DNA from: Oscillatoria sp. FACHB-1407
GTDB taxonomy: Bacteria > Cyanobacteriota > Cyanobacteriia > Elainellales > Elainellaceae
Length of the DNA: 64,000 nt
NCBI RefSeq assembly: GCF_014697545.1
Contig: NZ_JACJSA010000004.1
Location: 248,001 to 312,000, forward strand
Direction of reading: 5' to 3'
The translations under genes and the position numbers were made by a program. The notes beneath the pieces are model-generated. The model searched no databases and had not been told where the DNA came from. It saw only the letters and a program-made list of their open reading frames with translations. Of this stretch, positions 1 through 64,000 are shown one piece after another. Positions within the stretch are counted from its first letter, which is position 1. Every line of letters begins with the position of its first letter.

Positions 1-102
1 GTTGCAAAGCTCTGGTGTTAGCGGTCAAGAGTAAGCTAATTTTCTAGTGTTGGGCTGATTGAGAAACTCCAACTCGATTCGAGGCGATTAACTGACAAGC
101 TC

Positions 103-921
103 ATGAGCCAATTCCCTCAATTTCTGCGCGATCGCTATGGCACCGATATTTCCCATCCTCATATTCGTGAAAACGATGTCGTGACTTGCCTGTTAGCCCA
201 TCGTTCGATTCGTGCCTATCGTCCTGACCCACTCCCAGAGGGAACCCTGGAAACCCTGATTGCAGCGGCGCAATCGGCATCAAGTTCTTCCAATTTGCAG
301 ACATGGAGCGTCGTTGCTGTAGAAGATCCAGACCGCAAAGCAACCCTATCAACCCTGGCAGGCAATCAACCTTACATTCGCCAGTGCCCGCTATTTCTAG
401 CATGGCTGGTCGATCTGGCACGGTTGACCCAGATTGCGGAACAACGGGGCTTGCCTCATGCGGGGTTGGATTATCTGGAAATGTTTTTGATGGCAGCCAT
501 TGATGCTGCTTTAGCCTCGCAAAACGCGGCGATCGCCGCTGAGTCCCTGGGGTTAGGCATTGTCTACATTGGAGGGCTACGAAACCGTCCAGAAGAAGTG
601 GCATCTGTGCTGCAACTACCGCCCCATGTTTTCGGGGTGTTTGGGATGTGCGTAGGCTATCCTGACGAGGCTCAGTCGGTTGCAATCAAACCTCGTTTGC
701 CCCAATCTGCTGTTCTGCATCGAGAGACGTATCAGGCAGCGCAGAACGAGGCGATCGCCCACTACAACACCATCATGCGAGACTTTTACGCAGCACAACA
801 GATGAATGTAGCGGGAGATTGGGCAGAACATTCGGTTAAACGGGTGGCGGGAGCCGAAAGCCTGTCGGGACGCGATCGCCTGTGCGAGATTCTCAATCGG
901 TTAGGGTTTCCGCTGCTTTGA
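103..921 (+). CDS. NAD(P)H-dependent nitroreductase, NfsA/FRP-like
   Basis: A 272-residue flavoprotein of the nitroreductase family, expected to bind FMN and pass electrons from NAD(P)H to nitro or quinone substrates in the cytosol. The diagnostic N-terminal block is visible: HRSIRAYRPDPLP (about residues 33-45), followed by a helix rich in small residues with SSSSNLQTWSVVAVED, which is the FMN-contacting SNxQ-type segment. The length is close to that usual for NfsA/NfrA oxygen-insensitive enzymes. The ATG at 103 gives the full N-terminus. The 3' end runs 29 bp into the convergent GDSL esterase gene. The physiological substrate cannot be told from sequence. Confidence 0.9.
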   Translation: MSQFPQFLRDRYGTDISHPHIRENDVVTCLLAHRSIRAYRPDPLPEGTLETLIAAAQSASSSSNLQTWSVVAVEDPDRKATLSTLAGNQPYIRQCPLFLAWLVDLARLTQIAEQRGLPHAGLDYLEMFLMAAIDAALASQNAAIAAESLGLGIVYIGGLRNRPEEVASVLQLPPHVFGVFGMCVGYPDEAQSVAIKPRLPQSAVLHRETYQAAQNEAIAHYNTIMRDFYAAQQMNVAGDWAEHSVKRVAGAESLSGRDRLCEILNRLGFPLL

Positions 922-1834
922 GGGGTTGAGTTGTTAACTGGGCGATCGCTCCTACCAAATTAGCCTGACTTAGCTGAGCGAAGGCACTATCCGCGAGGAT
1001 CCGATGAGTAGCAGTTGTGGGATGAATCCCATCCCAAAACAAAAACTGGTCGGGTTGACTACAGGTTGCGAAATCGACCAGGCAGTTTTGAGTGACATTC
1101 TTGAAACCAAATCGTGCTGGATTGGCGATCGCCTCCTGATAAAGCGCATATACATCCAACTCAATCAATTGCAGTTCTGCGTTGGATTGTTGACCCAACA
1201 CTTTTAATAAGCGACGGAGACTGGAATTGTGAGTGCGAGCCGAGTTGGTCAGTGCTGCTGCTTTAGTCGTGTTGCGAGTTGCCGGAAGGTTGCCCAGATC
1301 AGGCAAGTTTGCCACCAAAATGTGTTTTGCCCCCTTCGACGTGAGGGACTGCAACACATTGGATAAATTGGCGATCGCCTGTTCGGGTTTGGTTAGGTCT
1401 TGTAAGTAATCATTCGCTCCTGCCCAAATAATGTATAAGGCAGAGGGGTTGAGTTGCGATTGAGTGGCGGTGAAACGTTGTACCTGAGAGACGACGGTGG
1501 GAACAGGCAATGGAGAACCACTGCTAACAATGGTGGCTCCACCCCAGGCGGAATTCGTAATTTTATGGGTGGGCAAGTTTAATTGTTGAGCCAGATATTC
1601 AACCCATACCAATCCATTGGAGTAACGTCCTTGAAAATAAGGTGGACTGGGAGGATAGAGTCGATTGGAGGTTTGAAAGACATTTCCAACATCAGAAAGA
1701 CTATCTCCAAAGACATAAATTTCATCAACGGAATGATGTTGAGGAGTGAGGGTGATGAGTGCAGTCATGAGTAATGTTAGGAGTGCAAGACTCACAAATA
1801 AAATTATTTTTTTAAGGTGCAATTTCAGCAGCAT
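893..1834 (-). CDS. SGNH/GDSL-family esterase or lipase, exported
   Basis: A GDSL hydrolase of the plant-lipase/chlorogenate-esterase type. Block I is YVFGDSLSDVGN with the catalytic Ser, block III contains IIWAGANDY, and block V is WDGIHPTTATH with the catalytic Asp-His pair. I place the start at the ATG at 1834. It puts a typical signal peptide or membrane anchor (LKKIILFVSLALLTLLM) at the very N-terminus. The open frame extends upstream to 2020, but that extension has no homologous look and overlaps a repeat-like stretch. The mature enzyme probably acts in the periplasm or outside the cell. Its stop overlaps the convergent nitroreductase gene. Confidence 0.88.
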   Translation of the reverse strand: MLLKLHLKKIILFVSLALLTLLMTALITLTPQHHSVDEIYVFGDSLSDVGNVFQTSNRLYPPSPPYFQGRYSNGLVWVEYLAQQLNLPTHKITNSAWGGATIVSSGSPLPVPTVVSQVQRFTATQSQLNPSALYIIWAGANDYLQDLTKPEQAIANLSNVLQSLTSKGAKHILVANLPDLGNLPATRNTTKAAALTNSARTHNSSLRRLLKVLGQQSNAELQLIELDVYALYQEAIANPARFGFKNVTQNCLVDFATCSQPDQFLFWDGIHPTTATHRILADSAFAQLSQANLVGAIAQLTTQPLKAAETLTD

Positions 1835-2055
1835 TAGAGAGAATAGCGCACTTCTATACTGTAACGATTCACACTCAAGATGACAGAAATTGAGATCCCC
1901 AGTCTCTCTTTGAAGTTGATCAGAAGCTTGTGTGATCGCATCATCACAAACTAGTGTTGCGAACACAAAGTTCTGCAATGTAGGGGGTTTGGGGACTTCG
2001 CCCCCAAGAAGGGGTTTCACCCCTTCACCCCTTTCAAAACTTATTTTTTGCTGTA

Positions 2056-3726
2056 CTAGGAATCTTTAAAGAAAGGGGTTTGGGTTTTAAGATGAATCGT
2101 CTTCTGCAAGTGTGGATGTTTAAAGACCAGTTCTCTAGCATGAAGGTATAACCGATCTGTATTGGCTGCATCTCCATACAGGCGATCGCCCCTGATCGGC
2201 ATACCTAAACCTCTAACATCCGCTGCATGGACTCGCAGTTGATGAGTCCGTCCTGTCAAGGGTATCAATTCCACACGGGTCAACTCTCCCTCGTGGGTCA
2301 GCACGCGAAAATGGGTGATGCTGAGTTTACCCCGTTCATCAACGGTTTGGTAAGGACGATGATCCGGATTGCCCCACAGTGGTAGCTCGATGACTCCCTG
2401 TTCAACCGTCACTCTGCCTGTTAGAACGGCTTCATAAACCTTCTGCACCTGGCGTTGCTGAAATTGCTGGCTCATAGCTCGATAGGTCTGCAAATCGCGT
2501 GCCACCAATAGAATTCCGGAAGTATCCTGGTCGAGTCGATGGACTGCTCTCAGCGTCTGCTCCGGAAACTGCACCTGCAATCGGTTGACAACGCTATCCT
2601 GGCGATCGCCATATCGACCGGGAACCGAGAGCAATCCGGCAGGTTTATTAACCGCCAGCAGCCACTCATCCTCATAAATCAGATCCATCTCAGGTGTGGA
2701 AATGGCAGCCTGTTGCGGCAATCCAGACAACAGAAACCCCATAATCGGTTGACACCGCTCAGCGCAGGCTCCATAAAACGCTCCCTGCATTTTATCCCCA
2801 GCGACAGACGAGGGTCCCCACCAAAACTCTGCCATTGCTACAGGTTTCAGTCCATGTGTTGCAGCGTAGTGGAGGAGTTTGGGGGCGCAGCAATCCCCCG
2901 TTCCTGTTGGTAGAAACCCGTTGGGCATCAAGTGATGCAGCGATACAGACTGTCCTGCAAAGTTGGTCAGTCGGTAGGTTTCATACATCTGAGTTTGCAG
3001 TTGTCGCGATAGTTCTTTGCGTCGTTGTTTGAGTTGTTGTATTCGAGCGTCTGCCTGGGCGATCGCCTGCTTTAACGGTTGCAGTGCCATATCTCGGTGC
3101 TGTTTGAGGCGACGTAGTTCGATCCCCTCATAACGGCTACGGTCATCCAATCCTTCTAATGCGGTCTTTAAGGCGTCTCCAGTCAGGCGTGTAAGAAGCT
3201 CTTGGCGTTGTTGTTGTCGCTCTAGCTTAGAACGTTGATGGCACTGTTTGAGTTGTTGTAATTGTTGTTCAAACTCGTAAGAAATACGCTCAAATTGTTC
3301 TCGTTCTGGAAGATGTTGAAGAGTGATCAGAGTTTGTTTAATCGTCTCTAGTTGATCTAGCGTGAGAGCTTCTGCAAATGCGATGCGATCGCGCCCTGGA
3401 ATCGGTGGAACCCAACCCTCCACAACCGCATGACCATTGAGTAGCCCGGAGAAAGCCTTGAGAACTCGCATTCCGACAGGTGTTTCGACCAGTAACACCC
3501 CATACATCTTACCTTCTATCTTGCCCTGATGGAAGTAGCGTTGATCCGTGAGGTGTTGCATTAACCCATGAGCGATCGCCTCTGCCAGACGGGTTCGCGG
3601 TAAGGACAATACAACCCCCGTTTGTGGACATCGCCCCTCGTAACAATACTCAATTGTGTTCGAGTCTGCAACCGTTTCAGAGTCAATAAAATCGGTTAAG
3701 GGATGCAGTGTCACGAAGTCCGTCAT
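2056..3726 (-). CDS. RluA-family RNA pseudouridine synthase, long form
   Basis: The C-terminal 210 residues are an RluA-type pseudouridine synthase. The catalytic motif HRLDQDTSG lies at residues 396-404, with the Asp nucleophile at about 399. VNKPAGLLSVPGR lies before it and LIPLTGRTHQLRVHA after it. The first roughly 340 residues are an extra region: an N-terminal part with CYEGRCPQTG and a glutamine- and arginine-rich coiled coil at about residues 145-250. Long RluA proteins of this kind are found in cyanobacteria and proteobacteria. The RNA target (rRNA or tRNA) is not inferable. The start codon overlaps the stop of the small upstream gene by 4 bp, so the two are translationally coupled. 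Confidence 0.9.
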   Translation of the reverse strand: MTDFVTLHPLTDFIDSETVADSNTIEYCYEGRCPQTGVVLSLPRTRLAEAIAHGLMQHLTDQRYFHQGKIEGKMYGVLLVETPVGMRVLKAFSGLLNGHAVVEGWVPPIPGRDRIAFAEALTLDQLETIKQTLITLQHLPEREQFERISYEFEQQLQQLKQCHQRSKLERQQQRQELLTRLTGDALKTALEGLDDRSRYEGIELRRLKQHRDMALQPLKQAIAQADARIQQLKQRRKELSRQLQTQMYETYRLTNFAGQSVSLHHLMPNGFLPTGTGDCCAPKLLHYAATHGLKPVAMAEFWWGPSSVAGDKMQGAFYGACAERCQPIMGFLLSGLPQQAAISTPEMDLIYEDEWLLAVNKPAGLLSVPGRYGDRQDSVVNRLQVQFPEQTLRAVHRLDQDTSGILLVARDLQTYRAMSQQFQQRQVQKVYEAVLTGRVTVEQGVIELPLWGNPDHRPYQTVDERGKLSITHFRVLTHEGELTRVELIPLTGRTHQLRVHAADVRGLGMPIRGDRLYGDAANTDRLYLHARELVFKHPHLQKTIHLKTQTPFFKDS

Positions 3727-3902
3727 TCTGTCTTTTTGGCTTTCCAGGTGCCACCATACGTATAAAAGGGATTGTTGTGGCTAACTTCATCCCAACAGCG
3801 ACGGCAGACAAAGACCCATTTACCCGATTCATCATGTTGCACACGATAGAGTACGGGTTCTACTTGCTGACATTGAGCGCAAGGTTTTTGTCGCGATCGC
3901 AT
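3723..3902 (-). CDS. Small zinc-ribbon-like conserved cyanobacterial protein
   Basis: A protein of about 59 residues when started at the ATG at 3902 (MRSRQKPCAQC). The frame is open to 3974, but the extra 24 residues look non-coding. It carries two Cys pairs, CAQC and CRRC, about 25 residues apart, so it probably binds one zinc ion. The segment VLYRVQHDESGKWVFVC resembles small conserved cyanobacterial proteins of unknown function. It lies directly before the RluA gene with a 4-bp overlap, which suggests an RNA-related role by association only. Confidence 0.7.
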   Translation of the reverse strand: MRSRQKPCAQCQQVEPVLYRVQHDESGKWVFVCRRCWDEVSHNNPFYTYGGTWKAKKTE

Positions 3903-4039
3903 ATTTTTAATGGTAAACAACAATAGACATGTCTTTAAACGTGTTTGAGATTTCCGTGAATCTCCGGTTCGCACTTTGCCTAATTTGGGGCAACTTAGAG
4001 ATGCAAACGAAGGGGCGATCGCCTGGAACCAAAAAAGTT

Positions 4040-4186
4040 ATGGCGCAAATCAAAATTTCACCCTGGTCAATTCTCGTACTCATGATGCTGGTTGGATCAG
4101 TCGCAATGGCAATTCCGTTGGAGCCAGCGACTTCTGACATCATGACTCCCTTTCATCAGACAATGCAAGGTGTTTACGGACGTTAA
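4040..4186 (+). CDS. Hypothetical small membrane or secreted protein
   Basis: A short frame (48 residues from the ATG at 4040, up to 85 from 3929). It has one strongly hydrophobic stretch, [15 protein letters not shown], followed by a polar tail ending QGVYGR. It could be a signal peptide plus a short mature peptide, or a single-pass membrane protein. The stop overlaps the convergent selO stop by 4 bp. No family is recognised and the start is uncertain. Confidence 0.35.
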
Positions 4187-5619
4187 TCGATAACCGATTC
4201 CCAAATCCGTTTTAACAAGGCATTAAACGGCTCCCAATCGTCATCTACTGTAATGGGTTCCCAGATCGCCTCAATTTCTGGTCGCACCAAAATAGTACTG
4301 GGATTATGTTGATTGAGCCGTTGTAACACAACCGCTATTTCGGGCTCAGCAAGGCTAGCAAGAGCTTGTTGATAAATCTGTCGCCATTGCTTAAAGCTGC
4401 TTGCCAGAGCATCTGCATTGGGAGATACCGATGCAGCAAAAATCAAATTAGCATCTTCGCGCCACTGCGGTGAGAACTGCTGTCGGAGTGCTAAAAAGAA
4501 GTCATGATAGCCAATCTGAGTGGTTTGTAGAAATTGAATTGTGAGTTTTAACAGATCGTCTGCCAGTGGCGTTGGCAGTTGCTCAAACCCCAATTTGTGC
4601 AACATCCGTTGTTGATAGGCGGTGTAGTAATGCTCCTCAAATTGCGCTAACCCCGCTTCTAGATCGGTTGTTGGTATTACCGTCGCCAGGGGCACCTGTA
4701 GCAACTCTAAATTGAGTTTGCAAATGAGGGGTTGATTGGCGTAACAATATCGCCCAAAGTAATCAAAGTAAGCCGCTGTGAACTTGGGATCATACTTTTC
4801 AATAAAGGCGTAGGGGCCGTAATCAAAACTCTCGCCTGTGATCGACATGTTGTCGGTGTTAAGCACGGCATGACAGAACCCAACCGACATCCACTGAGCG
4901 GCTAATGTGGCGACCCGTTGCACCAACTCGGCATAAAACCGAGCATAGCGATCGCGCTCTCGGTGTAGATGAGGATAGTAGTAAGTGATAACGTGGTCGA
5001 GTAATTTTTGAATCAAATCTGGGCGTTGCAGGGTGTGTAACCGCTCAAAGGTGCCAAAGCGAATGTGCGATCGGTTAAACCGCACCATTACCGATGACCG
5101 AGTGGGGGACGGTTCGTCACCTCGCCACAACGCCTCTCCTGTCTCGATCAAGCTGAGGCAGCGTGAGGTGCGTACCCCCAATCGATGTAACATCTCTGCC
5201 GCCAATACTTCACGTACACCCCCTTTTAGCGTCAGCCTGCCATCGCCACCCCGCGAGTAGGGAGTTGTGCCCGATCCTTTTGTACCAAAGTCATACAATT
5301 CAAAATCTTTGCCCCGCACCTGACCATACAAAAAACCCCTGCCATCTCCGAGATAGGGGTTGTATTCCCCAAATTGATAGCCGTGATAGCGCATGGCTAG
5401 CAGCGGCATCCGCCCGATAAATTTGCCAAACGCCTCAATGAAATGGTGGTCACTGACATCGGCGGGATTGAGTCCAATCCTGGGCAGCAAGTCATTATTA
5501 CGAAACCGCAGGATGTGTTGGGGAAACTCTGCCGCAGAGACAGAGTCGTAATAGTCTTCTCCTAAAGATTCAAAGGCGGGTTCGTACGGTAGAGCAAGAA
5601 ACGGGTTGGCAGCGGGCAT
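4183..5619 (-). CDS. selO: Protein adenylyltransferase SelO (YdiU family)
   Basis: A 478-residue member of the SelO/YdiU pseudokinase family, whose studied members transfer AMP from ATP to Ser, Thr or Tyr of target proteins and act in redox stress. Seen here are the nucleotide-binding block [17 protein letters not shown] at about residues 112-128, the helix block [20 protein letters not shown], and the metal/catalytic segment [13 protein letters not shown]. Full length for the family. It lies on its own, convergent with a tiny hydrophobic frame. The C-terminal selenocysteine or cysteine seen in some homologues is absent (ends WESVID). Confidence 0.93.
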
Positions 5620-5920
5620 GGGTTAGTTCAGTGAATTATTAAGGACGATTGTACTCGCACAATATATGCCTGTAGGCTCAACCCTATCTCAAAAAGTCAG
5701 GTAAGTTTTGCCCCCCTCGACTTAACTTTTTGGAGTAAAGTCCCTAATTTTTCCCTATTGTGAAAGAAAAGACCAAATCCTACGATATTACCAACATTAC
5801 CCGTAGATCTTCGAGAATTTTTTAAGCCCTCGCAATTTAATTTTGAGTTTAAGACCCAATCAAAAATAGATTGCAATATCTCTTAAATCTCATCTACTTC
5901 AGATATTCTATGAGGCTTTC
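5620..5920. other. Intergenic region before the purine permease
   Basis: This divergent intergenic stretch between selO and the NCS2 permease holds no gene. It contains a leader-like element (5690-5785, listed separately) that recurs before the gene at 45748. The 130 bp after it are AT-rich. A short GAGG sits before the permease ATG. Confidence 0.6.
5690..5785 (+). promoter_or_regulatory. Conserved leader-like element, copy 1
   Basis: A block of about 95 bp that aligns along its length with 45617-45715. Shared cores are CTTAACTTTTTGG, a GTAAAGTCC/GAAAAGTCC segment, a second CTAAYTTTT-type repeat about 23 bp after the first, then AAAAGAC and CAAATCCTA. The two TTAACTTTT-like repeats lie about two helical turns apart, and an AAAAGT.AGG segment at the left end is their inverse. 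It could be a regulator-binding region or a structured leader RNA; the sequence does not decide. It ends 135 bp before the permease start. Confidence 0.5.
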
Positions 5921-7336
5921 ATGAATCAAATAAAAACAACTCAAGCTAAATCAAAAGCTACAGTGTGGCTTGAGAAAATGAGTCATTTCTTCCAATTTGA
6001 GCAATTGGGAACGAACTATCGCAGTGAATTACTGGCGAGTTTAACCATCTTTATGACGATCGCCCCAATTTTGGTGGTCAATGCTCATATTCTTGGCAAT
6101 GCTGTTTTTTTGAACGAGACAGGAGACTTATTTGATCAAATCCTGGTTGCTCTTGTGCTGTGTTCTGCGGTTTCTAGCATTTTGATGGGGCTATTTACAA
6201 ACTATCCTTTTGTGCTTGGATCGGGCACTGGGATTGTTGCGCTGGTTGCCTTCTCGGTTGTGCTAGGCATGGGCATGAATTGGCGATTAGCACTCACAGC
6301 AACCCTGGTAGAAGGGATACTCTTTACAGCTTTGTCCCTCAGTCCGTTTCGGCATCAATTGAATGCTGCTATTCCTGACTTTCTCAAAAAGGCAATGGTG
6401 GTTGGATTAGGGCTATTTCTGGCTTATATTGCATTGTCGGGTAGGGCTGCTCCTCCCAATTTAGGCACCGGGATTGTGATTACCAGCGAAGCGACCCCGA
6501 CTACCTTAGGCTCATTAAACCAACCGACAACCATCATCGGCGTTTTGGGAATTTTACTGACAGCGATGCTCATTGTTCGGCGGGTCAAGGGTGGACTGCT
6601 GTTGAGTATTTTGGGAACGGCGATCGTTGGCTGGCTTTGGGGAGTGGCACCCTTACCTCAGGGCATTTTCAGCCTACCGCAATTTCCTGTCGATCTATTT
6701 GGGCAAGCCCTCTTTGGCATACAGTATCTTACCTGGTCTCAACTGGGAAATTTTGTTGCTGTTGTTTTTATCCTGCTCTTTGTTACCTTATCGGACACCA
6801 TTAGCTCGCTCAACGTGTTGGGGCAACAGGTCGATCGGCTAAAACCCAACGGAGATCTCTATCGCTCGAAACAAGCTCTGCTCTCTAATTCTTTAGGTAC
6901 TGTATTGGGTGCTCTGGTTGGCAGTGTGCCTGTGATTCCTTATCTGGACTCTGCTGCGGGTATTTTTGAAGGGGGACGGAGCGGATTTGTGGCGATTGTC
7001 GTTGCAATTTTGTCTCTGATCTCACTCTTATTTACTCCTGTATTTGCGGCTATTCCTGCCTTTGCGGCTGCACCCGTGTTAATCCTGATTGGGGTTCTCA
7101 TGATGAGTTGTGTTCGCTTTATTGATTGGACTGACCTGGCAGAGGCAATTCCCGCATTTCTGGTGATTTTGATGATACCGCTCACCTTCTCAGTGGCTAA
7201 CGGGGTGGCAGCAGGTTTTATTGCTCATGCCGCTATCAACGTTGTGCAGGGAAATCGACAAAAAGACCTGCAATCGAGCCTGTTTTTGGCAGCGATCGCT
7301 CTGGCTTATTTCGTATTGATTACCTGGAAAGTGTAG
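5921..7336 (+). CDS. NCS2-family purine (guanine/hypoxanthine-type) permease
   Basis: A 471-residue polytopic membrane protein of the AzgA/PbuG branch of NCS2 transporters, expected to carry purine bases with protons across the inner membrane. Seen are the N-terminal FMTIAPILVVNAHIL segment, the SDTISSLNVLG helix, and the block LDSAAGIFEGGRSGFVAIVV, which matches the ESAAGxxxGGRTG signature of this branch. About 12-14 hydrophobic helices are evident. A nitrogen-scavenging role is likely, but I find no GTA-N8-TAC NtcA site upstream. The conserved leader element at 5690-5785 precedes it. Confidence 0.88.
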   Translation: MNQIKTTQAKSKATVWLEKMSHFFQFEQLGTNYRSELLASLTIFMTIAPILVVNAHILGNAVFLNETGDLFDQILVALVLCSAVSSILMGLFTNYPFVLGSGTGIVALVAFSVVLGMGMNWRLALTATLVEGILFTALSLSPFRHQLNAAIPDFLKKAMVVGLGLFLAYIALSGRAAPPNLGTGIVITSEATPTTLGSLNQPTTIIGVLGILLTAMLIVRRVKGGLLLSILGTAIVGWLWGVAPLPQGIFSLPQFPVDLFGQALFGIQYLTWSQLGNFVAVVFILLFVTLSDTISSLNVLGQQVDRLKPNGDLYRSKQALLSNSLGTVLGALVGSVPVIPYLDSAAGIFEGGRSGFVAIVVAILSLISLLFTPVFAAIPAFAAAPVLILIGVLMMSCVRFIDWTDLAEAIPAFLVILMIPLTFSVANGVAAGFIAHAAINVVQGNRQKDLQSSLFLAAIALAYFVLITWKV

Positions 7337-7477
7337 GGTAGCTCTTACAACCCATCGGGGAGGGCTGTATCAAATACGCTCAAGGTTATTTCCGCGACAG
7401 ACCTTACGGATAACGGTGTGGTACTTTTGAGACAACAGAATTTTGGTCTGGTATCGCATTTGTCAGAGAAGTAACCT

Positions 7478-9706
7478 ATGTATCGATTCCAGATCAGTGC
7501 ATTGACACAACCCGGAGAAGCGATCGCCCTTGTCGGGTCAATTCCGCAGATGGGGTCATGGGATGTGAACCGATGTGTCCGGTTGCAGACGAGGCGCGAT
7601 CGCTATCCTGTGTGGTCTGTTGATCTTGATTTAACTGGAATCGAATCCCCACCCGAATATAAGTACATCCGCCTGCGTCCCGATGGGGGGGTGGAGTGGG
7701 AGGCGTGGGGATCAAACCGTTGGGTGCCCATTGAACCGGAGCCGTTACCCAGTCCTGTGATTGTGGAGGATGGTGCGATTGGGACAATCCCCTCCTATCC
7801 CTACGGCTATTACGCAAACCCAGTCGCTCAACCCGTCCCTCAACATCAGGATGGGCTGAAGATTGTGGTGATTGGTAGCTCGGTGGCATTGGGCTGTAGT
7901 GCCTGGTTGTTGCACGGGTGGGCATGGCATTTGGGACAAACCCTGCAACGCTTTGGGCATCACCTGGTGAATGTGTCTGAAATTGGTACAAACGTCAGCA
8001 CGACGATCGCCCGCTTTTCCCAGGTCGTTGCCCCGGAAGACCCTGATATTGTGATTATTGCGCTCTCACTGGGCAATGAAGGCTTAGCCTCCAGTGCTCC
8101 ATTACATCAACGAGCCATTCAGCGACGCTTTGAGAATGGGTTGCAGCAATTGATTAAGATGACCCGCGAACTGGGGGCAATTCCGATGTTGGGAGGGGTG
8201 TATCCCAATGGGGGCTACACGTTAGAGCACTACAGATTATTGCAGGAAACCCACCAACGAATGCAGACGTGGGGCGTTCCGGTGTTGGATTGGCTGTCCG
8301 TATTGGATGACGGTCAGGGCCGCTGGAAGCCCGGAATTTGGATTGATCCTGCCCATCCCAATACAATCGGGCATCGGTTAATGGCGGAGGCGATCGACCT
8401 CAGTCTGTTTCACAGAAGTAAAGCTGACCTGGCGACGATCGTCCATCCTCATCTTCCGACAGAAAGTCCGATCTATCAAGACAGTAGCGGGTTTCACCTG
8501 TTTACCCGCCATGCCGAAAACAGCTTACGGGTGATCAACACCTCGTCCTACTCTTACACTCTCTCTCCCCAATGGCAAAACGTGCAAACGGCTCTACAAG
8601 CAGCACGGTTACCCGCAGGCATTTATATCGCTGAAAACTCGACCTCTGGAACGTCGCCGTTTCTATTTATTCAAGATGATGGGGCGATCGAGACGACAAT
8701 GGCTGTTCCTCCGTCTGCTGATCTGAGGTTTTATCCAGCCTTTCATTTCTTTGTACCGCACCGATCCGACGTTGTCTTCTACGATGGGCATTTAGGCATT
8801 CTCAAAGTCAGTGATAGTCGGCTGTATGTGATTAACGAATCGGATCACGACTACAATTTGCATCCAATGTGGAAGGAAGTGCGTGCGGCGTTAAGAGCCA
8901 TGCCATCGGGGGTGTATCGCGATCCGCTGCATCCAGATGCTCCCTTCCGAACCCTGATGATCGGCAATGAGGGATTAGAGAGCCGCGTGAAAGTTGCCCC
9001 CCGATCGGCGATGGTGCTGGACTATCAGTGCAGTTTGGCGGAGGTAAGCCGTGTAGCGATCATTCCCCTGGGCGATCGCTGTGCGGTGCGAATGCTGTTG
9101 TATAAGCTGGAGTACGACGGACCTGCCTTTCCCTTTGACCTGACCCGCACGACCAATCTGGCAGATGTTGCCGATATGATTCAGAGCGGATTTGAGGACA
9201 TGTGGAATCCGGCTTTTTTGCATTACAACCACGATGCACGGCGAATTTATCATACGAAATGGAGTGGATTATCATTTGCGCACGAAGCGGAAGAAAGTGA
9301 TGATCCGGTCAACGATATGTCTCCTGTATACGAACGGATGCGGGTGCGGTATACGGCGCGATCAGAACGGTTTTGGTACACGTTACGAGCCTGTGATAAA
9401 GCCTTATTTGTACGAACGGGGTTGTGCGATCGCAACAGTGTCGTCGATCTAGTTCACAAGCTCGAAGCTAAATGTGAAGGAAAACCCTTTCGGTTACTGC
9501 TGATTTCGCCCCAGAGTTCAGATGAATTTGCGGATCTGGCTAACGTGTTGCATTACAATTTGGAATTCAATCCCGATCGCATGTACGACGATTTAGGACA
9601 CTGGCTCTATTGCACTGAACTCATGCGAGGCATTCTTGATTCATTGGGTGTATCCAGTCAAAATCTTTTCTGGTGTCCACCGAACCCCCCAAAGGATGTA
9701 GCATAG
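7478..9706 (+). CDS. Multi-domain protein: CBM20, SGNH hydrolase, tandem repeat, DUF1796-like domain
   Basis: A 742-residue protein with an unusual order of domains. Residues 1-85 look like a CBM20 starch-binding domain (VGSIPQMGSWDVNR, then EYKYIRLRPDGGVEWE). Residues 127-312 are an SGNH hydrolase: VIGSSVALG, LSLGNEG, and DPAHPN with the Asp-His pair. Residues about 349-420 and 448-517 are two copies of a roughly 70-residue beta-rich repeat (SLRVINTSS / RLYVINESD starts). Residues about 525-735 resemble DUF1796, a putative papain-like cysteine peptidase: IPLGDRCAVRMLLYKL, then FPFDLTRT, with Cys535 as the likely nucleophile. No signal peptide is visible, so it probably acts in the cytosol, perhaps on glycogen-associated material. 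The function is unknown. Confidence 0.75.
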   Translation: MYRFQISALTQPGEAIALVGSIPQMGSWDVNRCVRLQTRRDRYPVWSVDLDLTGIESPPEYKYIRLRPDGGVEWEAWGSNRWVPIEPEPLPSPVIVEDGAIGTIPSYPYGYYANPVAQPVPQHQDGLKIVVIGSSVALGCSAWLLHGWAWHLGQTLQRFGHHLVNVSEIGTNVSTTIARFSQVVAPEDPDIVIIALSLGNEGLASSAPLHQRAIQRRFENGLQQLIKMTRELGAIPMLGGVYPNGGYTLEHYRLLQETHQRMQTWGVPVLDWLSVLDDGQGRWKPGIWIDPAHPNTIGHRLMAEAIDLSLFHRSKADLATIVHPHLPTESPIYQDSSGFHLFTRHAENSLRVINTSSYSYTLSPQWQNVQTALQAARLPAGIYIAENSTSGTSPFLFIQDDGAIETTMAVPPSADLRFYPAFHFFVPHRSDVVFYDGHLGILKVSDSRLYVINESDHDYNLHPMWKEVRAALRAMPSGVYRDPLHPDAPFRTLMIGNEGLESRVKVAPRSAMVLDYQCSLAEVSRVAIIPLGDRCAVRMLLYKLEYDGPAFPFDLTRTTNLADVADMIQSGFEDMWNPAFLHYNHDARRIYHTKWSGLSFAHEAEESDDPVNDMSPVYERMRVRYTARSERFWYTLRACDKALFVRTGLCDRNSVVDLVHKLEAKCEGKPFRLLLISPQSSDEFADLANVLHYNLEFNPDRMYDDLGHWLYCTELMRGILDSLGVSSQNLFWCPPNPPKDVA

Positions 9707-9822
9707 ATTCGGTAAACCCTTGATTTTCCGTAGTCCACGCAGATGGACTTGGTTCTGATAGCCGCGAATTGATTCGCCAGGTGATTAACCCAAATTGAGG
9801 TTGAGTAACTTCCTGGCTGTAC

Positions 9823-9843
9823 GGGTTTGGTGATGCCAAACCC
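9823..9843 (+). terminator. Stem-loop after the CBM20-SGNH gene
   Basis: GGGTTTGG and CCAAACCC form an 8-bp stem with a 5-nt loop, 117 bp after the stop. The following sequence is TTAAAG rather than a T-run, so it is a weak terminator candidate at best. Confidence 0.35.
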
Positions 9844-9918
9844 TTAAAGACCCTTTACACTCTGGGATATCTTTGGGGCATGAGTTAAAACGGAATTACG
9901 TTTTACAGCGTATGTCCA

Positions 9919-10491
9919 ATGCACATCACACTCCATACCGACAAAAAACTTGTCCTACAAATCTCTGAAAATCAATTCTTGGCGATCGCTCTGCAAGTTG
10001 GTGGTACATTGATTGGGGTGAGCATTTTAATGTTTAGTGCAGACTTCACCACAAACCCTGATTACAGTGCTCTATCTGCACAAAACTTGAACTCTTTTGT
10101 TAGATTCTTAGGCGTGATCCTGGCGATGATTGGTGTGTCATGTATTGGATTTGCCACAAACAATCGGCACCAATCATACACGTTTGATAAAGAAAGTGGT
10201 TTGTTAACCGTTCAAGGAAAAGGAATTGCTCGACTTTTGAGGCAGGAATATCCCCTCAGCAGTATTCGAGAGGTGATTGTTGGTCAGACGGAATCGACTC
10301 CTCCAGCGAGCGTTACAGAAAATTATTCGGTCATCTCTGTTCCGGATGAGTATTGGATTTATCTGGAGTTTGAGGATTCCTTCCCAAGGATATTTTTGCA
10401 GTATCGTAGCTCAGATCAGCAAACAGTAAATGAGTTGGCAAATGCAATTCGACAATTTTTAGGACACCCGCTTGTTAGTAGTGTGGCGTGA
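9919..10491 (+). CDS. Hypothetical two-helix membrane protein
   Basis: A 190-residue protein with two hydrophobic segments, at about residues 21-41 (FLAIALQVGGTLIGVSILMF) and 63-82. They are followed by a soluble C-terminal part rich in strands (HQSYTFDKESGLLTVQGKG, LSSIREVIV, WIYLEFEDSFPRIFLQY). This layout resembles bacterial PH-like membrane proteins of the DUF304 type, but I cannot assign a family. It is a single gene, followed by a palindrome containing TTTCGCGAAA. Confidence 0.6.
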   Translation: MHITLHTDKKLVLQISENQFLAIALQVGGTLIGVSILMFSADFTTNPDYSALSAQNLNSFVRFLGVILAMIGVSCIGFATNNRHQSYTFDKESGLLTVQGKGIARLLRQEYPLSSIREVIVGQTESTPPASVTENYSVISVPDEYWIYLEFEDSFPRIFLQYRSSDQQTVNELANAIRQFLGHPLVSSVA

Positions 10492-10522
10492 GGTGTTGCT
10501 GATTCAATTGACGAATCTTGGA

Positions 10523-10570
10523 GGGTGTTTCGCGAAACGCCCATATCAACGGTGGTAAGTTTTTAGAATC
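10523..10570. repeat. TTTCGCGAAA palindromic repeat fragment
   Basis: GGGTGTTTCGCGAAACGCCC (10523-10542) is a near-perfect palindrome. The same core lies at the centre of the 98-bp elements at 21560 and 40603. The sequence that follows (GGTGGTAAGTTTTTAGAATC) resembles that at 32617-32650. It may also act as a hairpin after the membrane-protein gene. Confidence 0.45.
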
Positions 10571-10596
10571 CTTGTGTATTCAGCGCAAACCCGCTT

Positions 10597-11088
10597 CTAG
10601 TGAGGAGCCAAGGGTTTTAGAGTAAGACTGAGTTCTCTACAAATCGGGTAGAGGAGGTAAGGGGTGTGCCGCATAGATGTCGAGTTGGGTTGCCTCTCGG
10701 TATTGGGAGTACGCCACAGCAAGATGGGAATGCTCAGGATGCCAAGGAGCATGACGACGATTGCCATTAACCAGATGACAAAGCGACTGGGGCGATAGTC
10801 ACCTCGCTCAATCTGCCAAAACGTTTGATTATATCGCCACGCGCCCAGTGCGATCGCCAGTACGCCACAGACAATTAAGCTGATGCCCAACACCTCTGAA
10901 TTTAACAGGGGGTTAGTTTGAGTAGACTGTTGTGTTAGCGATGCCTGGAGTTGACTCAAAAAGATGCCAAAGCGGGCGATCGCTAACCCTAATCCAATCA
11001 GGGCGATCGCGGTTCGTAACCAGGCTAAAAAGGTGCGCTCATTGGCTTGATGTTCGCGCTGGCGATCGATTTTAGGCGGTTTAACCAC
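10597..11088 (-). CDS. DUF202 (YidH-type) inner-membrane protein
   Basis: A 163-residue protein with the DUF202 signature ANERTFLAWLRTAIALIGLGLAIARFG at the N-terminus (about residues 15-41). It has three membrane helices, at about 24-44, 66-84 and 103-125. The last 36 residues (after LLWRTPN) are an extra tail not typical of the family. Members are small inner-membrane proteins of unknown function. It is a single gene convergent with the two-helix protein. Confidence 0.85.
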   Translation of the reverse strand: MVKPPKIDRQREHQANERTFLAWLRTAIALIGLGLAIARFGIFLSQLQASLTQQSTQTNPLLNSEVLGISLIVCGVLAIALGAWRYNQTFWQIERGDYRPSRFVIWLMAIVVMLLGILSIPILLWRTPNTERQPNSTSMRHTPYLLYPICRELSLTLKPLAPH

Positions 11089-11376
11089 AACGAATTGTCA
11101 AAACATGAAAGGACACACTATTCACAATAGAGCAATCGTTCTACAGGATGGAACGTTGCAAATTGTTATCTCCTAGGATTTAATTTTCAGGAAACCTCTG
11201 TAAAGAATAATGCAGATCCATTGCGATTTTAAGACAAGCTCTATGAAGTCTCTTATGATTGAAGTATAGATAATTTATACACTAAGACAGAGGTAAAGAT
11301 CGCTGCAATAGACTCTGACAAATAGCATGGTTTGAGCATCATTACAGTTACATTCTATAAAGCTGAGGTCACTGAT

Positions 11377-11547
11377 ATGAAAGTCTTTGAAATGATTCGT
11401 GATGCAGTTCACTACCTCTCCGAAGGAGCAACCAGAATCTTCAAACCCAGTGATGATCATTATCCAGAAACAGGTGTACAACCCTTTGAAGGCGAACCCT
11501 ATTCTCAATGGGTTGAGCTTCAAAATACCAAAAATCCGCTCAAGTAA
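11377..11547 (+). CDS. Conserved small cyanobacterial protein, unknown function
   Basis: A 56-residue protein beginning MKVFEMIRDAVHYLSEGATRIF and containing DDHYPETGVQPFEGEPYS. I choose the ATG at 11377 because GAGGT lies at the right spacing before it; the frame is open to 11332. Small acidic proteins with this DDxYPxTGVQPFxGEP core recur in cyanobacterial genomes, sometimes mislabelled as isochorismate synthase. It is followed by a good terminator at 11592. Confidence 0.6.
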   Translation: MKVFEMIRDAVHYLSEGATRIFKPSDDHYPETGVQPFEGEPYSQWVELQNTKNPLK

Positions 11548-11591
11548 ACGTTTGTTTTCTTTGTCCTGCTTAGTCGCAATAATCAACAATT

Positions 11592-11621
11592 AACGCAACA
11601 TCTTATTGGGTGTTGCGTTTT
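11592..11621 (+). terminator. Rho-independent terminator
   Basis: AACGCAACA and TGTTGCGTT form a 9-bp perfect stem around a 10-nt loop, followed by TTG. It lies 45 bp after the small gene ending at 11547. Confidence 0.75.
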
Positions 11622-11634
11622 GTCTGTGTATACC

Positions 11635-11841
11635 TCAAATGGGGTCACTAAAATTGCGATCGCCCTCAAACGAGTCTTCCACATTTTCCATCGTGTCTTC
11701 AAAGCGATCGCCCATATCATCAAAAAAGTCTGCGATCGCAGGTGTGGTAATCTCCACGATCGGATCTCCCACAATCTTGATCACTAAGCCGCTAATAATA
11801 GCAATTAACAAGACGCCGACCCAGCTTAATCGTTGGCTCAT
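11635..11841 (-). CDS. Hypothetical small single-pass membrane protein
   Basis: A 68-residue protein from the ATG at 11841 (MSQRLSWVGVLL). An N-terminal hydrophobic helix covers about residues 6-26. It is followed by a strongly acidic tail with DFFDDMGDRFEDTMENVEDSFEGD. The frame also allows a start at 11856. The amphipathic acidic heptads suggest a helical cytosolic or lumenal tail. No family is recognised. Confidence 0.5.
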   Translation of the reverse strand: MSQRLSWVGVLLIAIISGLVIKIVGDPIVEITTPAIADFFDDMGDRFEDTMENVEDSFEGDRNFSDPI

Positions 11842-11856
11842 GCAGGTCAAACTCAC

Positions 11857-12461
11857 TCCACAGACATAGATTTTAACCCTTCCTCAAGTCAAAATTCTCA
11901 AATTTCCTGGTTAAGATAGGCTTTGGGTAGAGACAGTCGATCGAGGGAAGTAACGGTGCCTGCAATGTGGGCTAAAACAGAAAGTTGCCCAAAAGTTTGC
12001 ATATTTCCCGAAAGACCAACCGATAGAACTTTAAGCCCCCACAGTTCCAAAGGGGTGAGGTGGTTAGAACAGCCCCCGCTAGCTGGCTCGCTACTTTGGA
12101 ACTGTCCCCCTCGTGGGGTGATCAAAGCTCGCTCGTTCCAATTCCCTTCTAAAGGAATAGCGATCGCCCAAATTTTTGTAACTACCAATAGACTTGCGAT
12201 TTGATCATCTCTCTTTGGATAGAGCGCATTCGTCCCTCTTCCTGCTGATAATGGTTGCTGATTAAGTAAGTTGGAGGGTTTAGACTCTTGAGGGCTGCAA
12301 TTTCGCACTAGGCATACTGAATGCTTGATCGCGAAAGCCTTTCAGAGAGTTTTAGACAACTTATCTTTAGCAAGTTAGCAAGATTGCTGAGTGTGGTGAC
12401 TCTCAGCCAATTTTCGTCAGTTGCCATTTTGAGTCAGCTTAGGAACCAGGTAAGAACGAGT
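11857..12461. other. Intergenic region before the poly-HAMP kinase
   Basis: I see no convincing gene here. Frames of 93-136 codons exist on both strands, but their products have no family look. The main structure is a 12-bp inverted repeat, ACAGTTCCAAAG at 12041-12052 and CTTTGGAACTGT at 12094-12105, able to form a long stem-loop. The frame of the kinase is open back to 12321. Confidence 0.5.
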
Positions 12462-15400
12462 ATGCCAGCCTCAACCCCCACTCCCGCGACCGACAACAGT
12501 GCTCTTGATCTCAAACAACTCTTAAAAGTCTTAACAGAGGTTAAAAAAGGTAATTTTGCAGCCCGGATGCCGATTGACCAGACAGGCATCGCTGGAAAAA
12601 TTGCTGACGTGCTCAACGACGTCATTGAGATGAATGAGCGGCTGAGTAACGAACTGGAACGCATCAGCAGTGTCGTTGGTAAGGAGGGGAAAATTTATGA
12701 GCGGGCTTCACTGGGTAGTCAAAAGGGTTCCTGGACGACCTGCGTGGAGTCAGTCAACAATCTGATTACTGACCTGGTGCAACCGACCGAAGAGACGGCA
12801 CGAGTAATTCGGGCGGTGGCAAATGGTGACCTGACCCAGACGATCGCCACGGATATTGAAGGGCGACCGCTGCGAGGCGAGTTCTTGCAAACGGCGCAGA
12901 TTGTCAACACGATGGTGGATCAGCTCAACTCCTTTGCCTCTGAGGTGACACGGGTGGCACGAGAGGTGGGAACTGAAGGAAAGCTGGGGGTACAGGCGGA
13001 AGTCCGGGGTGTGGCTGGAACCTGGAAAGACCTGACCGACTCCGTGAACCTGATGGCGGGCAACCTGACCGCCCAGGTACGGAACATCGCCGAAGTGACG
13101 ACAGCGGTGGCGAATGGTGACCTCTCCAAGAAGATTACGGTAGAGGTAAAAGGCGAGATTCTGGAACTGAAGAACACCATCAACATCATGGTGGATCAGC
13201 TTAACTCCTTTGCCTCGGAGGTGACGCGGGTGGCACGAGAGGTGGGAACGGAAGGAAAACTGGGGGTACAAGCCGAGGTACGTGGGGTTGCTGGAACCTG
13301 GAAGGACTTGACCGACTCCGTGAACCTGATGGCGGGTAACCTGACCGGGCAGGTGCGGAACATTGCGGAAGTGGCAACGGCGATCGCCAACGGTGATCTC
13401 TCCAAGAAAATCACGGTAGACGTTAAGGGCGAGATTCTGGAACTGAAGAACACCATCAACATCATGGTGGATCAGCTCAACTCCTTTGCCTCTGAGGTGA
13501 CGCGGGTGGCGCGGGAAGTAGGCTCCGAAGGAAAGCTGGGGGGACAGGCGCAGGTGCGAGGTGTTGCCGGAACCTGGAAAGACTTGACGGACTCGGTGAA
13601 CTTCATGGCGGGTTCCTTAACGGCGCAAGTGCGGAACATCGCCGAAGTGACAACGGCGGTGGCGAATGGTGACCTCTCCAAAAAGATTACGGTAGACGTT
13701 AAGGGCGAAATTCTGGAACTGAAGAACACCATCAACATCATGGTGGATCAGCTCAACTCCTTTGCCTCTGAGGTGACACGGGTGGCACGGGAAGTGGGAA
13801 CCGAAGGAAAACTCGGTGTGCAGGCGCAAGTACCGGGGGTTGCCGGAACCTGGAAAGACTTGACCGACAACGTGAACCTGATGGCGGGTAACCTGACCGG
13901 GCAGGTGCGGAACATCGCCGAAGTGACGACGGCGGTGGCAAACGGTGACCTCTCCAAGAAGATTACGGTAGACGTTAAGGGCGAGATTCTGGAACTGAAG
14001 AACACCATCAACATCATGGTGGATCAGCTCAACTCCTTTGCCTCGGAGGTAACGCGGGTCGCTCGTGAAGTAGGTGCCGAAGGAAAACTGGGTGGACAGG
14101 CGCAGGTGCCAGGGGTTGCGGGAACCTGGAAAGACCTGACCGACTCGGTGAACTTCATGGCGGGTTCCTTAACCGCGCAAGTGCGGAACATCGCCGAAGT
14201 AACAACGGCGGTGGCAAACGGCGACCTCTCCAAGAAAATCACGGTAGACGTTAAGGGCGAGATTCTCGAACTGAAGAACACCATCAACATCATGGTGGAT
14301 CAGTTGAACTCCTTTGCCTCGGAGGTAACGCGGGTTGCACGAGAGGTGGGAACGGAAGGAAAACTGGGGGTACAGGCGGAGGTACGTGGCGTTGCCGGAA
14401 CCTGGAAAGACCTCACCGACTCCGTGAACTCGATGGCGGGTAACCTGACGGGGCAGGTGCGGAACATTGCCGAAGTAACAACGGCGGTGGCAAATGGTGA
14501 CCTCTCCAAGAAGATTACAGTAGACGTTAAAGGCGAAATTCTGGAGCTAAAGAACACGATCAATACGATGGTGGATCAGCTCAGTTCCTTTGCCTCGGAG
14601 GTAACGCGGGTTGCTCGCGAAGTAGGAACCGAAGGGAAGTTAGGCGTACAGGCGGAGGTACGCGGCGTTGCCGGAACCTGGAAAGACCTCACCGACAACG
14701 TAAACTCAATGGCAGGCAACCTGACTGCCCAGGTCCGGAACATTGCCGAAGTCTCCACGGCGATCGCCAACGGTGACCTCTCCAAGAAAATTACCGTGCA
14801 GGTCAAGGGCGAAATTCTGGAACTGAAAAACACGATCAACACGATGGTGGATCAGCTCAGTGCCTTCGCCTCGGAGGTAACGCGGGTGGCGCGGGAAGTA
14901 GGCTCGGAAGGAAAACTGGGGGTACAGGCCGATGTCCGGGGGGTTGCCGGAACCTGGAAAGACCTCACCGACTCCGTGAACTTCATGGCAGGCTCTCTAA
15001 CCGCCCAGGTACGGAACATCGCGGCGGTGACAACGGCGGTGGCAAACGGCGACCTCTCCAAGAAGATTACGGTAGACGTAAAAGGCGAGATCTTGGAGCT
15101 AAAAAACACGATCAATACGATGGTGGATCAGCTCAACTCCTTTGCCTCGGAGGTAACGCGGGTTGCACGAGAGGTGGGAACGGAAGGAAAACTGGGGGTA
15201 CAGGCGGAGGTGCGCGGCGTTGCCGGAACCTGGAAAGACTTGACCGACTCGGTGAACTCGATGGCAGGCTCCCTTACCGCTCAGGTACGAAACATCGCGG
15301 AAGTAACAACGGCGGTGGCAAACGGCGACCTCTCCAAGAAGATTACGGTAGACGTAAAGGGCGAGATTCTGGAACTGAAAAACACGATCAACACGATGGT

Positions 15401-18400
15401 GGATCAGCTCAGTGCCTTTGCCTCAGAGGTGACGCGGGTGGCGCGGGAGGTAGGAACGGAAGGAAAACTGGGAGCGCAGGCATACGTCCGGGGGGTTGCG
15501 GGCATCTGGAAAGACCTCACCGACAACGTGAACTCGATGGCGGGTAATTTGACCGCCCAGGTGCGGAACATCGCCGAAGTCACAAAGGCGGTGGCAAACG
15601 GCGACCTCTCGAAGCAAATTACGGTAGAGGTCAAAGGTGAGATTCTCGAACTGAAAAACACCATCAACATCATGGTGGATCAGCTCAACTCCTTTGCCTC
15701 GGAGGTAACGCGGGTGGCGCGGGAAGTGGGAACGGAGGGAATTCTCGGTGGGCAAGCCAACGTAAAAGGGGTTGCCGGAACCTGGAAAGACCTGACGGAC
15801 TCGGTGAACTCGATGGCGGGTAACTTAACCGCCCAGGTACGAGGCATCGCCAAAGTTGTGACCGCTGTGGCGAACGGCGACCTGAAACGCAAGTTGATGT
15901 TAGAAGCGAAGGGCGAAATCGAAACCCTGGCGGAAACCATTAACGAGATGATCGACACGCTGGCAACCTTTGCCGACCAGGTAACGACGGTTGCTCGTGA
16001 GGTAGGGATCGAAGGAAAACTGGGAGGTCAGGCGAAAGTACCGGGTGCATCGGGAACCTGGCGCGACTTGACCGACAACGTAAACGAACTGGCGGCAACA
16101 CTCACAACCCAGCTCCGAACCATTGCTGAAGTGGCAACAGCGGTGACGAAGGGCGACCTGACGCGATCGATTTCCGTCGAAGCCCAGGGTGAGGTGGCTG
16201 TCCTGAAGGACAACATCAACCAGATGATCGCCAACCTGCGCGAAACCACTCAAAAGAACACCGAGCAGGACTGGCTCAAAACCAACCTGGCGAAATTTAC
16301 CCGCATGCTGCAAGGTCAGCGCGACCTGGAAACTGTATCCAAGCTCATTTTGTCGGAACTGGCTCCACTGGTTTCAGCGCAACATGGGGTGTTTTACCTC
16401 ATGGAAGCCAGCGAGATGCAACCGTCCTACCTCAAACTGCTCAGCACTTACGCTTATCGCGAGCGCAAGCATCTGGCAAATCGCTTCCATCTGGGCGAAG
16501 GGTTGGTGGGTCAGTGTGCTCTGGAAAAAGAGCGAATTCTGTTATCCGAAGTGCCTCACGATTACGTCAAGATCAGTTCTGGTTTAGGCGAAGCGACTCC
16601 ACTCAATGTGGTCGTCCTGCCAGTGTTGTTTGAGGGACAAGTGACGGCTGTCATCGAACTGGCATCCTTCCGCCGCTTTAGCGAAATTCACCTGACCTTC
16701 TTTGATCAGTTGACGGAAAGTATCGCGATCGTCTTGAACACGATCGCCGCCAGTATGAGAACGGAGGAACTGCTGAAGCAATCCCAATCTCTGGCAGAAG
16801 AACTGCAAACTCAGCAGAAAGAGTTGACGGAAACCAACAAGCGACTAGAGCAACAAGCCCAGTCCTTGAAGGCATCCGAAGAACTGCTCAAAAACCAGCA
16901 GGAACAGTTGCAACAGACCAACGAAGAGTTGGAAGAAAAAGCCGAACTGCTGGCACTGCAAAACCGCGAAGTGGAGCGCAAGAACCGGGAGATCGAACAA
17001 GCCAAGCGATCGCTCGAAGAAAAAGCAGAGCAACTCTCGCTCACCTCAAAATACAAGTCCGAGTTCCTGGCGAATATGTCGCATGAGTTGCGAACGCCAC
17101 TCAACAGCTTGCTCATTCTGGCGCGGCTATTATCAGACAACACGGACAATAACTTGACCGATAAGCAAGTCGAGTATGCCCGCACCATCTATTCCTCTGG
17201 AAACGACCTCCTGGGGCTGATCAACGACATTCTCGATCTGGCGAAAATCGAGTCTGGAACGATGTCCGTGCAAATCGATCAGACACTCTTTGGAACGTTG
17301 CGCCAACACATGGAGCGCACATTCCAGCAAGTTGCTCAAGATCGCAAACTGGACTTTGTTGTGCAGTTGGATGAGAGTTTGCCGCGTGCGATCTACACCG
17401 ATTCAAAACGACTGCAACAAGTGCTCAAAAACTTGTTAGCCAATGCTTTCAAATTTACAGAACAGGGACATGTGCGATTGGATATTACCTCGGCTACGAC
17501 AGGATGGAGCCCTGAAAATGACACGCTCAATCAAGCCGGAACGGTCATCTCCTTTGCCGTCACGGATACTGGAATTGGCATTCCAGCGGATAAACAGAAG
17601 ATTATTTTTGAGGCATTCCAACAAGCGGATGGCACGACCTCCCGTAAGTATGGGGGCACTGGGTTGGGATTATCCATCAGTCGCGAGATCGCTCGCCTGT
17701 TAGGTGGTGAAATTACCTTACTCAGTGAGCCTGGAAAAGGCAGCACATTTACCCTCTATCTGCCGCTGGCATACGTGCCCCCTGTGAGTGACGGGGATGG
17801 CTCAGAGTCTCATACTGCAAGGGAGCGTAGCTATCGAGATAACGGTGAGATGGACTTGTTTTTGCCCTCCTCCCATTCCCTTTCATTGCCGCAGTCGTTG
17901 ATGACTTCATCGGAGGTGGAGGACGATCGCGAGTCCATTCAACCGGGCGATCGCACCCTGTTGATCATCGAAGATGATGTTCCCTTTGCTCGTCTGCTGC
18001 TCGACATGGCGCGTCAGCAGGGATTCAAAGGATTGGTCGCCCTTCGCAGTGATGTTGGGTTAGCCCTGGCGCAGGAATACAAACCCACCGCCATTACCCT
18101 CGACCTTCGCCTGCCCATTATGGACGGGTGGACGGTGCTCGATCGCCTCAAGCACAACCCTGAGACGCGACACATCCCCGTTCACATCATGTCGGTTGAT
18201 GAGGGACGGCAACGGAGTTTGCATCAAGGGGCGATCGCTTACCTGCAAAAACCGATTGATGTGGAAGCTTTGTCCAGGGCTTTGGGCGATATCAAGCAAT
18301 ACGCTGAACGGGCTGTCAAAAACCTCCTAGTGGTTGAGGATGACACTCTGCAACGGCAGAGCATTGTTAATCTGATTGGCAACAGCGATGTCAGCACTAC

Positions 18401-19121
18401 CACTGTCAGCACGGGTGAAGCCGCACTAGAGCACCTGCAAACTGGAAACTTTGATTGCCTGGTGCTAGATATGGTGCTGCCGGATATGTCGGGTGTGGAG
18501 CTAATTCAACGGATTCAACAAGACCCTGAGTTGCGCCAGATTCCGGTGATTGTCTACACCGGGCAAGACCTGACGGCTCAGCAGGAATCAGACTTGCGGC
18601 GCGTTGCGACCTCCCTGGTGGTGAGGAGTGCGCGATCGCCCGAACACCTGCTCGACGAAACCTCGCTGTTTCTACATCGGGTTCAAGCCAATTTACCGAT
18701 GGCTCAACAGTCTATGTTAGAGCGATTGCGTCAGCATGATCCTGTTTTGGCGGGTAAAAAGATCCTGATTGTCGATGATGATGTGCGGAATATTTTTGCC
18801 CTCACCAGTTTGTTAGAGCGTTATCAAATGGAGGTGCTCTACGCCGAAAATGGACGCGATGGTATTAACCTGTTGCAGACTATGCCTGACATTGACATTG
18901 TTCTAATGGATGTGATGATGCCAGAAATGGACGGCTACGAAACGATGTACGCCATTCGGCAGATTAACCAGTTTCAATCCCTGCCTATGATTGCTCTAAC
19001 AGCCAAAGCGATGAAGGGCGATCGCGAGAAGTGTATTGATGCCGGAGCATCTGACTACATCACTAAACCTGTGGATCAAGAGCAATTATTGTCACTGCTA
19101 CGAGTGTGGCTATATCGATAG
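12462..19121 (+). CDS. Giant poly-HAMP hybrid histidine kinase with GAF, HisKA, HATPase and three receiver domains
   Basis: A protein of 2219 residues from the ATG at 12462 (2266 if the ATG at 12321 is used). There is no clear membrane helix, so it is probably cytosolic like fungal Nik1/Os-1 group III kinases. Order: N-terminal HAMP-like parts (about 10-150); twelve 92-residue HAMP-plus-linker units (about 151-1254), units 1-11 nearly identical; a GAF domain (about 1275-1440); a long coiled coil; HisKA with the phospho-His in [10 protein letters not shown] at about 1541; HATPase_c ([31 protein letters not shown]); then receivers with phospho-Asp at about 1881, 2003 and 2150. The last receiver ends the protein. 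The next kinase gene starts 12 bp downstream, so the two are probably co-transcribed. The signal sensed is unknown. Poly-HAMP kinases are linked to osmotic and other stress sensing in fungi. Confidence 0.9.
12912..16223 (+). repeat. 276-bp tandem repeat encoding HAMP units (12 copies)
   Basis: Twelve in-frame units of exactly 276 bp, each starting at the codon for the Met of M(V/I)DxL, at 12912 plus multiples of 276. Units 1-11 share most bases, including long invariant stretches around the AGGxxNIxxxVDQL and TWKDLTD codons. Unit 12 (15948-16223) has diverged. The strict period produces a ladder of false antisense frames of about 89 codons. Such an array can change copy number by recombination and can collapse in short-read assembly. 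Confidence 0.95.
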
Positions 19122-19133
19122 GAACTCGCGTAT

Positions 19134-20978
19134 ATGCCATCAGACGTTAACGTTAACATTTTGCTAGTCGATGACCATCCCGAAAACTTGGTGGCTTTAG
19201 AGGCCATCTTGAACGGGTTAGGTAATCTGGTCATGGCGCATTCAGGGTCAGAGGCACTCAAATATCTGTTAAATCAGGAATTTGCCGTCATTTTATTGGA
19301 TGTGCAAATGCCCGGAATCGACGGATTTGAGACGGCTTCCCTGATTCGCCAACGACAGCGATCGAGCCATACTCCCATTATTTTCCTGACTGCCTTTAGC
19401 ACCAGCGACATCATGATGTTTAAGGGCTATTCGTTGGGTGCAGTTGACTACCTGTTGAAACCGATCGACCCGGTGGTGCTGACCTCTAAAGTGTCTGTTT
19501 TTGTGGATCTCTACAAGAAAAATGCTGAGATTCAGTGGCAGGCAGACCGAATGGCAGCGATGAATCTGGAGTTGCAACAGAGCGAAGAACGGTTTCGTCG
19601 CCTCAGTGCTTGCTCTCCTGTAGGCATCTTTTTAGCTGATCTGGAACGGGGTTGCTTCTACACAAATCCGCGCTGCCAAAGCATCTGTGGGTTCACATTT
19701 GAGGAGAGTTTGGGTGACGGATGGATTGATTTTATCTATCCCGACGATCGCGATCGCGCTGTTCGCAAGTGGTTCAACTACATCCGTGCCAACGCTCACA
19801 CTGAGTTTTTGGATGAATATCGCTATCAAAACAAAGATGGCACTATTCGTTGGACAACTATGCGAGCATCCCCTATGTTTTCCGATAACGGTGCTTTGAT
19901 GGGGCATGTCGGCACGATCGAAGACATCACCGAGCGCAAACAAGCAGAAGCTACGCGGGCGCAGATGATTCAGGAGCAAGCAGCCCGTCAGGAGGCAGAA
20001 CGCGCCAATCGCATGAAAGACGAGTTCTTAGCCGTGTTGTCTCACGAGTTGCGAACTCCCTTAAATGCCATTTTGGGGTGGTCAAAGTTGTTGTTAACCC
20101 GCGATCTAGATCCCGGCATGATGGAGCGTGCGCTGGACACCATCGAGCGCAATGCCAAATCTCAAGCCAAGTTAGTAGAGGACATTCTAGATGTCTCGCT
20201 GATTGTGCAGGGCAAATTGCGGCTTAACCCCTGTCAGATTAGCCTTGTCACCTTGGTTGAAAGCACGTTAGAAACTTTTCAGCCGATCGCCCTGGAGAAG
20301 CAGATTCAACTGGAGTTGATTCTCCCTGAAGGCATCACGTCAGAGTTGGCTCATACCAACCCTGACGCTGTCTCGGCGATGAGGGTGTATGGCGACCCAG
20401 AACGCTTGCGACAAGTCATTCGTAATCTGCTCACAAACGCTATCAAATTTACCCCAGAGGAGGGGTTAGTTGAGGTTAAATTGTCGGTTGTTGAGAGGGA
20501 TGGTCAACCGTCAATGGTCAATGGTCAACCGTCAATGGTCAATGGTCAACCGTCAATGGTCAATGGTCAATCGTCAGTCGCTCAAATTCAAGTGAGGGAC
20601 ACAGGCATTGGTATTGCTCCTGACTTCTTGCCCTATGTGTTCGATCGCTTTCGTCAAGCCGATAGCACGACAACCCGCTCCTACAGTGGGTTAGGGCTGG
20701 GGTTGGCGATCGTCGATCACATTGTCAAATTGCATAACGGCGACATTCGGGTAGAGAGTGAAGGTACGGGCAAAGGAGCGACATTCACAGTGACGTTGCC
20801 TCTGGCTCAGTCAAGCGCAACCCCTTGTGAGGGATTTGACAAGCAGATGGAGAACCAACAGGTTGAGCAGCAACTCATCATGGAAAATCAGCTTCACAGC
20901 GTCAAGTCTCAACACCTTGAGGTAGTTAATCAGGATGCGTGTGTCGAGGAGCAAACCGAGTTAAGTAGCTGGGCTTGA
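19134..20978 (+). CDS. Hybrid histidine kinase: receiver, PAS, HisKA, HATPase
   Basis: A 614-residue cytosolic kinase. An N-terminal receiver domain ([11 protein letters not shown], phospho-Asp in ILLDVQMPG, Lys in LLKPID) is followed by a PAS/PAC domain ([17 protein letters not shown] to [10 protein letters not shown]). Then come HisKA with phospho-His in [15 protein letters not shown] and HATPase_c ([33 protein letters not shown]). Between the N box and the G1 box, 11 heptanucleotides (20502-20578) are inserted and add residues of the pattern QPSMVNG three times. The tail after the ATPase domain is Gln-rich and unconserved-looking. It follows the poly-HAMP kinase by 12 bp; its receiver may accept phosphate from that kinase. 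Confidence 0.9.
20502..20578 (+). repeat. STRR heptanucleotide array inside the kinase gene
   Basis: Eleven heptamers of the type (G/C)GTCAA(C/T), arranged as a 21-bp superunit (GGTCAAC CGTCAAT GGTCAAT) three times plus two more. Because 21 is a multiple of three, the reading frame is kept. The same heptamer family makes up the intergenic array at 40441-40594. Confidence 0.9.
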
Positions 20979-21106
20979 TTAACGTCAATCTAGGACAGTT
21001 GAGATGACTCGTTTCCAAGCTCTTGCCTGGAAATGGAGTGACAAAGGCTCTGCCTCCTGGAGCAACGGTTGCAGGTAGAGCTTTTAGTGCATTCCTGGCC
21101 ATGGCG

Positions 21107-21175
21107 ACTGTCGAGACAGTTGAGACAGGGTGGAACCCCTGCACCCCGTTCTAACCAACCCTGCGGTTGTTATAT
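21107..21175. repeat. Palindromic repeat element, copy 1
   Basis: It begins with the perfect palindrome ACTGTCGAGACAGT (21107-21120), then continues through CCCCTGCACCCCG, CTAACCAACCC and CGGTTGTTATA. The same order of blocks occurs at 32728-32826, and the palindrome alone recurs at 45510-45523. Confidence 0.6.
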
Positions 21176-21559
21176 AGCTGTTAGCACTCATGCACTTGCA
21201 GCCTAAAACTTTGATCCCCTTTAACCTCCCTTGAAAAGGCTACCGTGTACACACAAATCCTCTCAGCCCCCAAATTCCCCAATCCTGGAGGACTTTGAGC
21301 CCTCGTCGAACCGCTTGACCCGACCAGCAGCACCCGGACTTAGAACCGATGCGAAGCGCGTTCTTGGGTTAACTCAAACACCTTCTGCTAGGGGGTTTGG
21401 GGGAATTCCCCAATGCCTGGTTCTTCAATTATTTGGAAAAGAGCAGAGATCTGTATACACCGTAGCCTTGGTAAGGGGAGGTGCCGCAGACGGTGGGGTG
21501 TGTCTGTAGCAATAATTTCTAGAACTGGTATTAGGACAAGGGGCTTTGAATTGTCCTAA

Positions 21560-21657
21560 TACCAATTTGAATTGGCTTCGCTGCACATGATTCCGTAAGG
21601 GCGTTTCGCGAAACGCCCCTACCCAGGGATCTGCCACAATCAAACATTAAATCGGTA
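21560..21657. mobile_element. 98-bp MITE-like element, copy 1
   Basis: It is 98 bp from TACCAATTTGA to the inverted TTAAATCGGTA. The second copy (40603-40700) is in the opposite orientation and differs at only three positions by my alignment. The ends are imperfect inverted repeats CCRATTTRA flanked by TA on both sides, as expected for TA-target elements of the IS630/Tc1 type. The centre is the palindrome GGGCGTTTCGCGAAACGCCC. No coding capacity. Confidence 0.75.
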
Positions 21658-21701
21658 TAACAATGGTGGCTACGGCTATAAAAGAAGACTTTCAGCAAAC
21701 T

Positions 21702-21730
21702 AAAAAGCCAGAGTTTTCAAAACTCCGGCT
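21702..21730 (-). terminator. Rho-independent terminator of the site-2 protease gene
   Basis: On the minus strand AGCCGGAGTTTT pairs with AAAACTCTGGCT across a minimal loop and is followed by TTTTT. It lies 36 bp beyond the protease stop at 21766. Confidence 0.8.
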
Positions 21731-21765
21731 TCTACTTCTACAACGTTGTTCTCTTACAGAATCGC

Positions 21766-22884
21766 TTAAGCAGCTTGCTCGACTTCGGCGCGTTTTTGCA
21801 GCAGTTGCAGAATTGAGGCTTTCTCGACTAGTCCAACCAGAACGTTATTCTCCTTGAGAACAGCTAACACGGGGGTTGTTTGATCGTCTAGCAAATTGAT
21901 TACATCCAACAAAGGTTGATCCGATGGGACAGTGGATAGTTGCTCAATGGGGTGGGTCAGCGATCGCACCTGAATATCCCACCAGTCATTTGTCGGAATG
22001 GTCTTCAAGTCCTCAACTCGGATCTCACCGACCAATTGCCCTTCTTCATTAGTCACCAGAAACTTTTGCCATTGGCGATCGCTCCCGATGATGTGATTGT
22101 TGACAAACTCCCGCAGAGAGCTATCAGCCGCAATGATGGGGCTATCGGGATAAACTGCATCTGCTGCTGTTAGACCGCTCAACTGCTCCTGAATCGTTGC
22201 GGTTTGGGCAGAACGTCCGGCATTTTGTAGTAAGAATAAACCAATCAAAATAGTCCAGAAGCTACCAATATTGGTAAAGCCCAAAACCGACGCCAGACCT
22301 ACACCAATTCCTAACCAGCCAAACACCTGACCCACCGCACTTGCGAAGGCGACCCCTTTGTAAGGTTTGCCTGTGATCTTCCAGACGATCGACTTCAGCA
22401 CATTGCCCCCATCCAGTGGCAACCCTGGAATCAGGTTAAACAGCCCCAATGCCAGGTTGATGTAAGCCAGAGTACCGAGAATATAGGCGATCGCACCGGA
22501 AATCGGAGTGAAGTAAATAATCGCGTTAAATAGCCCAAAGAAGAAGAAGCTAACCAGTGGACCTGCGATCGCCACCTGAAACGCTTGTCCTGGGGTTTTG
22601 GATTCCTCACCCAGGCTCGCCAGTCCACCAAAAATAAACAGGGTAATCGAGTTGACCGGAATGCCCTGACGCAGGGCAACCAGGCTATGACCCAACTCAT
22701 GCGCCAGCACAGAGGCAAACAACAGCAACGCCGTTGCCAAACCCAACACCCAGGCGATCGCCCCCAACTGTGGAAACTCCAGAGGGCCAAGCTGCCAGGT
22801 GACGAGTGCCAACACGAGAAACCACGAGGGGTTAATAAAGAAGGGGATGCCAAACAAGTTGCCGACACGTAAGTTGCCGTCCAT
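21766..22884 (-). CDS. Site-2 protease family (M50B) membrane metalloprotease with CBS domains
   Basis: A 372-residue intramembrane zinc protease. The zinc motif HELGH lies at residues 62-66 in a hydrophobic helix, and the second metal motif NLIPGLPLDGG has its Asp at 158. About six membrane helices fill residues 15-220. Residues about 230-365 form a CBS pair (LVTNEEGQLVGEIRVEDL, then VLAVLKENNVLVGLVEKASI), a likely adenylate-sensing regulatory module. Such proteases cut membrane-bound regulators such as anti-sigma factors. Its own terminator follows. No anti-sigma or sigma factor is adjacent. Confidence 0.92.
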   Translation of the reverse strand: MDGNLRVGNLFGIPFFINPSWFLVLALVTWQLGPLEFPQLGAIAWVLGLATALLLFASVLAHELGHSLVALRQGIPVNSITLFIFGGLASLGEESKTPGQAFQVAIAGPLVSFFFFGLFNAIIYFTPISGAIAYILGTLAYINLALGLFNLIPGLPLDGGNVLKSIVWKITGKPYKGVAFASAVGQVFGWLGIGVGLASVLGFTNIGSFWTILIGLFLLQNAGRSAQTATIQEQLSGLTAADAVYPDSPIIAADSSLREFVNNHIIGSDRQWQKFLVTNEEGQLVGEIRVEDLKTIPTNDWWDIQVRSLTHPIEQLSTVPSDQPLLDVINLLDDQTTPVLAVLKENNVLVGLVEKASILQLLQKRAEVEQAA

Positions 22885-23389
22885 GCCATTACCTCAAACG
22901 CGGCGTGAGTATTTTCGTCTCTATCAGACTATATCCCTGATCGTAACGGAGTATCACAAGTGCCTTTATCCCCCTAGTGGATGTGAATACCGCCCTACTC
23001 AGGTCGGGATTTCCCCTTACTCTAAAGTGATAGAGACACTGATGCATGAGAGTATCTTACCGGGAATAGCAATGCAAGTAAGTCAGGTTTCGCTGACGGA
23101 ATCAGGATCAGGAAACCGTTGATTCATAGAAAATTTCATGGGGCGTTGCTGAGCTTGGGGATGAATGAGCCGCGAGCAGGATGCTCGCACTGGTTTAAGC
23201 GATTCACCTGAAAGGAGTGTGAGCATCTCGCTCACGTCTGTGTCAAAGTCCAATCGAATACAAATGCAGTTCAATACAAATGCCGTGATGAGTGCGAATA
23301 CTGCGGATATACCGTGTTCACAAACAATTTGTAAACACTGTATAACTGTGATGGCAATGTTTAATGGTTGAACCAGGGTGGACTGACGG
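22885..23389. other. Intergenic region between the protease and AraC-type genes
   Basis: No gene is seen. The left part serves as the leader of the protease (minus strand). A one-ended copy of the roughly 130-bp element lies at 23141-23250. The 140 bp before the regulator start are AT-rich, with short repeats of AATACAAATGC and TGTAAACACTGTATAAC, possible promoter or operator material. Confidence 0.5.
23141..23250 (+). mobile_element. 130-bp MITE-like element, copy 1 (truncated at the right end)
   Basis: It starts GGGCGTTGCTGA and matches copies 2 (36542) and 3 (37518) through GGGGATGAATGAG, CGCGAGCAGGATGCTCGC and GTGTGAGCxTCTCGCTCAC. The right terminal repeat TCAGCAACGCC is missing; after GTCTGTGTCAAAG the sequence is unrelated. 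Confidence 0.65.
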
Positions 23390-24250
23390 ATGCGATCGCC
23401 CACAGATTCTCTCCACTATCAGGTCATTTCGCCCCATCCGCTGTTAGCCCCTTACATTGCCTGCTATTGGATCTTACGAACGACGGTAGAACATCCAGCC
23501 CGTCATGAACTGATCCTGCCAGACGGCTATGCGGAACTGATCTTGAACTATGGCAGGGCTTATTCCTGGTATGACCAACAGCGAGGAGCCAACCAGGAGA
23601 TACAAACGGTTCATCTGATTGGTGAACGAGATGCGTCCATTCTGGTGGAACTGGGTGGAGGCATTGATCAAGTTGGCGTGAAGTTTAAGCCTCTGGGATT
23701 GTTCTCATTGGTGCGGCAACCGTTGGATGAGTTCGCTAATCAAATCGCCAGTCCTCATGAGCTCAGTGATTCCTCCATTCAGGAGCTATACGAACAAGTT
23801 TTTGCTACTACACCCGACTCAGGAAAAATTGAACGGCTGAATGCCTTTTTTATCCAACGACTGTTAGTTGTCGATCAGTTAGAACCCTTTATTGGTAAGG
23901 CATTACAGGTGATCTTGCGGTATCAGGGAAACATTCGCATTGAAGATTTGAAGGATCTACTGGACGTTCACTACAAAACATTGGAACGGAAGTTTAAGAC
24001 CTACGTGGGGATTAGCCCTAAAACCTTTGCTCGTATTGTCCGCTTCAAGAATACTTACAAACAATTTCATCGGATGGCTCAACGCGATCCATATTTTTTC
24101 CTGGATTTGGGTTACTACGATCAAAACCATTTCATTAAGGATTTTAAGTATTTTTTGCACACGACCCCGTCTGCCTATCTACGCAAGCAGCGATCGCTCT
24201 CTGATGAGATCGTGCGGCGAGGATTAGTCGAGCGATCGCTGAATTCTTAG
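23390..24250 (+). CDS. AraC-family transcriptional regulator
   Basis: A 286-residue regulator. The N-terminal domain (HYQVISPHPLLAPYIACYWIL, then LPDGYAELILNYG) is of the DUF6597 type common in AraC regulators. The C-terminal 90 residues contain the double HTH (GNIRIEDLKDLLDVHYKTLERKFKTYVGISPKTFARIVRF and DLGYYDQNHFIKDFKYFLHTTPSAYLRK). It sits 120 bp before the paoABC-like operon on the same strand and is the obvious candidate regulator of it. The inducer is probably an aldehyde or aromatic compound, by inference only. Confidence 0.9.
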   Translation: MRSPTDSLHYQVISPHPLLAPYIACYWILRTTVEHPARHELILPDGYAELILNYGRAYSWYDQQRGANQEIQTVHLIGERDASILVELGGGIDQVGVKFKPLGLFSLVRQPLDEFANQIASPHELSDSSIQELYEQVFATTPDSGKIERLNAFFIQRLLVVDQLEPFIGKALQVILRYQGNIRIEDLKDLLDVHYKTLERKFKTYVGISPKTFARIVRFKNTYKQFHRMAQRDPYFFLDLGYYDQNHFIKDFKYFLHTTPSAYLRKQRSLSDEIVRRGLVERSLNS

Positions 24251-24369
24251 CGTTTTTTATCGTCCTGTCCAAAATTTACTATCTTTCAATTCTGCAATTA
24301 CGGCATGGTGGAATTCATTCGTTCGCGAATCGTTTTCTCAGGTTCACTCATATTCCGGAGACATCAACC

Positions 24370-25095
24370 ATGCCATCGGATCATCAAAAACCGTCGGGAA
24401 CCTCTCGGCGCAGGTTCCTGGGACAAGCCCTGACCGCAGCAGGAACGGCAATCGTTGCGCCCAAAGTTTTAGATACGACTCCCGTTGCAGAAGCTCAAGA
24501 ACCACCCCCTGACCCCCATGCCCCCATTCAAGGCGAAACGCCCGTCACGCTGACGATTAATGGGCGATCGCACACTGTCTCCATTGAACCGCGTGTCACG
24601 GTATTGGATCTGTTGCGAGAACGGTTAGCACTCACCGGAACCAAGAAGGGCTGTGATCACGGACAGTGTGGAGCCTGTACTGTGCTGATCGATGGCGATC
24701 GCATCTATTCCTGTCTTGCCCTTGCCATCATGCAGGAGGGGCGATCGATTACCACAATTGAAGGGTTGGCGAGGGGTGAGCAACTCCATCCCGTACAAGC
24801 GGCATTTATTGATAATGATGGGTTTCAATGCGGGTACTGCACTTCAGGGCAAATCTGCGCGTCTGTTGCGCTGTTGGAGGAGATAAACCGGGGCTGTGCC
24901 AGTGCAGTCACCGCCGATCTGACTCGCCCACCGCAAGCGGCAACCCTATCGGAGGCAGAAATCAAGGAGCGAATGAGCGGCAACCTCTGTCGCTGTAGTG
25001 CCTATAACGGCATTGTCGCTGCCATCCAACAATCCGCCGGACAAACCCCGCCTTCCCCTGCCGCCACAATCCTCCTACAGGAGGCAGCAGGATGA
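24370..25095 (+). CDS. paoA: Periplasmic aldehyde oxidoreductase, 2Fe-2S subunit (PaoA-like)
   Basis: The small subunit of a molybdenum hydroxylase. It passes electrons from the Mo centre to FAD through two 2Fe-2S clusters. It is 241 residues long. A Tat signal (SRRRFLGQALTAAGTAIVAP) at residues 12-31 sends the folded complex to the periplasm. Cluster ligands are Cys95, 100, 103 and 115 (CDHGQCGAC block) and Cys154, 157, 207 and 209 (CGYC and CRC blocks). The stop overlaps the next start by 4 bp (ATGA). Among xanthine-dehydrogenase-like enzymes the Tat signal and the partner sequences point to the PaoABC (YagTSR) type. Confidence 0.92.
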   Translation: MPSDHQKPSGTSRRRFLGQALTAAGTAIVAPKVLDTTPVAEAQEPPPDPHAPIQGETPVTLTINGRSHTVSIEPRVTVLDLLRERLALTGTKKGCDHGQCGACTVLIDGDRIYSCLALAIMQEGRSITTIEGLARGEQLHPVQAAFIDNDGFQCGYCTSGQICASVALLEEINRGCASAVTADLTRPPQAATLSEAEIKERMSGNLCRCSAYNGIVAAIQQSAGQTPPSPAATILLQEAAG

Positions 25096-26084
25096 AGAAT
25101 TTTGCCTACGTCCGGGCGACTTCCGTAGAGAATGCCATCCACCAGGCATCTCGCGCTCAAAATGCTCAATTCATTGCCGGAGGAACCAATCTGGTCGATC
25201 GCCTCAAGGTTTTTCTGGATGACCCTGATCAAGTCATCGATGTCTCCCGTCTGGATTTGAAGCAGATTGAATCTACACCAACTGGCATTCGGATTGGCGC
25301 ACTGGCAACCAATACCGCCGTTGCCGACCATCCCCAGATTCGGCGAGAGTATCCTCTGTTAGCTCGTGCCATTCTGTCTGGGGCGTCTCAGCAGATCCGC
25401 AATGTGGCAACCGTGGGGGGAAATTTGCTGCAACGCACCCGTTGTCCCTACTACTCTGATCCGGTGTTTGCCTGCAACAAACGGCAACCGGGTAGCGGGT
25501 GTCCTGCCATTAACGGCGTGAATCGGATGCACGCCATTTTGGGAGCCAGTGATCACTGCGTTGCGGTTCATCCCTCGGATATGGGCGTGGCATTGGCGGC
25601 ACTGGAGGCAATCGTTGAAGTGGAGGGAACGACAGGCAGACGACAAATTCCCTTCCACGACTTTCACCGCTTACCGGGAGACAGCCCAGAGCGGGACACC
25701 AATCTGGAACCTGGCGAACTGATCACCGCTGTTCTGCTGCCCTCTGTTCCTTTTGCGAAAACGGGCGTTTACCTCAAACTGCGCGATCGCGCCTCCTATG
25801 CGTTTGCGCTGGTTTCGGTGGCAGCGGCGATCGAGGTCAGCGGGGAAAGAATTCAGAATGTCCGGTTGGCGTTAGGGGGAGTGGCACATAAACCCTGGCG
25901 ATCGCTCGCAGCGGAATCCTTCCTCAAGGGCAAACCCGCCACAGTTGAAACCTTTCAACAGGCAGCAGAAATTGTCTTACAGGGAGCGAAACCCCTGACC
26001 CACAACGGCTTCAAAGTGGAAATGGCAAAACGGGCAATCAAACGGGCTCTCACCATATCAGCACAGGGAGGAGGCATCACATGA
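25092..26084 (+). CDS. paoB: Aldehyde oxidoreductase, FAD-binding subunit (PaoB-like)
   Basis: A 330-residue FAD subunit of the CO-dehydrogenase-M type. Seen are the FAD segment FIAGGTNLVDRLK near residues 27-39 and QIRNVATVGGNLLQRTRCPYY at 101-121. Cys118, 128, 137 and 156 form the extra 4Fe-4S site that marks PaoB of E. coli. ATGA overlaps link it to both neighbours, so the three subunits are translationally coupled. It accepts electrons from the 2Fe-2S subunit and passes them to a periplasmic acceptor. Confidence 0.92.
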   Translation: MKNFAYVRATSVENAIHQASRAQNAQFIAGGTNLVDRLKVFLDDPDQVIDVSRLDLKQIESTPTGIRIGALATNTAVADHPQIRREYPLLARAILSGASQQIRNVATVGGNLLQRTRCPYYSDPVFACNKRQPGSGCPAINGVNRMHAILGASDHCVAVHPSDMGVALAALEAIVEVEGTTGRRQIPFHDFHRLPGDSPERDTNLEPGELITAVLLPSVPFAKTGVYLKLRDRASYAFALVSVAAAIEVSGERIQNVRLALGGVAHKPWRSLAAESFLKGKPATVETFQQAAEIVLQGAKPLTHNGFKVEMAKRAIKRALTISAQGGGIT

Positions 26085-28174
26085 GCAGCATCATAGGAAC
26101 AGCGGTCAGCCGAAAGGATGGGTTGGCGAAGGTGACGGGAACAGCGACCTACACCGCCGAACAGCGGCTTCCGGGGTTGGTGCATGGGTATCTGGTGACA
26201 GCGGCGATCGCCAAAGGACGAGTGCGATCGCTGGCGACTCAGGCAGCAGAACGATCGCCCGGTGTGATCGCCGTGATAACTCACCAAAACGCGCCTAAAG
26301 TCTTCCCCGTCACTAACGACTTCGCAACCAGCAAGCTCTACGAATCTCGTCCGCCCCTCTCAGATGACCAGATTCACTACAGTGGGCAGATTATTGGCTT
26401 GGTTGTCGCAGATACCTTCGAGCGGGCGCGGGAGGCTGCCCAACTGATTCAGGTGGAATACGACGTCGAAAGGGCGATCGCGGATTTTGCCCAGGGGAGT
26501 TTCCAAGCGGTTGAAAATCTGGAATTTCAAAAAGGGGAACCTGTTCCGGCAAGCGAATCTCCAACCCTGGAAGCAACCTACACCACCGCCACCGAACTGC
26601 ACGCCATGATGGAACCCCACGCCATCATTGCCCACTGGCAGAACGATTCCCTCACGGTTTACGAAGGGTGCCAATGGGTTGCGGCGGTTCAGCGCACCTA
26701 CGCGGAATTGTTTGGCATTCCCACCGAAAAGGTACGCATCGTCACGCCTTTTATCGGGGGTGGATTTGGGTCAAAGGCATTTCCCTGGTCGCACAGTGTG
26801 TTGTGTGCTGCCGTTGCCCGTCAGATTCAGCGTCCCCTAAAGCTGGTCGTCAGTCGCCGCCAGATGACTGCTAATACGGGACACCGTTCTGAAACGGAAC
26901 AGACCATCCGACTCACCGCAGAGGCAGACGGAACGTTGGTGGCGATCGCCCACACCGCAAAATCCGTTACCTCTCCCGTTGAAGCTTTTACCGAACACTG
27001 CACCAATATCACCCCCGTCATGTATGCCGCACCCCATGTGCATACGAGCCAAACCGTTGCCACCCTCAACATTGGTACTCCCACCTGGATGCGGGGACCC
27101 GGTGAAGTTCCCGGAATGTGGGCACTGGAATCGGCAATGGATGAACTGGCATGGCAACTCAACCTCGACCCCATCGAGTTGCGGCTCAAAAACGAAACTC
27201 AAACGAATCTGCGGAATGATCTTCCCTTCTCCAGCAAACATTTCGCAGATTGCCTGCAAGAGGGAGCTAAACGGTTTGGCTGGGAAAACCGCCCGTCCCG
27301 TCCCCGGAGCCTGACTCGTGACGGTCAACGAATCGGATGGGGAATGGCAGCATCGACCTTTCCCAGCTATCGGGGCAGGGCGTCGGTAAAAGTCCGACTG
27401 TTACCGGATGGACGGGTAAATGTGCTGACCTCCGCCAATGATATGGGCACTGGAGCCTATACCCTGGTGGCGATCATGGTGGCGGAAACCCTGGGTATAT
27501 CCGTGGACAATATCACCGTCGAAATTGGGGATTCCCTGTTTCCCGATGGCGGGTTGGCAGGGGGTTCGCAAATGACTGCTTCTCTCATGCCTGCCGTTCA
27601 GCAAGCCTGTCAAAACTTACTGAACTCCGGAAACTTTGCCACCGTTGCCGATGCCCTGCGGGAACTCCAGCGCACCGGACGGGCAGCCCTGGAGGCGACG
27701 GGCTCTGCGGCTCCCGGTGAAGAGGGGAAACAGTGGGCGTTTCAATCCTGGGGTGCCCATTTTTGTGAAGTGGCGATCGATGAGGAACTGGGACGGTTAC
27801 GAGTCACCCGTTGGGTCGCCGTCATGGATGTCGGACGGGTGATGAATGCGAAAGCCGCCGCCAGTCAGATTCGGGGTGGCGTGATCATGGGCATCGGGGG
27901 CGCGTTGATGGAAGAGTGTCTGTTTGATCCCAATCTGGGGCATCCAGTGGTCTATGACCTGGCAACCTACCACTACCCCAGCCATGCCGATATTCCGCGC
28001 ATTGAGGTCGTGTTTGTTGGCAAACCCGATCTCGCCTTTAACCCGCTCGGTGCAAGGGGTGCAGGAGAAATTGGCATTACCGGAGTGGCAGCCGCGATCG
28101 CCAACGCCATCTATCACGCCACCGGAAAACGGATTCGCAGTTTGCCGATAACGCCAGACAAGTTAATGGCATAG
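26081..28174 (+). CDS. paoC: Aldehyde oxidoreductase, molybdopterin-binding subunit (PaoC-like)
   Basis: A 697-residue catalytic subunit, expected to bind molybdopterin cytosine dinucleotide and oxidise aldehydes to acids. The N-terminal part carries the xanthine-dehydrogenase a/b domain (GTAVSRKDGLAKVTGTATYTAE). The Mo-binding part includes TPFIGGGFGSK, and the catalytic Glu lies in GARGAGEIG at about residue 663. GGAGG sits before the ATG. It is shorter than eukaryotic xanthine dehydrogenases and the right size for PaoC. It is followed 3 bp later by XdhC. Confidence 0.92.
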   Translation: MSSIIGTAVSRKDGLAKVTGTATYTAEQRLPGLVHGYLVTAAIAKGRVRSLATQAAERSPGVIAVITHQNAPKVFPVTNDFATSKLYESRPPLSDDQIHYSGQIIGLVVADTFERAREAAQLIQVEYDVERAIADFAQGSFQAVENLEFQKGEPVPASESPTLEATYTTATELHAMMEPHAIIAHWQNDSLTVYEGCQWVAAVQRTYAELFGIPTEKVRIVTPFIGGGFGSKAFPWSHSVLCAAVARQIQRPLKLVVSRRQMTANTGHRSETEQTIRLTAEADGTLVAIAHTAKSVTSPVEAFTEHCTNITPVMYAAPHVHTSQTVATLNIGTPTWMRGPGEVPGMWALESAMDELAWQLNLDPIELRLKNETQTNLRNDLPFSSKHFADCLQEGAKRFGWENRPSRPRSLTRDGQRIGWGMAASTFPSYRGRASVKVRLLPDGRVNVLTSANDMGTGAYTLVAIMVAETLGISVDNITVEIGDSLFPDGGLAGGSQMTASLMPAVQQACQNLLNSGNFATVADALRELQRTGRAALEATGSAAPGEEGKQWAFQSWGAHFCEVAIDEELGRLRVTRWVAVMDVGRVMNAKAAASQIRGGVIMGIGGALMEECLFDPNLGHPVVYDLATYHYPSHADIPRIEVVFVGKPDLAFNPLGARGAGEIGITGVAAAIANAIYHATGKRIRSLPITPDKLMA

Positions 28175-28177
28175 TCT

Positions 28178-29356
28178 ATGAACGAATTACAACGCATATT
28201 GCAAGCGGCAAAACAGCTTCAAAAGTCCCAAAAACGGGCAGTCCTGGCAACGGTTGTGCAAACAAGCGGTTCTGTTTACCGCAGACCGGGTGCCCGAATG
28301 TTACTGACTGACGATGGACAGATGATCGGTGCCATCAGCGGAGGGTGTTTAGAAAGCGACCTGCTGGAGCGATCGCGCCCCCTCTTTTCCAGTGGCGATC
28401 GCCTTCTGGTGCGGTACGACACCACCTCCAGGGATGACATCGTGTTTGGGTTTGGGCTGGGCTGTAATGGCACGGTCGATATTCTATTGGAACCGTTGGA
28501 CAACACCACGATTATTCAACAATTGGCGTTTATGGAAGCCTGTCTGAACACGTCGCAAGTCGGCGCGATCGCCACGGTCTTTTCTGTCGAAGGGTCGCTG
28601 GATGTGCAGGTGGGCGATCGCCTGATGATGAGCATCGATCCGCAATGCAACACTCTCCACAACACAGAAAATGTTTGCCGGGGTCACTGGCGATTTGCCC
28701 CGACGGAACTGTATGGAGACCTCTACAGAACCTTGATTGAACAAAAAAATCGCGTGCAGCCCTACGCATTCCCCACGGGAACGATTAACGTTTTGTTAGA
28801 CGTGATTCGTCCCCCGGTGCCCCTGCTGATTTTTGGAGCAGGACATGACGCGATTCCCGTTGTGGAACTGGCGAAACGATTAGGCTGGCACGTGACGGTC
28901 ATCGACCCTCGATCCGGATATGTGACCCCTGATCGGTTTCCTCAAGCCGATCGCCTGATCTGCTGCCAACCTGAACAGTTTGCAGACTATCACCATTTAC
29001 TCACTGCAAAAACCGTTGCAGTCGTCATGACCCATCGCTATCTCAGCGATCTGGCATTCCTTAAAGCCCTGATTCCGGCACGACTCCGCTACCTGGGGGT
29101 ATTGGGTCCCAAACACCGCATGCAGCGACTCTGGCAAGACCTTGCCGACCAGGGCATCATTCCCACCTCTCAGCAACGGCAACATCTGTATAACCCAGTG
29201 GGATTAGATCTGGGGGCTGAAACGCCAGAAGAGATTGCCCTTTCCATCATTGCTGAAATTCAAGCGGTCATCAGTGGGCGTTCTGCTCGCTTTTTGCGCG
29301 ATCGCGTCGGTTCTATTCATTCGTCCCAATCGCCATGTCTCGAACGGGTATCTTGA
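28178..29356 (+). CDS. XdhC/CoxI-family molybdenum cofactor maturation protein (PaoD-like)
   Basis: A 392-residue XdhC-family protein. These bind Mo cofactor, add the sulfido ligand with help of a desulfurase, and deliver it to the apo-enzyme. Seen are the N-terminal XdhC_CoxI domain (VLATVVQTSGSVYRRPGARML, then GAISGGCLESDLLER) and the C-terminal Rossmann domain (LLIFGAGHDAIPVVELAKRLGWHVTVIDPRSGY, then VLGPKHR). The position in the operon fits a dedicated chaperone for PaoABC. It overlaps mocA by 22 bp. Confidence 0.93.
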   Translation: MNELQRILQAAKQLQKSQKRAVLATVVQTSGSVYRRPGARMLLTDDGQMIGAISGGCLESDLLERSRPLFSSGDRLLVRYDTTSRDDIVFGFGLGCNGTVDILLEPLDNTTIIQQLAFMEACLNTSQVGAIATVFSVEGSLDVQVGDRLMMSIDPQCNTLHNTENVCRGHWRFAPTELYGDLYRTLIEQKNRVQPYAFPTGTINVLLDVIRPPVPLLIFGAGHDAIPVVELAKRLGWHVTVIDPRSGYVTPDRFPQADRLICCQPEQFADYHHLLTAKTVAVVMTHRYLSDLAFLKALIPARLRYLGVLGPKHRMQRLWQDLADQGIIPTSQQRQHLYNPVGLDLGAETPEEIALSIIAEIQAVISGRSARFLRDRVGSIHSSQSPCLERVS

Positions 29357-29958
29357 TTTTGGCAGCGGGAGCCTCTACCCGTCTGGGTCAACCCAAACAA
29401 CTGTTGGATTATCAGGGTAAGCCGCTGATTCAGCACATGGCAGAAGTAGCCATTGCATCAGGGGGGCAGCCAGTTGGAGTGGTTTTGGGAGCCTATGCAG
29501 CCGCGATCGCCCCCCACCTCATAAATCTAAACATCCACCTTACCCACAACGCACACTGGCAAACAGGAATGGCAAGTTCTATCCGGTGTGGATTACAGCA
29601 AGTTTTGCAGCTTGCGTCTGATCTAGAGGCGATTGTTCTCATGGTGTGTGATCAACCGTTTGTCACATCTCATCTGATTCAACAATTGATGACGGGTTAT
29701 CAAACGTCTAACTCTCTCATCATCGCCTCCGAATACGAGGACACGCTCGGTGTTCCAGCCCTTTTCGACAAAACACTTTTTCCAGAGTTAATGACCCTGT
29801 CAGGAGATCGGGGAGCGAGATCCCTGATGCGGCAATATCGCTCCTATTGCATGAGCATTGCATTTGCCCAAGGAGCGATCGATCTGGATACCCCCCACGA
29901 TCTGGATATTCTCTCCCACTCCCGCTGCTCCATCCCTTCTAACGTTTCATTTGCCTGA
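29335..29958 (+). CDS. mocA: Molybdenum cofactor cytidylyltransferase (MocA-like)
   Basis: A 207-residue nucleotidyltransferase. It should join CMP from CTP to molybdopterin to give the MCD form of the cofactor used by PaoC. Seen are the nucleotide-binding start ILILAAGASTRLGQPKQLL and the metal-binding VCDQPF. The length is right for MocA. It is the last gene of the operon and overlaps the convergent MFS gene by 20 bp. Confidence 0.92.
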   Translation: MSRTGILILAAGASTRLGQPKQLLDYQGKPLIQHMAEVAIASGGQPVGVVLGAYAAAIAPHLINLNIHLTHNAHWQTGMASSIRCGLQQVLQLASDLEAIVLMVCDQPFVTSHLIQQLMTGYQTSNSLIIASEYEDTLGVPALFDKTLFPELMTLSGDRGARSLMRQYRSYCMSIAFAQGAIDLDTPHDLDILSHSRCSIPSNVSFA

Positions 29959-31153
29959 GTCTAAAGGTTGCCAGAACACATAAACCCGCTACAGCAAAGG
30001 CGATCGCAGCAGTAATTCCTCCCACCGTTGGCGATAAGCTATCGCCCGTCCCAAAGAAGGAACCAAAGACACTGTTGGCGATCGCCCCACCACTGAAGTA
30101 CATGCCCGTTCCTAATCCGCCTTTATCGGGGGGCACCATCGACAGCGCAAAGGGAAGAGTGCCATTGGAGACGAGGCTAAAGGCTGCTCCAAACGCAATG
30201 GCGATCGCCACAGCAATCCAAGTAGGTTGGTTCCAGAGCATGACAGCACACAGCAGAGCCATCGCCCCAAGTCCTGCTACCATCGCCGTTCGATTGCCCC
30301 AATACACCGCCAATCGCCCTGCTGGAATAGCGGTGAGGGCTAACGTGATAAAAATCATGCCTACAATCAAGCTGGGTTGGGTCACCCCTTGGGCAACCAG
30401 AATCTTGGGAAAGTTTTGCATCAGTAAGCGAAAGCCCAATCCAACCCCAACCCCTGCACCCAGGAGTAAGCCCAGTGCGATCAACGAGATCCGATGCGAT
30501 GTCTTTGCTGCTTGAGTTGGAGAAGCGGTATTGGCTTGAGCTTGCACCTGTTGATTGGGACTGACGCTCCGCAACGCCACAGCGGCTCCTAACAGGACAA
30601 AGGCTCCGATACTAAATGCCACCATGGGTCCTAATCCCAGAATGATTCCACTGGCGAGGGGACCGAGTGCTCCAGCCAAACCCCCGACCAGGGTTAAAAT
30701 GCTGGCAGCTTGCGGCAGTTGGGTCGCGAGGGCATAACGTCCCAGGAGCGACAGGGCAGGACTGCGAAAGACGGTCATCGCTAAAGCCCAAGCAACGAGC
30801 ACAGCTGGCATCAGCCACCGTAAGATGGGCGATCGCAGTCCAAAGATGGCGATTGTTGGGATGGCGATGGAGCAGGTTGCTGCGAGAATGATGCCCACCG
30901 CAATGAAGGGAAAACGGCTACCAATCCATTGCTGTGCTCGGTCAGACAGGCTACCCATCAACGGCTCCATCACCGCCGCCAGCCCATTCTCAAGGATGAG
31001 TAATCCGGTTGCCAGCGTTGCAGAGAACCCGAATTCCTCTAACAAGGCAATCAAATAGAGATTGTAGATGACCCAGACAAGTGCGATCGCCCCCTGCACA
31101 GCTGCCAGTCCCCACACTTGTAACCACAGCACACGAGAAGAAACCTGTGTCAT
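29939..31153 (-). CDS. MFS-family transporter
   Basis: A 404-residue protein with about 12 hydrophobic helices. The MFS loop 2-3 motif is present as MGSLSDRAQQWIGSRFPF. The two halves are separated by a short Gln- and Ala-rich loop (QQVQAQANTASPTQAAKTSHR). The substrate cannot be assigned. It is convergent with the pao operon and may be unrelated. Confidence 0.85.
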   Translation of the reverse strand: MTQVSSRVLWLQVWGLAAVQGAIALVWVIYNLYLIALLEEFGFSATLATGLLILENGLAAVMEPLMGSLSDRAQQWIGSRFPFIAVGIILAATCSIAIPTIAIFGLRSPILRWLMPAVLVAWALAMTVFRSPALSLLGRYALATQLPQAASILTLVGGLAGALGPLASGIILGLGPMVAFSIGAFVLLGAAVALRSVSPNQQVQAQANTASPTQAAKTSHRISLIALGLLLGAGVGVGLGFRLLMQNFPKILVAQGVTQPSLIVGMIFITLALTAIPAGRLAVYWGNRTAMVAGLGAMALLCAVMLWNQPTWIAVAIAIAFGAAFSLVSNGTLPFALSMVPPDKGGLGTGMYFSGGAIANSVFGSFFGTGDSLSPTVGGITAAIAFAVAGLCVLATFRLRQMKR

Positions 31154-31409
31154 AAGCTAATACTTTGCTGAGTCCAAAACACCATCATTCAGGTGATTCA
31201 GATATCGTACTCCTCTCTCGGTCAAGGGAGATATCCTTGCAATTGACTAAGATCCTGTTGGAGGATTTCAGAACATTGAGTGTTGAAGCATGATGTGTGG
31301 GAGGAATCGATTGAGCCATTTTTGCCCAATCGTTGAAGCGGAAGTATGGTTCCAACAAGGCACGTTTTGAAGGATTGAGAACACTGAAATCATTCGGGGG
31401 AGGTGCGTG

Positions 31410-31952
31410 ATGCAGGGTGTTGTTGTTGCCGTCAGCCGCAGTGCCAGTCACACATTTACGAAGACAAATCAACCCAACATTCAACTGTTAGCTGGGCTTG
31501 GAGTCGAGGGAGATGCCCACTCTGGGGAAACTGTGAAACACCGATCGCGGGTTGCTGTTGACCCAACTCAGCCAAACCTGCGCCAGGTGCATCTCATTCA
31601 TGCGGAGTTGCACGACGAGTTGCGGACGGTTGGATTTGTCGTTGCTCCAGGAGAGATGGGTGAAAACATCACTACACGCGGCATTAATCTGCTCCAGTTA
31701 CCCACGGGGACAAAGCTACATATCGGTAGCACAGCCGTTATCCAGGTGACGGGTTTGCGAAATCCTTGCGTTCAACTCAACCAATTTCAAACGGGGTTAA
31801 TGTCGGCGGTGTTAGGGCGTGACGACCAGGGAAATCTGATTCGCAAGGCAGGAGTGATGAGTATTGTGCTGTCGAGTGGTGAGGTTTGCTCAGGGGATGG
31901 GATTGATGTTGAACTGCCTCCAGAGCCTCACCGTCCATTAGAGCGAGTTTGA
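31410..31952 (+). CDS. MOSC domain-containing protein
   Basis: A 180-residue protein. The MOSC core is GVEGDAHSGETVKHRS, PGEMGENITTRGINLL, then VTGLRNPCVQLN with the conserved Cys. MOSC proteins are tied to molybdenum cofactor and sulfur transfer chemistry, which fits the nearby Mo enzyme operon. The ATG at 31410 follows GGGGGAGG at good spacing; a GTG directly before it (31407) is also in frame. Confidence 0.88.
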   Translation: MQGVVVAVSRSASHTFTKTNQPNIQLLAGLGVEGDAHSGETVKHRSRVAVDPTQPNLRQVHLIHAELHDELRTVGFVVAPGEMGENITTRGINLLQLPTGTKLHIGSTAVIQVTGLRNPCVQLNQFQTGLMSAVLGRDDQGNLIRKAGVMSIVLSSGEVCSGDGIDVELPPEPHRPLERV

Positions 31953-31971
31953 TGATGTACCTTTAGAACCC

Positions 31972-32445
31972 ATGAAGGAGAATAGACAATTGGACATTCG
32001 TGAAGATGATCTAACGGGTAAAGCGATCATTGACTTGCTGCGGGAACATCTCAACAACATGCACGAGATCACACCGCCCGAAAGCGTCCATGCACTCGAC
32101 CTGGAAGGGTTGCGATCGCCTGACATCACCTTCTGGACAGCCTGGGAGGGAGACGAGTTACTGGGATGTGGCGCATTAAAAGAACTCGATTCTAAAACGG
32201 GTGAGATCAAATCAATGCGTACCGTTGATGCTCACCGTCGCAAAGGTGTTGCTTCAAAAATTTTGGAACACATCATTCAAGAGGCTAAACGGCGTGACTA
32301 TGATTGCCTGTATTTAGAAACCGGATCGTTTCCTGAGTTTGCACCAGCACGCGCCCTATACGCGCGCTATGGATTTGAATATCGCGGTCCGTTTGCGGGC
32401 TATGTTAAGGATCCAAATAGTGTGTTTATGGCAAAAAAGTTGTAG
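31972..32445 (+). CDS. GNAT N-acetyltransferase, YsnE-like
   Basis: A 157-residue acetyltransferase close to Bacillus YsnE. Seen are DLTGKAIIDLLREHLNNM, PPESVHALDLEGLRSPDITFW, then the acetyl-CoA motif MRTVDAHRRKGVASKIL, and the C-terminal PNSVFMAKKL. YsnE of Bacillus has been linked to indole-acetic-acid metabolism; the role here is unknown. The start ATG follows GAAGGAG-poor sequence 19 bp after the MOSC stop, so the two may be co-transcribed. Confidence 0.88.
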   Translation: MKENRQLDIREDDLTGKAIIDLLREHLNNMHEITPPESVHALDLEGLRSPDITFWTAWEGDELLGCGALKELDSKTGEIKSMRTVDAHRRKGVASKILEHIIQEAKRRDYDCLYLETGSFPEFAPARALYARYGFEYRGPFAGYVKDPNSVFMAKKL

Positions 32446-33025
32446 AAACTTGTTTCTGTATCAGTTCGATGGGGTTCGTTGTAGGGGTTGTAATACTATC
32501 TGCGATCGCTTGCAGGTCACGTGTTTCATTGCCCTCTATTGCTATTGCTCTCTTGCCGATGGGGCTACTTTAATCTATGAATTTCGTGGGAGTGATTCGC
32601 GAAACGTCCCTATAAAGGTGGTCAGTTTTCGGTGGTCAGTTTTTGAGAATCACATCTGCCTTCAGCGACACTATTTGCCTGTGTTATAATAGTATAAATA
32701 TACTATTGCGACCGACAGAAGATAGCAACTGTCGAGACAGTTAATACAAGGGGGGTGGGGGCTGCGCCCTCAGCCAGGGGTTCCACCCCTGCACCCCGTC
32801 CTAACCAACCCCTCGGTTGTTATAGATAGTTGGGATCAAGGTCTGGGGACAAAGCCTCATCTGGGGTTTTAGACGTCTCCAGCGAATGTATTCGTAGCTA
32901 TCCGACCAAAGTCCGTTGGGGGTTGCATCCCAGTGATTGGGGGACTGAACCCAGTGGATGATTCGCGGCTACTGAAGCGAAGTCCGCCTAGGCGATACTG
33001 TCAATTTTCCTCAAGCGTGAAAGCG
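32446..33025. other. Repeat-rich intergenic region
   Basis: No gene is seen. It contains a TTCGCGAA-type fragment with a 14-bp tandem duplication of GGTGGTCAGTTTT (32594-32650), a perfect AT-rich palindrome ATAGTATAAATATACTAT (32689-32706) that also includes a TATAAT-like box, the palindromic element copy 2 (32728-32826), and CCCAGTG/GGACTG repeats with CGCCTAGGCG near 32930-32995. An open frame leads from 32933 into the Rad52-like gene, but these codons lie in the repeats. Confidence 0.55.
32728..32826. repeat. Palindromic repeat element, copy 2
   Basis: ACTGTCGAGACAGT (32728-32741), then a G-rich stretch, CCCCTGCACCCCG, CTAACCAACCCC and CGGTTGTTATA. It is the same block order as at 21107-21175, but with about 30 extra bases in the middle. 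Confidence 0.6.
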
Positions 33026-33460
33026 ATGAAACTCTCAGACATTCTTCCTGAACTGACTGCCAAATTTGAACCCCACGAGCACAAAAAACGGCAGGTGCCG
33101 GGTGGAGGAGACTGGTACTTCGTGCCGTGGCAAACGGTTCGGGCGCGGCTCAACCGAGTCTGCCCCGAAGACTGGACGAATGCTTATTCCGACCTGACGT
33201 TTACCGAGGGGTACTGCATCATCGTTTGTACTCTGACGATCTGTGGTGTGAGTCATCAGGGAATCGGCTCAACCCCAATCGAGATGTTAAGTCATGAGGG
33301 CAAAAATGTTGCCTATGGTGATCCGATTGAACGAGCAACGGCAGATGCGTTTAAAAATGCAGCAGAGCAGTTTGGCATTGCTGCCTATTTGGATGCTCAA
33401 AGCAACCCGACGAAAAAGAAGGCATTTTTCGAATACGTCAGTGGTCGCAGAGCCGCTTAA
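33026..33460 (+). CDS. Rad52/DdrA-like single-strand annealing protein
   Basis: A 144-residue protein from the ATG at 33026. It resembles the Rad52/22 family as seen in Deinococcus DdrA: VRARLNRVCPEDWTNAYSDL (the family's R-LDxVxGxxNW block), then GIGSTPIEM, and PIERATADAFKNAAEQFGIAAYL (the A-SDAFKRAAxxxGIGxYL block). Such proteins bind 3' single-stranded ends and anneal complementary strands during repair or phage recombination. No recombinase, exonuclease or phage gene is nearby. The frame continues upstream to 32933 through repeats. Confidence 0.75.
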   Translation: MKLSDILPELTAKFEPHEHKKRQVPGGGDWYFVPWQTVRARLNRVCPEDWTNAYSDLTFTEGYCIIVCTLTICGVSHQGIGSTPIEMLSHEGKNVAYGDPIERATADAFKNAAEQFGIAAYLDAQSNPTKKKAFFEYVSGRRAA

Positions 33461-33467
33461 AGAGACT

Positions 33468-34004
33468 TTATGGTTGCGTGATGTGAAACCCTTCAAAAGC
33501 GATCGCACATCCTTCGCCTTGAGGGGATGCTGCCATCAAGCCCACCTGAACGGTTTCAGCCCCGGTCAGGTAGGTCAGACGCAACAGCTGATAGTGGGAG
33601 CCATCCAGAGAGTATTGCACCTCGATCGCCTCTGCCCGTCGCTGCACTCGTAGCCACAGTGAAGTTGGTGGATTAAGCAATGGTGTGACTGACCAATCGG
33701 AAAAGTCTCGTGTCACAACGGCACTGATATTTTGGACCTCTTCAACAAATTCAATGCCGCATTTGAGCCAAACGGTTTCGCTCTCGCGAACCATGATGCC
33801 TGCCTGGTCATAGAGCACCTGATAGTGCCCTGTGATTTTGACATCGGCGGTGAAATTGCCCGTGACCTCCTGGTAGTAGAAGTGTCCATCATCCCGAATA
33901 AACCCATAGTGGGTTTTCCGCCAGAAGTCAGTCTTTGCTCCCGTTGTTATGTGGAGCACGTCTCCCTCCTGTCGCCAGTCTGGAGGCTCGTTGTACCACT
34001 GCAT
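33468..34004 (-). CDS. DUF1349 (concanavalin-like fold) protein
   Basis: A 178-residue DUF1349 protein, expected to have a jelly-roll fold. Seen are the start MQWYNEPPDWRQEGDVLHITTGAKTDFW, the core DQAGIMVRESETVWLKCGIEF, and VQVGLMAASPQGEGCAIAFEGF. There is no signal peptide. It lies 23 bp after dnaK on the same strand and may be co-transcribed. Its function is unknown; the fold is often carbohydrate-binding. Confidence 0.88.
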   Translation of the reverse strand: MQWYNEPPDWRQEGDVLHITTGAKTDFWRKTHYGFIRDDGHFYYQEVTGNFTADVKITGHYQVLYDQAGIMVRESETVWLKCGIEFVEEVQNISAVVTRDFSDWSVTPLLNPPTSLWLRVQRRAEAIEVQYSLDGSHYQLLRLTYLTGAETVQVGLMAASPQGEGCAIAFEGFHITQP

Positions 34005-34027
34005 GGTTATCCCTGATTGTTGAGTGT

Positions 34028-35983
34028 CTATTCAACCGCCTGATATTCGGCAATGTCTGTTGCCTGCTCAGTCGAGTCGTCATATTCATCATACTCACTT
34101 GAGCCGAATTCGTTTGATACGGTTATTGCGGCGGTTGGTGAGGTTGCTGTTTCAAGATGCTCATAAACCTTTTGCCCTAATGTCAGCAAGACATCCTGTA
34201 GAGCTGTGCAGTGTTGCTGGAGTTGATCAAGGGTTGTGTCAGGTTGAGCGATCGCCCGTTTCAAATTCTCTGCTAATGCATGCGCTTTCATCTTGAGCGG
34301 TTGCGGAATTCGCTCTCCATACTCGATTAATGTTGTTTTATAAGTCTCTAATATATGTATTTCTGCTTCGTTTTTTAGTTCTGCAATCCGTCTCCGCAAT
34401 GTATCTGTTTCAGCTTGTTCTTCCCATCGTTTTAAGATTGCTTGAATCTCGCTCTCACTTAAATGACCTGTATTGATCAAGTTAGATTTTTGTTGCTGCC
34501 CTGTTCCCAGATCTTGAGCAGAGACGATTAAGATACCATCGGCATCAATCTCAAAATTCACCTCGATTTGCGGAACGCCACGCGGAGCCGGAGGAATATT
34601 GCTGAGAATCAATCGACCAAGGCTGATATTCTCCACTGCCATGGCAGCCTCACCTTGCAGCACATGCACCTCAACAGCAGTTTGCCCATTAGCAGCGGTT
34701 GAAAAGATGCGAGTTTGGCTGGTAGGAATGGTGGTATTCCGGTCAACGATGGGGATAAAAACACCCCCCAACGTTTCAATTCCCAGTGACAGGGGTGTAA
34801 CATCCAGAAGCATGGTGTTGTTGCCATTGTCGCTCAATTCTTTAGTTAAAATGCCCCCCTGGACAGCCGCACCCAGTGCCACCACTTCATCTGGGTTCAT
34901 GGAATAATCGAGGGATTTGTTGGGTAACTGCTTGCTAAGAGCCGCTTGCACGGCGGGAATGCGGGTTGACCCGCCAACCAACAAAATGCGATCGATCTGG
35001 TCAATGGCTAAACCTGCATCCTTGATGGCTTGGGTCACTGGTTCCATCGTACTTTCAATCAGGTGTCGGGTTAACACCTCAAATCGAGCACGAGTAAACT
35101 CGATATCCATGTGCTTGGGACCATCATTTCCAGCTGTTAAAAACGGCAAGTTAATGTTGGTAGTAATCGTGTTAGAAAGCTCGATCTTGGCTTTCTCAGC
35201 AGCTTCTCGAAGGCGTTGTAGGGCGATCGCGTCTGTCGATAGATCAATGCCCTCTTGCTCTTTGAACTGCTCAACTAACCAGCGCACAATGCAATCATCA
35301 AAATCATCGCCTCCCAAATGGTTGTTACCCGCCGTAGCAACGACCTCTACGACCTGGTCGCCCAGGCGTAAGACTGAGACATCAAAGGTGCCGCCTCCCA
35401 GGTCAAACACAAGAATGCACTGTTCTTGTTCTGGTTTTGCTAAACCGTAGGCAAGGGCAGCGGCTGTCGGTTCATTGATGATGCGTCGAACCGTTAAGCC
35501 TGCCAGTTTACCAGCATCCTTGGTTGCCTGTCGTTGTGCCTCACTGAAGTAAGCAGGTACTGTAATAACGGCTTGAGTGACAGGTTCACCCAAATACTTT
35601 TCGGCGTCGTCTTTGAGTTTTTTGAGAATCCGGGCTGAAATTTCTTGAGGGGTGTAAGCCTGGTTGCGGATTTGGATTTTGACCCGATTATCTTGGCTAG
35701 GAATGCAGATATAGGGGACACGCGATCGCTCCAATGCCGTATCCTGCCAATGGCGACCCATAAACCGCTTGATACTAAAAACCGTGTTTTGAGCATTGGG
35801 AATAAGCTGTCGCTTTGCCAACTGACCGACCAAACAATCAAAGTCTCGAAAACCAACGACACTGGGAGTCGTGCGCCCTCCTTCCATGTTAGGAATGATG
35901 ACGGGGTTGCCATTTTCGAGCACGGCGACACAACTGTTGGTTGTGCCTAAGTCAATACCGATGATCTTGCCAGTAGTTGTCAT
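34028..35983 (-). CDS. dnaK: Hsp70 chaperone DnaK (paralogue)
   Basis: A 651-residue Hsp70 from the ATG at 35983 ([21 protein letters not shown]). The ATP-binding signatures are [23 protein letters not shown] and [12 protein letters not shown]. The linker and substrate domain start at [18 protein letters not shown]. The helical lid is present. The tail is acidic and Tyr-rich ([13 protein letters not shown]) and does not end in the usual DnaK C-terminus. No CIRCE element is seen upstream and no dnaJ or grpE is adjacent, so this is probably one of several cyanobacterial DnaK paralogues rather than the main heat-shock copy. Confidence 0.9.
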
Positions 35984-36541
35984 AGTGTTATGAACAGGGA
36001 AATACGAGTTGAGCGACGGTAAATGCAATTATTAATATCTTCAGAGATATTTCATGGCACCCGGATTTCATCGAATCGGCGATTGCCAAGATTCTGATCT
36101 CGAACTCAGGCTAATTTAGAAAGCGTTGGCGTAGCACGTTGTCTACCCAACCTATTCGCGCTTAATCAAAAACACCCACTTGGTAGAAACATCCAGCAGT
36201 TGGCTCAATGGTTGATGCATTCTCACGGTTATTGAGCAACTCTAACCTTCACCCTTACCCACCGTGTCAGGCTTTTTAGGTCTGTTACAGATGTTACCAA
36301 AAGGATAGCCTAAAACTCTAATAAACGTATAGTGCTGCCTCTAGATTGTGTGAATCAGTTGAGTTTAGTTTTGTCGAGGTTGCGTATACTTGTCAGGTTG
36401 AGAATAGGAATACCTTAAACATTGCCTCGATATAATTTACTGAAATTTAACTTAGTACAACTCGTCGTAAATAAGGGTGGGAATTTGGGGTGCAGAGGTG
36501 GAACCCCTGATTTTATTTCCAAACCCTATCTGTGAATAGCA

Positions 36542-36669
36542 GGGCATTGCTAATCTTGGGGATGAATGAGTCGCGAGCAGGATGCTGGTTTAAACGATTC
36601 ATTTGAACGGAGTGTGAGCGTCTCGCTCACGTCTGTTTCAAAATAATCATCCCTCTATTCAGCAACGCC
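36542..36669 (+). mobile_element. 130-bp MITE-like element, copy 2
   Basis: It runs from GGGCATTGCT to TCAGCAACGCC, so both terminal inverted repeats (GGCRTTGCTGA type) are present. Internal hairpins are a shortened CGCGAGCAGGATGCTG and GTGTGAGCGTCTCGCTCAC. The left repeat has GCTAA instead of GCTGA. No coding capacity. Confidence 0.7.
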
Positions 36670-36787
36670 AATAGCAGTACTTAACATAGTCAACCTGTTT
36701 AAATCGATAGGTCGTTTGGTAGAAGAAACGATACCTCTGATCGGAATGCGCTTACTGCCTAGCCATAATGTCAGATTTATAGCTTTC

Positions 36788-36829
36788 GTAATGACAGATA
36801 CAAAACCTGCTGAAATCACCTTTTAACCT
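36788..36829 (+). promoter_or_regulatory. NtcA-activated promoter (GTA-N8-TAC, N22, TAN3T)
   Basis: GTAATGACAGATAC at 36788-36801 fits the NtcA consensus GTA-N8-TAC exactly. A -10 box of the form TAN3T (TAACCT, 36824-36829) follows after 22 bases, the classical spacing of NtcA class II promoters. It lies about 170 bp before the first gene of the nitrilase cluster, whose homologue Sll0783 is known to be induced by nitrogen starvation. Confidence 0.75.
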
Positions 36830-36996
36830 GCTCAGTAATTAGACTGTTTGAACAAACGCTGATTCAACCGTTGATGAATCGACTACTGCGTTACGGTGTT
36901 CAATCTGTGCTCACGCTTCAATCAACGAATGTCCTTGAGTCAGTCTTGTTCAATTGCTGTCAGTTCTTCAACCTTTACTAACCGAGGAAGATATTC

Positions 36997-37479
36997 ATGC
37001 CTGAAGTAACTACCCCCGCTCACCAAGTTGGTGACTTCTTTGTAGACTACGAAGAAAAAGTCTTCCCCGATGTGAAAGCAGAACCGGGGGAAAAAGCACT
37101 CGTGACCTTCCATACGGTCGCTTTTGAAGGATCGATCGGTCTGGTCAACTTGTTGCAAGCTCTGAGACTCCTCCGCAAAGGTTTTGAAACCTCTGTGTTG
37201 CTCTATGGTCCTGGGGTCACTTTAGGTGTGCAACGGGGCTTTCCTAAGATTGGTGACGAAGCTTTTCCGGGACACCAAAACTTCAACAATCAACTCAGCA
37301 AATTTATTGCTGAGGGTGGCAAGGTCTATGCCTGCCGTTTTGCGCTGCAAGCGTTATACGGTCATGGTGAACCTTCCTTGATACCTGGAATCCGTCCTAT
37401 CAGCCCGCTAGATGTGTTGGATTTGATCCTCCTGCATCGTAAAGACAACGCCTTCATTTTGGATACCTGGACGGTGTAG
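36997..37479 (+). CDS. MSMEG_0572/Sll0783-family nitrogen starvation response protein
   Basis: A 160-residue protein of the Sll0783 family, the first gene of the conserved Nit1-type cluster. Seen are [46 protein letters not shown], and [10 protein letters not shown]. In Synechocystis 6803 the homologue has been reported to be needed for polyhydroxybutyrate build-up under nitrogen starvation; the biochemical role is unknown. A GAGGAAG ribosome site precedes the ATG. The NtcA-type promoter lies upstream. A long gap with a repeat insertion separates it from the nitrilase gene. Confidence 0.92.
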
Positions 37480-37769
37480 AAGATTGAAGAGAGGAGAAGA
37501 GAGAAAGAGGAATGAATGGCATTGCTGACATTGGGGATGAATGAGTCGCGAGCAAGATGCTCACACTGGTTGAAACGATTTGCCTAAAAGGAGTGTGAGC
37601 GTCTCGCTCACACCTGTATCAGGAAAGCCATCCCGCCATTCAGCAACGCCGAATAAATCAACCTCTTACTTCGTTTGAATCAGTTTCTTTATCTCTTCTA
37701 GTCTTCATACTTTTTTCCTCTCTCTTCTCTTTTCTTTCTTCCTTTTTCTTTCTTTTTTTTTCTCCTCTT
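37480..37769. other. Gap in the nitrilase cluster: purine tract, MITE, pyrimidine tract
   Basis: After the stop comes an almost pure purine tract (37480-37514), then the roughly 130-bp element copy 3, then an almost pure pyrimidine tract (about 37709-37767) that runs to the nitrilase ATG. The two tracts are roughly complementary in inverted orientation. No purine-rich ribosome site lies before the nitrilase start. Confidence 0.75.
37518..37650 (+). mobile_element. 130-bp MITE-like element, copy 3
   Basis: The complete copy: GGCATTGCTGA at the left end and TCAGCAACGCC at the right end are near-perfect inverted repeats. Internal hairpin-forming blocks are GCGAGCAAGATGCTC and GTGTGAGCGTCTCGCTCAC. 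It is inserted between the first two genes of the nitrilase cluster. Confidence 0.75.
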
Positions 37770-38765
37770 ATGGATTACGCACGTACAGTTCGGGCAGCAG
37801 CGGTACAACTGAGTCCGGTGTTATTTAGTCGAGATGGCACGGTTGAAAAGGTGTTGCAGGCGATCGCCCAGGCAGCACAAGCCGGTGCACAGTTGGTGGT
37901 GTTTCCAGAAACGGTAGTGCCCTATTACCCTTACTTCTCGTTTGTGCAACCTCCAGTGTTAATGGGCAAGGAGCACATGCGCCTGTACGAAGAGGCAGTA
38001 ACCGTTCCGGGTCCGGTAACAGATGCCGTGAGTCGAGCCGCTCGCTCTTATGGGGTGGTCGTGGTGTTGGGGGTAAATGAGCGGGATAACGGTTCGCTAT
38101 ACAACACGCAATTAGTATTCGATGCAGATGGCACGCTGCTGTCGCGCCGCCGCAAGATTACACCCACCTACCATGAGCGTATGGTATGGGGACAGGGAGA
38201 CGGTTCCGGGTTGAAGGTGTTAGATACTGCCGTGGGCAAGTTGGGAGCACTTGCCTGTTGGGAGCATTACAACCCATTGGCACGGTTTGCGTTGATGGCG
38301 CAACATGAACAAATTCATTGTTCTCAGTTTCCTGGTTCAATGGTCGGTCAGATCTTTGCAGATCAGATTGAGGTCACCATTCGCCATCATGCGCTGGAGT
38401 CAGGTTGCTTTGTGGTGAATGCCACTGCATGGCTTTCCCCAGAGCAAGTGCAGCAGATCACCCCCGATGAGAAGTTGCAACGAGTGCTAACAGGTGGATG
38501 TAATACCGCTATTATTAGTCCGGAAGGCACTCATCTCTGCCCTGCGATTACGGAAGGAGAGGGAATGGCGATCGCCGATCTAGATTTCTCCCTCATTACC
38601 AAGCGCAAACGCATGATGGATTCAGTGGGACACTACGCCCGTCCTGACTTGCTGCAATTGCAGCTCAATACAGAGGCGCGATCGCACGTTGTTGGTAGTT
38701 TTGGTGATCCTCTACAAGGTGGAGTGACTCCAGCGATCGAACTTTCGTTGCTGACAGAGGATTGA
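37770..38765 (+). CDS. Nitrilase, Nit6803 type
   Basis: A 331-residue carbon-nitrogen hydrolase, expected to turn a nitrile into an acid plus ammonia. The catalytic triad is visible: Glu47 ([13 protein letters not shown]), Lys129 ([21 protein letters not shown]) and Cys163 ([10 protein letters not shown]). The CWEHYNP block marks the Nit1-cluster nitrilases. The start is the ATG at 37770 after a pyrimidine tract. The stop abuts the start of the radical SAM gene. Its natural substrate in the cluster is presumably a nitrile made or used by the neighbouring enzymes. Confidence 0.93.
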
Positions 38766-38800
38766 AGCTTATCTCTTCTCACAATAAAATCTCCTTAAAC

Positions 38801-39937
38801 ATGGACAAACAGCGCATCATCACAGAATTACAATCGCATGGACTCCGCTTAGTAGAAGAGGTTGGGGCTTCAGGTCGGCGCGGTGGTGCAGGTCCATCAG
38901 ACCATAAGGCGGTGACAGTAGATGGAACCACCGTTATGGTGCCTATCTTCACGGATACAGCCGCCCAGTCGCCTTACACCGCAACGCTTTCGACCACTGA
39001 ACAGGTGATGCTGGAATGTGCCGGAGAGGCGATCGCCCCAATTGAATTTCCCAAGCAACCCAAGTTTTATAGCCTCACTACAGCCGATGGCATTCCCTAT
39101 TGGAAGATTGCACTGCTCCACAGTCACGATGTGCTAGCAACCACCGTGTTGCAGACCTGTATGCGCTATCGTGACCCGGCAACCGCCTGTCAATTTTGCG
39201 CGATCGAAAAGTCGCTGGATGCTGATCGCACGATCGCCCGCAAGACTCCTGCTCAATTGGCAGAAGTCGCAGAAGCCGCTGTCCGACTGGATGGCGTGAA
39301 ACACATGGTGATGACGACAGGCACTCCCAACACGAGCGATCGCGGAGCCGCATATCTGACAGAATGCGCCAGAGCCATTAAAGCCCGTGTGGATCTGCCG
39401 ATTCAGGCGCAGTGTGAACCCCCTGACGATTTTGCCTGGTTTGCCCGGATGAAAGCCGCTGGTATCGACAGTTTAGGAATGCACCTGGAAGCGGTTGATC
39501 CCGATGTGCGCGCCCGAATTATGCCGGGGAAAGCGACTGTACCTGTAGAAATTTACCTGGAGGCGTTCACCGCAGCCGTTGAGGTGTTTGGTTGGGGGCA
39601 GGTCAGCACGTACCTGTTGGCGGGTCTGGGCGACTCGCTGGAAACCCTGACGAGTATGTGCGATCGCCTGATTGATCTGGGTGTTTACCCATTTGTCGTA
39701 CCCTTTGTACCCATTACTAACACTCCACTGGCGCAACAGCCCGCCCCCAGCAGCGATTTCATGTTTGCCCTGTATCAACATGTTGGCGATCGCCTCCGTC
39801 GTTCTGGCATGGCTTCTGCTGATATTAAAGCGGGTTGTGCCAAGTGTGGTGCCTGTTCTGCTCTGTCTACTTTTGAATCCAAGTCTTCTGAATGCACTTC
39901 CACAAACCGTTATGATGCCGCAGCGTTACACGTTTAA
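38801..39937 (+). CDS. MSMEG_0568/Sll0785-family radical SAM protein
   Basis: A 378-residue radical SAM enzyme from the ATG at 38801 (a TTG at 38762 is in frame but less likely). The Cys cluster is Cys120, Cys130 and Cys133, that is C-x9-C-x2-C, which departs from the canonical C-x3-C-x2-C. A barrel with GMHLEAVDPDVRARIMPGK follows, then a C-terminal CAKCGACSAL cluster that may hold a second iron-sulfur centre. It overlaps the acetyltransferase gene. The reaction is unknown. Confidence 0.9.
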   Translation: MDKQRIITELQSHGLRLVEEVGASGRRGGAGPSDHKAVTVDGTTVMVPIFTDTAAQSPYTATLSTTEQVMLECAGEAIAPIEFPKQPKFYSLTTADGIPYWKIALLHSHDVLATTVLQTCMRYRDPATACQFCAIEKSLDADRTIARKTPAQLAEVAEAAVRLDGVKHMVMTTGTPNTSDRGAAYLTECARAIKARVDLPIQAQCEPPDDFAWFARMKAAGIDSLGMHLEAVDPDVRARIMPGKATVPVEIYLEAFTAAVEVFGWGQVSTYLLAGLGDSLETLTSMCDRLIDLGVYPFVVPFVPITNTPLAQQPAPSSDFMFALYQHVGDRLRRSGMASADIKAGCAKCGACSALSTFESKSSECTSTNRYDAAALHV

Positions 39938-40430
39938 ACTTGCCGTTTCTCCCAGTGATGTCAAGGCTTACTTTGCTCTGCGTCGTTCCATCTTCTGCCA
40001 AGAACAGGGGTTGTTTGATGACAGCGACATGGATGAGATTGATCGATACGCTTACCCGATTGTGGCGATCGCCCATGACACCCCCTTTACAACGATGGTG
40101 GTGGGTGTTGTGCGGATTTATGAGCCAGAGCCAGGGTTGTGGTATGGCGGGCGGTTGGGCGTTCATCCCGACTATCGGCGTGTTGGGCAAATTGGCAAAG
40201 GACTGATTTACAAAGCTGTTACCACAGCTAACACCTGGGGATGCCACCGCTTTTTAGCGACCGTGCAGCAGCAAAACGTCCGTTTCTTTCAACGGTGGCA
40301 CTGGCGATCGCTCGAAGAGATTACCGTGTGCGATCGCCCCCACCACCTGATGGAAGCCGATTTGGAATATTATCCCCCCACCAATGAACCGCGCCCCATC
40401 CTGCCTTTTTCGGCAAAAGAAGCTTCATAG
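39912..40430 (+). CDS. MSMEG_0567/Sll0786-family N-acetyltransferase
   Basis: A 172-residue GNAT protein. The frame is open to 39672, but the family start is at MMPQRYTFKLAVSPSDVKAYFALRRSIFCQEQGLF, so the ATG at 39912 (or 39915) is used. The acetyl-CoA motif is YGGRLGVHPDYRRVGQIGKGLI. It overlaps the radical SAM gene by 26 bp. It ends before a gap that holds a tandem repeat and a MITE. Confidence 0.9.
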   Translation: MMPQRYTFKLAVSPSDVKAYFALRRSIFCQEQGLFDDSDMDEIDRYAYPIVAIAHDTPFTTMVVGVVRIYEPEPGLWYGGRLGVHPDYRRVGQIGKGLIYKAVTTANTWGCHRFLATVQQQNVRFFQRWHWRSLEEITVCDRPHHLMEADLEYYPPTNEPRPILPFSAKEAS

Positions 40431-40440
40431 AGGAGGCGAT

Positions 40441-40594
40441 GGTTAATGGTCAATGGTTAATAGTCAATAGTTAATGGTTAATAGTCAATAGTTAATGGTT
40501 AATAGTCAATAGTTAATGGTTAATAGTCAATAGTTGATGGTTAATGGTTGATGGTTGATGGTCAATGGTCAATGGTTGATGGTCAATGGTTAAT
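40441..40594 (+). repeat. STRR heptanucleotide array, 22 copies
   Basis: Twenty-two uninterrupted heptamers of the form (G/A)GT(T/C)(A/G)AT over 154 bp. Much of the array alternates GGTTAAT, AGTCAAT and AGTTAAT. Same family as the array inside the kinase gene at 20502-20578. Short tandemly repeated repetitive sequences of this length are typical of cyanobacterial intergenic DNA. Confidence 0.92.
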
Positions 40595-40602
40595 AATGCT
40601 GA

Positions 40603-40700
40603 TACCGATTTAATGTTTGATTGTGGCAGATCAGTGGGTAGGGGCGTTTCGCGAAAGGCCCTTACGGAATCATGTGCAGCGAAGCCAATTCAAATTGGTA
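40603..40700. mobile_element. 98-bp MITE-like element, copy 2
   Basis: It is in inverted orientation relative to 21560-21657, of the same length, and differs at three positions by my alignment. The ends TACCGATTTAA and the inverted TACCAATTTGA are flanked by TA. Confidence 0.75.
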
Positions 40701-40828
40701 TGAGTGGGAACAGGGGATAGGAAATAGATCGGAAGCATTGAACCTAAGGATGGACTGAAACCTGTTTCTCATCTCTCTGACTCCCTTAACCCCCTCGACT
40801 CCCTACTCCCCCACTCCCTCTATCAAAA

Positions 40829-41779
40829 ATGCTCTCAGCCCTAGTTGCCCAGTTACGCCAATCTCTCGGCATCCTGCACAAACAAGATATCCAAACCGCA
40901 GCAACACGATTGAATTTGGGTTCAAATGCAATTCAACTGGGGGATGACTGTGCCGCAATTCCCGATGGTGACGGCTATCTCCTCTTTGCAGCGGAGGGAA
41001 TGTTACCTTTGCTAGTGGAGTCGGAACCCTGGTTTGCTGGGTGGTGTGGAGTCTTGGTTAGTGTCAGTGATATTTACGCGATGGGGGGGCGTCCGATCGC
41101 CGTTGTTGATGCGTTGTGGAGTACGTCTGCCGAGGCAACACACCCTATCTGGCAAGGCATGACGGCTGCCGCCCAAACCTATAGTGTCCCCATTGTGGGA
41201 GGGCATACCAATTGCCATAGTCCTTACAATGCTTTGTCCGTAGCGATTTTGGGACGCGCCAAGCAGCTTATTACCAGTTTCAACGCCCAACCGGGTGACG
41301 CTCTAATGGTGGCGATCGACTTCCGGGGTAAGCCCCACCCCAAATATCCCTTCTGGGATGCGGCTACCAGAGCTGACCCTGTGCAACTCCGGGCTGATCT
41401 TGCATTGCTGCCAGACCTGGCAGAATCGGGCTTGTGTGATGCGGGGAAAGATATCAGCATGGGTGGCATTGTAGGTACGCTTCTGATGCTGTTGGAAACC
41501 TCTAATTGTGGTGCCGTTTTGAATGTGGATCAGGTGCCCTGTCCTACAGGGCTAGACCTCGATCGCTGGTTAGTTAGCTTTCCCAGTTATGGATTTCTGT
41601 TAAGTGTGCGTGGCGATCGCGTTGCTGAAGTACAAGCCCATTTTCGCCAACGGGATTTAGTGTGTGAAGTGATCGGCACGGTGGAACCAACGCATCAACT
41701 CGAACTGCGATCGCACTCTGAATCTGCTGTGTTTTGGGACTTTACCCAACAACCTCTTACCGGATTTGCACCCCGTTAG
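40829..41779 (+). CDS. AIR-synthase-related protein, Sll0787 family
   Basis: A 316-residue ATP-binding protein of the PurM/SelD/ThiL superfamily. Seen are the N-terminal GDDCAAI, the ATP segment SVSDIYAMGGRPIAVVDALW, GGHTNCHSPYNALSVAILG, and CDAGKDISMGGIVGT. It is the last gene of the Nit1-type cluster here. The start ATG at 40829 follows a pyrimidine-rich leader without a clear ribosome site. The flavin-dependent oxidoreductase and glycosyltransferase seen in some larger versions of the cluster are not present. Confidence 0.9.
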   Translation: MLSALVAQLRQSLGILHKQDIQTAATRLNLGSNAIQLGDDCAAIPDGDGYLLFAAEGMLPLLVESEPWFAGWCGVLVSVSDIYAMGGRPIAVVDALWSTSAEATHPIWQGMTAAAQTYSVPIVGGHTNCHSPYNALSVAILGRAKQLITSFNAQPGDALMVAIDFRGKPHPKYPFWDAATRADPVQLRADLALLPDLAESGLCDAGKDISMGGIVGTLLMLLETSNCGAVLNVDQVPCPTGLDLDRWLVSFPSYGFLLSVRGDRVAEVQAHFRQRDLVCEVIGTVEPTHQLELRSHSESAVFWDFTQQPLTGFAPR

Positions 41780-42530
41780 TGCATTCAAACGGATAGGCGT
41801 GAATTCAATTCGCTAGACACAACACAAAATATTGGGGGTTTTAAAGCTTTTGTCAATCAACTAAAGCGTTCAGTTTTGATTGGCATAGTCGAATAATTCC
41901 GAGATACAGATCTGCTGTTGCTTTAGGATTTGTGCCACTCAAAAAACTCAGCATTTTGAAGTATTTAATCATAGAAACTCTTAAAAAAGATCATGACTTG
42001 TATGAAGATATCATGTGTTTTTTGGAATGGTTTATTATAGCTCAAGTTTCTAATCGGTAAAGGTTTTGGATGACATATTTACGCGATCATTACAGTTTTG
42101 CAGAAGTCAAATTTGACGATGATAAATTGTATCTACTACACTGAATAAGTATGCATTCTACTGTGAGACTTACCCTGAAAAGCTAGCTAATCGTTGGATT
42201 TGATCTGATTGATGGTTGAAGACAGATGAGAGGCTTTGGTTGAGCTTTGAATCCTTTAGACTGATTATAAGCCAGCATCTACACAGTGAGTCACGGCTGT
42301 AATAACCTACTCAATAGCTGAGCCGTCTCTCAACTTGACCTGAAGAACTGTTATTAAAAACTCATTATTAATGACAGATTGTTAATAGCAATTCATCTGT
42401 AAATTGCAGCCATTTGTTAATGGTGAATCATTTTTGATGGCGATCGCTGATTAATACCAATCATGATGGTTGTACTGATAATCATGGCATCTAGTTCAAG
42501 CCTCTAAACCCAAAATTTGGATATTATATT
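41780..42530. other. AT-rich intergenic region before the PP-loop pair
   Basis: No gene or known RNA is seen in this stretch of 750 bp. It is clearly richer in A and T than its neighbours. Two imperfect direct repeats, TTGTTAATAGCAATTCA (42379-42395) and TTGTTAATGGTGAATCA (42414-42430), share 13 of 17 bases and could be an operator or a relic of the STRR family. A 22-codon frame at about 42070 is probably chance. Confidence 0.45.
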
Positions 42531-44327
42531 GTGGCTAATTTTCTTGCTGTTCTTGACCCGAATGGCGATCGCCGTTCAGCCTATATCAAGTCGATTACTC
42601 CACAGATTGCCCCTGTGCCAGGGCTAGTTACGCGATCGCTGGCAAGTCATGATTTAGTCGTGGTTTGGGCAGCAAATCCTCAAGCTCCGATCAGTTGTGA
42701 GAGTGATACAGACGAGATCACAGTGATATGGGGAGATGCAATTCCGCCTGGAGCCTATCAGCGAATCAATGCAGCGGAGCTACAAAGAAAATGGCACGGT
42801 GAGCCATCGACCTATCCTGCCTTTGATGGCTATTATGCTGCACTGACTTATCATGCTCAGCAGGGTATGACGGTTGGTGCCGACCTGTTAGGTTTCTTTC
42901 CGATCTACTATTACAGTTCTCAAGATGTTGTGTTGGTCGGTTCTAGCCCAGAACTGTTTCGCCATCACCCATTGGTGCAACCTCAGTTCAATCCGCAAGC
43001 CTTAGTCAGCATTTTGATGTTGCAATCGCTTATCGGCGGACAAACCCTCTGGAATGGCGTACAGCGACTCGGTGCTGGTAATCTGTTGGTGTGGCACCCT
43101 GAATCATCTCTTCAGGAGGTGCAGCAATATCGCATTCCCTGTTTTCAAGCGCAGGTTGAACAGGCTGGATACGATAAGTTGTCGTTTGATGAACAGCTTG
43201 AGTGTTTGGATGCCGCACTCGACCAAGCGATCGCCCGTCATGCACCCGCGAGCGATCGCTGTAGTTTTCTCTTTTCAGGTGGGTTAGATTCTCGCATGTT
43301 GGCAGGCTACCTGCATCGTCATGGGGCATCCCCGTTGGCAATAACCCTGGGCAACTCAAGCGATTTGGAAATGGAGTGCGCCAAGACAGTAGCCCGTCGT
43401 CTGGGGTTTGAACATCGGCAGGCATCCGTGCCTCTGTCCAAGTATCCGCACTATGCCGATCTGATGGTGCGTTGGGAGCAGTTGGCAACCGGACCCTACG
43501 GAGTGACAGGTGTAGATTGGGATTCGGCTTCCTATTTGCAACAGGCTCCTAACCGTGTGATGACTGGATTTGTGATGGATCGGGTAATTTGTGGAACGCG
43601 GACTGCTTCTGGAGCTTTTGCTGCCAATTTTGCCCGTTCAAACAAGAAAAGCCTCCCGGTGCCTACCTTACAACGCTTGCTGCGTCCTGATATTGCCAAG
43701 TTCATCCCAGAGACAATTGCCTATCTAGAAGAGGATTACAACCGTTATTCTGATTTAGAGTTTCAGCAAGCCTGGAGTTTTAGCCTGTATTATCAAAATC
43801 GTTTTGGGGTCGCCAGTAAGGCATGGCGGTTTTCGTTTGGTGGGTGGCCTATTTTGCCCGTTCTCGATCAGCAACTTTTGGCGATCGCGTCGGTTATGCC
43901 TGCGGCTACGACCAGTCAACGCCGCGCCCAGCGAGCTTTAGTTAAAACGCGATTTCCCGATCTTGCTCGTCTGCCGTTAGATCATAATGCTTTTAATGTC
44001 GAGCCATTGTTGTCAGATGGCGATCGCCACCGTCTTCGCCCATTGCAGACACTGCAACAGCACTGGCACAAAGTGCAACAACGACTGGGGTATGAACGTC
44101 GTTATTACTACCGGATTTTTTCAATTAACAATGCCGGATGGCGCAAGATTCGCCAGCAGGTAGAGCCATATCGTCAGACCGTGAGCGATCTTTTCAACAC
44201 GGATGTCCTGAATGAACTGCTGCCACCGCCTCACAAACCTATCCCCCTTCAATCAGACGTCATTATTGAGTCCTTGCGCTTACAAATGCTGCTATGTTTT
44301 CTGCTGTGGGCAAATAAGAACCTATGA
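42531..44327 (+). CDS. Asparagine-synthetase-like ATP-dependent amidotransferase or cyclase
   Basis: A 598-residue protein of the class-B asparagine synthetase fold, read from a GTG start. The ATP pyrophosphatase loop SGGLDS is at residues 249-254. The N-terminal half resembles the glutaminase domain (TYPAFDGYYAALTY, VGADLLGFFPIYYY). The residue after the start is Ala, not the catalytic Cys2, so it probably cannot use glutamine. Such Cys-less members include lasso-peptide cyclases, beta-lactam synthetases and amidotransferases of surface-sugar clusters. The stop overlaps the next gene by 4 bp. The substrate is unknown. Confidence 0.8.
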   Translation: MANFLAVLDPNGDRRSAYIKSITPQIAPVPGLVTRSLASHDLVVVWAANPQAPISCESDTDEITVIWGDAIPPGAYQRINAAELQRKWHGEPSTYPAFDGYYAALTYHAQQGMTVGADLLGFFPIYYYSSQDVVLVGSSPELFRHHPLVQPQFNPQALVSILMLQSLIGGQTLWNGVQRLGAGNLLVWHPESSLQEVQQYRIPCFQAQVEQAGYDKLSFDEQLECLDAALDQAIARHAPASDRCSFLFSGGLDSRMLAGYLHRHGASPLAITLGNSSDLEMECAKTVARRLGFEHRQASVPLSKYPHYADLMVRWEQLATGPYGVTGVDWDSASYLQQAPNRVMTGFVMDRVICGTRTASGAFAANFARSNKKSLPVPTLQRLLRPDIAKFIPETIAYLEEDYNRYSDLEFQQAWSFSLYYQNRFGVASKAWRFSFGGWPILPVLDQQLLAIASVMPAATTSQRRAQRALVKTRFPDLARLPLDHNAFNVEPLLSDGDRHRLRPLQTLQQHWHKVQQRLGYERRYYYRIFSINNAGWRKIRQQVEPYRQTVSDLFNTDVLNELLPPPHKPIPLQSDVIIESLRLQMLLCFLLWANKNL

Positions 44328-45481
44328 AACCCCAAACTCACCTCTGGATTGAACCTGTCGTTCTAACGGACGGACAGGCAACTATTAGCGCGACGATTGA
44401 GGGGGTTAATCGTCAGCCACGTCAACTCTGGTATCGAGTACCCCAGACGTGCCAATCGTGGCTAACCCAGAGTGCCGATCCGTTTGTGGTAGCCACTGTC
44501 ATGCAGGCTATGATTCGTAAAACAGATCTGGTCGTGCATGGGGAAGTGTCTCCGTCGCTGTTACGAAACCTGGAAGTCTTCCAAAGCATTTGGTCAAGTT
44601 GGGAACCGCGCCGCTACAGCAGGATTGGCATTCACGCCGATGTAGAACGAGAAGCAGACAGTGATATCCCCTCGTTGGAGCGATCGCAACGGGCGATCGC
44701 TGCTTTTTCCGGTGGAGTGGATGCTTGTTTTACGGTGTTGCATCATCGAACCGAGTTAGCCGGTCGCCTAAAACAACCCCTACAGGCAGGGTTGATGGTA
44801 CACGGGTTTGACATCCCGCTAGAAGACACTCCAGGATTTGAGCAGGCAGTGGTCAAGTCCAGGGTTATTCTTTCCAGTCGCAACGTGGATTTGATTCCCA
44901 TGGCGACTAATTTTCGTCAGGTACTCCAAACTCCCTGGGAAGATGGGTTTGGAGCCGCGATCGCCTCCTGTCTGATGCTGCTGCAACGGCGATTTAGTGC
45001 TGGATTAATCGGCAGTTCTTATGCCTACAGCGATCTCATTTTTCCTTGCGGATCAACCCCTCTGACCGATCCATTGCTATCCAACCAGGCCTTTTCCTGT
45101 GTCCATGATGGGGCTCAATTTACCCGATTAGAAAAACTGCAAGCCTTGTTGGCGTGGGATGAGGCAATGCAGTATCTGAGAGTGTGCTGGCAAGGTAAAC
45201 AGCGCGATCGCAATTGTGGGCAATGCGAGAAGTGTGTGCGTAATTTGCTGCTGTTTATGATTCTCGGCGTGCGAAAACCTGCCTGTTTTAGTCAAACCTT
45301 AAAGCCACAGCAGATTGTTGGTGTGCGAGTCCGGGGACGACAACTGAAAATCTTGCAAGCTGTTCTAAAACAAGCACAACAGCAAGGCATCGGATCACAC
45401 TATGTTCAAGCGTTAAAGCTGTGCATTCTCAAAAATCAAATCATTGAAGCTACACGCTCGGTGGTTAAACCGACAGTGTGA
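44324..45481 (+). CDS. PP-loop ATPase, QueC-like, with Cys cluster
   Basis: A 385-residue protein. A PP-loop SGGVDA lies at residues 129-134 (IAAFSGGVDACFTVL), and a C-terminal NCGQCEKCVRNLL resembles the zinc site of QueC-type enzymes. The first 120 residues are an added domain of unknown fold. It should adenylate a substrate and pass on a nitrogen or sulfur group. Its overlap with the asparagine-synthetase-like gene shows the two are made together and probably act on the same molecule. The function is unknown. Confidence 0.75.
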   Translation: MKPQTHLWIEPVVLTDGQATISATIEGVNRQPRQLWYRVPQTCQSWLTQSADPFVVATVMQAMIRKTDLVVHGEVSPSLLRNLEVFQSIWSSWEPRRYSRIGIHADVEREADSDIPSLERSQRAIAAFSGGVDACFTVLHHRTELAGRLKQPLQAGLMVHGFDIPLEDTPGFEQAVVKSRVILSSRNVDLIPMATNFRQVLQTPWEDGFGAAIASCLMLLQRRFSAGLIGSSYAYSDLIFPCGSTPLTDPLLSNQAFSCVHDGAQFTRLEKLQALLAWDEAMQYLRVCWQGKQRDRNCGQCEKCVRNLLLFMILGVRKPACFSQTLKPQQIVGVRVRGRQLKILQAVLKQAQQQGIGSHYVQALKLCILKNQIIEATRSVVKPTV

Positions 45482-45505
45482 AACCCATAACAGTGTGAAA
45501 CCTGT

Positions 45506-45525
45506 AGAAACTGTCGAGACAGTTT
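45506..45525 (+). terminator. Stem-loop after the PP-loop gene pair
   Basis: AGAAACTGTC and its reverse complement meet around GA, 25 bp after the stop, giving a 9-10-bp stem followed by TATAG. The core ACTGTCGAGACAGT (45510-45523) is the palindrome of the repeat elements at 21107 and 32728, so it may be a repeat reused as a terminator. Confidence 0.45.
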
Positions 45526-45616
45526 CTATAGCCGGCAAAACCCGCCCCTACCAAATACCGAACTTATTTAATTTCCATTCCTAAGCTTGCTGACCAAAGC
45601 TACATAGTGCCTCATC

Positions 45617-45715
45617 AGAAAAGTTAGGGAGGTACAGTGACCCCAACCTTAACTTTTTGGGGGAAAAGTCCTTAACTTTTCCATATCGAAAAGACAAGGG
45701 GCAAATCCTATAAAT
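45617..45715 (+). promoter_or_regulatory. Conserved leader-like element, copy 2
   Basis: It matches 5690-5785 over about 95 bp. Here the repeats are clear: AAAAGTTAGG at the left, then CCTTAACTTTT at 45647, and CCTTAACTTTT again at 45670, 23 bp later. It ends about 35 bp before the start of the gene at 45748, much closer than copy 1 is to its gene. Confidence 0.5.
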
Positions 45716-45747
45716 GGAGTATCGAAGTCAACCACCCCAAGACCCCC

Positions 45748-46023
45748 ATGAAACGCTACTCCGAAATCTCTCTTGAAACCGGGTCTACTCACTCTTCTGA
45801 ATGGACACCCGGTATTCAGGAAAGCGCACTAGAGCCAACGATGGCAACCTGTCCATCCTCCAGTGCAACCGGAAAAGGATTAACTGTCATCAGCACTACT
45901 GTCATGGTGATGTTACTACTCCTGAGCGTATCGGCGGTTTTGTGGGGAACTGTCAAACTCTCACAAAGTGTTGCCCAACTCACCCAATTTGCGGTGCAAG
46001 AAGCAATGCAATCCAATCCTTAA
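45748..46023 (+). CDS. Hypothetical single-pass membrane protein
   Basis: A 91-residue protein. A polar N-terminus rich in Ser and Thr precedes one hydrophobic helix at about residues 46-67 (VISTTVMVMLLLLSVSAVLWG) and a short amphipathic tail. No family is recognised. The conserved leader element lies directly upstream, and the two 67-residue YRG proteins follow on the same strand. Confidence 0.55.
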   Translation: MKRYSEISLETGSTHSSEWTPGIQESALEPTMATCPSSSATGKGLTVISTTVMVMLLLLSVSAVLWGTVKLSQSVAQLTQFAVQEAMQSNP

Positions 46024-46074
46024 ATAACTCGTCTTTTCACCATAGCTCTCTCACTTATATCAGGAGTCATTCAT

Positions 46075-46278
46075 ATGCAACTGAGATACCGTGGTCAAAC
46101 CTACAGCTACCCTTACACTGAGCAAGTTCCAGTTTCTAACATTCAAGCTCTTCGTATCTATCGTGGTGTTAGAACAGATATTGCTCCTGTCACTCCCGAA
46201 GTAACTGTTCCTGAGGTGACCTCGTTACGCTATCGCGGTATTTACTATCTCCGGACTCTAACTCCAGCATTCAATTAA
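46075..46278 (+). CDS. DUF4278-like YRG-repeat protein, copy 1
   Basis: A 67-residue protein with three YRG motifs: LRYRGQTY at residues 3-10, IYRGV near 28 and LRYRGIYY near 51. This is the pattern of cyanobacterial DUF4278 proteins. A clear CAGGAGT ribosome site precedes the ATG. It is about two thirds identical to the next gene, so the pair arose by tandem duplication. The function is unknown. Confidence 0.75.
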   Translation: MQLRYRGQTYSYPYTEQVPVSNIQALRIYRGVRTDIAPVTPEVTVPEVTSLRYRGIYYLRTLTPAFN

Positions 46279-46367
46279 GTTTTTCTACCAAGCTTGTTTA
46301 TCCAGTTCATCTAAAACTCAAGACTCACTTACGGATTCACCTCACACTTACACAGGAGTTACTCATC

Positions 46368-46571
46368 ATGCAACTACACTATCGTGGTCAAATCTACAGC
46401 TATCCTTACACTGAGCAAACTCAAGTTTCTACTTTTCAACCACTTTGCATCTACCGTGGTGTTAAGACCAGTGCTACTCCTGTTACTCCCACACCAACAG
46501 TTTCTAGTGTAACTCCCCTGCGCTATCGTGGTATTCCCTATCTGCCAACTCTAGTGGCACAGTTCAACTAA
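46368..46571 (+). CDS. DUF4278-like YRG-repeat protein, copy 2
   Basis: A 67-residue paralogue of the gene before it, with LHYRGQIY, IYRGV and LRYRGIPY. It has its own CAGGAGT ribosome site at the same spacing, and the leaders of the two genes are also alike (CACTTAYA.CAGGAGT), so the duplication included the 5' region. It is followed by a strong terminator. Confidence 0.75.
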   Translation: MQLHYRGQIYSYPYTEQTQVSTFQPLCIYRGVKTSATPVTPTPTVSSVTPLRYRGIPYLPTLVAQFN

Positions 46572-46598
46572 ATTAATTCCATTGTTTTTAGATTGATA

Positions 46599-46691
46599 TA
46601 TAGCCGTAGCCACCAGTGTTAGGACAATTCAAAGCCCATGATGAATAAGGGGCTTAAGCCCCTTGCCCTAACCAGGTTGAATACAGCTATA
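46599..46691. mobile_element. 93-bp MITE-like element with TATAGCYGTA ends
   Basis: TATAGCCGTA at the left end and TACAGCTATA at the right end are inverted repeats with one mismatch. The centre holds the palindrome AAGGGGCTTAAGCCCCTT (46647-46664). A fragment of the left end, in reverse orientation, is found at 21664-21680. No coding capacity. Confidence 0.5.
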
Positions 46692-46708
46692 GCAATCGTT
46701 GTGGCGGC

Positions 46709-46758
46709 AATAGCGTTTTGAAATCTTGTAGGATACAGGTTTCAAAACGCTATTTTTA
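46709..46758 (+). terminator. Strong Rho-independent terminator
   Basis: AATAGCGTTTTGAAA (46709-46723) pairs perfectly with TTTCAAAACGCTATT and is followed by TTT; the loop is 16 nt. It ends the transcription unit of the YRG proteins. Confidence 0.85.
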
Positions 46759-47013
46759 TAGCTTTGATCAGAAGGCTTAAGGCAAAGGCAAATGGCTCAA
46801 ACCCTGATGCTGGGAAAGCTTCCTGACTCGCCTCCGCCCCATCGTATGTGGCTACGGTTATACAGCGGCACTCCTTGGGTGACATACGGGGTGTAGGCGT
46901 GGAACCCTACGCAAGGGGACATCCCCCTTGGACTGAACCAACCTGTACACCGCTGTCTAGCTACAGATAAAGATTTTGGTGGTTGAAACCACTGCTAAAT
47001 CAAGGGTTCGTAC

Positions 47014-48465
47014 TTAAGGGGCGATCGCCAAATGTGTTTTGAAATATTGTCGATATAACTCACAACTGGGCACTACGTAGTTGCCACGCAGAGAAACTAA
47101 CCCCATGCTGTGTAACTTAAATGCCAGGAGTTGTTCTAGCTCAACTGGCTCTGACGTCTGGATGACCCGCTCAAAGGCAGTTCTCAAGGGGGGATGTTCT
47201 TGCAAGTTGCGCAGATGCCGATGCAAGTGATCCCGGTAGATTCCAGCATGGGTGGCAGCGGTTTCTAGAAGCTGAGCCAGGGTTAACTCTTGCTGAGCCA
47301 GGTGATAGAAAGCGCGTCGTAGCAAATAGGGGTGTCCTGAAACAAGCTGCATCAACTCAGCTAACTCCGATTGAGATAGTGTTAACCCGTGACGTTGTGC
47401 TAGATCAGCCACCTGTTCTGAGGTAAATTCCTTTAGCTCGATCGCCACTCCCACATTGAAGGGAGACTTGTTGATATCGAGCGGTAGATAGACCTCTGTT
47501 GAGTGTACGATCACTAACCGAACCTGTTGCCAGAGTGGATTGCCGCTGTCTCCGTAAGCCGATTCCTCATACCAGGAGCGCAACAGAGCAAAGAAGTCAT
47601 CGGCGATTTCCGGATGGGAAAACACCTCATCCACCTGATCGAGCGCAATGATCAGAGGGCCCTGGATCTCAGACAAAACACAGTCTTCAAAGTAAGCCGT
47701 GCAGTTGCTTTTACTGCCAAAGGTGGCACTCCAGAAGTCATCAACCCGGTTTGAGAGTTGTAATTTGCGGGTGATAGCAGCACAAAACCAGCGTAAAAAG
47801 CGATCAATGTCAACAAACACCGCGCTATCCGCCTGCTGTAAACTCAGGGCTACGGTCGCAACGGTTTTGGTTGGGTCTGAGGCAAAGGGATGTTGTTTGG
47901 CATGAGCCAAAATCCGAACCATGAGGGACGTTTTGCCCATCTGGGTAGGGGCTTTGATGCGGATCAGGGCACCGGGGTGGGTGATTTCTTCGTAGCAGTG
48001 GGTTTCAATTGGGGGGCGATCGATGTAAAACTTTGAGTCGAGAGGCACTAGTCCGACGGGTGACTCTAACTCAGGCACTGGGGGGGTAAGCAACTGCGCT
48101 TCAACTGGCGCATCCTCAGTCGTGGCTTTGCGGGTTAGCACCGCCACAAGATTAGTCTTGCTGACCTTTTCCCCCAGGCTGGACGAGAGTAACTGCCACA
48201 GAGTGGGGCCAACATCATGTTTAATATATTCGGGCGTATACCCATTTTCTTCGGCGATCGCATCGTACTTATACCCCTGCCAAACCCCTTTTAAGACAGC
48301 TACCTCAATGGTTTTAAGATGCCTGGAGGCTTTGGCAAACACAGCCGCATCAGCTACGTTGAGAGCGACTTCAAAGGATATGGAGTGATGTGTGGCCGTT
48401 TCTCCTTTAGGATAATCGCCATCCCTCTCTCGCATGGGTCTAAATTGGGTTACTACAGTTTGCAT
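47014..48465 (-). CDS. vMAP-type HTH plus AAA-like ATPase (STAND/AAA_35 family)
   Basis: A 483-residue protein. Residues about 30-112 match the vWA-MoxR-associated (vMAP) N-terminal winged-HTH domain: [23 protein letters not shown], then [24 protein letters not shown]. Then comes an AAA-like ATPase with Walker [10 protein letters not shown] (Lys178) and Walker [13 protein letters not shown]. The start at 48465 is provisional, because the conserved part begins near residue 30. vMAP domains are known from ternary biological conflict systems. It is divergent from a second AAA-like gene, with 42 bp between the starts. A sensor or switch role in defence is inferred. Confidence 0.8.
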
Positions 48466-48507
48466 GGGTCAGCTTTTCACAGCATACAGCACGGATGGAC
48501 AGGAGTT

Positions 48508-49971
48508 ATGTCACCAAACTCAACCTACCAATATCAAGTCGGGGGACGTTTGCCAGTGGATGCTCCCAGTTATGTTGTGCGGCAAGCAGATCAGGAATTA
48601 TATGCATCCCTTAAAGAGGGGAAATTTTGTTATGTGTTGAATTGCCGCCAGATGGGGAAATCGAGTCTGCGCGTCCAGGTGTCAAAGCAGCTTGAAGCCG
48701 AGGGCATTGCTTGTGCCACGGTGGATTTATCGGGCATCGGCAACCGGGAGATCACGCTGGATCAGTGGTATGCCGACATCATTTTGCGGTTGGTTCGTAG
48801 CTTTCAACTTGCCAGTCAGTTTAACGTGCGATCGTGGTTGGCAGAACGGCAAGCCTTCTCGCCCGTGGGGCGATTGGGTGAATTTTTGATGGATGTGTTG
48901 CCAACTTTGGTAGCAAAACCGATTGTGATTTTTTTTGATGAGATTGACAGCACGCTCAATTTGCCGTTTGATACCGATGATTTTTTTGCGTTGATTCGCT
49001 CTTGCCATGAACAGAATCGCCTCACCTTTGCGCTGTTGGGGGTGGCAACCCCAACCGATTTAATCGCAGACAAAACCCGCACTCCCTTTAATATCGGTCA
49101 TGCGATTCAACTCAATGGCTTTCGCTTGACTGAAGTGCAACCACTCGAACGGGGGTTAGTGGGCAAAGTCGATGATCCGGCTACCGTGCTTAAAGAAATT
49201 TTGATGTGGACAGAAGGACAGCCCTTCTTAACGCAAAAGCTCTGTCAATTGATTGTGCAGAATCAGAACTGCAATTTTGAAACTCCAACCCTGGTGTCTG
49301 AGTTTGACTTTCAACTGCAAACGCTGATGCGAAAGCTATTGTCAGAGCCAAAAGCGATCGCCCAACAAGTGGCTGAGATGGTTGAGTCCTGCCTGATCGA
49401 AAACTGGGTGTCACAAGATGAGCCACCCCATTTGCGAACCATTCGCGATCGCCTGCTCGTCAACGAACAACGCGCCAGTCGGTTGCTCAGCCTCTATCAA
49501 CAAATTTTGCGCCATGGCAAGATTCCGGTGGATGACTCCCCGGAGCAGCGAGAGTTGTTGTTGTCGGGTCTGGTGGTCAAACGGTTGGGATCGTTGCAGG
49601 TTTATAACCGTGTCTATCAGGCAGTGTTTAATTTGGAGTGGGTAGAACGCCAACTCATGACGCTGCGCCCTTACGCCGATCTGCTTAGTGCCTGGGGAGC
49701 CTCAAACTACGAGGATGAGTCTCAATTGCTGCAAGGGCAAGCCTTGCAGGAGGCGCAGGCATGGGCAGAAGGGAAAAACTTGAGCACTCAGGACTACCAA
49801 TTTTTTGCAGCCAGCTTACAGCGGGAAAATCGGCTGTTGAAGATTGCCCTCAAGGAGGCAGAGCATCAGCACCACTCAACCCTGGGGTTACGGTTGGGGT
49901 ATCGAGAGATTGGGTTGATTTTGATGGCGTTGAGTGTGGGATGGGCGATCGCCCGGTTCTGGTCAAACTAA
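48508..49971 (+). CDS. AAA-like ATPase (AAA_35 family) with C-terminal membrane helix
   Basis: A 487-residue protein from the ATG at 48508, preceded by AGGAG at 48501. The family signature opens it: [24 protein letters not shown]. Walker A is NCRQMGKSS (Lys51) and Walker B is [10 protein letters not shown]. It ends in a hydrophobic helix, [16 protein letters not shown], which would anchor it to the membrane. Many relatives in cyanobacteria continue into WD40 or TPR repeats; none is present here. It is divergent from the vMAP-type gene, and the shared 42-bp gap suggests joint control. It overlaps the end of prmA by 4 bp. Confidence 0.8.
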
Positions 49972-50933
49972 GCTTTTAAGCGGTGTACCAGAGCAATCCA
50001 CTCGTCTTGTTGGGCAGCATCGATCGATTCAAAACCAGCATCGGTTAAGGCAGCCTTGACCTCGTCCTGGTAATCGGTGGTAAATCCAGCAGTGATCAAA
50101 ATGCCCTGGTGAGGCGCGTTGCGTCGCAGTGCTTTATGCAGATCTGGAGCCAGTGCCATGTGAATCCGCGCCAGGATATTGGCAACAATTAAGTCAAAAT
50201 CGTGGGCTGGGCTAAAGGTACGGACGTTGGCTTCTAAGTCGCCCCCCATCCAGTGTCCCATCTGGCTTCCTGACCCTAAACTGCCTTCAAAAACCGTTAC
50301 TTGCTGGTCAATGTGATTCCGTTGGATGCTATCCTGCGTTGCCTGTACTGCCACCGGATCGTTGTCCAGAGCGAGAACCTGTGCCCCCAATTTCGCCATA
50401 GCAACGCTCAAGATCCCCGTACCTGAACCGAGATCGAGAGTCTGCATAGCAGGCGTTACATACCGCTCTAACAGTTGCAGACTGAGCATTGTCGCCGGAT
50501 GTAGCCCACTGCCAAAGGCAAGACTGTCTCCTAGGTGGAGGATGACATCATCGGAGGTTTGATGCGGATGGGGAGCATTTTCGGGAAGGATGACAAAGTG
50601 GTTGCCGATGCGATGGCTCTGCCGATGAACCGATGCCATATCGGATGGTTTTTCTTGCAGCACCACACTTTCAGCCAGTGTAACCAACCCGATGCGCTGA
50701 AGCGGAAAGAGAGTGTCGTGAATGGCTTCTAGTTGGACTTGAGGGGTTTGTCCTGGGAGATAGAGGTGAATGGTGAATGCCCAATCGGGTTGATCCTCCT
50801 CAGGGTGCACAGAGAGGTCGCCTGTGTAATCCCTGACATACATCTCACCCCTGTAGTCGATGGAGGCTAACAAGGTGCTGACCCAATCGACAGCTTCATG
50901 GGTGGTGTGGATGATTAACTCTGTCCAGGACAT
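49968..50933 (-). CDS. prmA: Ribosomal protein L11 methyltransferase
   Basis: A 321-residue SAM methyltransferase from the ATG at 50933 ([19 protein letters not shown], the usual PrmA start). Seen are [16 protein letters not shown], motif [20 protein letters not shown] and [11 protein letters not shown]. It trimethylates ribosomal protein L11. The open frame reaches 50981, inside the ABC ATPase gene, but the extension is not part of the family. It lies downstream of the exporter genes and is probably carried along by read-through. Confidence 0.93.
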
Positions 50934-50965
50934 AAAAAGAAGGAATACAAAAGGCAATAGCCATT

Positions 50966-51691
50966 CTATCTTGTTATCCAAGCTTTACCCGAAGACGCTT
51001 TGGGCACTGGCGATCGCTGAATTAGACCATCTTGAACTCGAATAATCCGGTGGGTTTGGGCAGCGACGTCTGGGTCGTGGGTGACCAGCACGATCGTGAT
51101 GCCCCGTTGATTGAGTTCGTGAAGCAGGTTCATAATTTCTTTAGACGTCTCGGTATCCAATGCGCCTGTTGGTTCGTCTGCCAGCACCAGAGCAGGGCGG
51201 TTGACCAGAGCACGAGCGATCGCGACCCGTTGTTGTTGTCCACCGGAGAGTTGGTTGGGACGGTTCCAGAGGCGATCGCCCAGTCCCACTCGTGTTAGAG
51301 CTTGAATGGCGTACTGCCGTCGTTGGGGCTGGGGGATGTTGGCGTAGACCATGGGCAACATGACATTTTCCAGCGCAGTGCAACGGGATAACAGGTTGAA
51401 TTGCTGGAACACAAAGCCGATGCGTTGATTGCGAACATAAGCCAATTCATCATTACCAAAGGTGGTCAAATTTCTGCCCTCTAGAACGTAGTGACCCGTT
51501 GTGGGGCGATCGAGACAGCCAATGATGTTCATCAATGTCGATTTTCCAGAGCCAGATGCCCCCATAATGGCGACATACTCACCTTGGGCAATGGTTAGGT
51601 CAATGTGTTTTAAGGCAGGGACGGTAACTTCACCCAAACGGTAAGTTTTCGTAATTCCCTGCATCCAAATCATGGTTGTCATGTTACTCAC
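50966..51691 (-). CDS. MacB-type ABC transporter ATP-binding protein
   Basis: A 241-residue ABC ATPase of the MacB/LolD group: Walker [10 protein letters not shown], signature [19 protein letters not shown], Walker [13 protein letters not shown], and H-loop VTHDP. The start overlaps the permease stop by 8 bp. With the permease and the adaptor it forms a MacAB/DevBCA-like tripartite exporter, in which ATP use on the cytosolic side drives export through an outer-membrane TolC-type channel (not encoded here). Confidence 0.93.
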
Positions 51692-52967
51692 TCCGTAGGG
51701 CAGCGATCGGGTCGAGTCGAGCGGCGTTGCGTGCTGGAATCACACCCGCCAACAAACCGACAACGAAGGATAAGCCAAATCCACCAGCAACTGACCCAAT
51801 CGAAATCACAAAGGGAAACTGAAGCACGGTGGCAGCACCAAAGGCAATCACAACCCCGATGCCAATGCCAAGACTGCCGCCTGTGGTGGAAATCACGATA
51901 GATTCAGCCAAAAACTGATGCAAAATAGCGGCGTTGGTTGCGCCAACGGCTTTACGGATGCCGATTTCCCGGGTTCGCTCAACTACTGAAACGAGCATAA
52001 TATTGGCGATGCCGATGCCGCCGACCACCAGAGAGATACTGGCGATCGCCACGACCATGACCGTAAACAATCCCACAACAGATGTGAAGGTGTTGATCGC
52101 GTCCGTTTGATTGCGAATGTTGAAATCATTGGCTTGTGAGGGAGAGAGATTGTGGCGCAAGCGCAGCAGATTAGTGACTTGAAATTCCGCTGCTTCCATT
52201 TGTTCCTGACTCAGGGCTTTGACATAAATGCCATTCACCGCGACTCCACTCAATGAGTTGTTGCCTACAATGCGGGATGACATGTTGGTGAGGGGAATGA
52301 ACACCTGATCGTCGCGATCGATGGAACCCTCTGATCCTTTTGGCTCAAACACGCCAATGATTTCGTAACTGTTCCCCTGAATGCGGATCTGCTCCCCGAT
52401 TGCACTGCCCTCGCTGCCAAACAATTCATCCTCGACGGTGGAGCCTACAATGGCAACGGTACTGGCAGTGTCGAGTTCCTCCTGCGTAAAAAACCGCCCT
52501 TGAGTCAGTTCGGTATTTCTGACCATTGGATAGTTCAAATCAATTCCCACAATGTTGGTGGAGTGGTTGTCTTGCTGGTACACTACCTGCCCCGGACGCT
52601 GAAGATAGGCGGAAACTCCTTGAACCGCAGTTGACTGTTCCTGCATCGCCTGAGCATCTTCCCAGGTCAGGGTTGAGCTAGACCCTACGCCCTGGCTGAT
52701 TCCCCCGGTTCTGGCATTGCCTGCAAAGATTTGCAGCACATCGGTTCCCAGGGATTGGATTTGCTCCTCGGTTGCTTTCTGCACACCCTGCCCAACTGAG
52801 GTAATGGAAATCACCGATGCGATGCCGATGATCACTCCCAACATGGTCAATCCAGAACGGAGCTTGTTGCTCCATAAAGCGGCGATCGCCATTGATAGGA
52901 TTTCAATGGTTGAGACAGGTGGGGCATAGCTCGCAACCGCCATTTTTCGAGGTAGAGATAGAGTCAT
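51684..52967 (-). CDS. MacB-type ABC transporter permease (FtsX family)
   Basis: A 427-residue permease from the ATG at 52967. One N-terminal helix (SGLTMLGVIIGIASVISITSVGQG) is followed by a periplasmic MacB core domain (residues about 45-250), then three C-terminal FtsX helices with VVERTREIGIRKAVGAT and the final [12 protein letters not shown]. The ATPase is on a separate gene, unlike E. coli MacB. The frame is open to 53099 without conserved sequence. Confidence 0.92.
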   Translation of the reverse strand: MTLSLPRKMAVASYAPPVSTIEILSMAIAALWSNKLRSGLTMLGVIIGIASVISITSVGQGVQKATEEQIQSLGTDVLQIFAGNARTGGISQGVGSSSTLTWEDAQAMQEQSTAVQGVSAYLQRPGQVVYQQDNHSTNIVGIDLNYPMVRNTELTQGRFFTQEELDTASTVAIVGSTVEDELFGSEGSAIGEQIRIQGNSYEIIGVFEPKGSEGSIDRDDQVFIPLTNMSSRIVGNNSLSGVAVNGIYVKALSQEQMEAAEFQVTNLLRLRHNLSPSQANDFNIRNQTDAINTFTSVVGLFTVMVVAIASISLVVGGIGIANIMLVSVVERTREIGIRKAVGATNAAILHQFLAESIVISTTGGSLGIGIGVVIAFGAATVLQFPFVISIGSVAGGFGLSFVVGLLAGVIPARNAARLDPIAALRSE

Positions 52968-53102
52968 AGAGAGGAACAGAGGTTGATAGAGGGTGAGGTG
53001 AACGCTCCCAAAATCCTCATAATTGAGGACTTTGCGGCAGCCTTCACGATTGGTTGAGGAGTTACACACGGGTAGCCATGGAGGGTTGGGGCAACCCACC
53101 TG

Positions 53103-54635
53103 TTATTGCGGTGGCGGACCACTGGGCGCACCACCTGGTACACCACTGGGAGGGCCACCCGGATGTCCCCCTGGAGGAGCACCGGGAGGAGCATTCGATG
53201 ACGAGCCTCCAAATAGATTAGGGAGCGAAAAGCCAGATTGCGAATCTGGTTTAGCAGGAAGGCTGAGTAAGACGTGTTCTGTCCCGGTCAACCCGTCTTT
53301 GACTTCAGTGCGGTTATCAACTGTGGCTCCGGTGGTAATCGGGACAAATCTGGGTGGCTGATTGGGGCTACCGACAAAGACTCCAGTGACATCCTCTTGT
53401 GTGGTAATGGCGATCGAGGGAACCGTCATCACATTGGCTAATTGCTGCACCTGAAACTCAACCGCAACATTCATGCCAGAGCGCAACTGCTCCGCACCTG
53501 AGAGCAACGTTACTTCAATCTCAAAACTGGTAACATTTTGCTCAACGGTTGCTTCAGTGGCAATGTGGGAGACTCGCCCCTGAAACGTTTTTCCTGGGTA
53601 AGCATCTGCCTCGATGAGAACAGGCTGACCCACTTGAATTTTGGAGATATTGCTCTCTGACACATTGGCAACAACTTGATTCGTGGAAGCCAGTGACAGG
53701 ATAGACGAAGAAGTCGCGGAGGAAACAGAACTTCCCGCAGTCGTCGGTGTGACAAACGCACCGGGGTCAGCATAGGTACGGCTAACGATGCCGCCGAATG
53801 GTGCCCGAATGATGGTGTCCTCAATTTGCGTTTGAATGGTTTGCAGCACGCCTCTAGCAGACTCAACCTGAGCACGCGCTTGAGCAATGTCTTCTGTACG
53901 ATAGCCCGCTTGAGAGAGAGCTAACGCCTGTTGCACTTCGACAACTTCAGCTTGAGCAGTGTCGCGAGCCGTTACGGCGCGATTATAAACCTGGCGAGAA
54001 ATTGCGCCTGCTGTGTAGAGTTCCTGGTTACGGCTCAAATCATCCTCTGCCTGTCTTAAGTTGGCTTGAGCACTGGTGAAACGGGCTTGAGCTTGAGCCG
54101 TTTCCTCGGCGCGATTGCCTGCTAGCATCTTCTGTAAGTTGGCTTCAGCGGCAGCGAGTTGTCCACGCGCCTGGGTCAACTGTCCCTGCAAGTCAGAGTC
54201 ATCCATATAGGCGATAATCTGTCCTTCGGTCACTAAATCCCCTTCCTCAACGAGTAAACGGTTCACGATTCCTGCTGTTTTGGGGCTGACATTCACGACT
54301 TGTTTTGGCTCAATGGTGCCATTCGCGGAAACAGTAATGGTCAAATCAGTGTGTTCTACAGGAACGACGGGTGGACGTTGGTGAGTTTGCGGTTGCGATG
54401 AAGCCAGTTGGCGATAGGCAACATACCCACCTCCTGCAATCAGCATTAGAGAAAGAATTCCTACTACCCATCGAGCTTTTCTCCGCTGTTGAACTGGTTG
54501 CATTGGAGGTGGAAACTCCATCGGTTCAGATACGGTGAGGTAGTGCATGGGTTCGGGGATGGGATGCGATGAATCTGACTCCGATAAATCTGATAAGGGT
54601 GGGCATTTGGCAGCTTCAGGGGGATGTGGGGTCAT
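53103..54635 (-). CDS. HlyD/MacA-type periplasmic adaptor with Gly/Pro tail
   Basis: A 510-residue membrane-fusion protein. The cytosolic N-terminus (about 50 residues) precedes one helix (VVGILSLMLIAGGGYVAY). Then follow a lipoyl half (VEEGDLVTEGQIIAYMDDSDL), a long coiled-coil hairpin rich in Ala, Gln and Glu, the second lipoyl half (IRAPFGGIVSRTYADPGAFV) and a barrel domain. The last 35 residues are almost only Gly, Pro, Ser and Ala with one His, encoded by an imperfect DNA repeat. It bridges the MacB-type permease and an outer-membrane channel. Confidence 0.92.
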   Translation of the reverse strand: MTPHPPEAAKCPPLSDLSESDSSHPIPEPMHYLTVSEPMEFPPPMQPVQQRRKARWVVGILSLMLIAGGGYVAYRQLASSQPQTHQRPPVVPVEHTDLTITVSANGTIEPKQVVNVSPKTAGIVNRLLVEEGDLVTEGQIIAYMDDSDLQGQLTQARGQLAAAEANLQKMLAGNRAEETAQAQARFTSAQANLRQAEDDLSRNQELYTAGAISRQVYNRAVTARDTAQAEVVEVQQALALSQAGYRTEDIAQARAQVESARGVLQTIQTQIEDTIIRAPFGGIVSRTYADPGAFVTPTTAGSSVSSATSSSILSLASTNQVVANVSESNISKIQVGQPVLIEADAYPGKTFQGRVSHIATEATVEQNVTSFEIEVTLLSGAEQLRSGMNVAVEFQVQQLANVMTVPSIAITTQEDVTGVFVGSPNQPPRFVPITTGATVDNRTEVKDGLTGTEHVLLSLPAKPDSQSGFSLPNLFGGSSSNAPPGAPPGGHPGGPPSGVPGGAPSGPPPQ

Positions 54636-54718
54636 CGTGGTTTTTCTCGTGGGGGTATATCAGGTGAATTATGAATGGACAACGGCAACCGCTTGATTAC
54701 AATTGCATGACAGTTTCA

Positions 54719-54946
54719 TTACAAATGCGAAGACAGCATCATAGAATGCGGAGCATATCTGCTTTTGAATCGCTCCACCAGTTGTTTGGTGCTCTCCATT
54801 TCCTTTTCGACGGCTTCCTGCTGTTCAGGTTTGATTCGAGTGCCTGCCTGTTCAAAAATCTGTCTCAATGCTCTCTCTACATCAACGTGTAACTGCGTCA
54901 TCGAGTCGCAAATATTTTGGTTGATCTCCTGTTGAATCGTGTTCAT
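54719..54946 (-). CDS. Hypothetical 75-residue helical protein of the export locus
   Basis: It starts at the ATG at 54946 (MNTIQQEINQNICDSMTQLHVDVERAL); the frame is open to 55030. It is charged and predicted helical throughout (EQQEAVEKEMESTKQLVERFKSRY), with no membrane segment and no acyl-carrier DSL motif. Unrecognised. Its place between two exporters on the same strand suggests it belongs to the locus. Confidence 0.5.
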   Translation of the reverse strand: MNTIQQEINQNICDSMTQLHVDVERALRQIFEQAGTRIKPEQQEAVEKEMESTKQLVERFKSRYAPHSMMLSSHL

Positions 54947-55130
54947 AACGTGACTCTGAAAATTTCTACAATTTATTGTTGGCTTGTTTGTAGGATTGAT
55001 GGCGTGTGCGAGTGTGGTTTGATCTCTCAATCTCCCTTTCCATGGGGATTTGGAGATTAGCTTGTGTCGAATTATCCATCAATCCTGGAGTGCATTACGG
55101 GGTTGCAAACCACTCTCCTACGTAGAATGC

Positions 55131-56909
55131 TTACTTCAAGTGACCTGCAATCGGGATGCGATCGAATTCAACCTTGCCGTAATCGAGCTTAATCAGATGG
55201 TCAGCTAGATGGAAGTAACGGTCATCATGGGTAATGACAATTACGGTCTTGCCACGCTCTTTTAACTTGACCAGGATTTCTTTGTAGAAGAGATCCCGGA
55301 AGAGAGGTTCTTGGTCGGATGCCCACTCATCAAATAGATAAATCGGGCGGTCTTCGAGATATGCAGTGAGCAGTGCTAACCGTTTGCGTTGTCCTTGTGA
55401 CAGGCGAGTGGTGGATAATACCCCATCCTTTACTTGCACTTTGTGATCTAACTGCAACTGTCTCAAATAACGCTCAACATCGCGATCGAGATTGGCATGG
55501 TTGAATCCCAGATAACTTTCAAATAGGTAGAAGTCAGAAAAGATGGCGGAGAAATGCTGACGATACCACTCGATGTTGTCTTTGGTGAGGCGATCGCCAT
55601 TGAGAGAGATAGAGCCAAATTGAGGCAGATACAGCCCGGTAATCAGTTTGGCTAAGGTGGACTTGCCGCTACCATTGCCACCTACGATGAATGTGATCTC
55701 TCCGGGTTGTAACCGCAAGCTAATGGGACCCAGTAGAAATCCCTTTTCGTCGCTCTGAGGATGTGGCGGGTGGTTGCCATTATGGGGATGAGGGGGAAGG
55801 CGCAACTCCTGCTTGCCGTTGCCCTGTTTTGCACCCTCTGGATGCCCTTCTGGATGCTCTGGTGGATGTCCCTCTGGATGCGCCCCCGTTTCACTGTCTG
55901 GGTGATACATGTAGGTCACTTGATTGAGTTCAATCTGGCAATGCAGGTCAGATGTCGAAGCGGTAGTATATACTTCTGCCGCTTCAGCGTGGTTGCTCAA
56001 GGATAACTTCATCCGTTCAATCTTTTGGAGCGCAATATTGCCGCGCATTAATTCTGGTAGGCGATTTAACAGGTTCTGCATGGGGAGCGCGATGAAGGTA
56101 CAAGTCAACACATAGGTGGACAGCATTGACAATGGAACATGCATGAACAGGGGCAGGATGAATAGAATGAAGCCGAGACTGGTGAATTGGGAGAGTTGCC
56201 CTAAACCGTTGGCGATCGCAAAACTTCTCATGGCGGTTGTGTTTTTCTGACGCAGTTTAGCTGCACTACCCTTGAGGTTTTTCGTCAGAAAATCGTCACG
56301 TCTTGCCTGATGCAGTTTCAGTTCTTTAGTGCCGGTGATAATGGCTTGAAAGTGTTTGAATAGCGTATCTTCCTCTTCACGAGCAGAGGCAAATAGAGTC
56401 CGAGCTTTGCCCAGTTTGGTTTGGACACACCAGATAGCAACGGAAGTAAAAGCGACGGTTAACACAAACAATAAGTTGGATAACCAGGCAAGATAGGCAA
56501 AACATCCAATGACAGTTGCCAGATCAATGCAGATATTGGGAATGGCAGATACAGCGTGTGTCAACGTGCGAACATCGTCCGTCAGAGTTGCGATCAATCG
56601 GTTTTCGCCCAGACGCTCTAAATGTTGTAGTGGAGACGATAAAATGCTCTGGCTGAGTCTCAATCGCAGTTGATAAATTGCGTTTTGGGAGAGCTGAATC
56701 AACATGAACTGAGAAAGCGTACTTGTCAGCAGAATGAAGAGAGCGAGTGCAACAAAGTAGAGTAATGCATCTGGAAAAGCAGCTCGGTTAACGGCTCGAT
56801 TGATGAGTGAGATGAGGAGTGCATTGCTGCTGCCACTCACAAAACCTGCTGTTGTCGCAATCACAATGTTGCGCCAGGAGATCTCTAAAAGAAAGCGAAT
56901 AAACTTCAT
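55131..56909 (-). CDS. Cyclic-peptide-export-type ABC transporter with His-rich insert
   Basis: A 592-residue half-transporter with six N-terminal helices (residues about 15-285) and a fused ATPase: Walker A GGNGSGKST, signature RLSQGQRKRLAL, Walker B IYLFDEWASDQEP. The SyrD/PvdE-like sequence (TIGR01194 type) has DEWASDQ at Walker B, typical for exporters of cyclic lipopeptides and pyoverdine precursors. Residues about 336-388, between the first ATPase strands, are an insert with nine His amid Pro, Gly and Glu. No NRPS is nearby; the adjacent polyketide synthase suggests a lipid-like cargo instead. Confidence 0.88.
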   Translation of the reverse strand: MKFIRFLLEISWRNIVIATTAGFVSGSSNALLISLINRAVNRAAFPDALLYFVALALFILLTSTLSQFMLIQLSQNAIYQLRLRLSQSILSSPLQHLERLGENRLIATLTDDVRTLTHAVSAIPNICIDLATVIGCFAYLAWLSNLLFVLTVAFTSVAIWCVQTKLGKARTLFASAREEEDTLFKHFQAIITGTKELKLHQARRDDFLTKNLKGSAAKLRQKNTTAMRSFAIANGLGQLSQFTSLGFILFILPLFMHVPLSMLSTYVLTCTFIALPMQNLLNRLPELMRGNIALQKIERMKLSLSNHAEAAEVYTTASTSDLHCQIELNQVTYMYHPDSETGAHPEGHPPEHPEGHPEGAKQGNGKQELRLPPHPHNGNHPPHPQSDEKGFLLGPISLRLQPGEITFIVGGNGSGKSTLAKLITGLYLPQFGSISLNGDRLTKDNIEWYRQHFSAIFSDFYLFESYLGFNHANLDRDVERYLRQLQLDHKVQVKDGVLSTTRLSQGQRKRLALLTAYLEDRPIYLFDEWASDQEPLFRDLFYKEILVKLKERGKTVIVITHDDRYFHLADHLIKLDYGKVEFDRIPIAGHLK

Positions 56910-57049
56910 GCCAGTTGTCCTTGTTTATTGGGGCTGTTTATTGGGGCTGAATAGTGCCAATCCCATTGGGGATGGGGTATATTCCAGCGATTACGAAGTA
57001 TGGATAGGGGCATTAGCTGTCATGCCCCCATGAGCAGTTAAAGGATGGA

Positions 57050-58333
57050 TTAAGCCTTTTGAAACAACAGACCTTCGATGCCAACACCGGGAGAAAACGA
57101 GAAGGCAAGCCCTGTGAGGGAAGTCATCGGTTGAGTTGGGCGGCATTCTTCACTCAGAGCTGCATTGGAAGTATTGGCTTCAGATTGAAACAAGTGTTGC
57201 TCCAACACAAAGAGAATTGATGCACTCAGCATGTTGCCGTATTGCCGGAGGATTTCCCAACTCTCTGCAACCTGGCGATCGCTCAAATTCAAAGAACTCT
57301 GCACCTTCTCAATAATGCGGGTTCCACCGGGGTGAACTGCCCATAGATCGATGTGATCTGGGGTTAAGTTATGGCTCTGCAAAAACCGCTCAATCACAGG
57401 TCGTACGCCAAGTTCGATGTAGTCTGGTAAATGGCGTGACAGGCGACAAGTAATACCGTTATCGTTAACGCCCAGCGTAATTCCGTCTTCAGTGTCTTCA
57501 ACCAGATAGCTGAAGTTATCCCGAATCACAACTTTTCCCTGGGCGATCGCTCGTTCTGCTTCACACGCGCCAATGACAACTGCTGCACATCCATCACCAA
57601 AGATACTGTGGATGATCACATCATTCATATCGTCTTCAAACACGGCATTGACGGAGCTAAGTTCCAGGCAGATGACCAGGGCTTTGTGAGCAGGATTGGC
57701 TCGGACGTAATCAGAGGCAACTCGCAGTCCATTCATCGCGGCTGCACATCCCATGAAGTGGAGGGGAACCCTGGCAATATCGCGTCTTAATCCCAAAGTC
57801 TTGATCAGTTTGGTGTCAATTCCTGGTGCGATAAAGCCTGTGCTGGAGACAAAAACAATTAAATGAATCGCATCTTCGATCGCTTCTCCTGAGTAAGGAT
57901 CGCTTAGCTGCATTTGGGTGTTAGCTGAAGCTAGAGCTTTTCTAGCAACCCGCTCTGCCAGGGGAACCGCGTATTCTTCGTACATCTGCATCCGGGCTTG
58001 AATCGTTGCTTGCTGACTGAAGGCGATCGCCTCATCGGATAACAGATCGAGTGCCAGGTGCCGGGTATCAATTCGGGTGTTGTTGTAAATCTTCTCAATC
58101 CGTGTCCCATGTTGCTTTAATCTAGGTAGGTTGGCGACAACTTTAGCGGCATCTGCTTGTCGAATCAGGTTGTCAGGAGTTCCGGTTGCGATGCTTTCAA
58201 TGGTGGGCAGAATCGATTTTGAGCTAATGGCAGCGAATGCATCAAGACGGGGTCTATCGTAGCTTTGAGGTGACTGAACTGAGGAGGGGCTAAAAGTAGC
58301 GTGCTGAGTGTTTGAAGTGACGTTAGCATTCAT
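57050..58333 (-). CDS. Type III polyketide synthase
   Basis: A 427-residue chalcone-synthase-like enzyme from the ATG at 58333, with AAAGGA before it; a GTG at 58360 is in frame. The catalytic triad is present: Cys196 (MGCAAAMNG), His334 (AVHPGGTR) and Asn367 (YGNMLSAS). It should extend an acyl-CoA or acyl-ACP starter with malonyl units and cyclise it to a pyrone, resorcinol or similar ring. The starter cannot be read from sequence; the neighbouring desaturase argues for a fatty acyl chain. The gap to the desaturase gene is about 220 bp. Confidence 0.93.
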   Translation of the reverse strand: MNANVTSNTQHATFSPSSVQSPQSYDRPRLDAFAAISSKSILPTIESIATGTPDNLIRQADAAKVVANLPRLKQHGTRIEKIYNNTRIDTRHLALDLLSDEAIAFSQQATIQARMQMYEEYAVPLAERVARKALASANTQMQLSDPYSGEAIEDAIHLIVFVSSTGFIAPGIDTKLIKTLGLRRDIARVPLHFMGCAAAMNGLRVASDYVRANPAHKALVICLELSSVNAVFEDDMNDVIIHSIFGDGCAAVVIGACEAERAIAQGKVVIRDNFSYLVEDTEDGITLGVNDNGITCRLSRHLPDYIELGVRPVIERFLQSHNLTPDHIDLWAVHPGGTRIIEKVQSSLNLSDRQVAESWEILRQYGNMLSASILFVLEQHLFQSEANTSNAALSEECRPTQPMTSLTGLAFSFSPGVGIEGLLFQKA

Positions 58334-58555
58334 ACAAGCGATGTCCTTTGAAAGATTCACAAGTGCCTCACCAATCTGAGAAGACTTGCGACAGGTGAAA
58401 GTAAGTGGGGAAATAGGGAATATACCGTGGAGCGTGAGCTTCTGCCGTGAGTGTCAGTGGTTCACTATGGCTTCGTCCAACGTCCGTATGGGAGTAGGGA
58501 ATGGGTCAGGAAATGTAGGATGAGGGATTGAATAATCCAAAATCCAACAGGGAGA

Positions 58556-60106
58556 TTAGATAGAACCAACACCAATAAAACCCTGAATGATGTAGGTTAC
58601 GGTTGCGCGTAGAGCTTGAGGATGCAGGTGTTCTCTAAACAAACCAAATTTATTTTCGTGTGCCAATCGAGAGGGGCTAAAGAGATAGTGGTTGATTAAG
58701 ATGGGCAGGCGATCGATGAAGAAGTTTTTGGGAGGCAACCAGGCAACGTTAAATTTTGCAGCTTCCTCTCGAACGATGTCTTCGCTGATGATGTTGGCAA
58801 ATCCACTCCGTTGAAACGGTAGAACGTGATGTACCCGGTGAGGGCTTAACCCCGCAGACAGAAAACAATCCAGGTATTTGTTGCCAACCATGGTCAGGTC
58901 ATAGGAGTTCTTAATTTGCAACACTGCCCAATCCTGGCTATCGTCCTGAGCGGTTTCTTCTTCCTCAAAGTCATGGCTCGCAACAATCATGAATGTGCTG
59001 ATCCAAAGTGTGATAAAGAATTGAGCAAACCAGGCTAGAAAATCACCGTGGATTGTAAAGAGAACCATTTCAGCGAGGAGAACTGCATGAACCGTGAGAG
59101 CACCCAAAAAGTGCGGTAAACCACGTAGCCATGAGCCATACATATCACTCACACCAACTTTACAGGCTAACACCATGAGTTCGACAATCCGACCAAACAT
59201 GCCCGAAATGACGTGTCCAATCTTTTGCATCGTGTGAATTGGAATTCGATAATAGCGAGGTAATTCCAACATCGCAGTGAACACATTTTGTTTGATATCA
59301 ACATCGGTTTGAGTAAACGGATGGTGCATTAAGGAGTGACCATCGGTAACAACCAGTGTGAGCGGAACGTAGTTGATATCAAAAATGTTGGCGAAAAATT
59401 TGTTGAACCGAACTTGAGGACGATGGATCAGGTAGTGTCCTACGCCAGAAAGTGAAATCTTGAGCATCACCATCAATGGCACAAACACATAGATGGGCAT
59501 GTAGGCTGTGAAATTCAGGCGTAGTACCTGTAACAGAAAATAAGCGATAACCAAAAGGACGGTCACAACATCAAATAGAAAATCCATCCGCTCGACTTGC
59601 TGCTTCATGACTGGCTCATTCAATCGAGCACGAATCTGGTTGAGCAGTTGATCTTTCGGAAAGTTGTATCTAGGAGTGTCTCTCCAACCATTGAACCCAT
59701 CCCGAAAGAGAAATGCCGGAGCATTGTATTTGGGGTGAATATCTTCGGGTCTGGCTTGTCTGCCTAATGCATATTTCTGGAGGACTTTTTTGACCTTTTC
59801 AGGATTGCGGTGAAAGATATTGACGATCGCCGTGATATCTCTGTTTTTAGTCCGTCCGATAAAGAACTCGCCACCGGGATGTTTTTTAAGAAAATCAGTC
59901 AGATCGTACGCTTGTCCCTCATAAATCCACACGTTAGGTAAGGGAGCACCATCTACCGGAGGTGGAGGCGGTTCCTCTCCGTTTTCGGTGGGAGGAGGTG
60001 CAGGTTGATAACCACTCTGGTTGACAGGAGGGGCAGGTCTTTCGAGGGTGCTGATTTGACCTGTAGCGTCAATATCAACTTTTTCATTCGCAATCGCATC
60101 AAGCAT
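58556..60106 (-). CDS. Cytochrome b5-fused membrane fatty acid desaturase
   Basis: A 516-residue protein. The Pro-rich N-terminus (about 20-58) is followed by a cytochrome b5 domain with heme ligands His76 (HPGGE) and His99 (FHRN). Then comes a membrane di-iron desaturase with His boxes GHYLIHR (224-228), GHSLMHH (257-262) and HRVHH near residue 435. Front-end desaturases and sphingolipid or sterol hydroxylases share this plan. It is the first gene of the minus-strand locus and precedes the polyketide synthase, so it may desaturate or hydroxylate the acyl chain of the product. Confidence 0.88.
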   Translation of the reverse strand: MLDAIANEKVDIDATGQISTLERPAPPVNQSGYQPAPPPTENGEEPPPPPVDGAPLPNVWIYEGQAYDLTDFLKKHPGGEFFIGRTKNRDITAIVNIFHRNPEKVKKVLQKYALGRQARPEDIHPKYNAPAFLFRDGFNGWRDTPRYNFPKDQLLNQIRARLNEPVMKQQVERMDFLFDVVTVLLVIAYFLLQVLRLNFTAYMPIYVFVPLMVMLKISLSGVGHYLIHRPQVRFNKFFANIFDINYVPLTLVVTDGHSLMHHPFTQTDVDIKQNVFTAMLELPRYYRIPIHTMQKIGHVISGMFGRIVELMVLACKVGVSDMYGSWLRGLPHFLGALTVHAVLLAEMVLFTIHGDFLAWFAQFFITLWISTFMIVASHDFEEEETAQDDSQDWAVLQIKNSYDLTMVGNKYLDCFLSAGLSPHRVHHVLPFQRSGFANIISEDIVREEAAKFNVAWLPPKNFFIDRLPILINHYLFSPSRLAHENKFGLFREHLHPQALRATVTYIIQGFIGVGSI

Positions 60107-60707
60107 GGAGATGTATTCCTTCGCTGTAGTTCATTCTGGAGAGCATTACCAAACTTGAATCTCAATCTCTTTTATGTCGTTCGTTGTTTTTTGCTGAACG
60201 TTTCAGGTTATTTGAGTGATCAAGTTTCAGTGTTCATTGCTTGCTACAACAATCTATTGCTTGCATAGAAAAACCTATGCAGTTTTGCGATCGCCCATTG
60301 CACTTTGTTCTCTCTTTAATGTCTCTTTTTTGTTACATCAAATAGTTTGTGGACTCAATTTTGCACTGCATGATTACAACAGCTGCTGTATCAGGATTAC
60401 AAGCGATTCACCTCAATCAACTGTTAAAGCTTTACAGGTTTAAAAATCCCCCATTCGTAGGAATCGCAATATCCAACTCAAGTAAAAATCCACACGGTTG
60501 GCAAATTTTGTAAAACTCAATTATAGTTTCATCAAATAAAAAAATGATTCGTTACATCCTCGACATAGAGCTATCCCAACTGGGATATGAACGAAATGTA
60601 GAGGCTTCTTCATTAGCTCAGTCGAACGGTGGAACCCCTATCTGGGGCACTGCCCCACACCCATTGTTTACAAACACTTTTTGAACACGCTAGTAGGAAA
60701 CAATTCA
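60107..60707. other. Divergent intergenic region between desaturase and TIR-SLOG genes
   Basis: No gene is seen in this AT-rich stretch of about 600 bp. AAGGA before 60106 is the desaturase ribosome site. A perfect 7-bp inverted repeat TATCCCA-AC-TGGGATA lies at 60572-60587, 120 bp before the TIR-SLOG start, and is a possible operator. Further right is a fragment related to the GGTGGAACCCC repeats. Confidence 0.5.
60572..60587. promoter_or_regulatory. Inverted repeat, possible operator
   Basis: TATCCCA and TGGGATA around AC make a perfect dyad, placed in the divergent region before the TIR-SLOG gene. No known regulator consensus is matched with confidence. Confidence 0.35.
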
Positions 60708-61949
60708 ATGAATCAGATCTATATCTCGTATGCCTGGAAAGACAACAAAAGTGAGGAGGGTCAGAAGCGTGAAGAGCTAGTTGATCGGATTTGCGATGCG
60801 CTGTTGGCGGAGCGGTACAACTTAATTCGCGATCGCAACGATTTATCTCTTGGCAAAAGCATTCAAAATTTTATGCGAGCGATCGGACGGGGCAATTATG
60901 TGATCGTAGTCGTGAGTGACAAATATTTGCGATCAGAATATTGCATGTTTGAAGCCGTTGAGATCATGAAGAATGCTGGAATCATCAAGGATAGGGAAGA
61001 CATACGAGATCAAAAGCAGGAAAACCAACCCCATATTTTTCCTGTGGTGTTGAAGGATGCCAATATTTACAACCTGGAGGGTCGAAATGAGTACATCCAA
61101 TATTGGAACAATGAAAAAATTAGAATAGAAAATTTGATTTGCGCTGAGTTGGCTCCCGAACAGTCCTCAGCGTTACAAGCTGTAGCTGAGAAAATTGTTG
61201 AAATCTCTAACCTGGTAGATGATTTCATAGAGTTTATTAGAGACAGGATCAGCCTTGTCACAGATACCATCAACACTGATTCATCCCAAGATATTGCTCA
61301 ATTTGTCAGCCAAATCACGCATGCTATTAAAGCGGATGCAGCTAAAACCAGAAGTACAAAAAGCGTTTTGGTTGTAGGGACAGGCAACTTCCACCTTCCC
61401 AATGAGGTGTTGTGGTGCGCTCAATGGTTAGGACAGAAAATCGCAGAGTTTGACTACAAGCTGATTACAGGCGGATGGGAAGGAGTCGATTATGTTGTGG
61501 CTGATAGCTTTGCCACTCAAATCGCTCACAAAAGAATTCCCCTCTCGGAAAAATTAACGCATATTGTTCCACGAGGAAAAGAGCCTAAATTTCAGGGAGG
61601 AACGGTTGAATATACCGAACCGGGAGTGCGAGAGTGGCTTGATTGCTTGAGACGGTCGGATCTGGTGATCTTACTGGGGGGTGTGGGGGGAACTTACGAA
61701 ACCTATCACTATGCCAAGCAGGAGCGGGTTCCAGTGCTGCCCATTGTGTGTACTAACGGGGATGCTAAGCGGGTATTTGATGAAATGTTGCAGAATTGGG
61801 ATGCTGAGTTAATGGGTAGGATTTCACCCGACAAGTTTAAATCGTTGAATCAATATATTAACGATGAAGCGACGGCTAGAGACGTCGTGAATGATGTCAT
61901 GGATATTACGAATGAGATTATTTTTTCAAAGACGATGCTAAAAGCGTAA
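60708..61949 (+). CDS. TIR-SLOG fusion protein, candidate anti-phage NADase effector
   Basis: A 413-residue protein from the ATG at 60708, with AGGAAA before it (a TTG at 60681 is in frame). Residues 1-135 are a TIR domain: IYISYAWKD, a DRNDLSLG loop, then SEYCMFEAVEI with the probable catalytic Glu82. Residues about 218-365 are a SLOG Rossmann domain: SVLVVGTGNF, LITGGWEGVD, VILLGGVGGTYETY. In Thoeris, a TIR protein makes an NAD-derived signal that a SLOG domain reads; here both sit on one chain. An immune role is inferred. It stands alone between the desaturase and a kinase gene. Confidence 0.85.
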   Translation: MNQIYISYAWKDNKSEEGQKREELVDRICDALLAERYNLIRDRNDLSLGKSIQNFMRAIGRGNYVIVVVSDKYLRSEYCMFEAVEIMKNAGIIKDREDIRDQKQENQPHIFPVVLKDANIYNLEGRNEYIQYWNNEKIRIENLICAELAPEQSSALQAVAEKIVEISNLVDDFIEFIRDRISLVTDTINTDSSQDIAQFVSQITHAIKADAAKTRSTKSVLVVGTGNFHLPNEVLWCAQWLGQKIAEFDYKLITGGWEGVDYVVADSFATQIAHKRIPLSEKLTHIVPRGKEPKFQGGTVEYTEPGVREWLDCLRRSDLVILLGGVGGTYETYHYAKQERVPVLPIVCTNGDAKRVFDEMLQNWDAELMGRISPDKFKSLNQYINDEATARDVVNDVMDITNEIIFSKTMLKA

Positions 61950-61982
61950 TGCATTGCAATAACTGAGTTATCTGCAACTGAG

Positions 61983-64000
61983 TTATCCACGAACAACCAG
62001 GTGTTGAATTTCTGTGAGCAAATGGTCTGGAGTGATTGGTTTAGCGATGTGTTGCTGAAATCCTGCGGCTAGGGCTTGGAGTTGATCGGTTTTACTGGCG
62101 TAGGCAGTCAGGGCGATCGCAGGAACCTGTCCACCCCGCTCCAGTGGCAACTGACGAATTTGGTGCAGAAAATTGTAGCCATCAACATCTGGCATTCCAA
62201 TGTCTGCCAGCAAAATGTCGGGTACATCCTGTTGAAAGTGTTTCAGTCCTTCGAGGGCAGAGGCAACGGCAGTAACGGTCGCGCCAGCTTGTTCCAGAAT
62301 GAAGGTCACGAGGTCTAAATTATCGGCTTCATCATCCACTACCAGGACTCGTACTCCATCCAAATTGGCGTGGGAGGAGGACGGGAAAGAGTTCATCAGA
62401 GCAGGGTCGGGTGCTCCTTTCCAGACGGGTAGAGTTACTGTAAACGTTGCTCCCTGATCTTCGCCCAGGCTCTCGGCTTGAATAATGCCCCCATGCAACT
62501 CAACAATGTGGCGGGCGATCGCCAACCCCAAGCCCAGGCCCCCAAATGTGCGGGTAATGCTGCTATCAGCTTGCCGAAAATAGTCAAACACATGGGGCAA
62601 GAATTCAGGCTGAATGCCTTTGCCCGTATCTTGAATTTGAATAGAAACGTAGTCTCCAACTCGCTCCAGATAAACGTCAATCTTGCCCTTATGGGGGGTG
62701 AACTTGACTGCGTTCGACAACAGATTCCAGATCACCTGCTGGAGTCGCCCAGAATCGCCTAAAACGATGTAATCTTTGAAGGCAAAATGGGTCTGTACCT
62801 GAATAGCTTTTGTCTCGGCTGCAAGGCGGATGGTTTCCATGGCCGCCTCAACCGTAGCAGCGAGATTGACCGGACAGGAATTGAGGTTGAGTTTGCCCTG
62901 CAAAATCCGCGAAATATCCAACAAGTCTTCGATCAGTTGAACTTGCAATTTGGCGTTGCGCTCAATAGATGCCAGGGCGATCGCCGTTGTGTCAGCATCA
63001 AGTTTGCCTCGCAGCAGGAGTTGTGTCCATCCCAGAATGGGGTTAAGGGGAGTCCGCAGTTCGTGAGAGAGCACTGCCAAAAACTCATCTTTAGCCCGGT
63101 TAGCTGCTTCAGCTGTGGCTCTGGCGCGTTGTTCTGCTTCGTAGAGTTGGGCACGGGCGATCGCCTGGGCACATTGTTGTGCGAGTGTGAGAATGAAGGT
63201 TCTGTCGTCCTCATCAAAAGGTTGCGGGTCAGCAAAGCTAATGCCCATACCGCCAAGGGTGCGCCCACTCACGATTAATGGAATTGTGGCGATCGCCCGA
63301 CTCCCTGTTATGGCGAGAATAGATGCCATCTGCGGAAATTGTTTGAGAATTTCGCGCTCACTTCCCAAAAAGATTGGTTTTTCAGTGCGAACAGTTTCTG
63401 CCAGGGCAATTGGAGCCGTAATCGGGAACTCCTGCCACTCGTCCAGAATCGGTTGAGGATAGCCAACAATTTCAGAGAGTTTTAAGCGACGCGAAGCTGT
63501 CTTCCCTACGACCGGATCGCTCTCTTCGCTCACTAAAACAATGGTGCCTGCTTTAGCACCCAGTGCTGTGATACCCCGCTCCATAATAGCTTTGGCAACT
63601 TGTTTAGGGGTTGATGCTTCGGCTAAAGCCGCTGTGACCCGTTGTAGTTGTCTGGCTCGATTCGCAGAACGGCGCAGTAATTCTTCTGTGTGCGTGCGCT
63701 CGTTTTCAATTCGTTTTTGCTGCGTTACATCAACAGAAATGCCAATAATTCGATCGGGCTGACCGGCTGTATTCCGATAAATTTTGCCCTCACTCCTTAA
63801 CCAGCAGATCACGCCATTGGGTTGAACCACTCGATATTCCACTGTGTAAGGGATTTCTCCAGTGAGAGCACGCGCATTCGTTGCGATAAGATGGGCGCGA
63901 TCGCCTGGATGGACGTGATCGATAAATTCTTCTGCTGTGCCCCGTTGAAATCCCCAAATCTCTCTGGCACTTTCAGAACAAATGACCTCATTTGTTTTCA
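61983..64000 (-). CDS. Hybrid histidine kinase: PAS, GAF, HisKA, HATPase, receiver (5' end outside window)
   Basis: The frame is open to the window edge, so the start lies beyond 64000. The visible part begins inside a PAS domain (EIWGFQRGTAEEFIDHVHPGDR, then VEYRVVQPNGVICWLR and the PAC end). It continues with GAF (residues for AKAGTIVLVSEESD to FILTLAQQCAQAIARAQLY), HisKA with phospho-His in [15 protein letters not shown], HATPase_c ([34 protein letters not shown]) and a C-terminal receiver (VLVVDDEADNL, phospho-Asp in ILLADIGMP). GTG 63842, a possible internal start, would cut the PAS domain and is not used. It is convergent with the TIR-SLOG gene. Confidence 0.9.
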   Translation of the reverse strand, partial: KTNEVICSESAREIWGFQRGTAEEFIDHVHPGDRAHLIATNARALTGEIPYTVEYRVVQPNGVICWLRSEGKIYRNTAGQPDRIIGISVDVTQQKRIENERTHTEELLRRSANRARQLQRVTAALAEASTPKQVAKAIMERGITALGAKAGTIVLVSEESDPVVGKTASRRLKLSEIVGYPQPILDEWQEFPITAPIALAETVRTEKPIFLGSEREILKQFPQMASILAITGSRAIATIPLIVSGRTLGGMGISFADPQPFDEDDRTFILTLAQQCAQAIARAQLYEAEQRARATAEAANRAKDEFLAVLSHELRTPLNPILGWTQLLLRGKLDADTTAIALASIERNAKLQVQLIEDLLDISRILQGKLNLNSCPVNLAATVEAAMETIRLAAETKAIQVQTHFAFKDYIVLGDSGRLQQVIWNLLSNAVKFTPHKGKIDVYLERVGDYVSIQIQDTGKGIQPEFLPHVFDYFRQADSSITRTFGGLGLGLAIARHIVELHGGIIQAESLGEDQGATFTVTLPVWKGAPDPALMNSFPSSSHANLDGVRVLVVDDEADNLDLVTFILEQAGATVTAVASALEGLKHFQQDVPDILLADIGMPDVDGYNFLHQIRQLPLERGGQVPAIALTAYASKTDQLQALAAGFQQHIAKPITPDHLLTEIQHLVVRG

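Follow-up and report, generated by a model that had tools for sequence, protein, structure and literature searches.

The window analyzed here, a stretch of 64,000 nucleotides on contig C4 of an 8.1-Mb cyanobacterial genome, contains two overlapping genes for PP-loop enzymes followed on the same strand by three genes for small proteins. This raises the question of what the two enzymes modify. The original prediction proposed a common substrate, either a peptide, a surface sugar, or a nucleobase, and guessed that the small proteins could be this substrate. We checked the ORFs, their strands, and their coordinates, which were as predicted. The features of the locus are the following.

42531..44327, forward strand: AsnB-like protein, 598 aa, with a GATase-like domain lacking the nucleophilic Cys and a PP-loop synthetase domain
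43275..43295, forward strand: PP-loop SGGLDSR of the AsnB-like protein, residues 249-255, kept in 11 aligned sequences
44324..45481, forward strand: QueC-like PP-loop protein, 385 aa, of an unnamed family, with a 4-bp overlap with the asnB-like stop
44708..44725, forward strand: PP-loop SGGVDA of the QueC-like protein, residues 129-134 (sequence motif)
44801..44818, forward strand: HGFDIP motif of the QueC-like protein, residues 160-165, family-specific
45185..45235, forward strand: zinc motif C-x9-C-x2-C-x2-C of the QueC-like protein, residues 288-304
45502..45551, forward strand: hairpin without a T run, then a dispersed genomic repeat, separating the pair from the small genes
45748..46023, forward strand: 91-aa ORF with one TM segment, outside the module
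46075..46278, forward strand: first DUF4278 protein, outside the module
46368..46571, forward strand: second DUF4278 protein, outside the module

The overlap can be read directly from the sequence as the ATGA shared by the asnB-like stop and the queC-like start (44324-44327). The AsnB-like protein starts with a GTG codon and begins (M/V)AN. Both frames have around 40-50% identity over nearly their full length with many relatives, some of them in other phyla, which places them far above chance.

Genes flanking the pair in the window

The ORFs and Pfam confirmed the presence downstream, on the same strand, of the one-helix peptide and the two YRG-repeat proteins described in the original prediction. 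The intervening hairpin was also confirmed and has a 13-bp stem (45502-45531). A search for the repeat adjoining the hairpin gave 34 genomic matches, against 0 with the reversed-pattern control. The two 67-aa YRG proteins are DUF4278 (PF14105) and have 45 of 67 residues identical to each other. DUF4278 is the N-terminal part of the glutamine-synthetase inactivating factor IF17 (PMC6316151). We rejected a glutamine riboswitch before these genes, since nothing in Rfam was above threshold and a sub-threshold match to mir-7918 was taken as chance.

The synteny search leads away from the small proteins as substrates, including in a RiPP-like maturation. The conserved neighbors point to exopolysaccharide (see below), and homologues of DUF4278 or of the 91-aa protein were found at none of the 46 other loci searched. 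DUF4278 is also present in 55 of 60 related genomes, against 7 of 60 for the QueC-like family. Hence, this part of the prediction is abandoned, and the small proteins most likely adjoin the pair by chance.

Upstream of the pair lies a Nit1C cluster (36997-41779), whose Nit6803 nitrilase was confirmed. Considering this adjacency, and that the product of canonical QueC is a nitrile (PMC13329287), the pair might belong with the cluster and make a nitrile for the nitrilase. This seems hardly credible because the other QueC-like loci examined have no Nit1C homologue and because a 750-bp AT-rich gap (35% GC) separates the cluster from the pair. The association was rejected on its lack of conservation.

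Family and fold of the QueC-like protein

Members of the QueC-like family are labelled "hypothetical" in RefSeq. A scan using one genome per species identified 31 relatives, from cyanobacteria to Actinomycetota, and the clade spans cyanobacteria, Planctomycetota, Chloroflexota, Pseudomonadota, Actinomycetota, Acidobacteriota, and others. The family is present in 18 of the 390 genomes of the class.

The protein has in common with QueC (PF06508, TIGR00364; 7-cyano-7-deazaguanine synthase) the PP-loop, a C-x(7-12)-C-x2-C-x2-C zinc site, and the superfamily fold. However, it is around 150 residues longer and scores 14.2 bits, below the Pfam QueC cut-off of 22. QueC is recognized by an SGGxDS P-loop and a C(x)8CxxCxxC zinc motif; the ATP and zinc motifs are both intact in the window protein, which carries SGGVD and CWQGKQRDRNCGQCEKC. 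Across the family, SGGxD is present in 28 of 29 sequences and C(x7-12)CxxCxxC in all 29. We then took the catalytic motifs of QueC from the literature (YxQxHxxE, VPxRN, and YPDC; PMC13329287). A motif search found each of them in 0 of the 29 sequences, whereas the positive controls, QueC of E. coli and QueC of this genome, contain all three. The HGFDIP motif shows the reverse distribution, since it is found in 28 of the 29 sequences and is absent from both controls. The canonical QueC of this genome is encoded at a separate site, immediately downstream of a QueE-like radical-SAM gene. At QueC-like loci we found no queD or queE among the annotated neighbors, which are polysaccharide genes instead. 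A duplicate of the queuosine pathway was rejected given the separate QueC, and with the QueC catalytic motifs also missing in the family, a nucleobase substrate is unlikely.

The AlphaFold2 model of the window protein (pLDDT 93.7) has as top Foldseek match QatC of the qatABCD anti-phage system (PDB 9y02, chain 9y02_B; E-value 5e-6, probability 1.00, TM 0.48), which has around 400 aa and an N-terminal extension, like the QueC-like protein. Cap9 is a weaker match, and phage QueC models match too. A search of the PDB with the family profile (hmmsearch) gave only spurious or weak matches. Since the direct profile alignment of the family with two QueC sequences is weak (probability 16-19%), membership in the QueC superfamily rests on motifs and fold. 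The zinc variant of QatC, C(x)19CGxCxxRR, was found in 0 of 29 sequences. So was the motif CxxC(x)6CxC of WbpG-type N-acetyl sugar amidotransferases, PP-loop members of this superfamily that take part in making surface sugars (PMC13329287, PMC10607449). The partner in the QueC-like module differs too, being a pyruvyl transferase. The motifs examined and the predicted fold thus place the protein in the QueC superfamily, and the motifs set it apart from QueC, QatC, and WbpG alike.

The resemblance to QatC raises the possibility that the QueC-like protein adds a deazaguanine to the N-terminus of a partner protein, as is done by Cap9 (PMC13279940) and proposed for QatC. Its substrates, in defense or regulation, would then be the small proteins encoded downstream or some other protein. 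We regard this as very improbable: PADLOC recognized neither the two proteins of the window nor any of five relatives, leading us to reject an anti-phage system, and neither the QatC zinc pattern nor recognized defense neighbors such as the qatABD genes typical of QatC were found. Besides, the small proteins are unlinked to the enzymes, and the neighbors are polysaccharide genes.

The AsnB-like partner and the conservation of the pair

Clustering and profile searches of the genes around QueC-like loci revealed an AsnB-like gene within 500 bp of the queC-like gene in 12 of 44 loci, in Cyanobacteriota, Chloroflexota, and Planctomycetota. The pair of Planctomycetota (locus L012) has the same 4-bp overlap as the one in the window. 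The prediction of an overlapping pair of ATP-dependent PP-loop enzymes thus holds, and their pairing is conserved across loci. Strong AsnB-like matches occur in only 3 of the 390 genomes of the class, all of which are among the 18 with a QueC-like protein, and hence the AsnB-like gene mostly accompanies the QueC-like one in a part of its range. It would be an accessory, limited to some lineages. A third AsnB-like copy in this genome (contig C6, locus L090) has no QueC-like partner, and a plasmid search gave no AsnB-like match.

The AsnB-like protein has the two-domain architecture and the PP-loop of AsnB, of the XrtA-system amidotransferase, and of the beta-lactam and carbapenam synthetases. 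It matches Pfam Asn_synthase (1.7e-8) and NCBIfam asn_synth_AEB (1e-19), yet it is far below the cut-off of the latter and of every other NCBIfam family. It was correctly predicted to be Cys-less: the N-terminal nucleophile is missing in 11 of 11 aligned sequences, with no Cys at position 2 of the window protein nor in its 10 relatives. Lactam synthetases also lack Cys1. The synthetase domain of glutamine-dependent asparagine synthetases has a conserved catalytic Lys, and the catalytic residue of beta-lactam synthetase is Tyr348. In contrast, the 11 sequences have no invariant Lys, in an alignment that is locally uncertain there, and the position of Tyr348 is occupied by Y, F, L, or H (F in the window). 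From its sequence, the protein probably binds ATP, whereas the lack of a glutaminase Cys and of a conserved synthetase Lys makes a standard glutamine-dependent amide synthetase unlikely. The best Foldseek matches of its structure model (pLDDT 72.7, local details left unused) are TsnB9, beta-lactam synthetase, and AsnB. AS-like enzymes have a versatile chemistry, and one forms peptide C-terminal nitriles from glutamine-derived ammonia (PMC13060819).

Polysaccharide genes around related loci and the proposed reaction

A polysaccharide pyruvyl transferase (PF04230) is encoded within 5 kb in 23 of the 44 QueC-like loci, and either this gene or a GT2 in 26, although the neighbor profiles were built partly from the scored loci and are not fully independent. 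Around one third of the 18 loci without a scored polysaccharide neighbor within 5 kb are divergent paralogues. The 8.1 Mb of this genome contain only two PF04230 genes. At a similar density in other genomes, such a gene would lie within 5 kb of a given locus by chance in well under 1% of cases. RefSeq-annotated plasmid records of Gloeothece and Azospirillum, which were not used in building the profiles, show the same association. In Gloeothece PCC 7822 and PCC 7424, the gene immediately preceding the "hypothetical" QueC-like one is annotated as a polysaccharide pyruvyl transferase family protein, and in Azospirillum brasilense the two form an apparent two-gene unit.

The order GT2 (HpsE), pyruvyl transferase, AsnB-like, QueC-like, and methyltransferase was found in loci L001 and L004, and in a second complete copy on contig C20 of the same genome (L034/L035), which includes one of its two PF04230 genes. 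Most of this order is also present in L005, L006, L007, and L092. Pfam and NCBIfam searches on representatives identified the HpsE glycosyltransferase (490 bits for a cut-off of 300), PF04230 (matches up to 1e-31), and a SAM methyltransferase. Outside cyanobacteria, Wzm/Wzt-type exporters and further glycosyltransferases were identified, and the loci of Planctomycetes and Chloroflexota have ABC polysaccharide exporters and glycosyltransferases. In cyanobacteria, the module sometimes sits inside the hormogonium-polysaccharide (hps) locus: htpG, hpsA, and hpsB come after queC-like in L005, and in L002, L007, and L045 it is flanked by genes from the same clusters as htpG and hpsA of L005. HpsE, HpsA, and HpsB thus adjoin the QueC-like gene in several relatives, with a clpB/htpG clustering like that of Phormidium, whose hps cluster is reported to include clpB and htpG (PMC4284469). 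The QueC-like gene is not among the published hps genes examined (PMC4284469, PMC10581220), and the window copy is outside any hps locus. Among the substrates first suggested, these conserved neighbors strongly favor the surface sugar.

Instead of a role in bulk exopolysaccharide, some of these neighborhoods would also fit a small-molecule or lipid-linked glycoconjugate pathway that makes an unusual sugar or a natural product. NRPS genes adjoin the Gloeothece copies, the Pragia locus (L026) has DHDPS-like, IPMS-like, cupin, and UDP-sugar dehydrogenase genes, and the Azospirillum unit lacks glycosyltransferases. However, hpsE and the hps locus are linked to the cyanobacterial clade in which the window copy falls, and we find this pathway unlikely.

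The linkage to exopolysaccharide genes is observed across loci and is missing in the window itself, whose flanks (41701-47100) contain no glycosyltransferase, pyruvyl transferase, or methyltransferase, nor relics of them. In the trees, both window genes fall inside a mostly cyanobacterial clade whose members have the operon. The AsnB-like protein forms a group with the copies of Okeania and G288 (support 99/97), and the QueC-like protein lies within a set of 16 rows (96/90), where its nearest relatives have weaker support. With no trace of the missing genes in these flanks, the pair looks displaced and separated from its operon, and it may act on polymers whose genes lie at other sites of the genome.

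In enzymes of the QueC superfamily, ATP adenylates a carboxylate that is then attacked by a nitrogen nucleophile, ammonia in QueC and an N-terminal amine in Cap9 (PMC13279940). The QueC-like family could, by analogy, use the same chemistry. We propose, with middling confidence, that the module tailors exopolysaccharide, the QueC-like enzyme adenylating a sugar-linked carboxylate and forming an amide, and that the window pair is a displaced copy. The context and the fold of the module are well supported; the reaction and the substrate are hypothetical. We infer the substrate, the product, the division of labor, and the retained function of the window copy. The carboxylate, adenylated by the enzyme with ATP, would belong to a sugar polymer or to a precursor of it. 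The likeliest candidates are the pyruvyl ketal added by the PF04230 neighbor and a uronic acid, and attack by a nitrogen nucleophile would give the amide. The AsnB-like accessory would more likely bind ATP and help to position the substrate or the amine. A PF04230 neighbor does not prove the presence of a pyruvyl ketal.

The nucleophile could also be an amino sugar, an amino acid, or a polyamine, supplied or activated by the AsnB-like protein and coupled by the QueC-like one to give an aminoacyl- or cross-linked polysaccharide. The lack of the glutaminase Cys, the use of an amine by the superfamily relative Cap9 (PMC13279940), and the best fold matches of the AsnB-like protein, TsnB9 and the Cys-less lactam synthetases, are all in line with such a coupling. 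Yet the synthetase site is not conserved, as the Tyr348 position varies and there is no invariant Lys, and the NRPS genes near the Gloeothece copies concern two loci only. We consider it somewhat unlikely.

Amide formation on exopolysaccharide, our preferred reading, might extend to the whole unnamed clade of the QueC superfamily, which is spread over many phyla. Together with pyruvyl transferases, the clade might convert the pyruvyl-ketal or uronate carboxylates of secreted polysaccharides to amides or, by the two-step chemistry of QueC, to nitriles, a generalization that we hold to be rather doubtful. We know of no description of such a charge-cancelling amide or nitrile decoration of exopolysaccharide. 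A survey of this superfamily from 2026 was built on PF06508 (PMC13329287) and may have overlooked the clade, since the QueC-like protein does not reach the PF06508 cut-off. The partnership with pyruvyl transferases suggests a testable role in the nitrogen-bearing modification of acidic exopolysaccharide. If true, this modification would bear on polymer charge, on cation binding, and, via the link to hps, on gliding motility.

Sequences flanking the pair in the window

36997-41779, Nit1C-type nitrogen-starvation cluster
45531-45551, dispersed repeat GCCGGCAAAACCCGCCCCTAC
46710-46754, sub-threshold match to mir-7918 (Rfam)

The cluster upstream of the AsnB-like/QueC-like pair is of an already known type, comprising an MSMEG_0572 family protein, a Nit6803 nitrilase, an MSMEG_0568 radical SAM protein, an MSMEG_0567 GNAT protein, and an sll0787 AIR synthase-like protein. 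It is not linked to the pair at the other QueC-like loci examined. Downstream, the repeat has 34 matches in the genome with at most 2 mismatches (0 for the control); GACGGC/GACAGC variants are frequent among its copies, some of which occur in facing pairs. The mir-7918 match scores below the Rfam cut-off (27.7 vs 80 bits); it lies in an intergenic inverted repeat and was taken as chance.

Additional copies and paralogues

L090:8732-10576 (G000:C6, same genome), minus strand, third AsnB-like copy
L014:8023-11302 and L015:981-4130, AsnB-like/QueC-like pairs
L011:1767-7452, QueC-like tandem array, Okeania sp. SIO2C9

The third AsnB-like copy lacks a QueC-like partner; a Rieske oxygenase, an FAD/Rieske oxidoreductase, and a methyltransferase are close to it. 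The pairs in L014 and L015 resemble the window copy in having none of the scored polysaccharide neighbours (PF04230 pyruvyl transferase or GT2 within 5 kb of the QueC-like gene). In Okeania, three tandem QueC-like paralogues and a 123-aa fragment on the opposite strand suggest an expansion of the family.

QueC-like genes in other contexts

L026:6418-15174, Pragia, and L023:7786-11188, Kitasatospora, QueC-like loci with common neighbours
L121:6827-9212, Azospirillum brasilense, pyruvyl transferase and QueC-like gene

The QueC-like genes of Pragia and Kitasatospora have neighbour clusters 34, 35, and 13 in common. Among the members are, in Pragia, a cupin together with a UDP-sugar dehydrogenase and, in Kitasatospora, a glyoxalase-domain protein, which suggests an unusual sugar or natural product. 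The two Azospirillum genes form an apparent two-gene unit, a simple system in which function could be tested.
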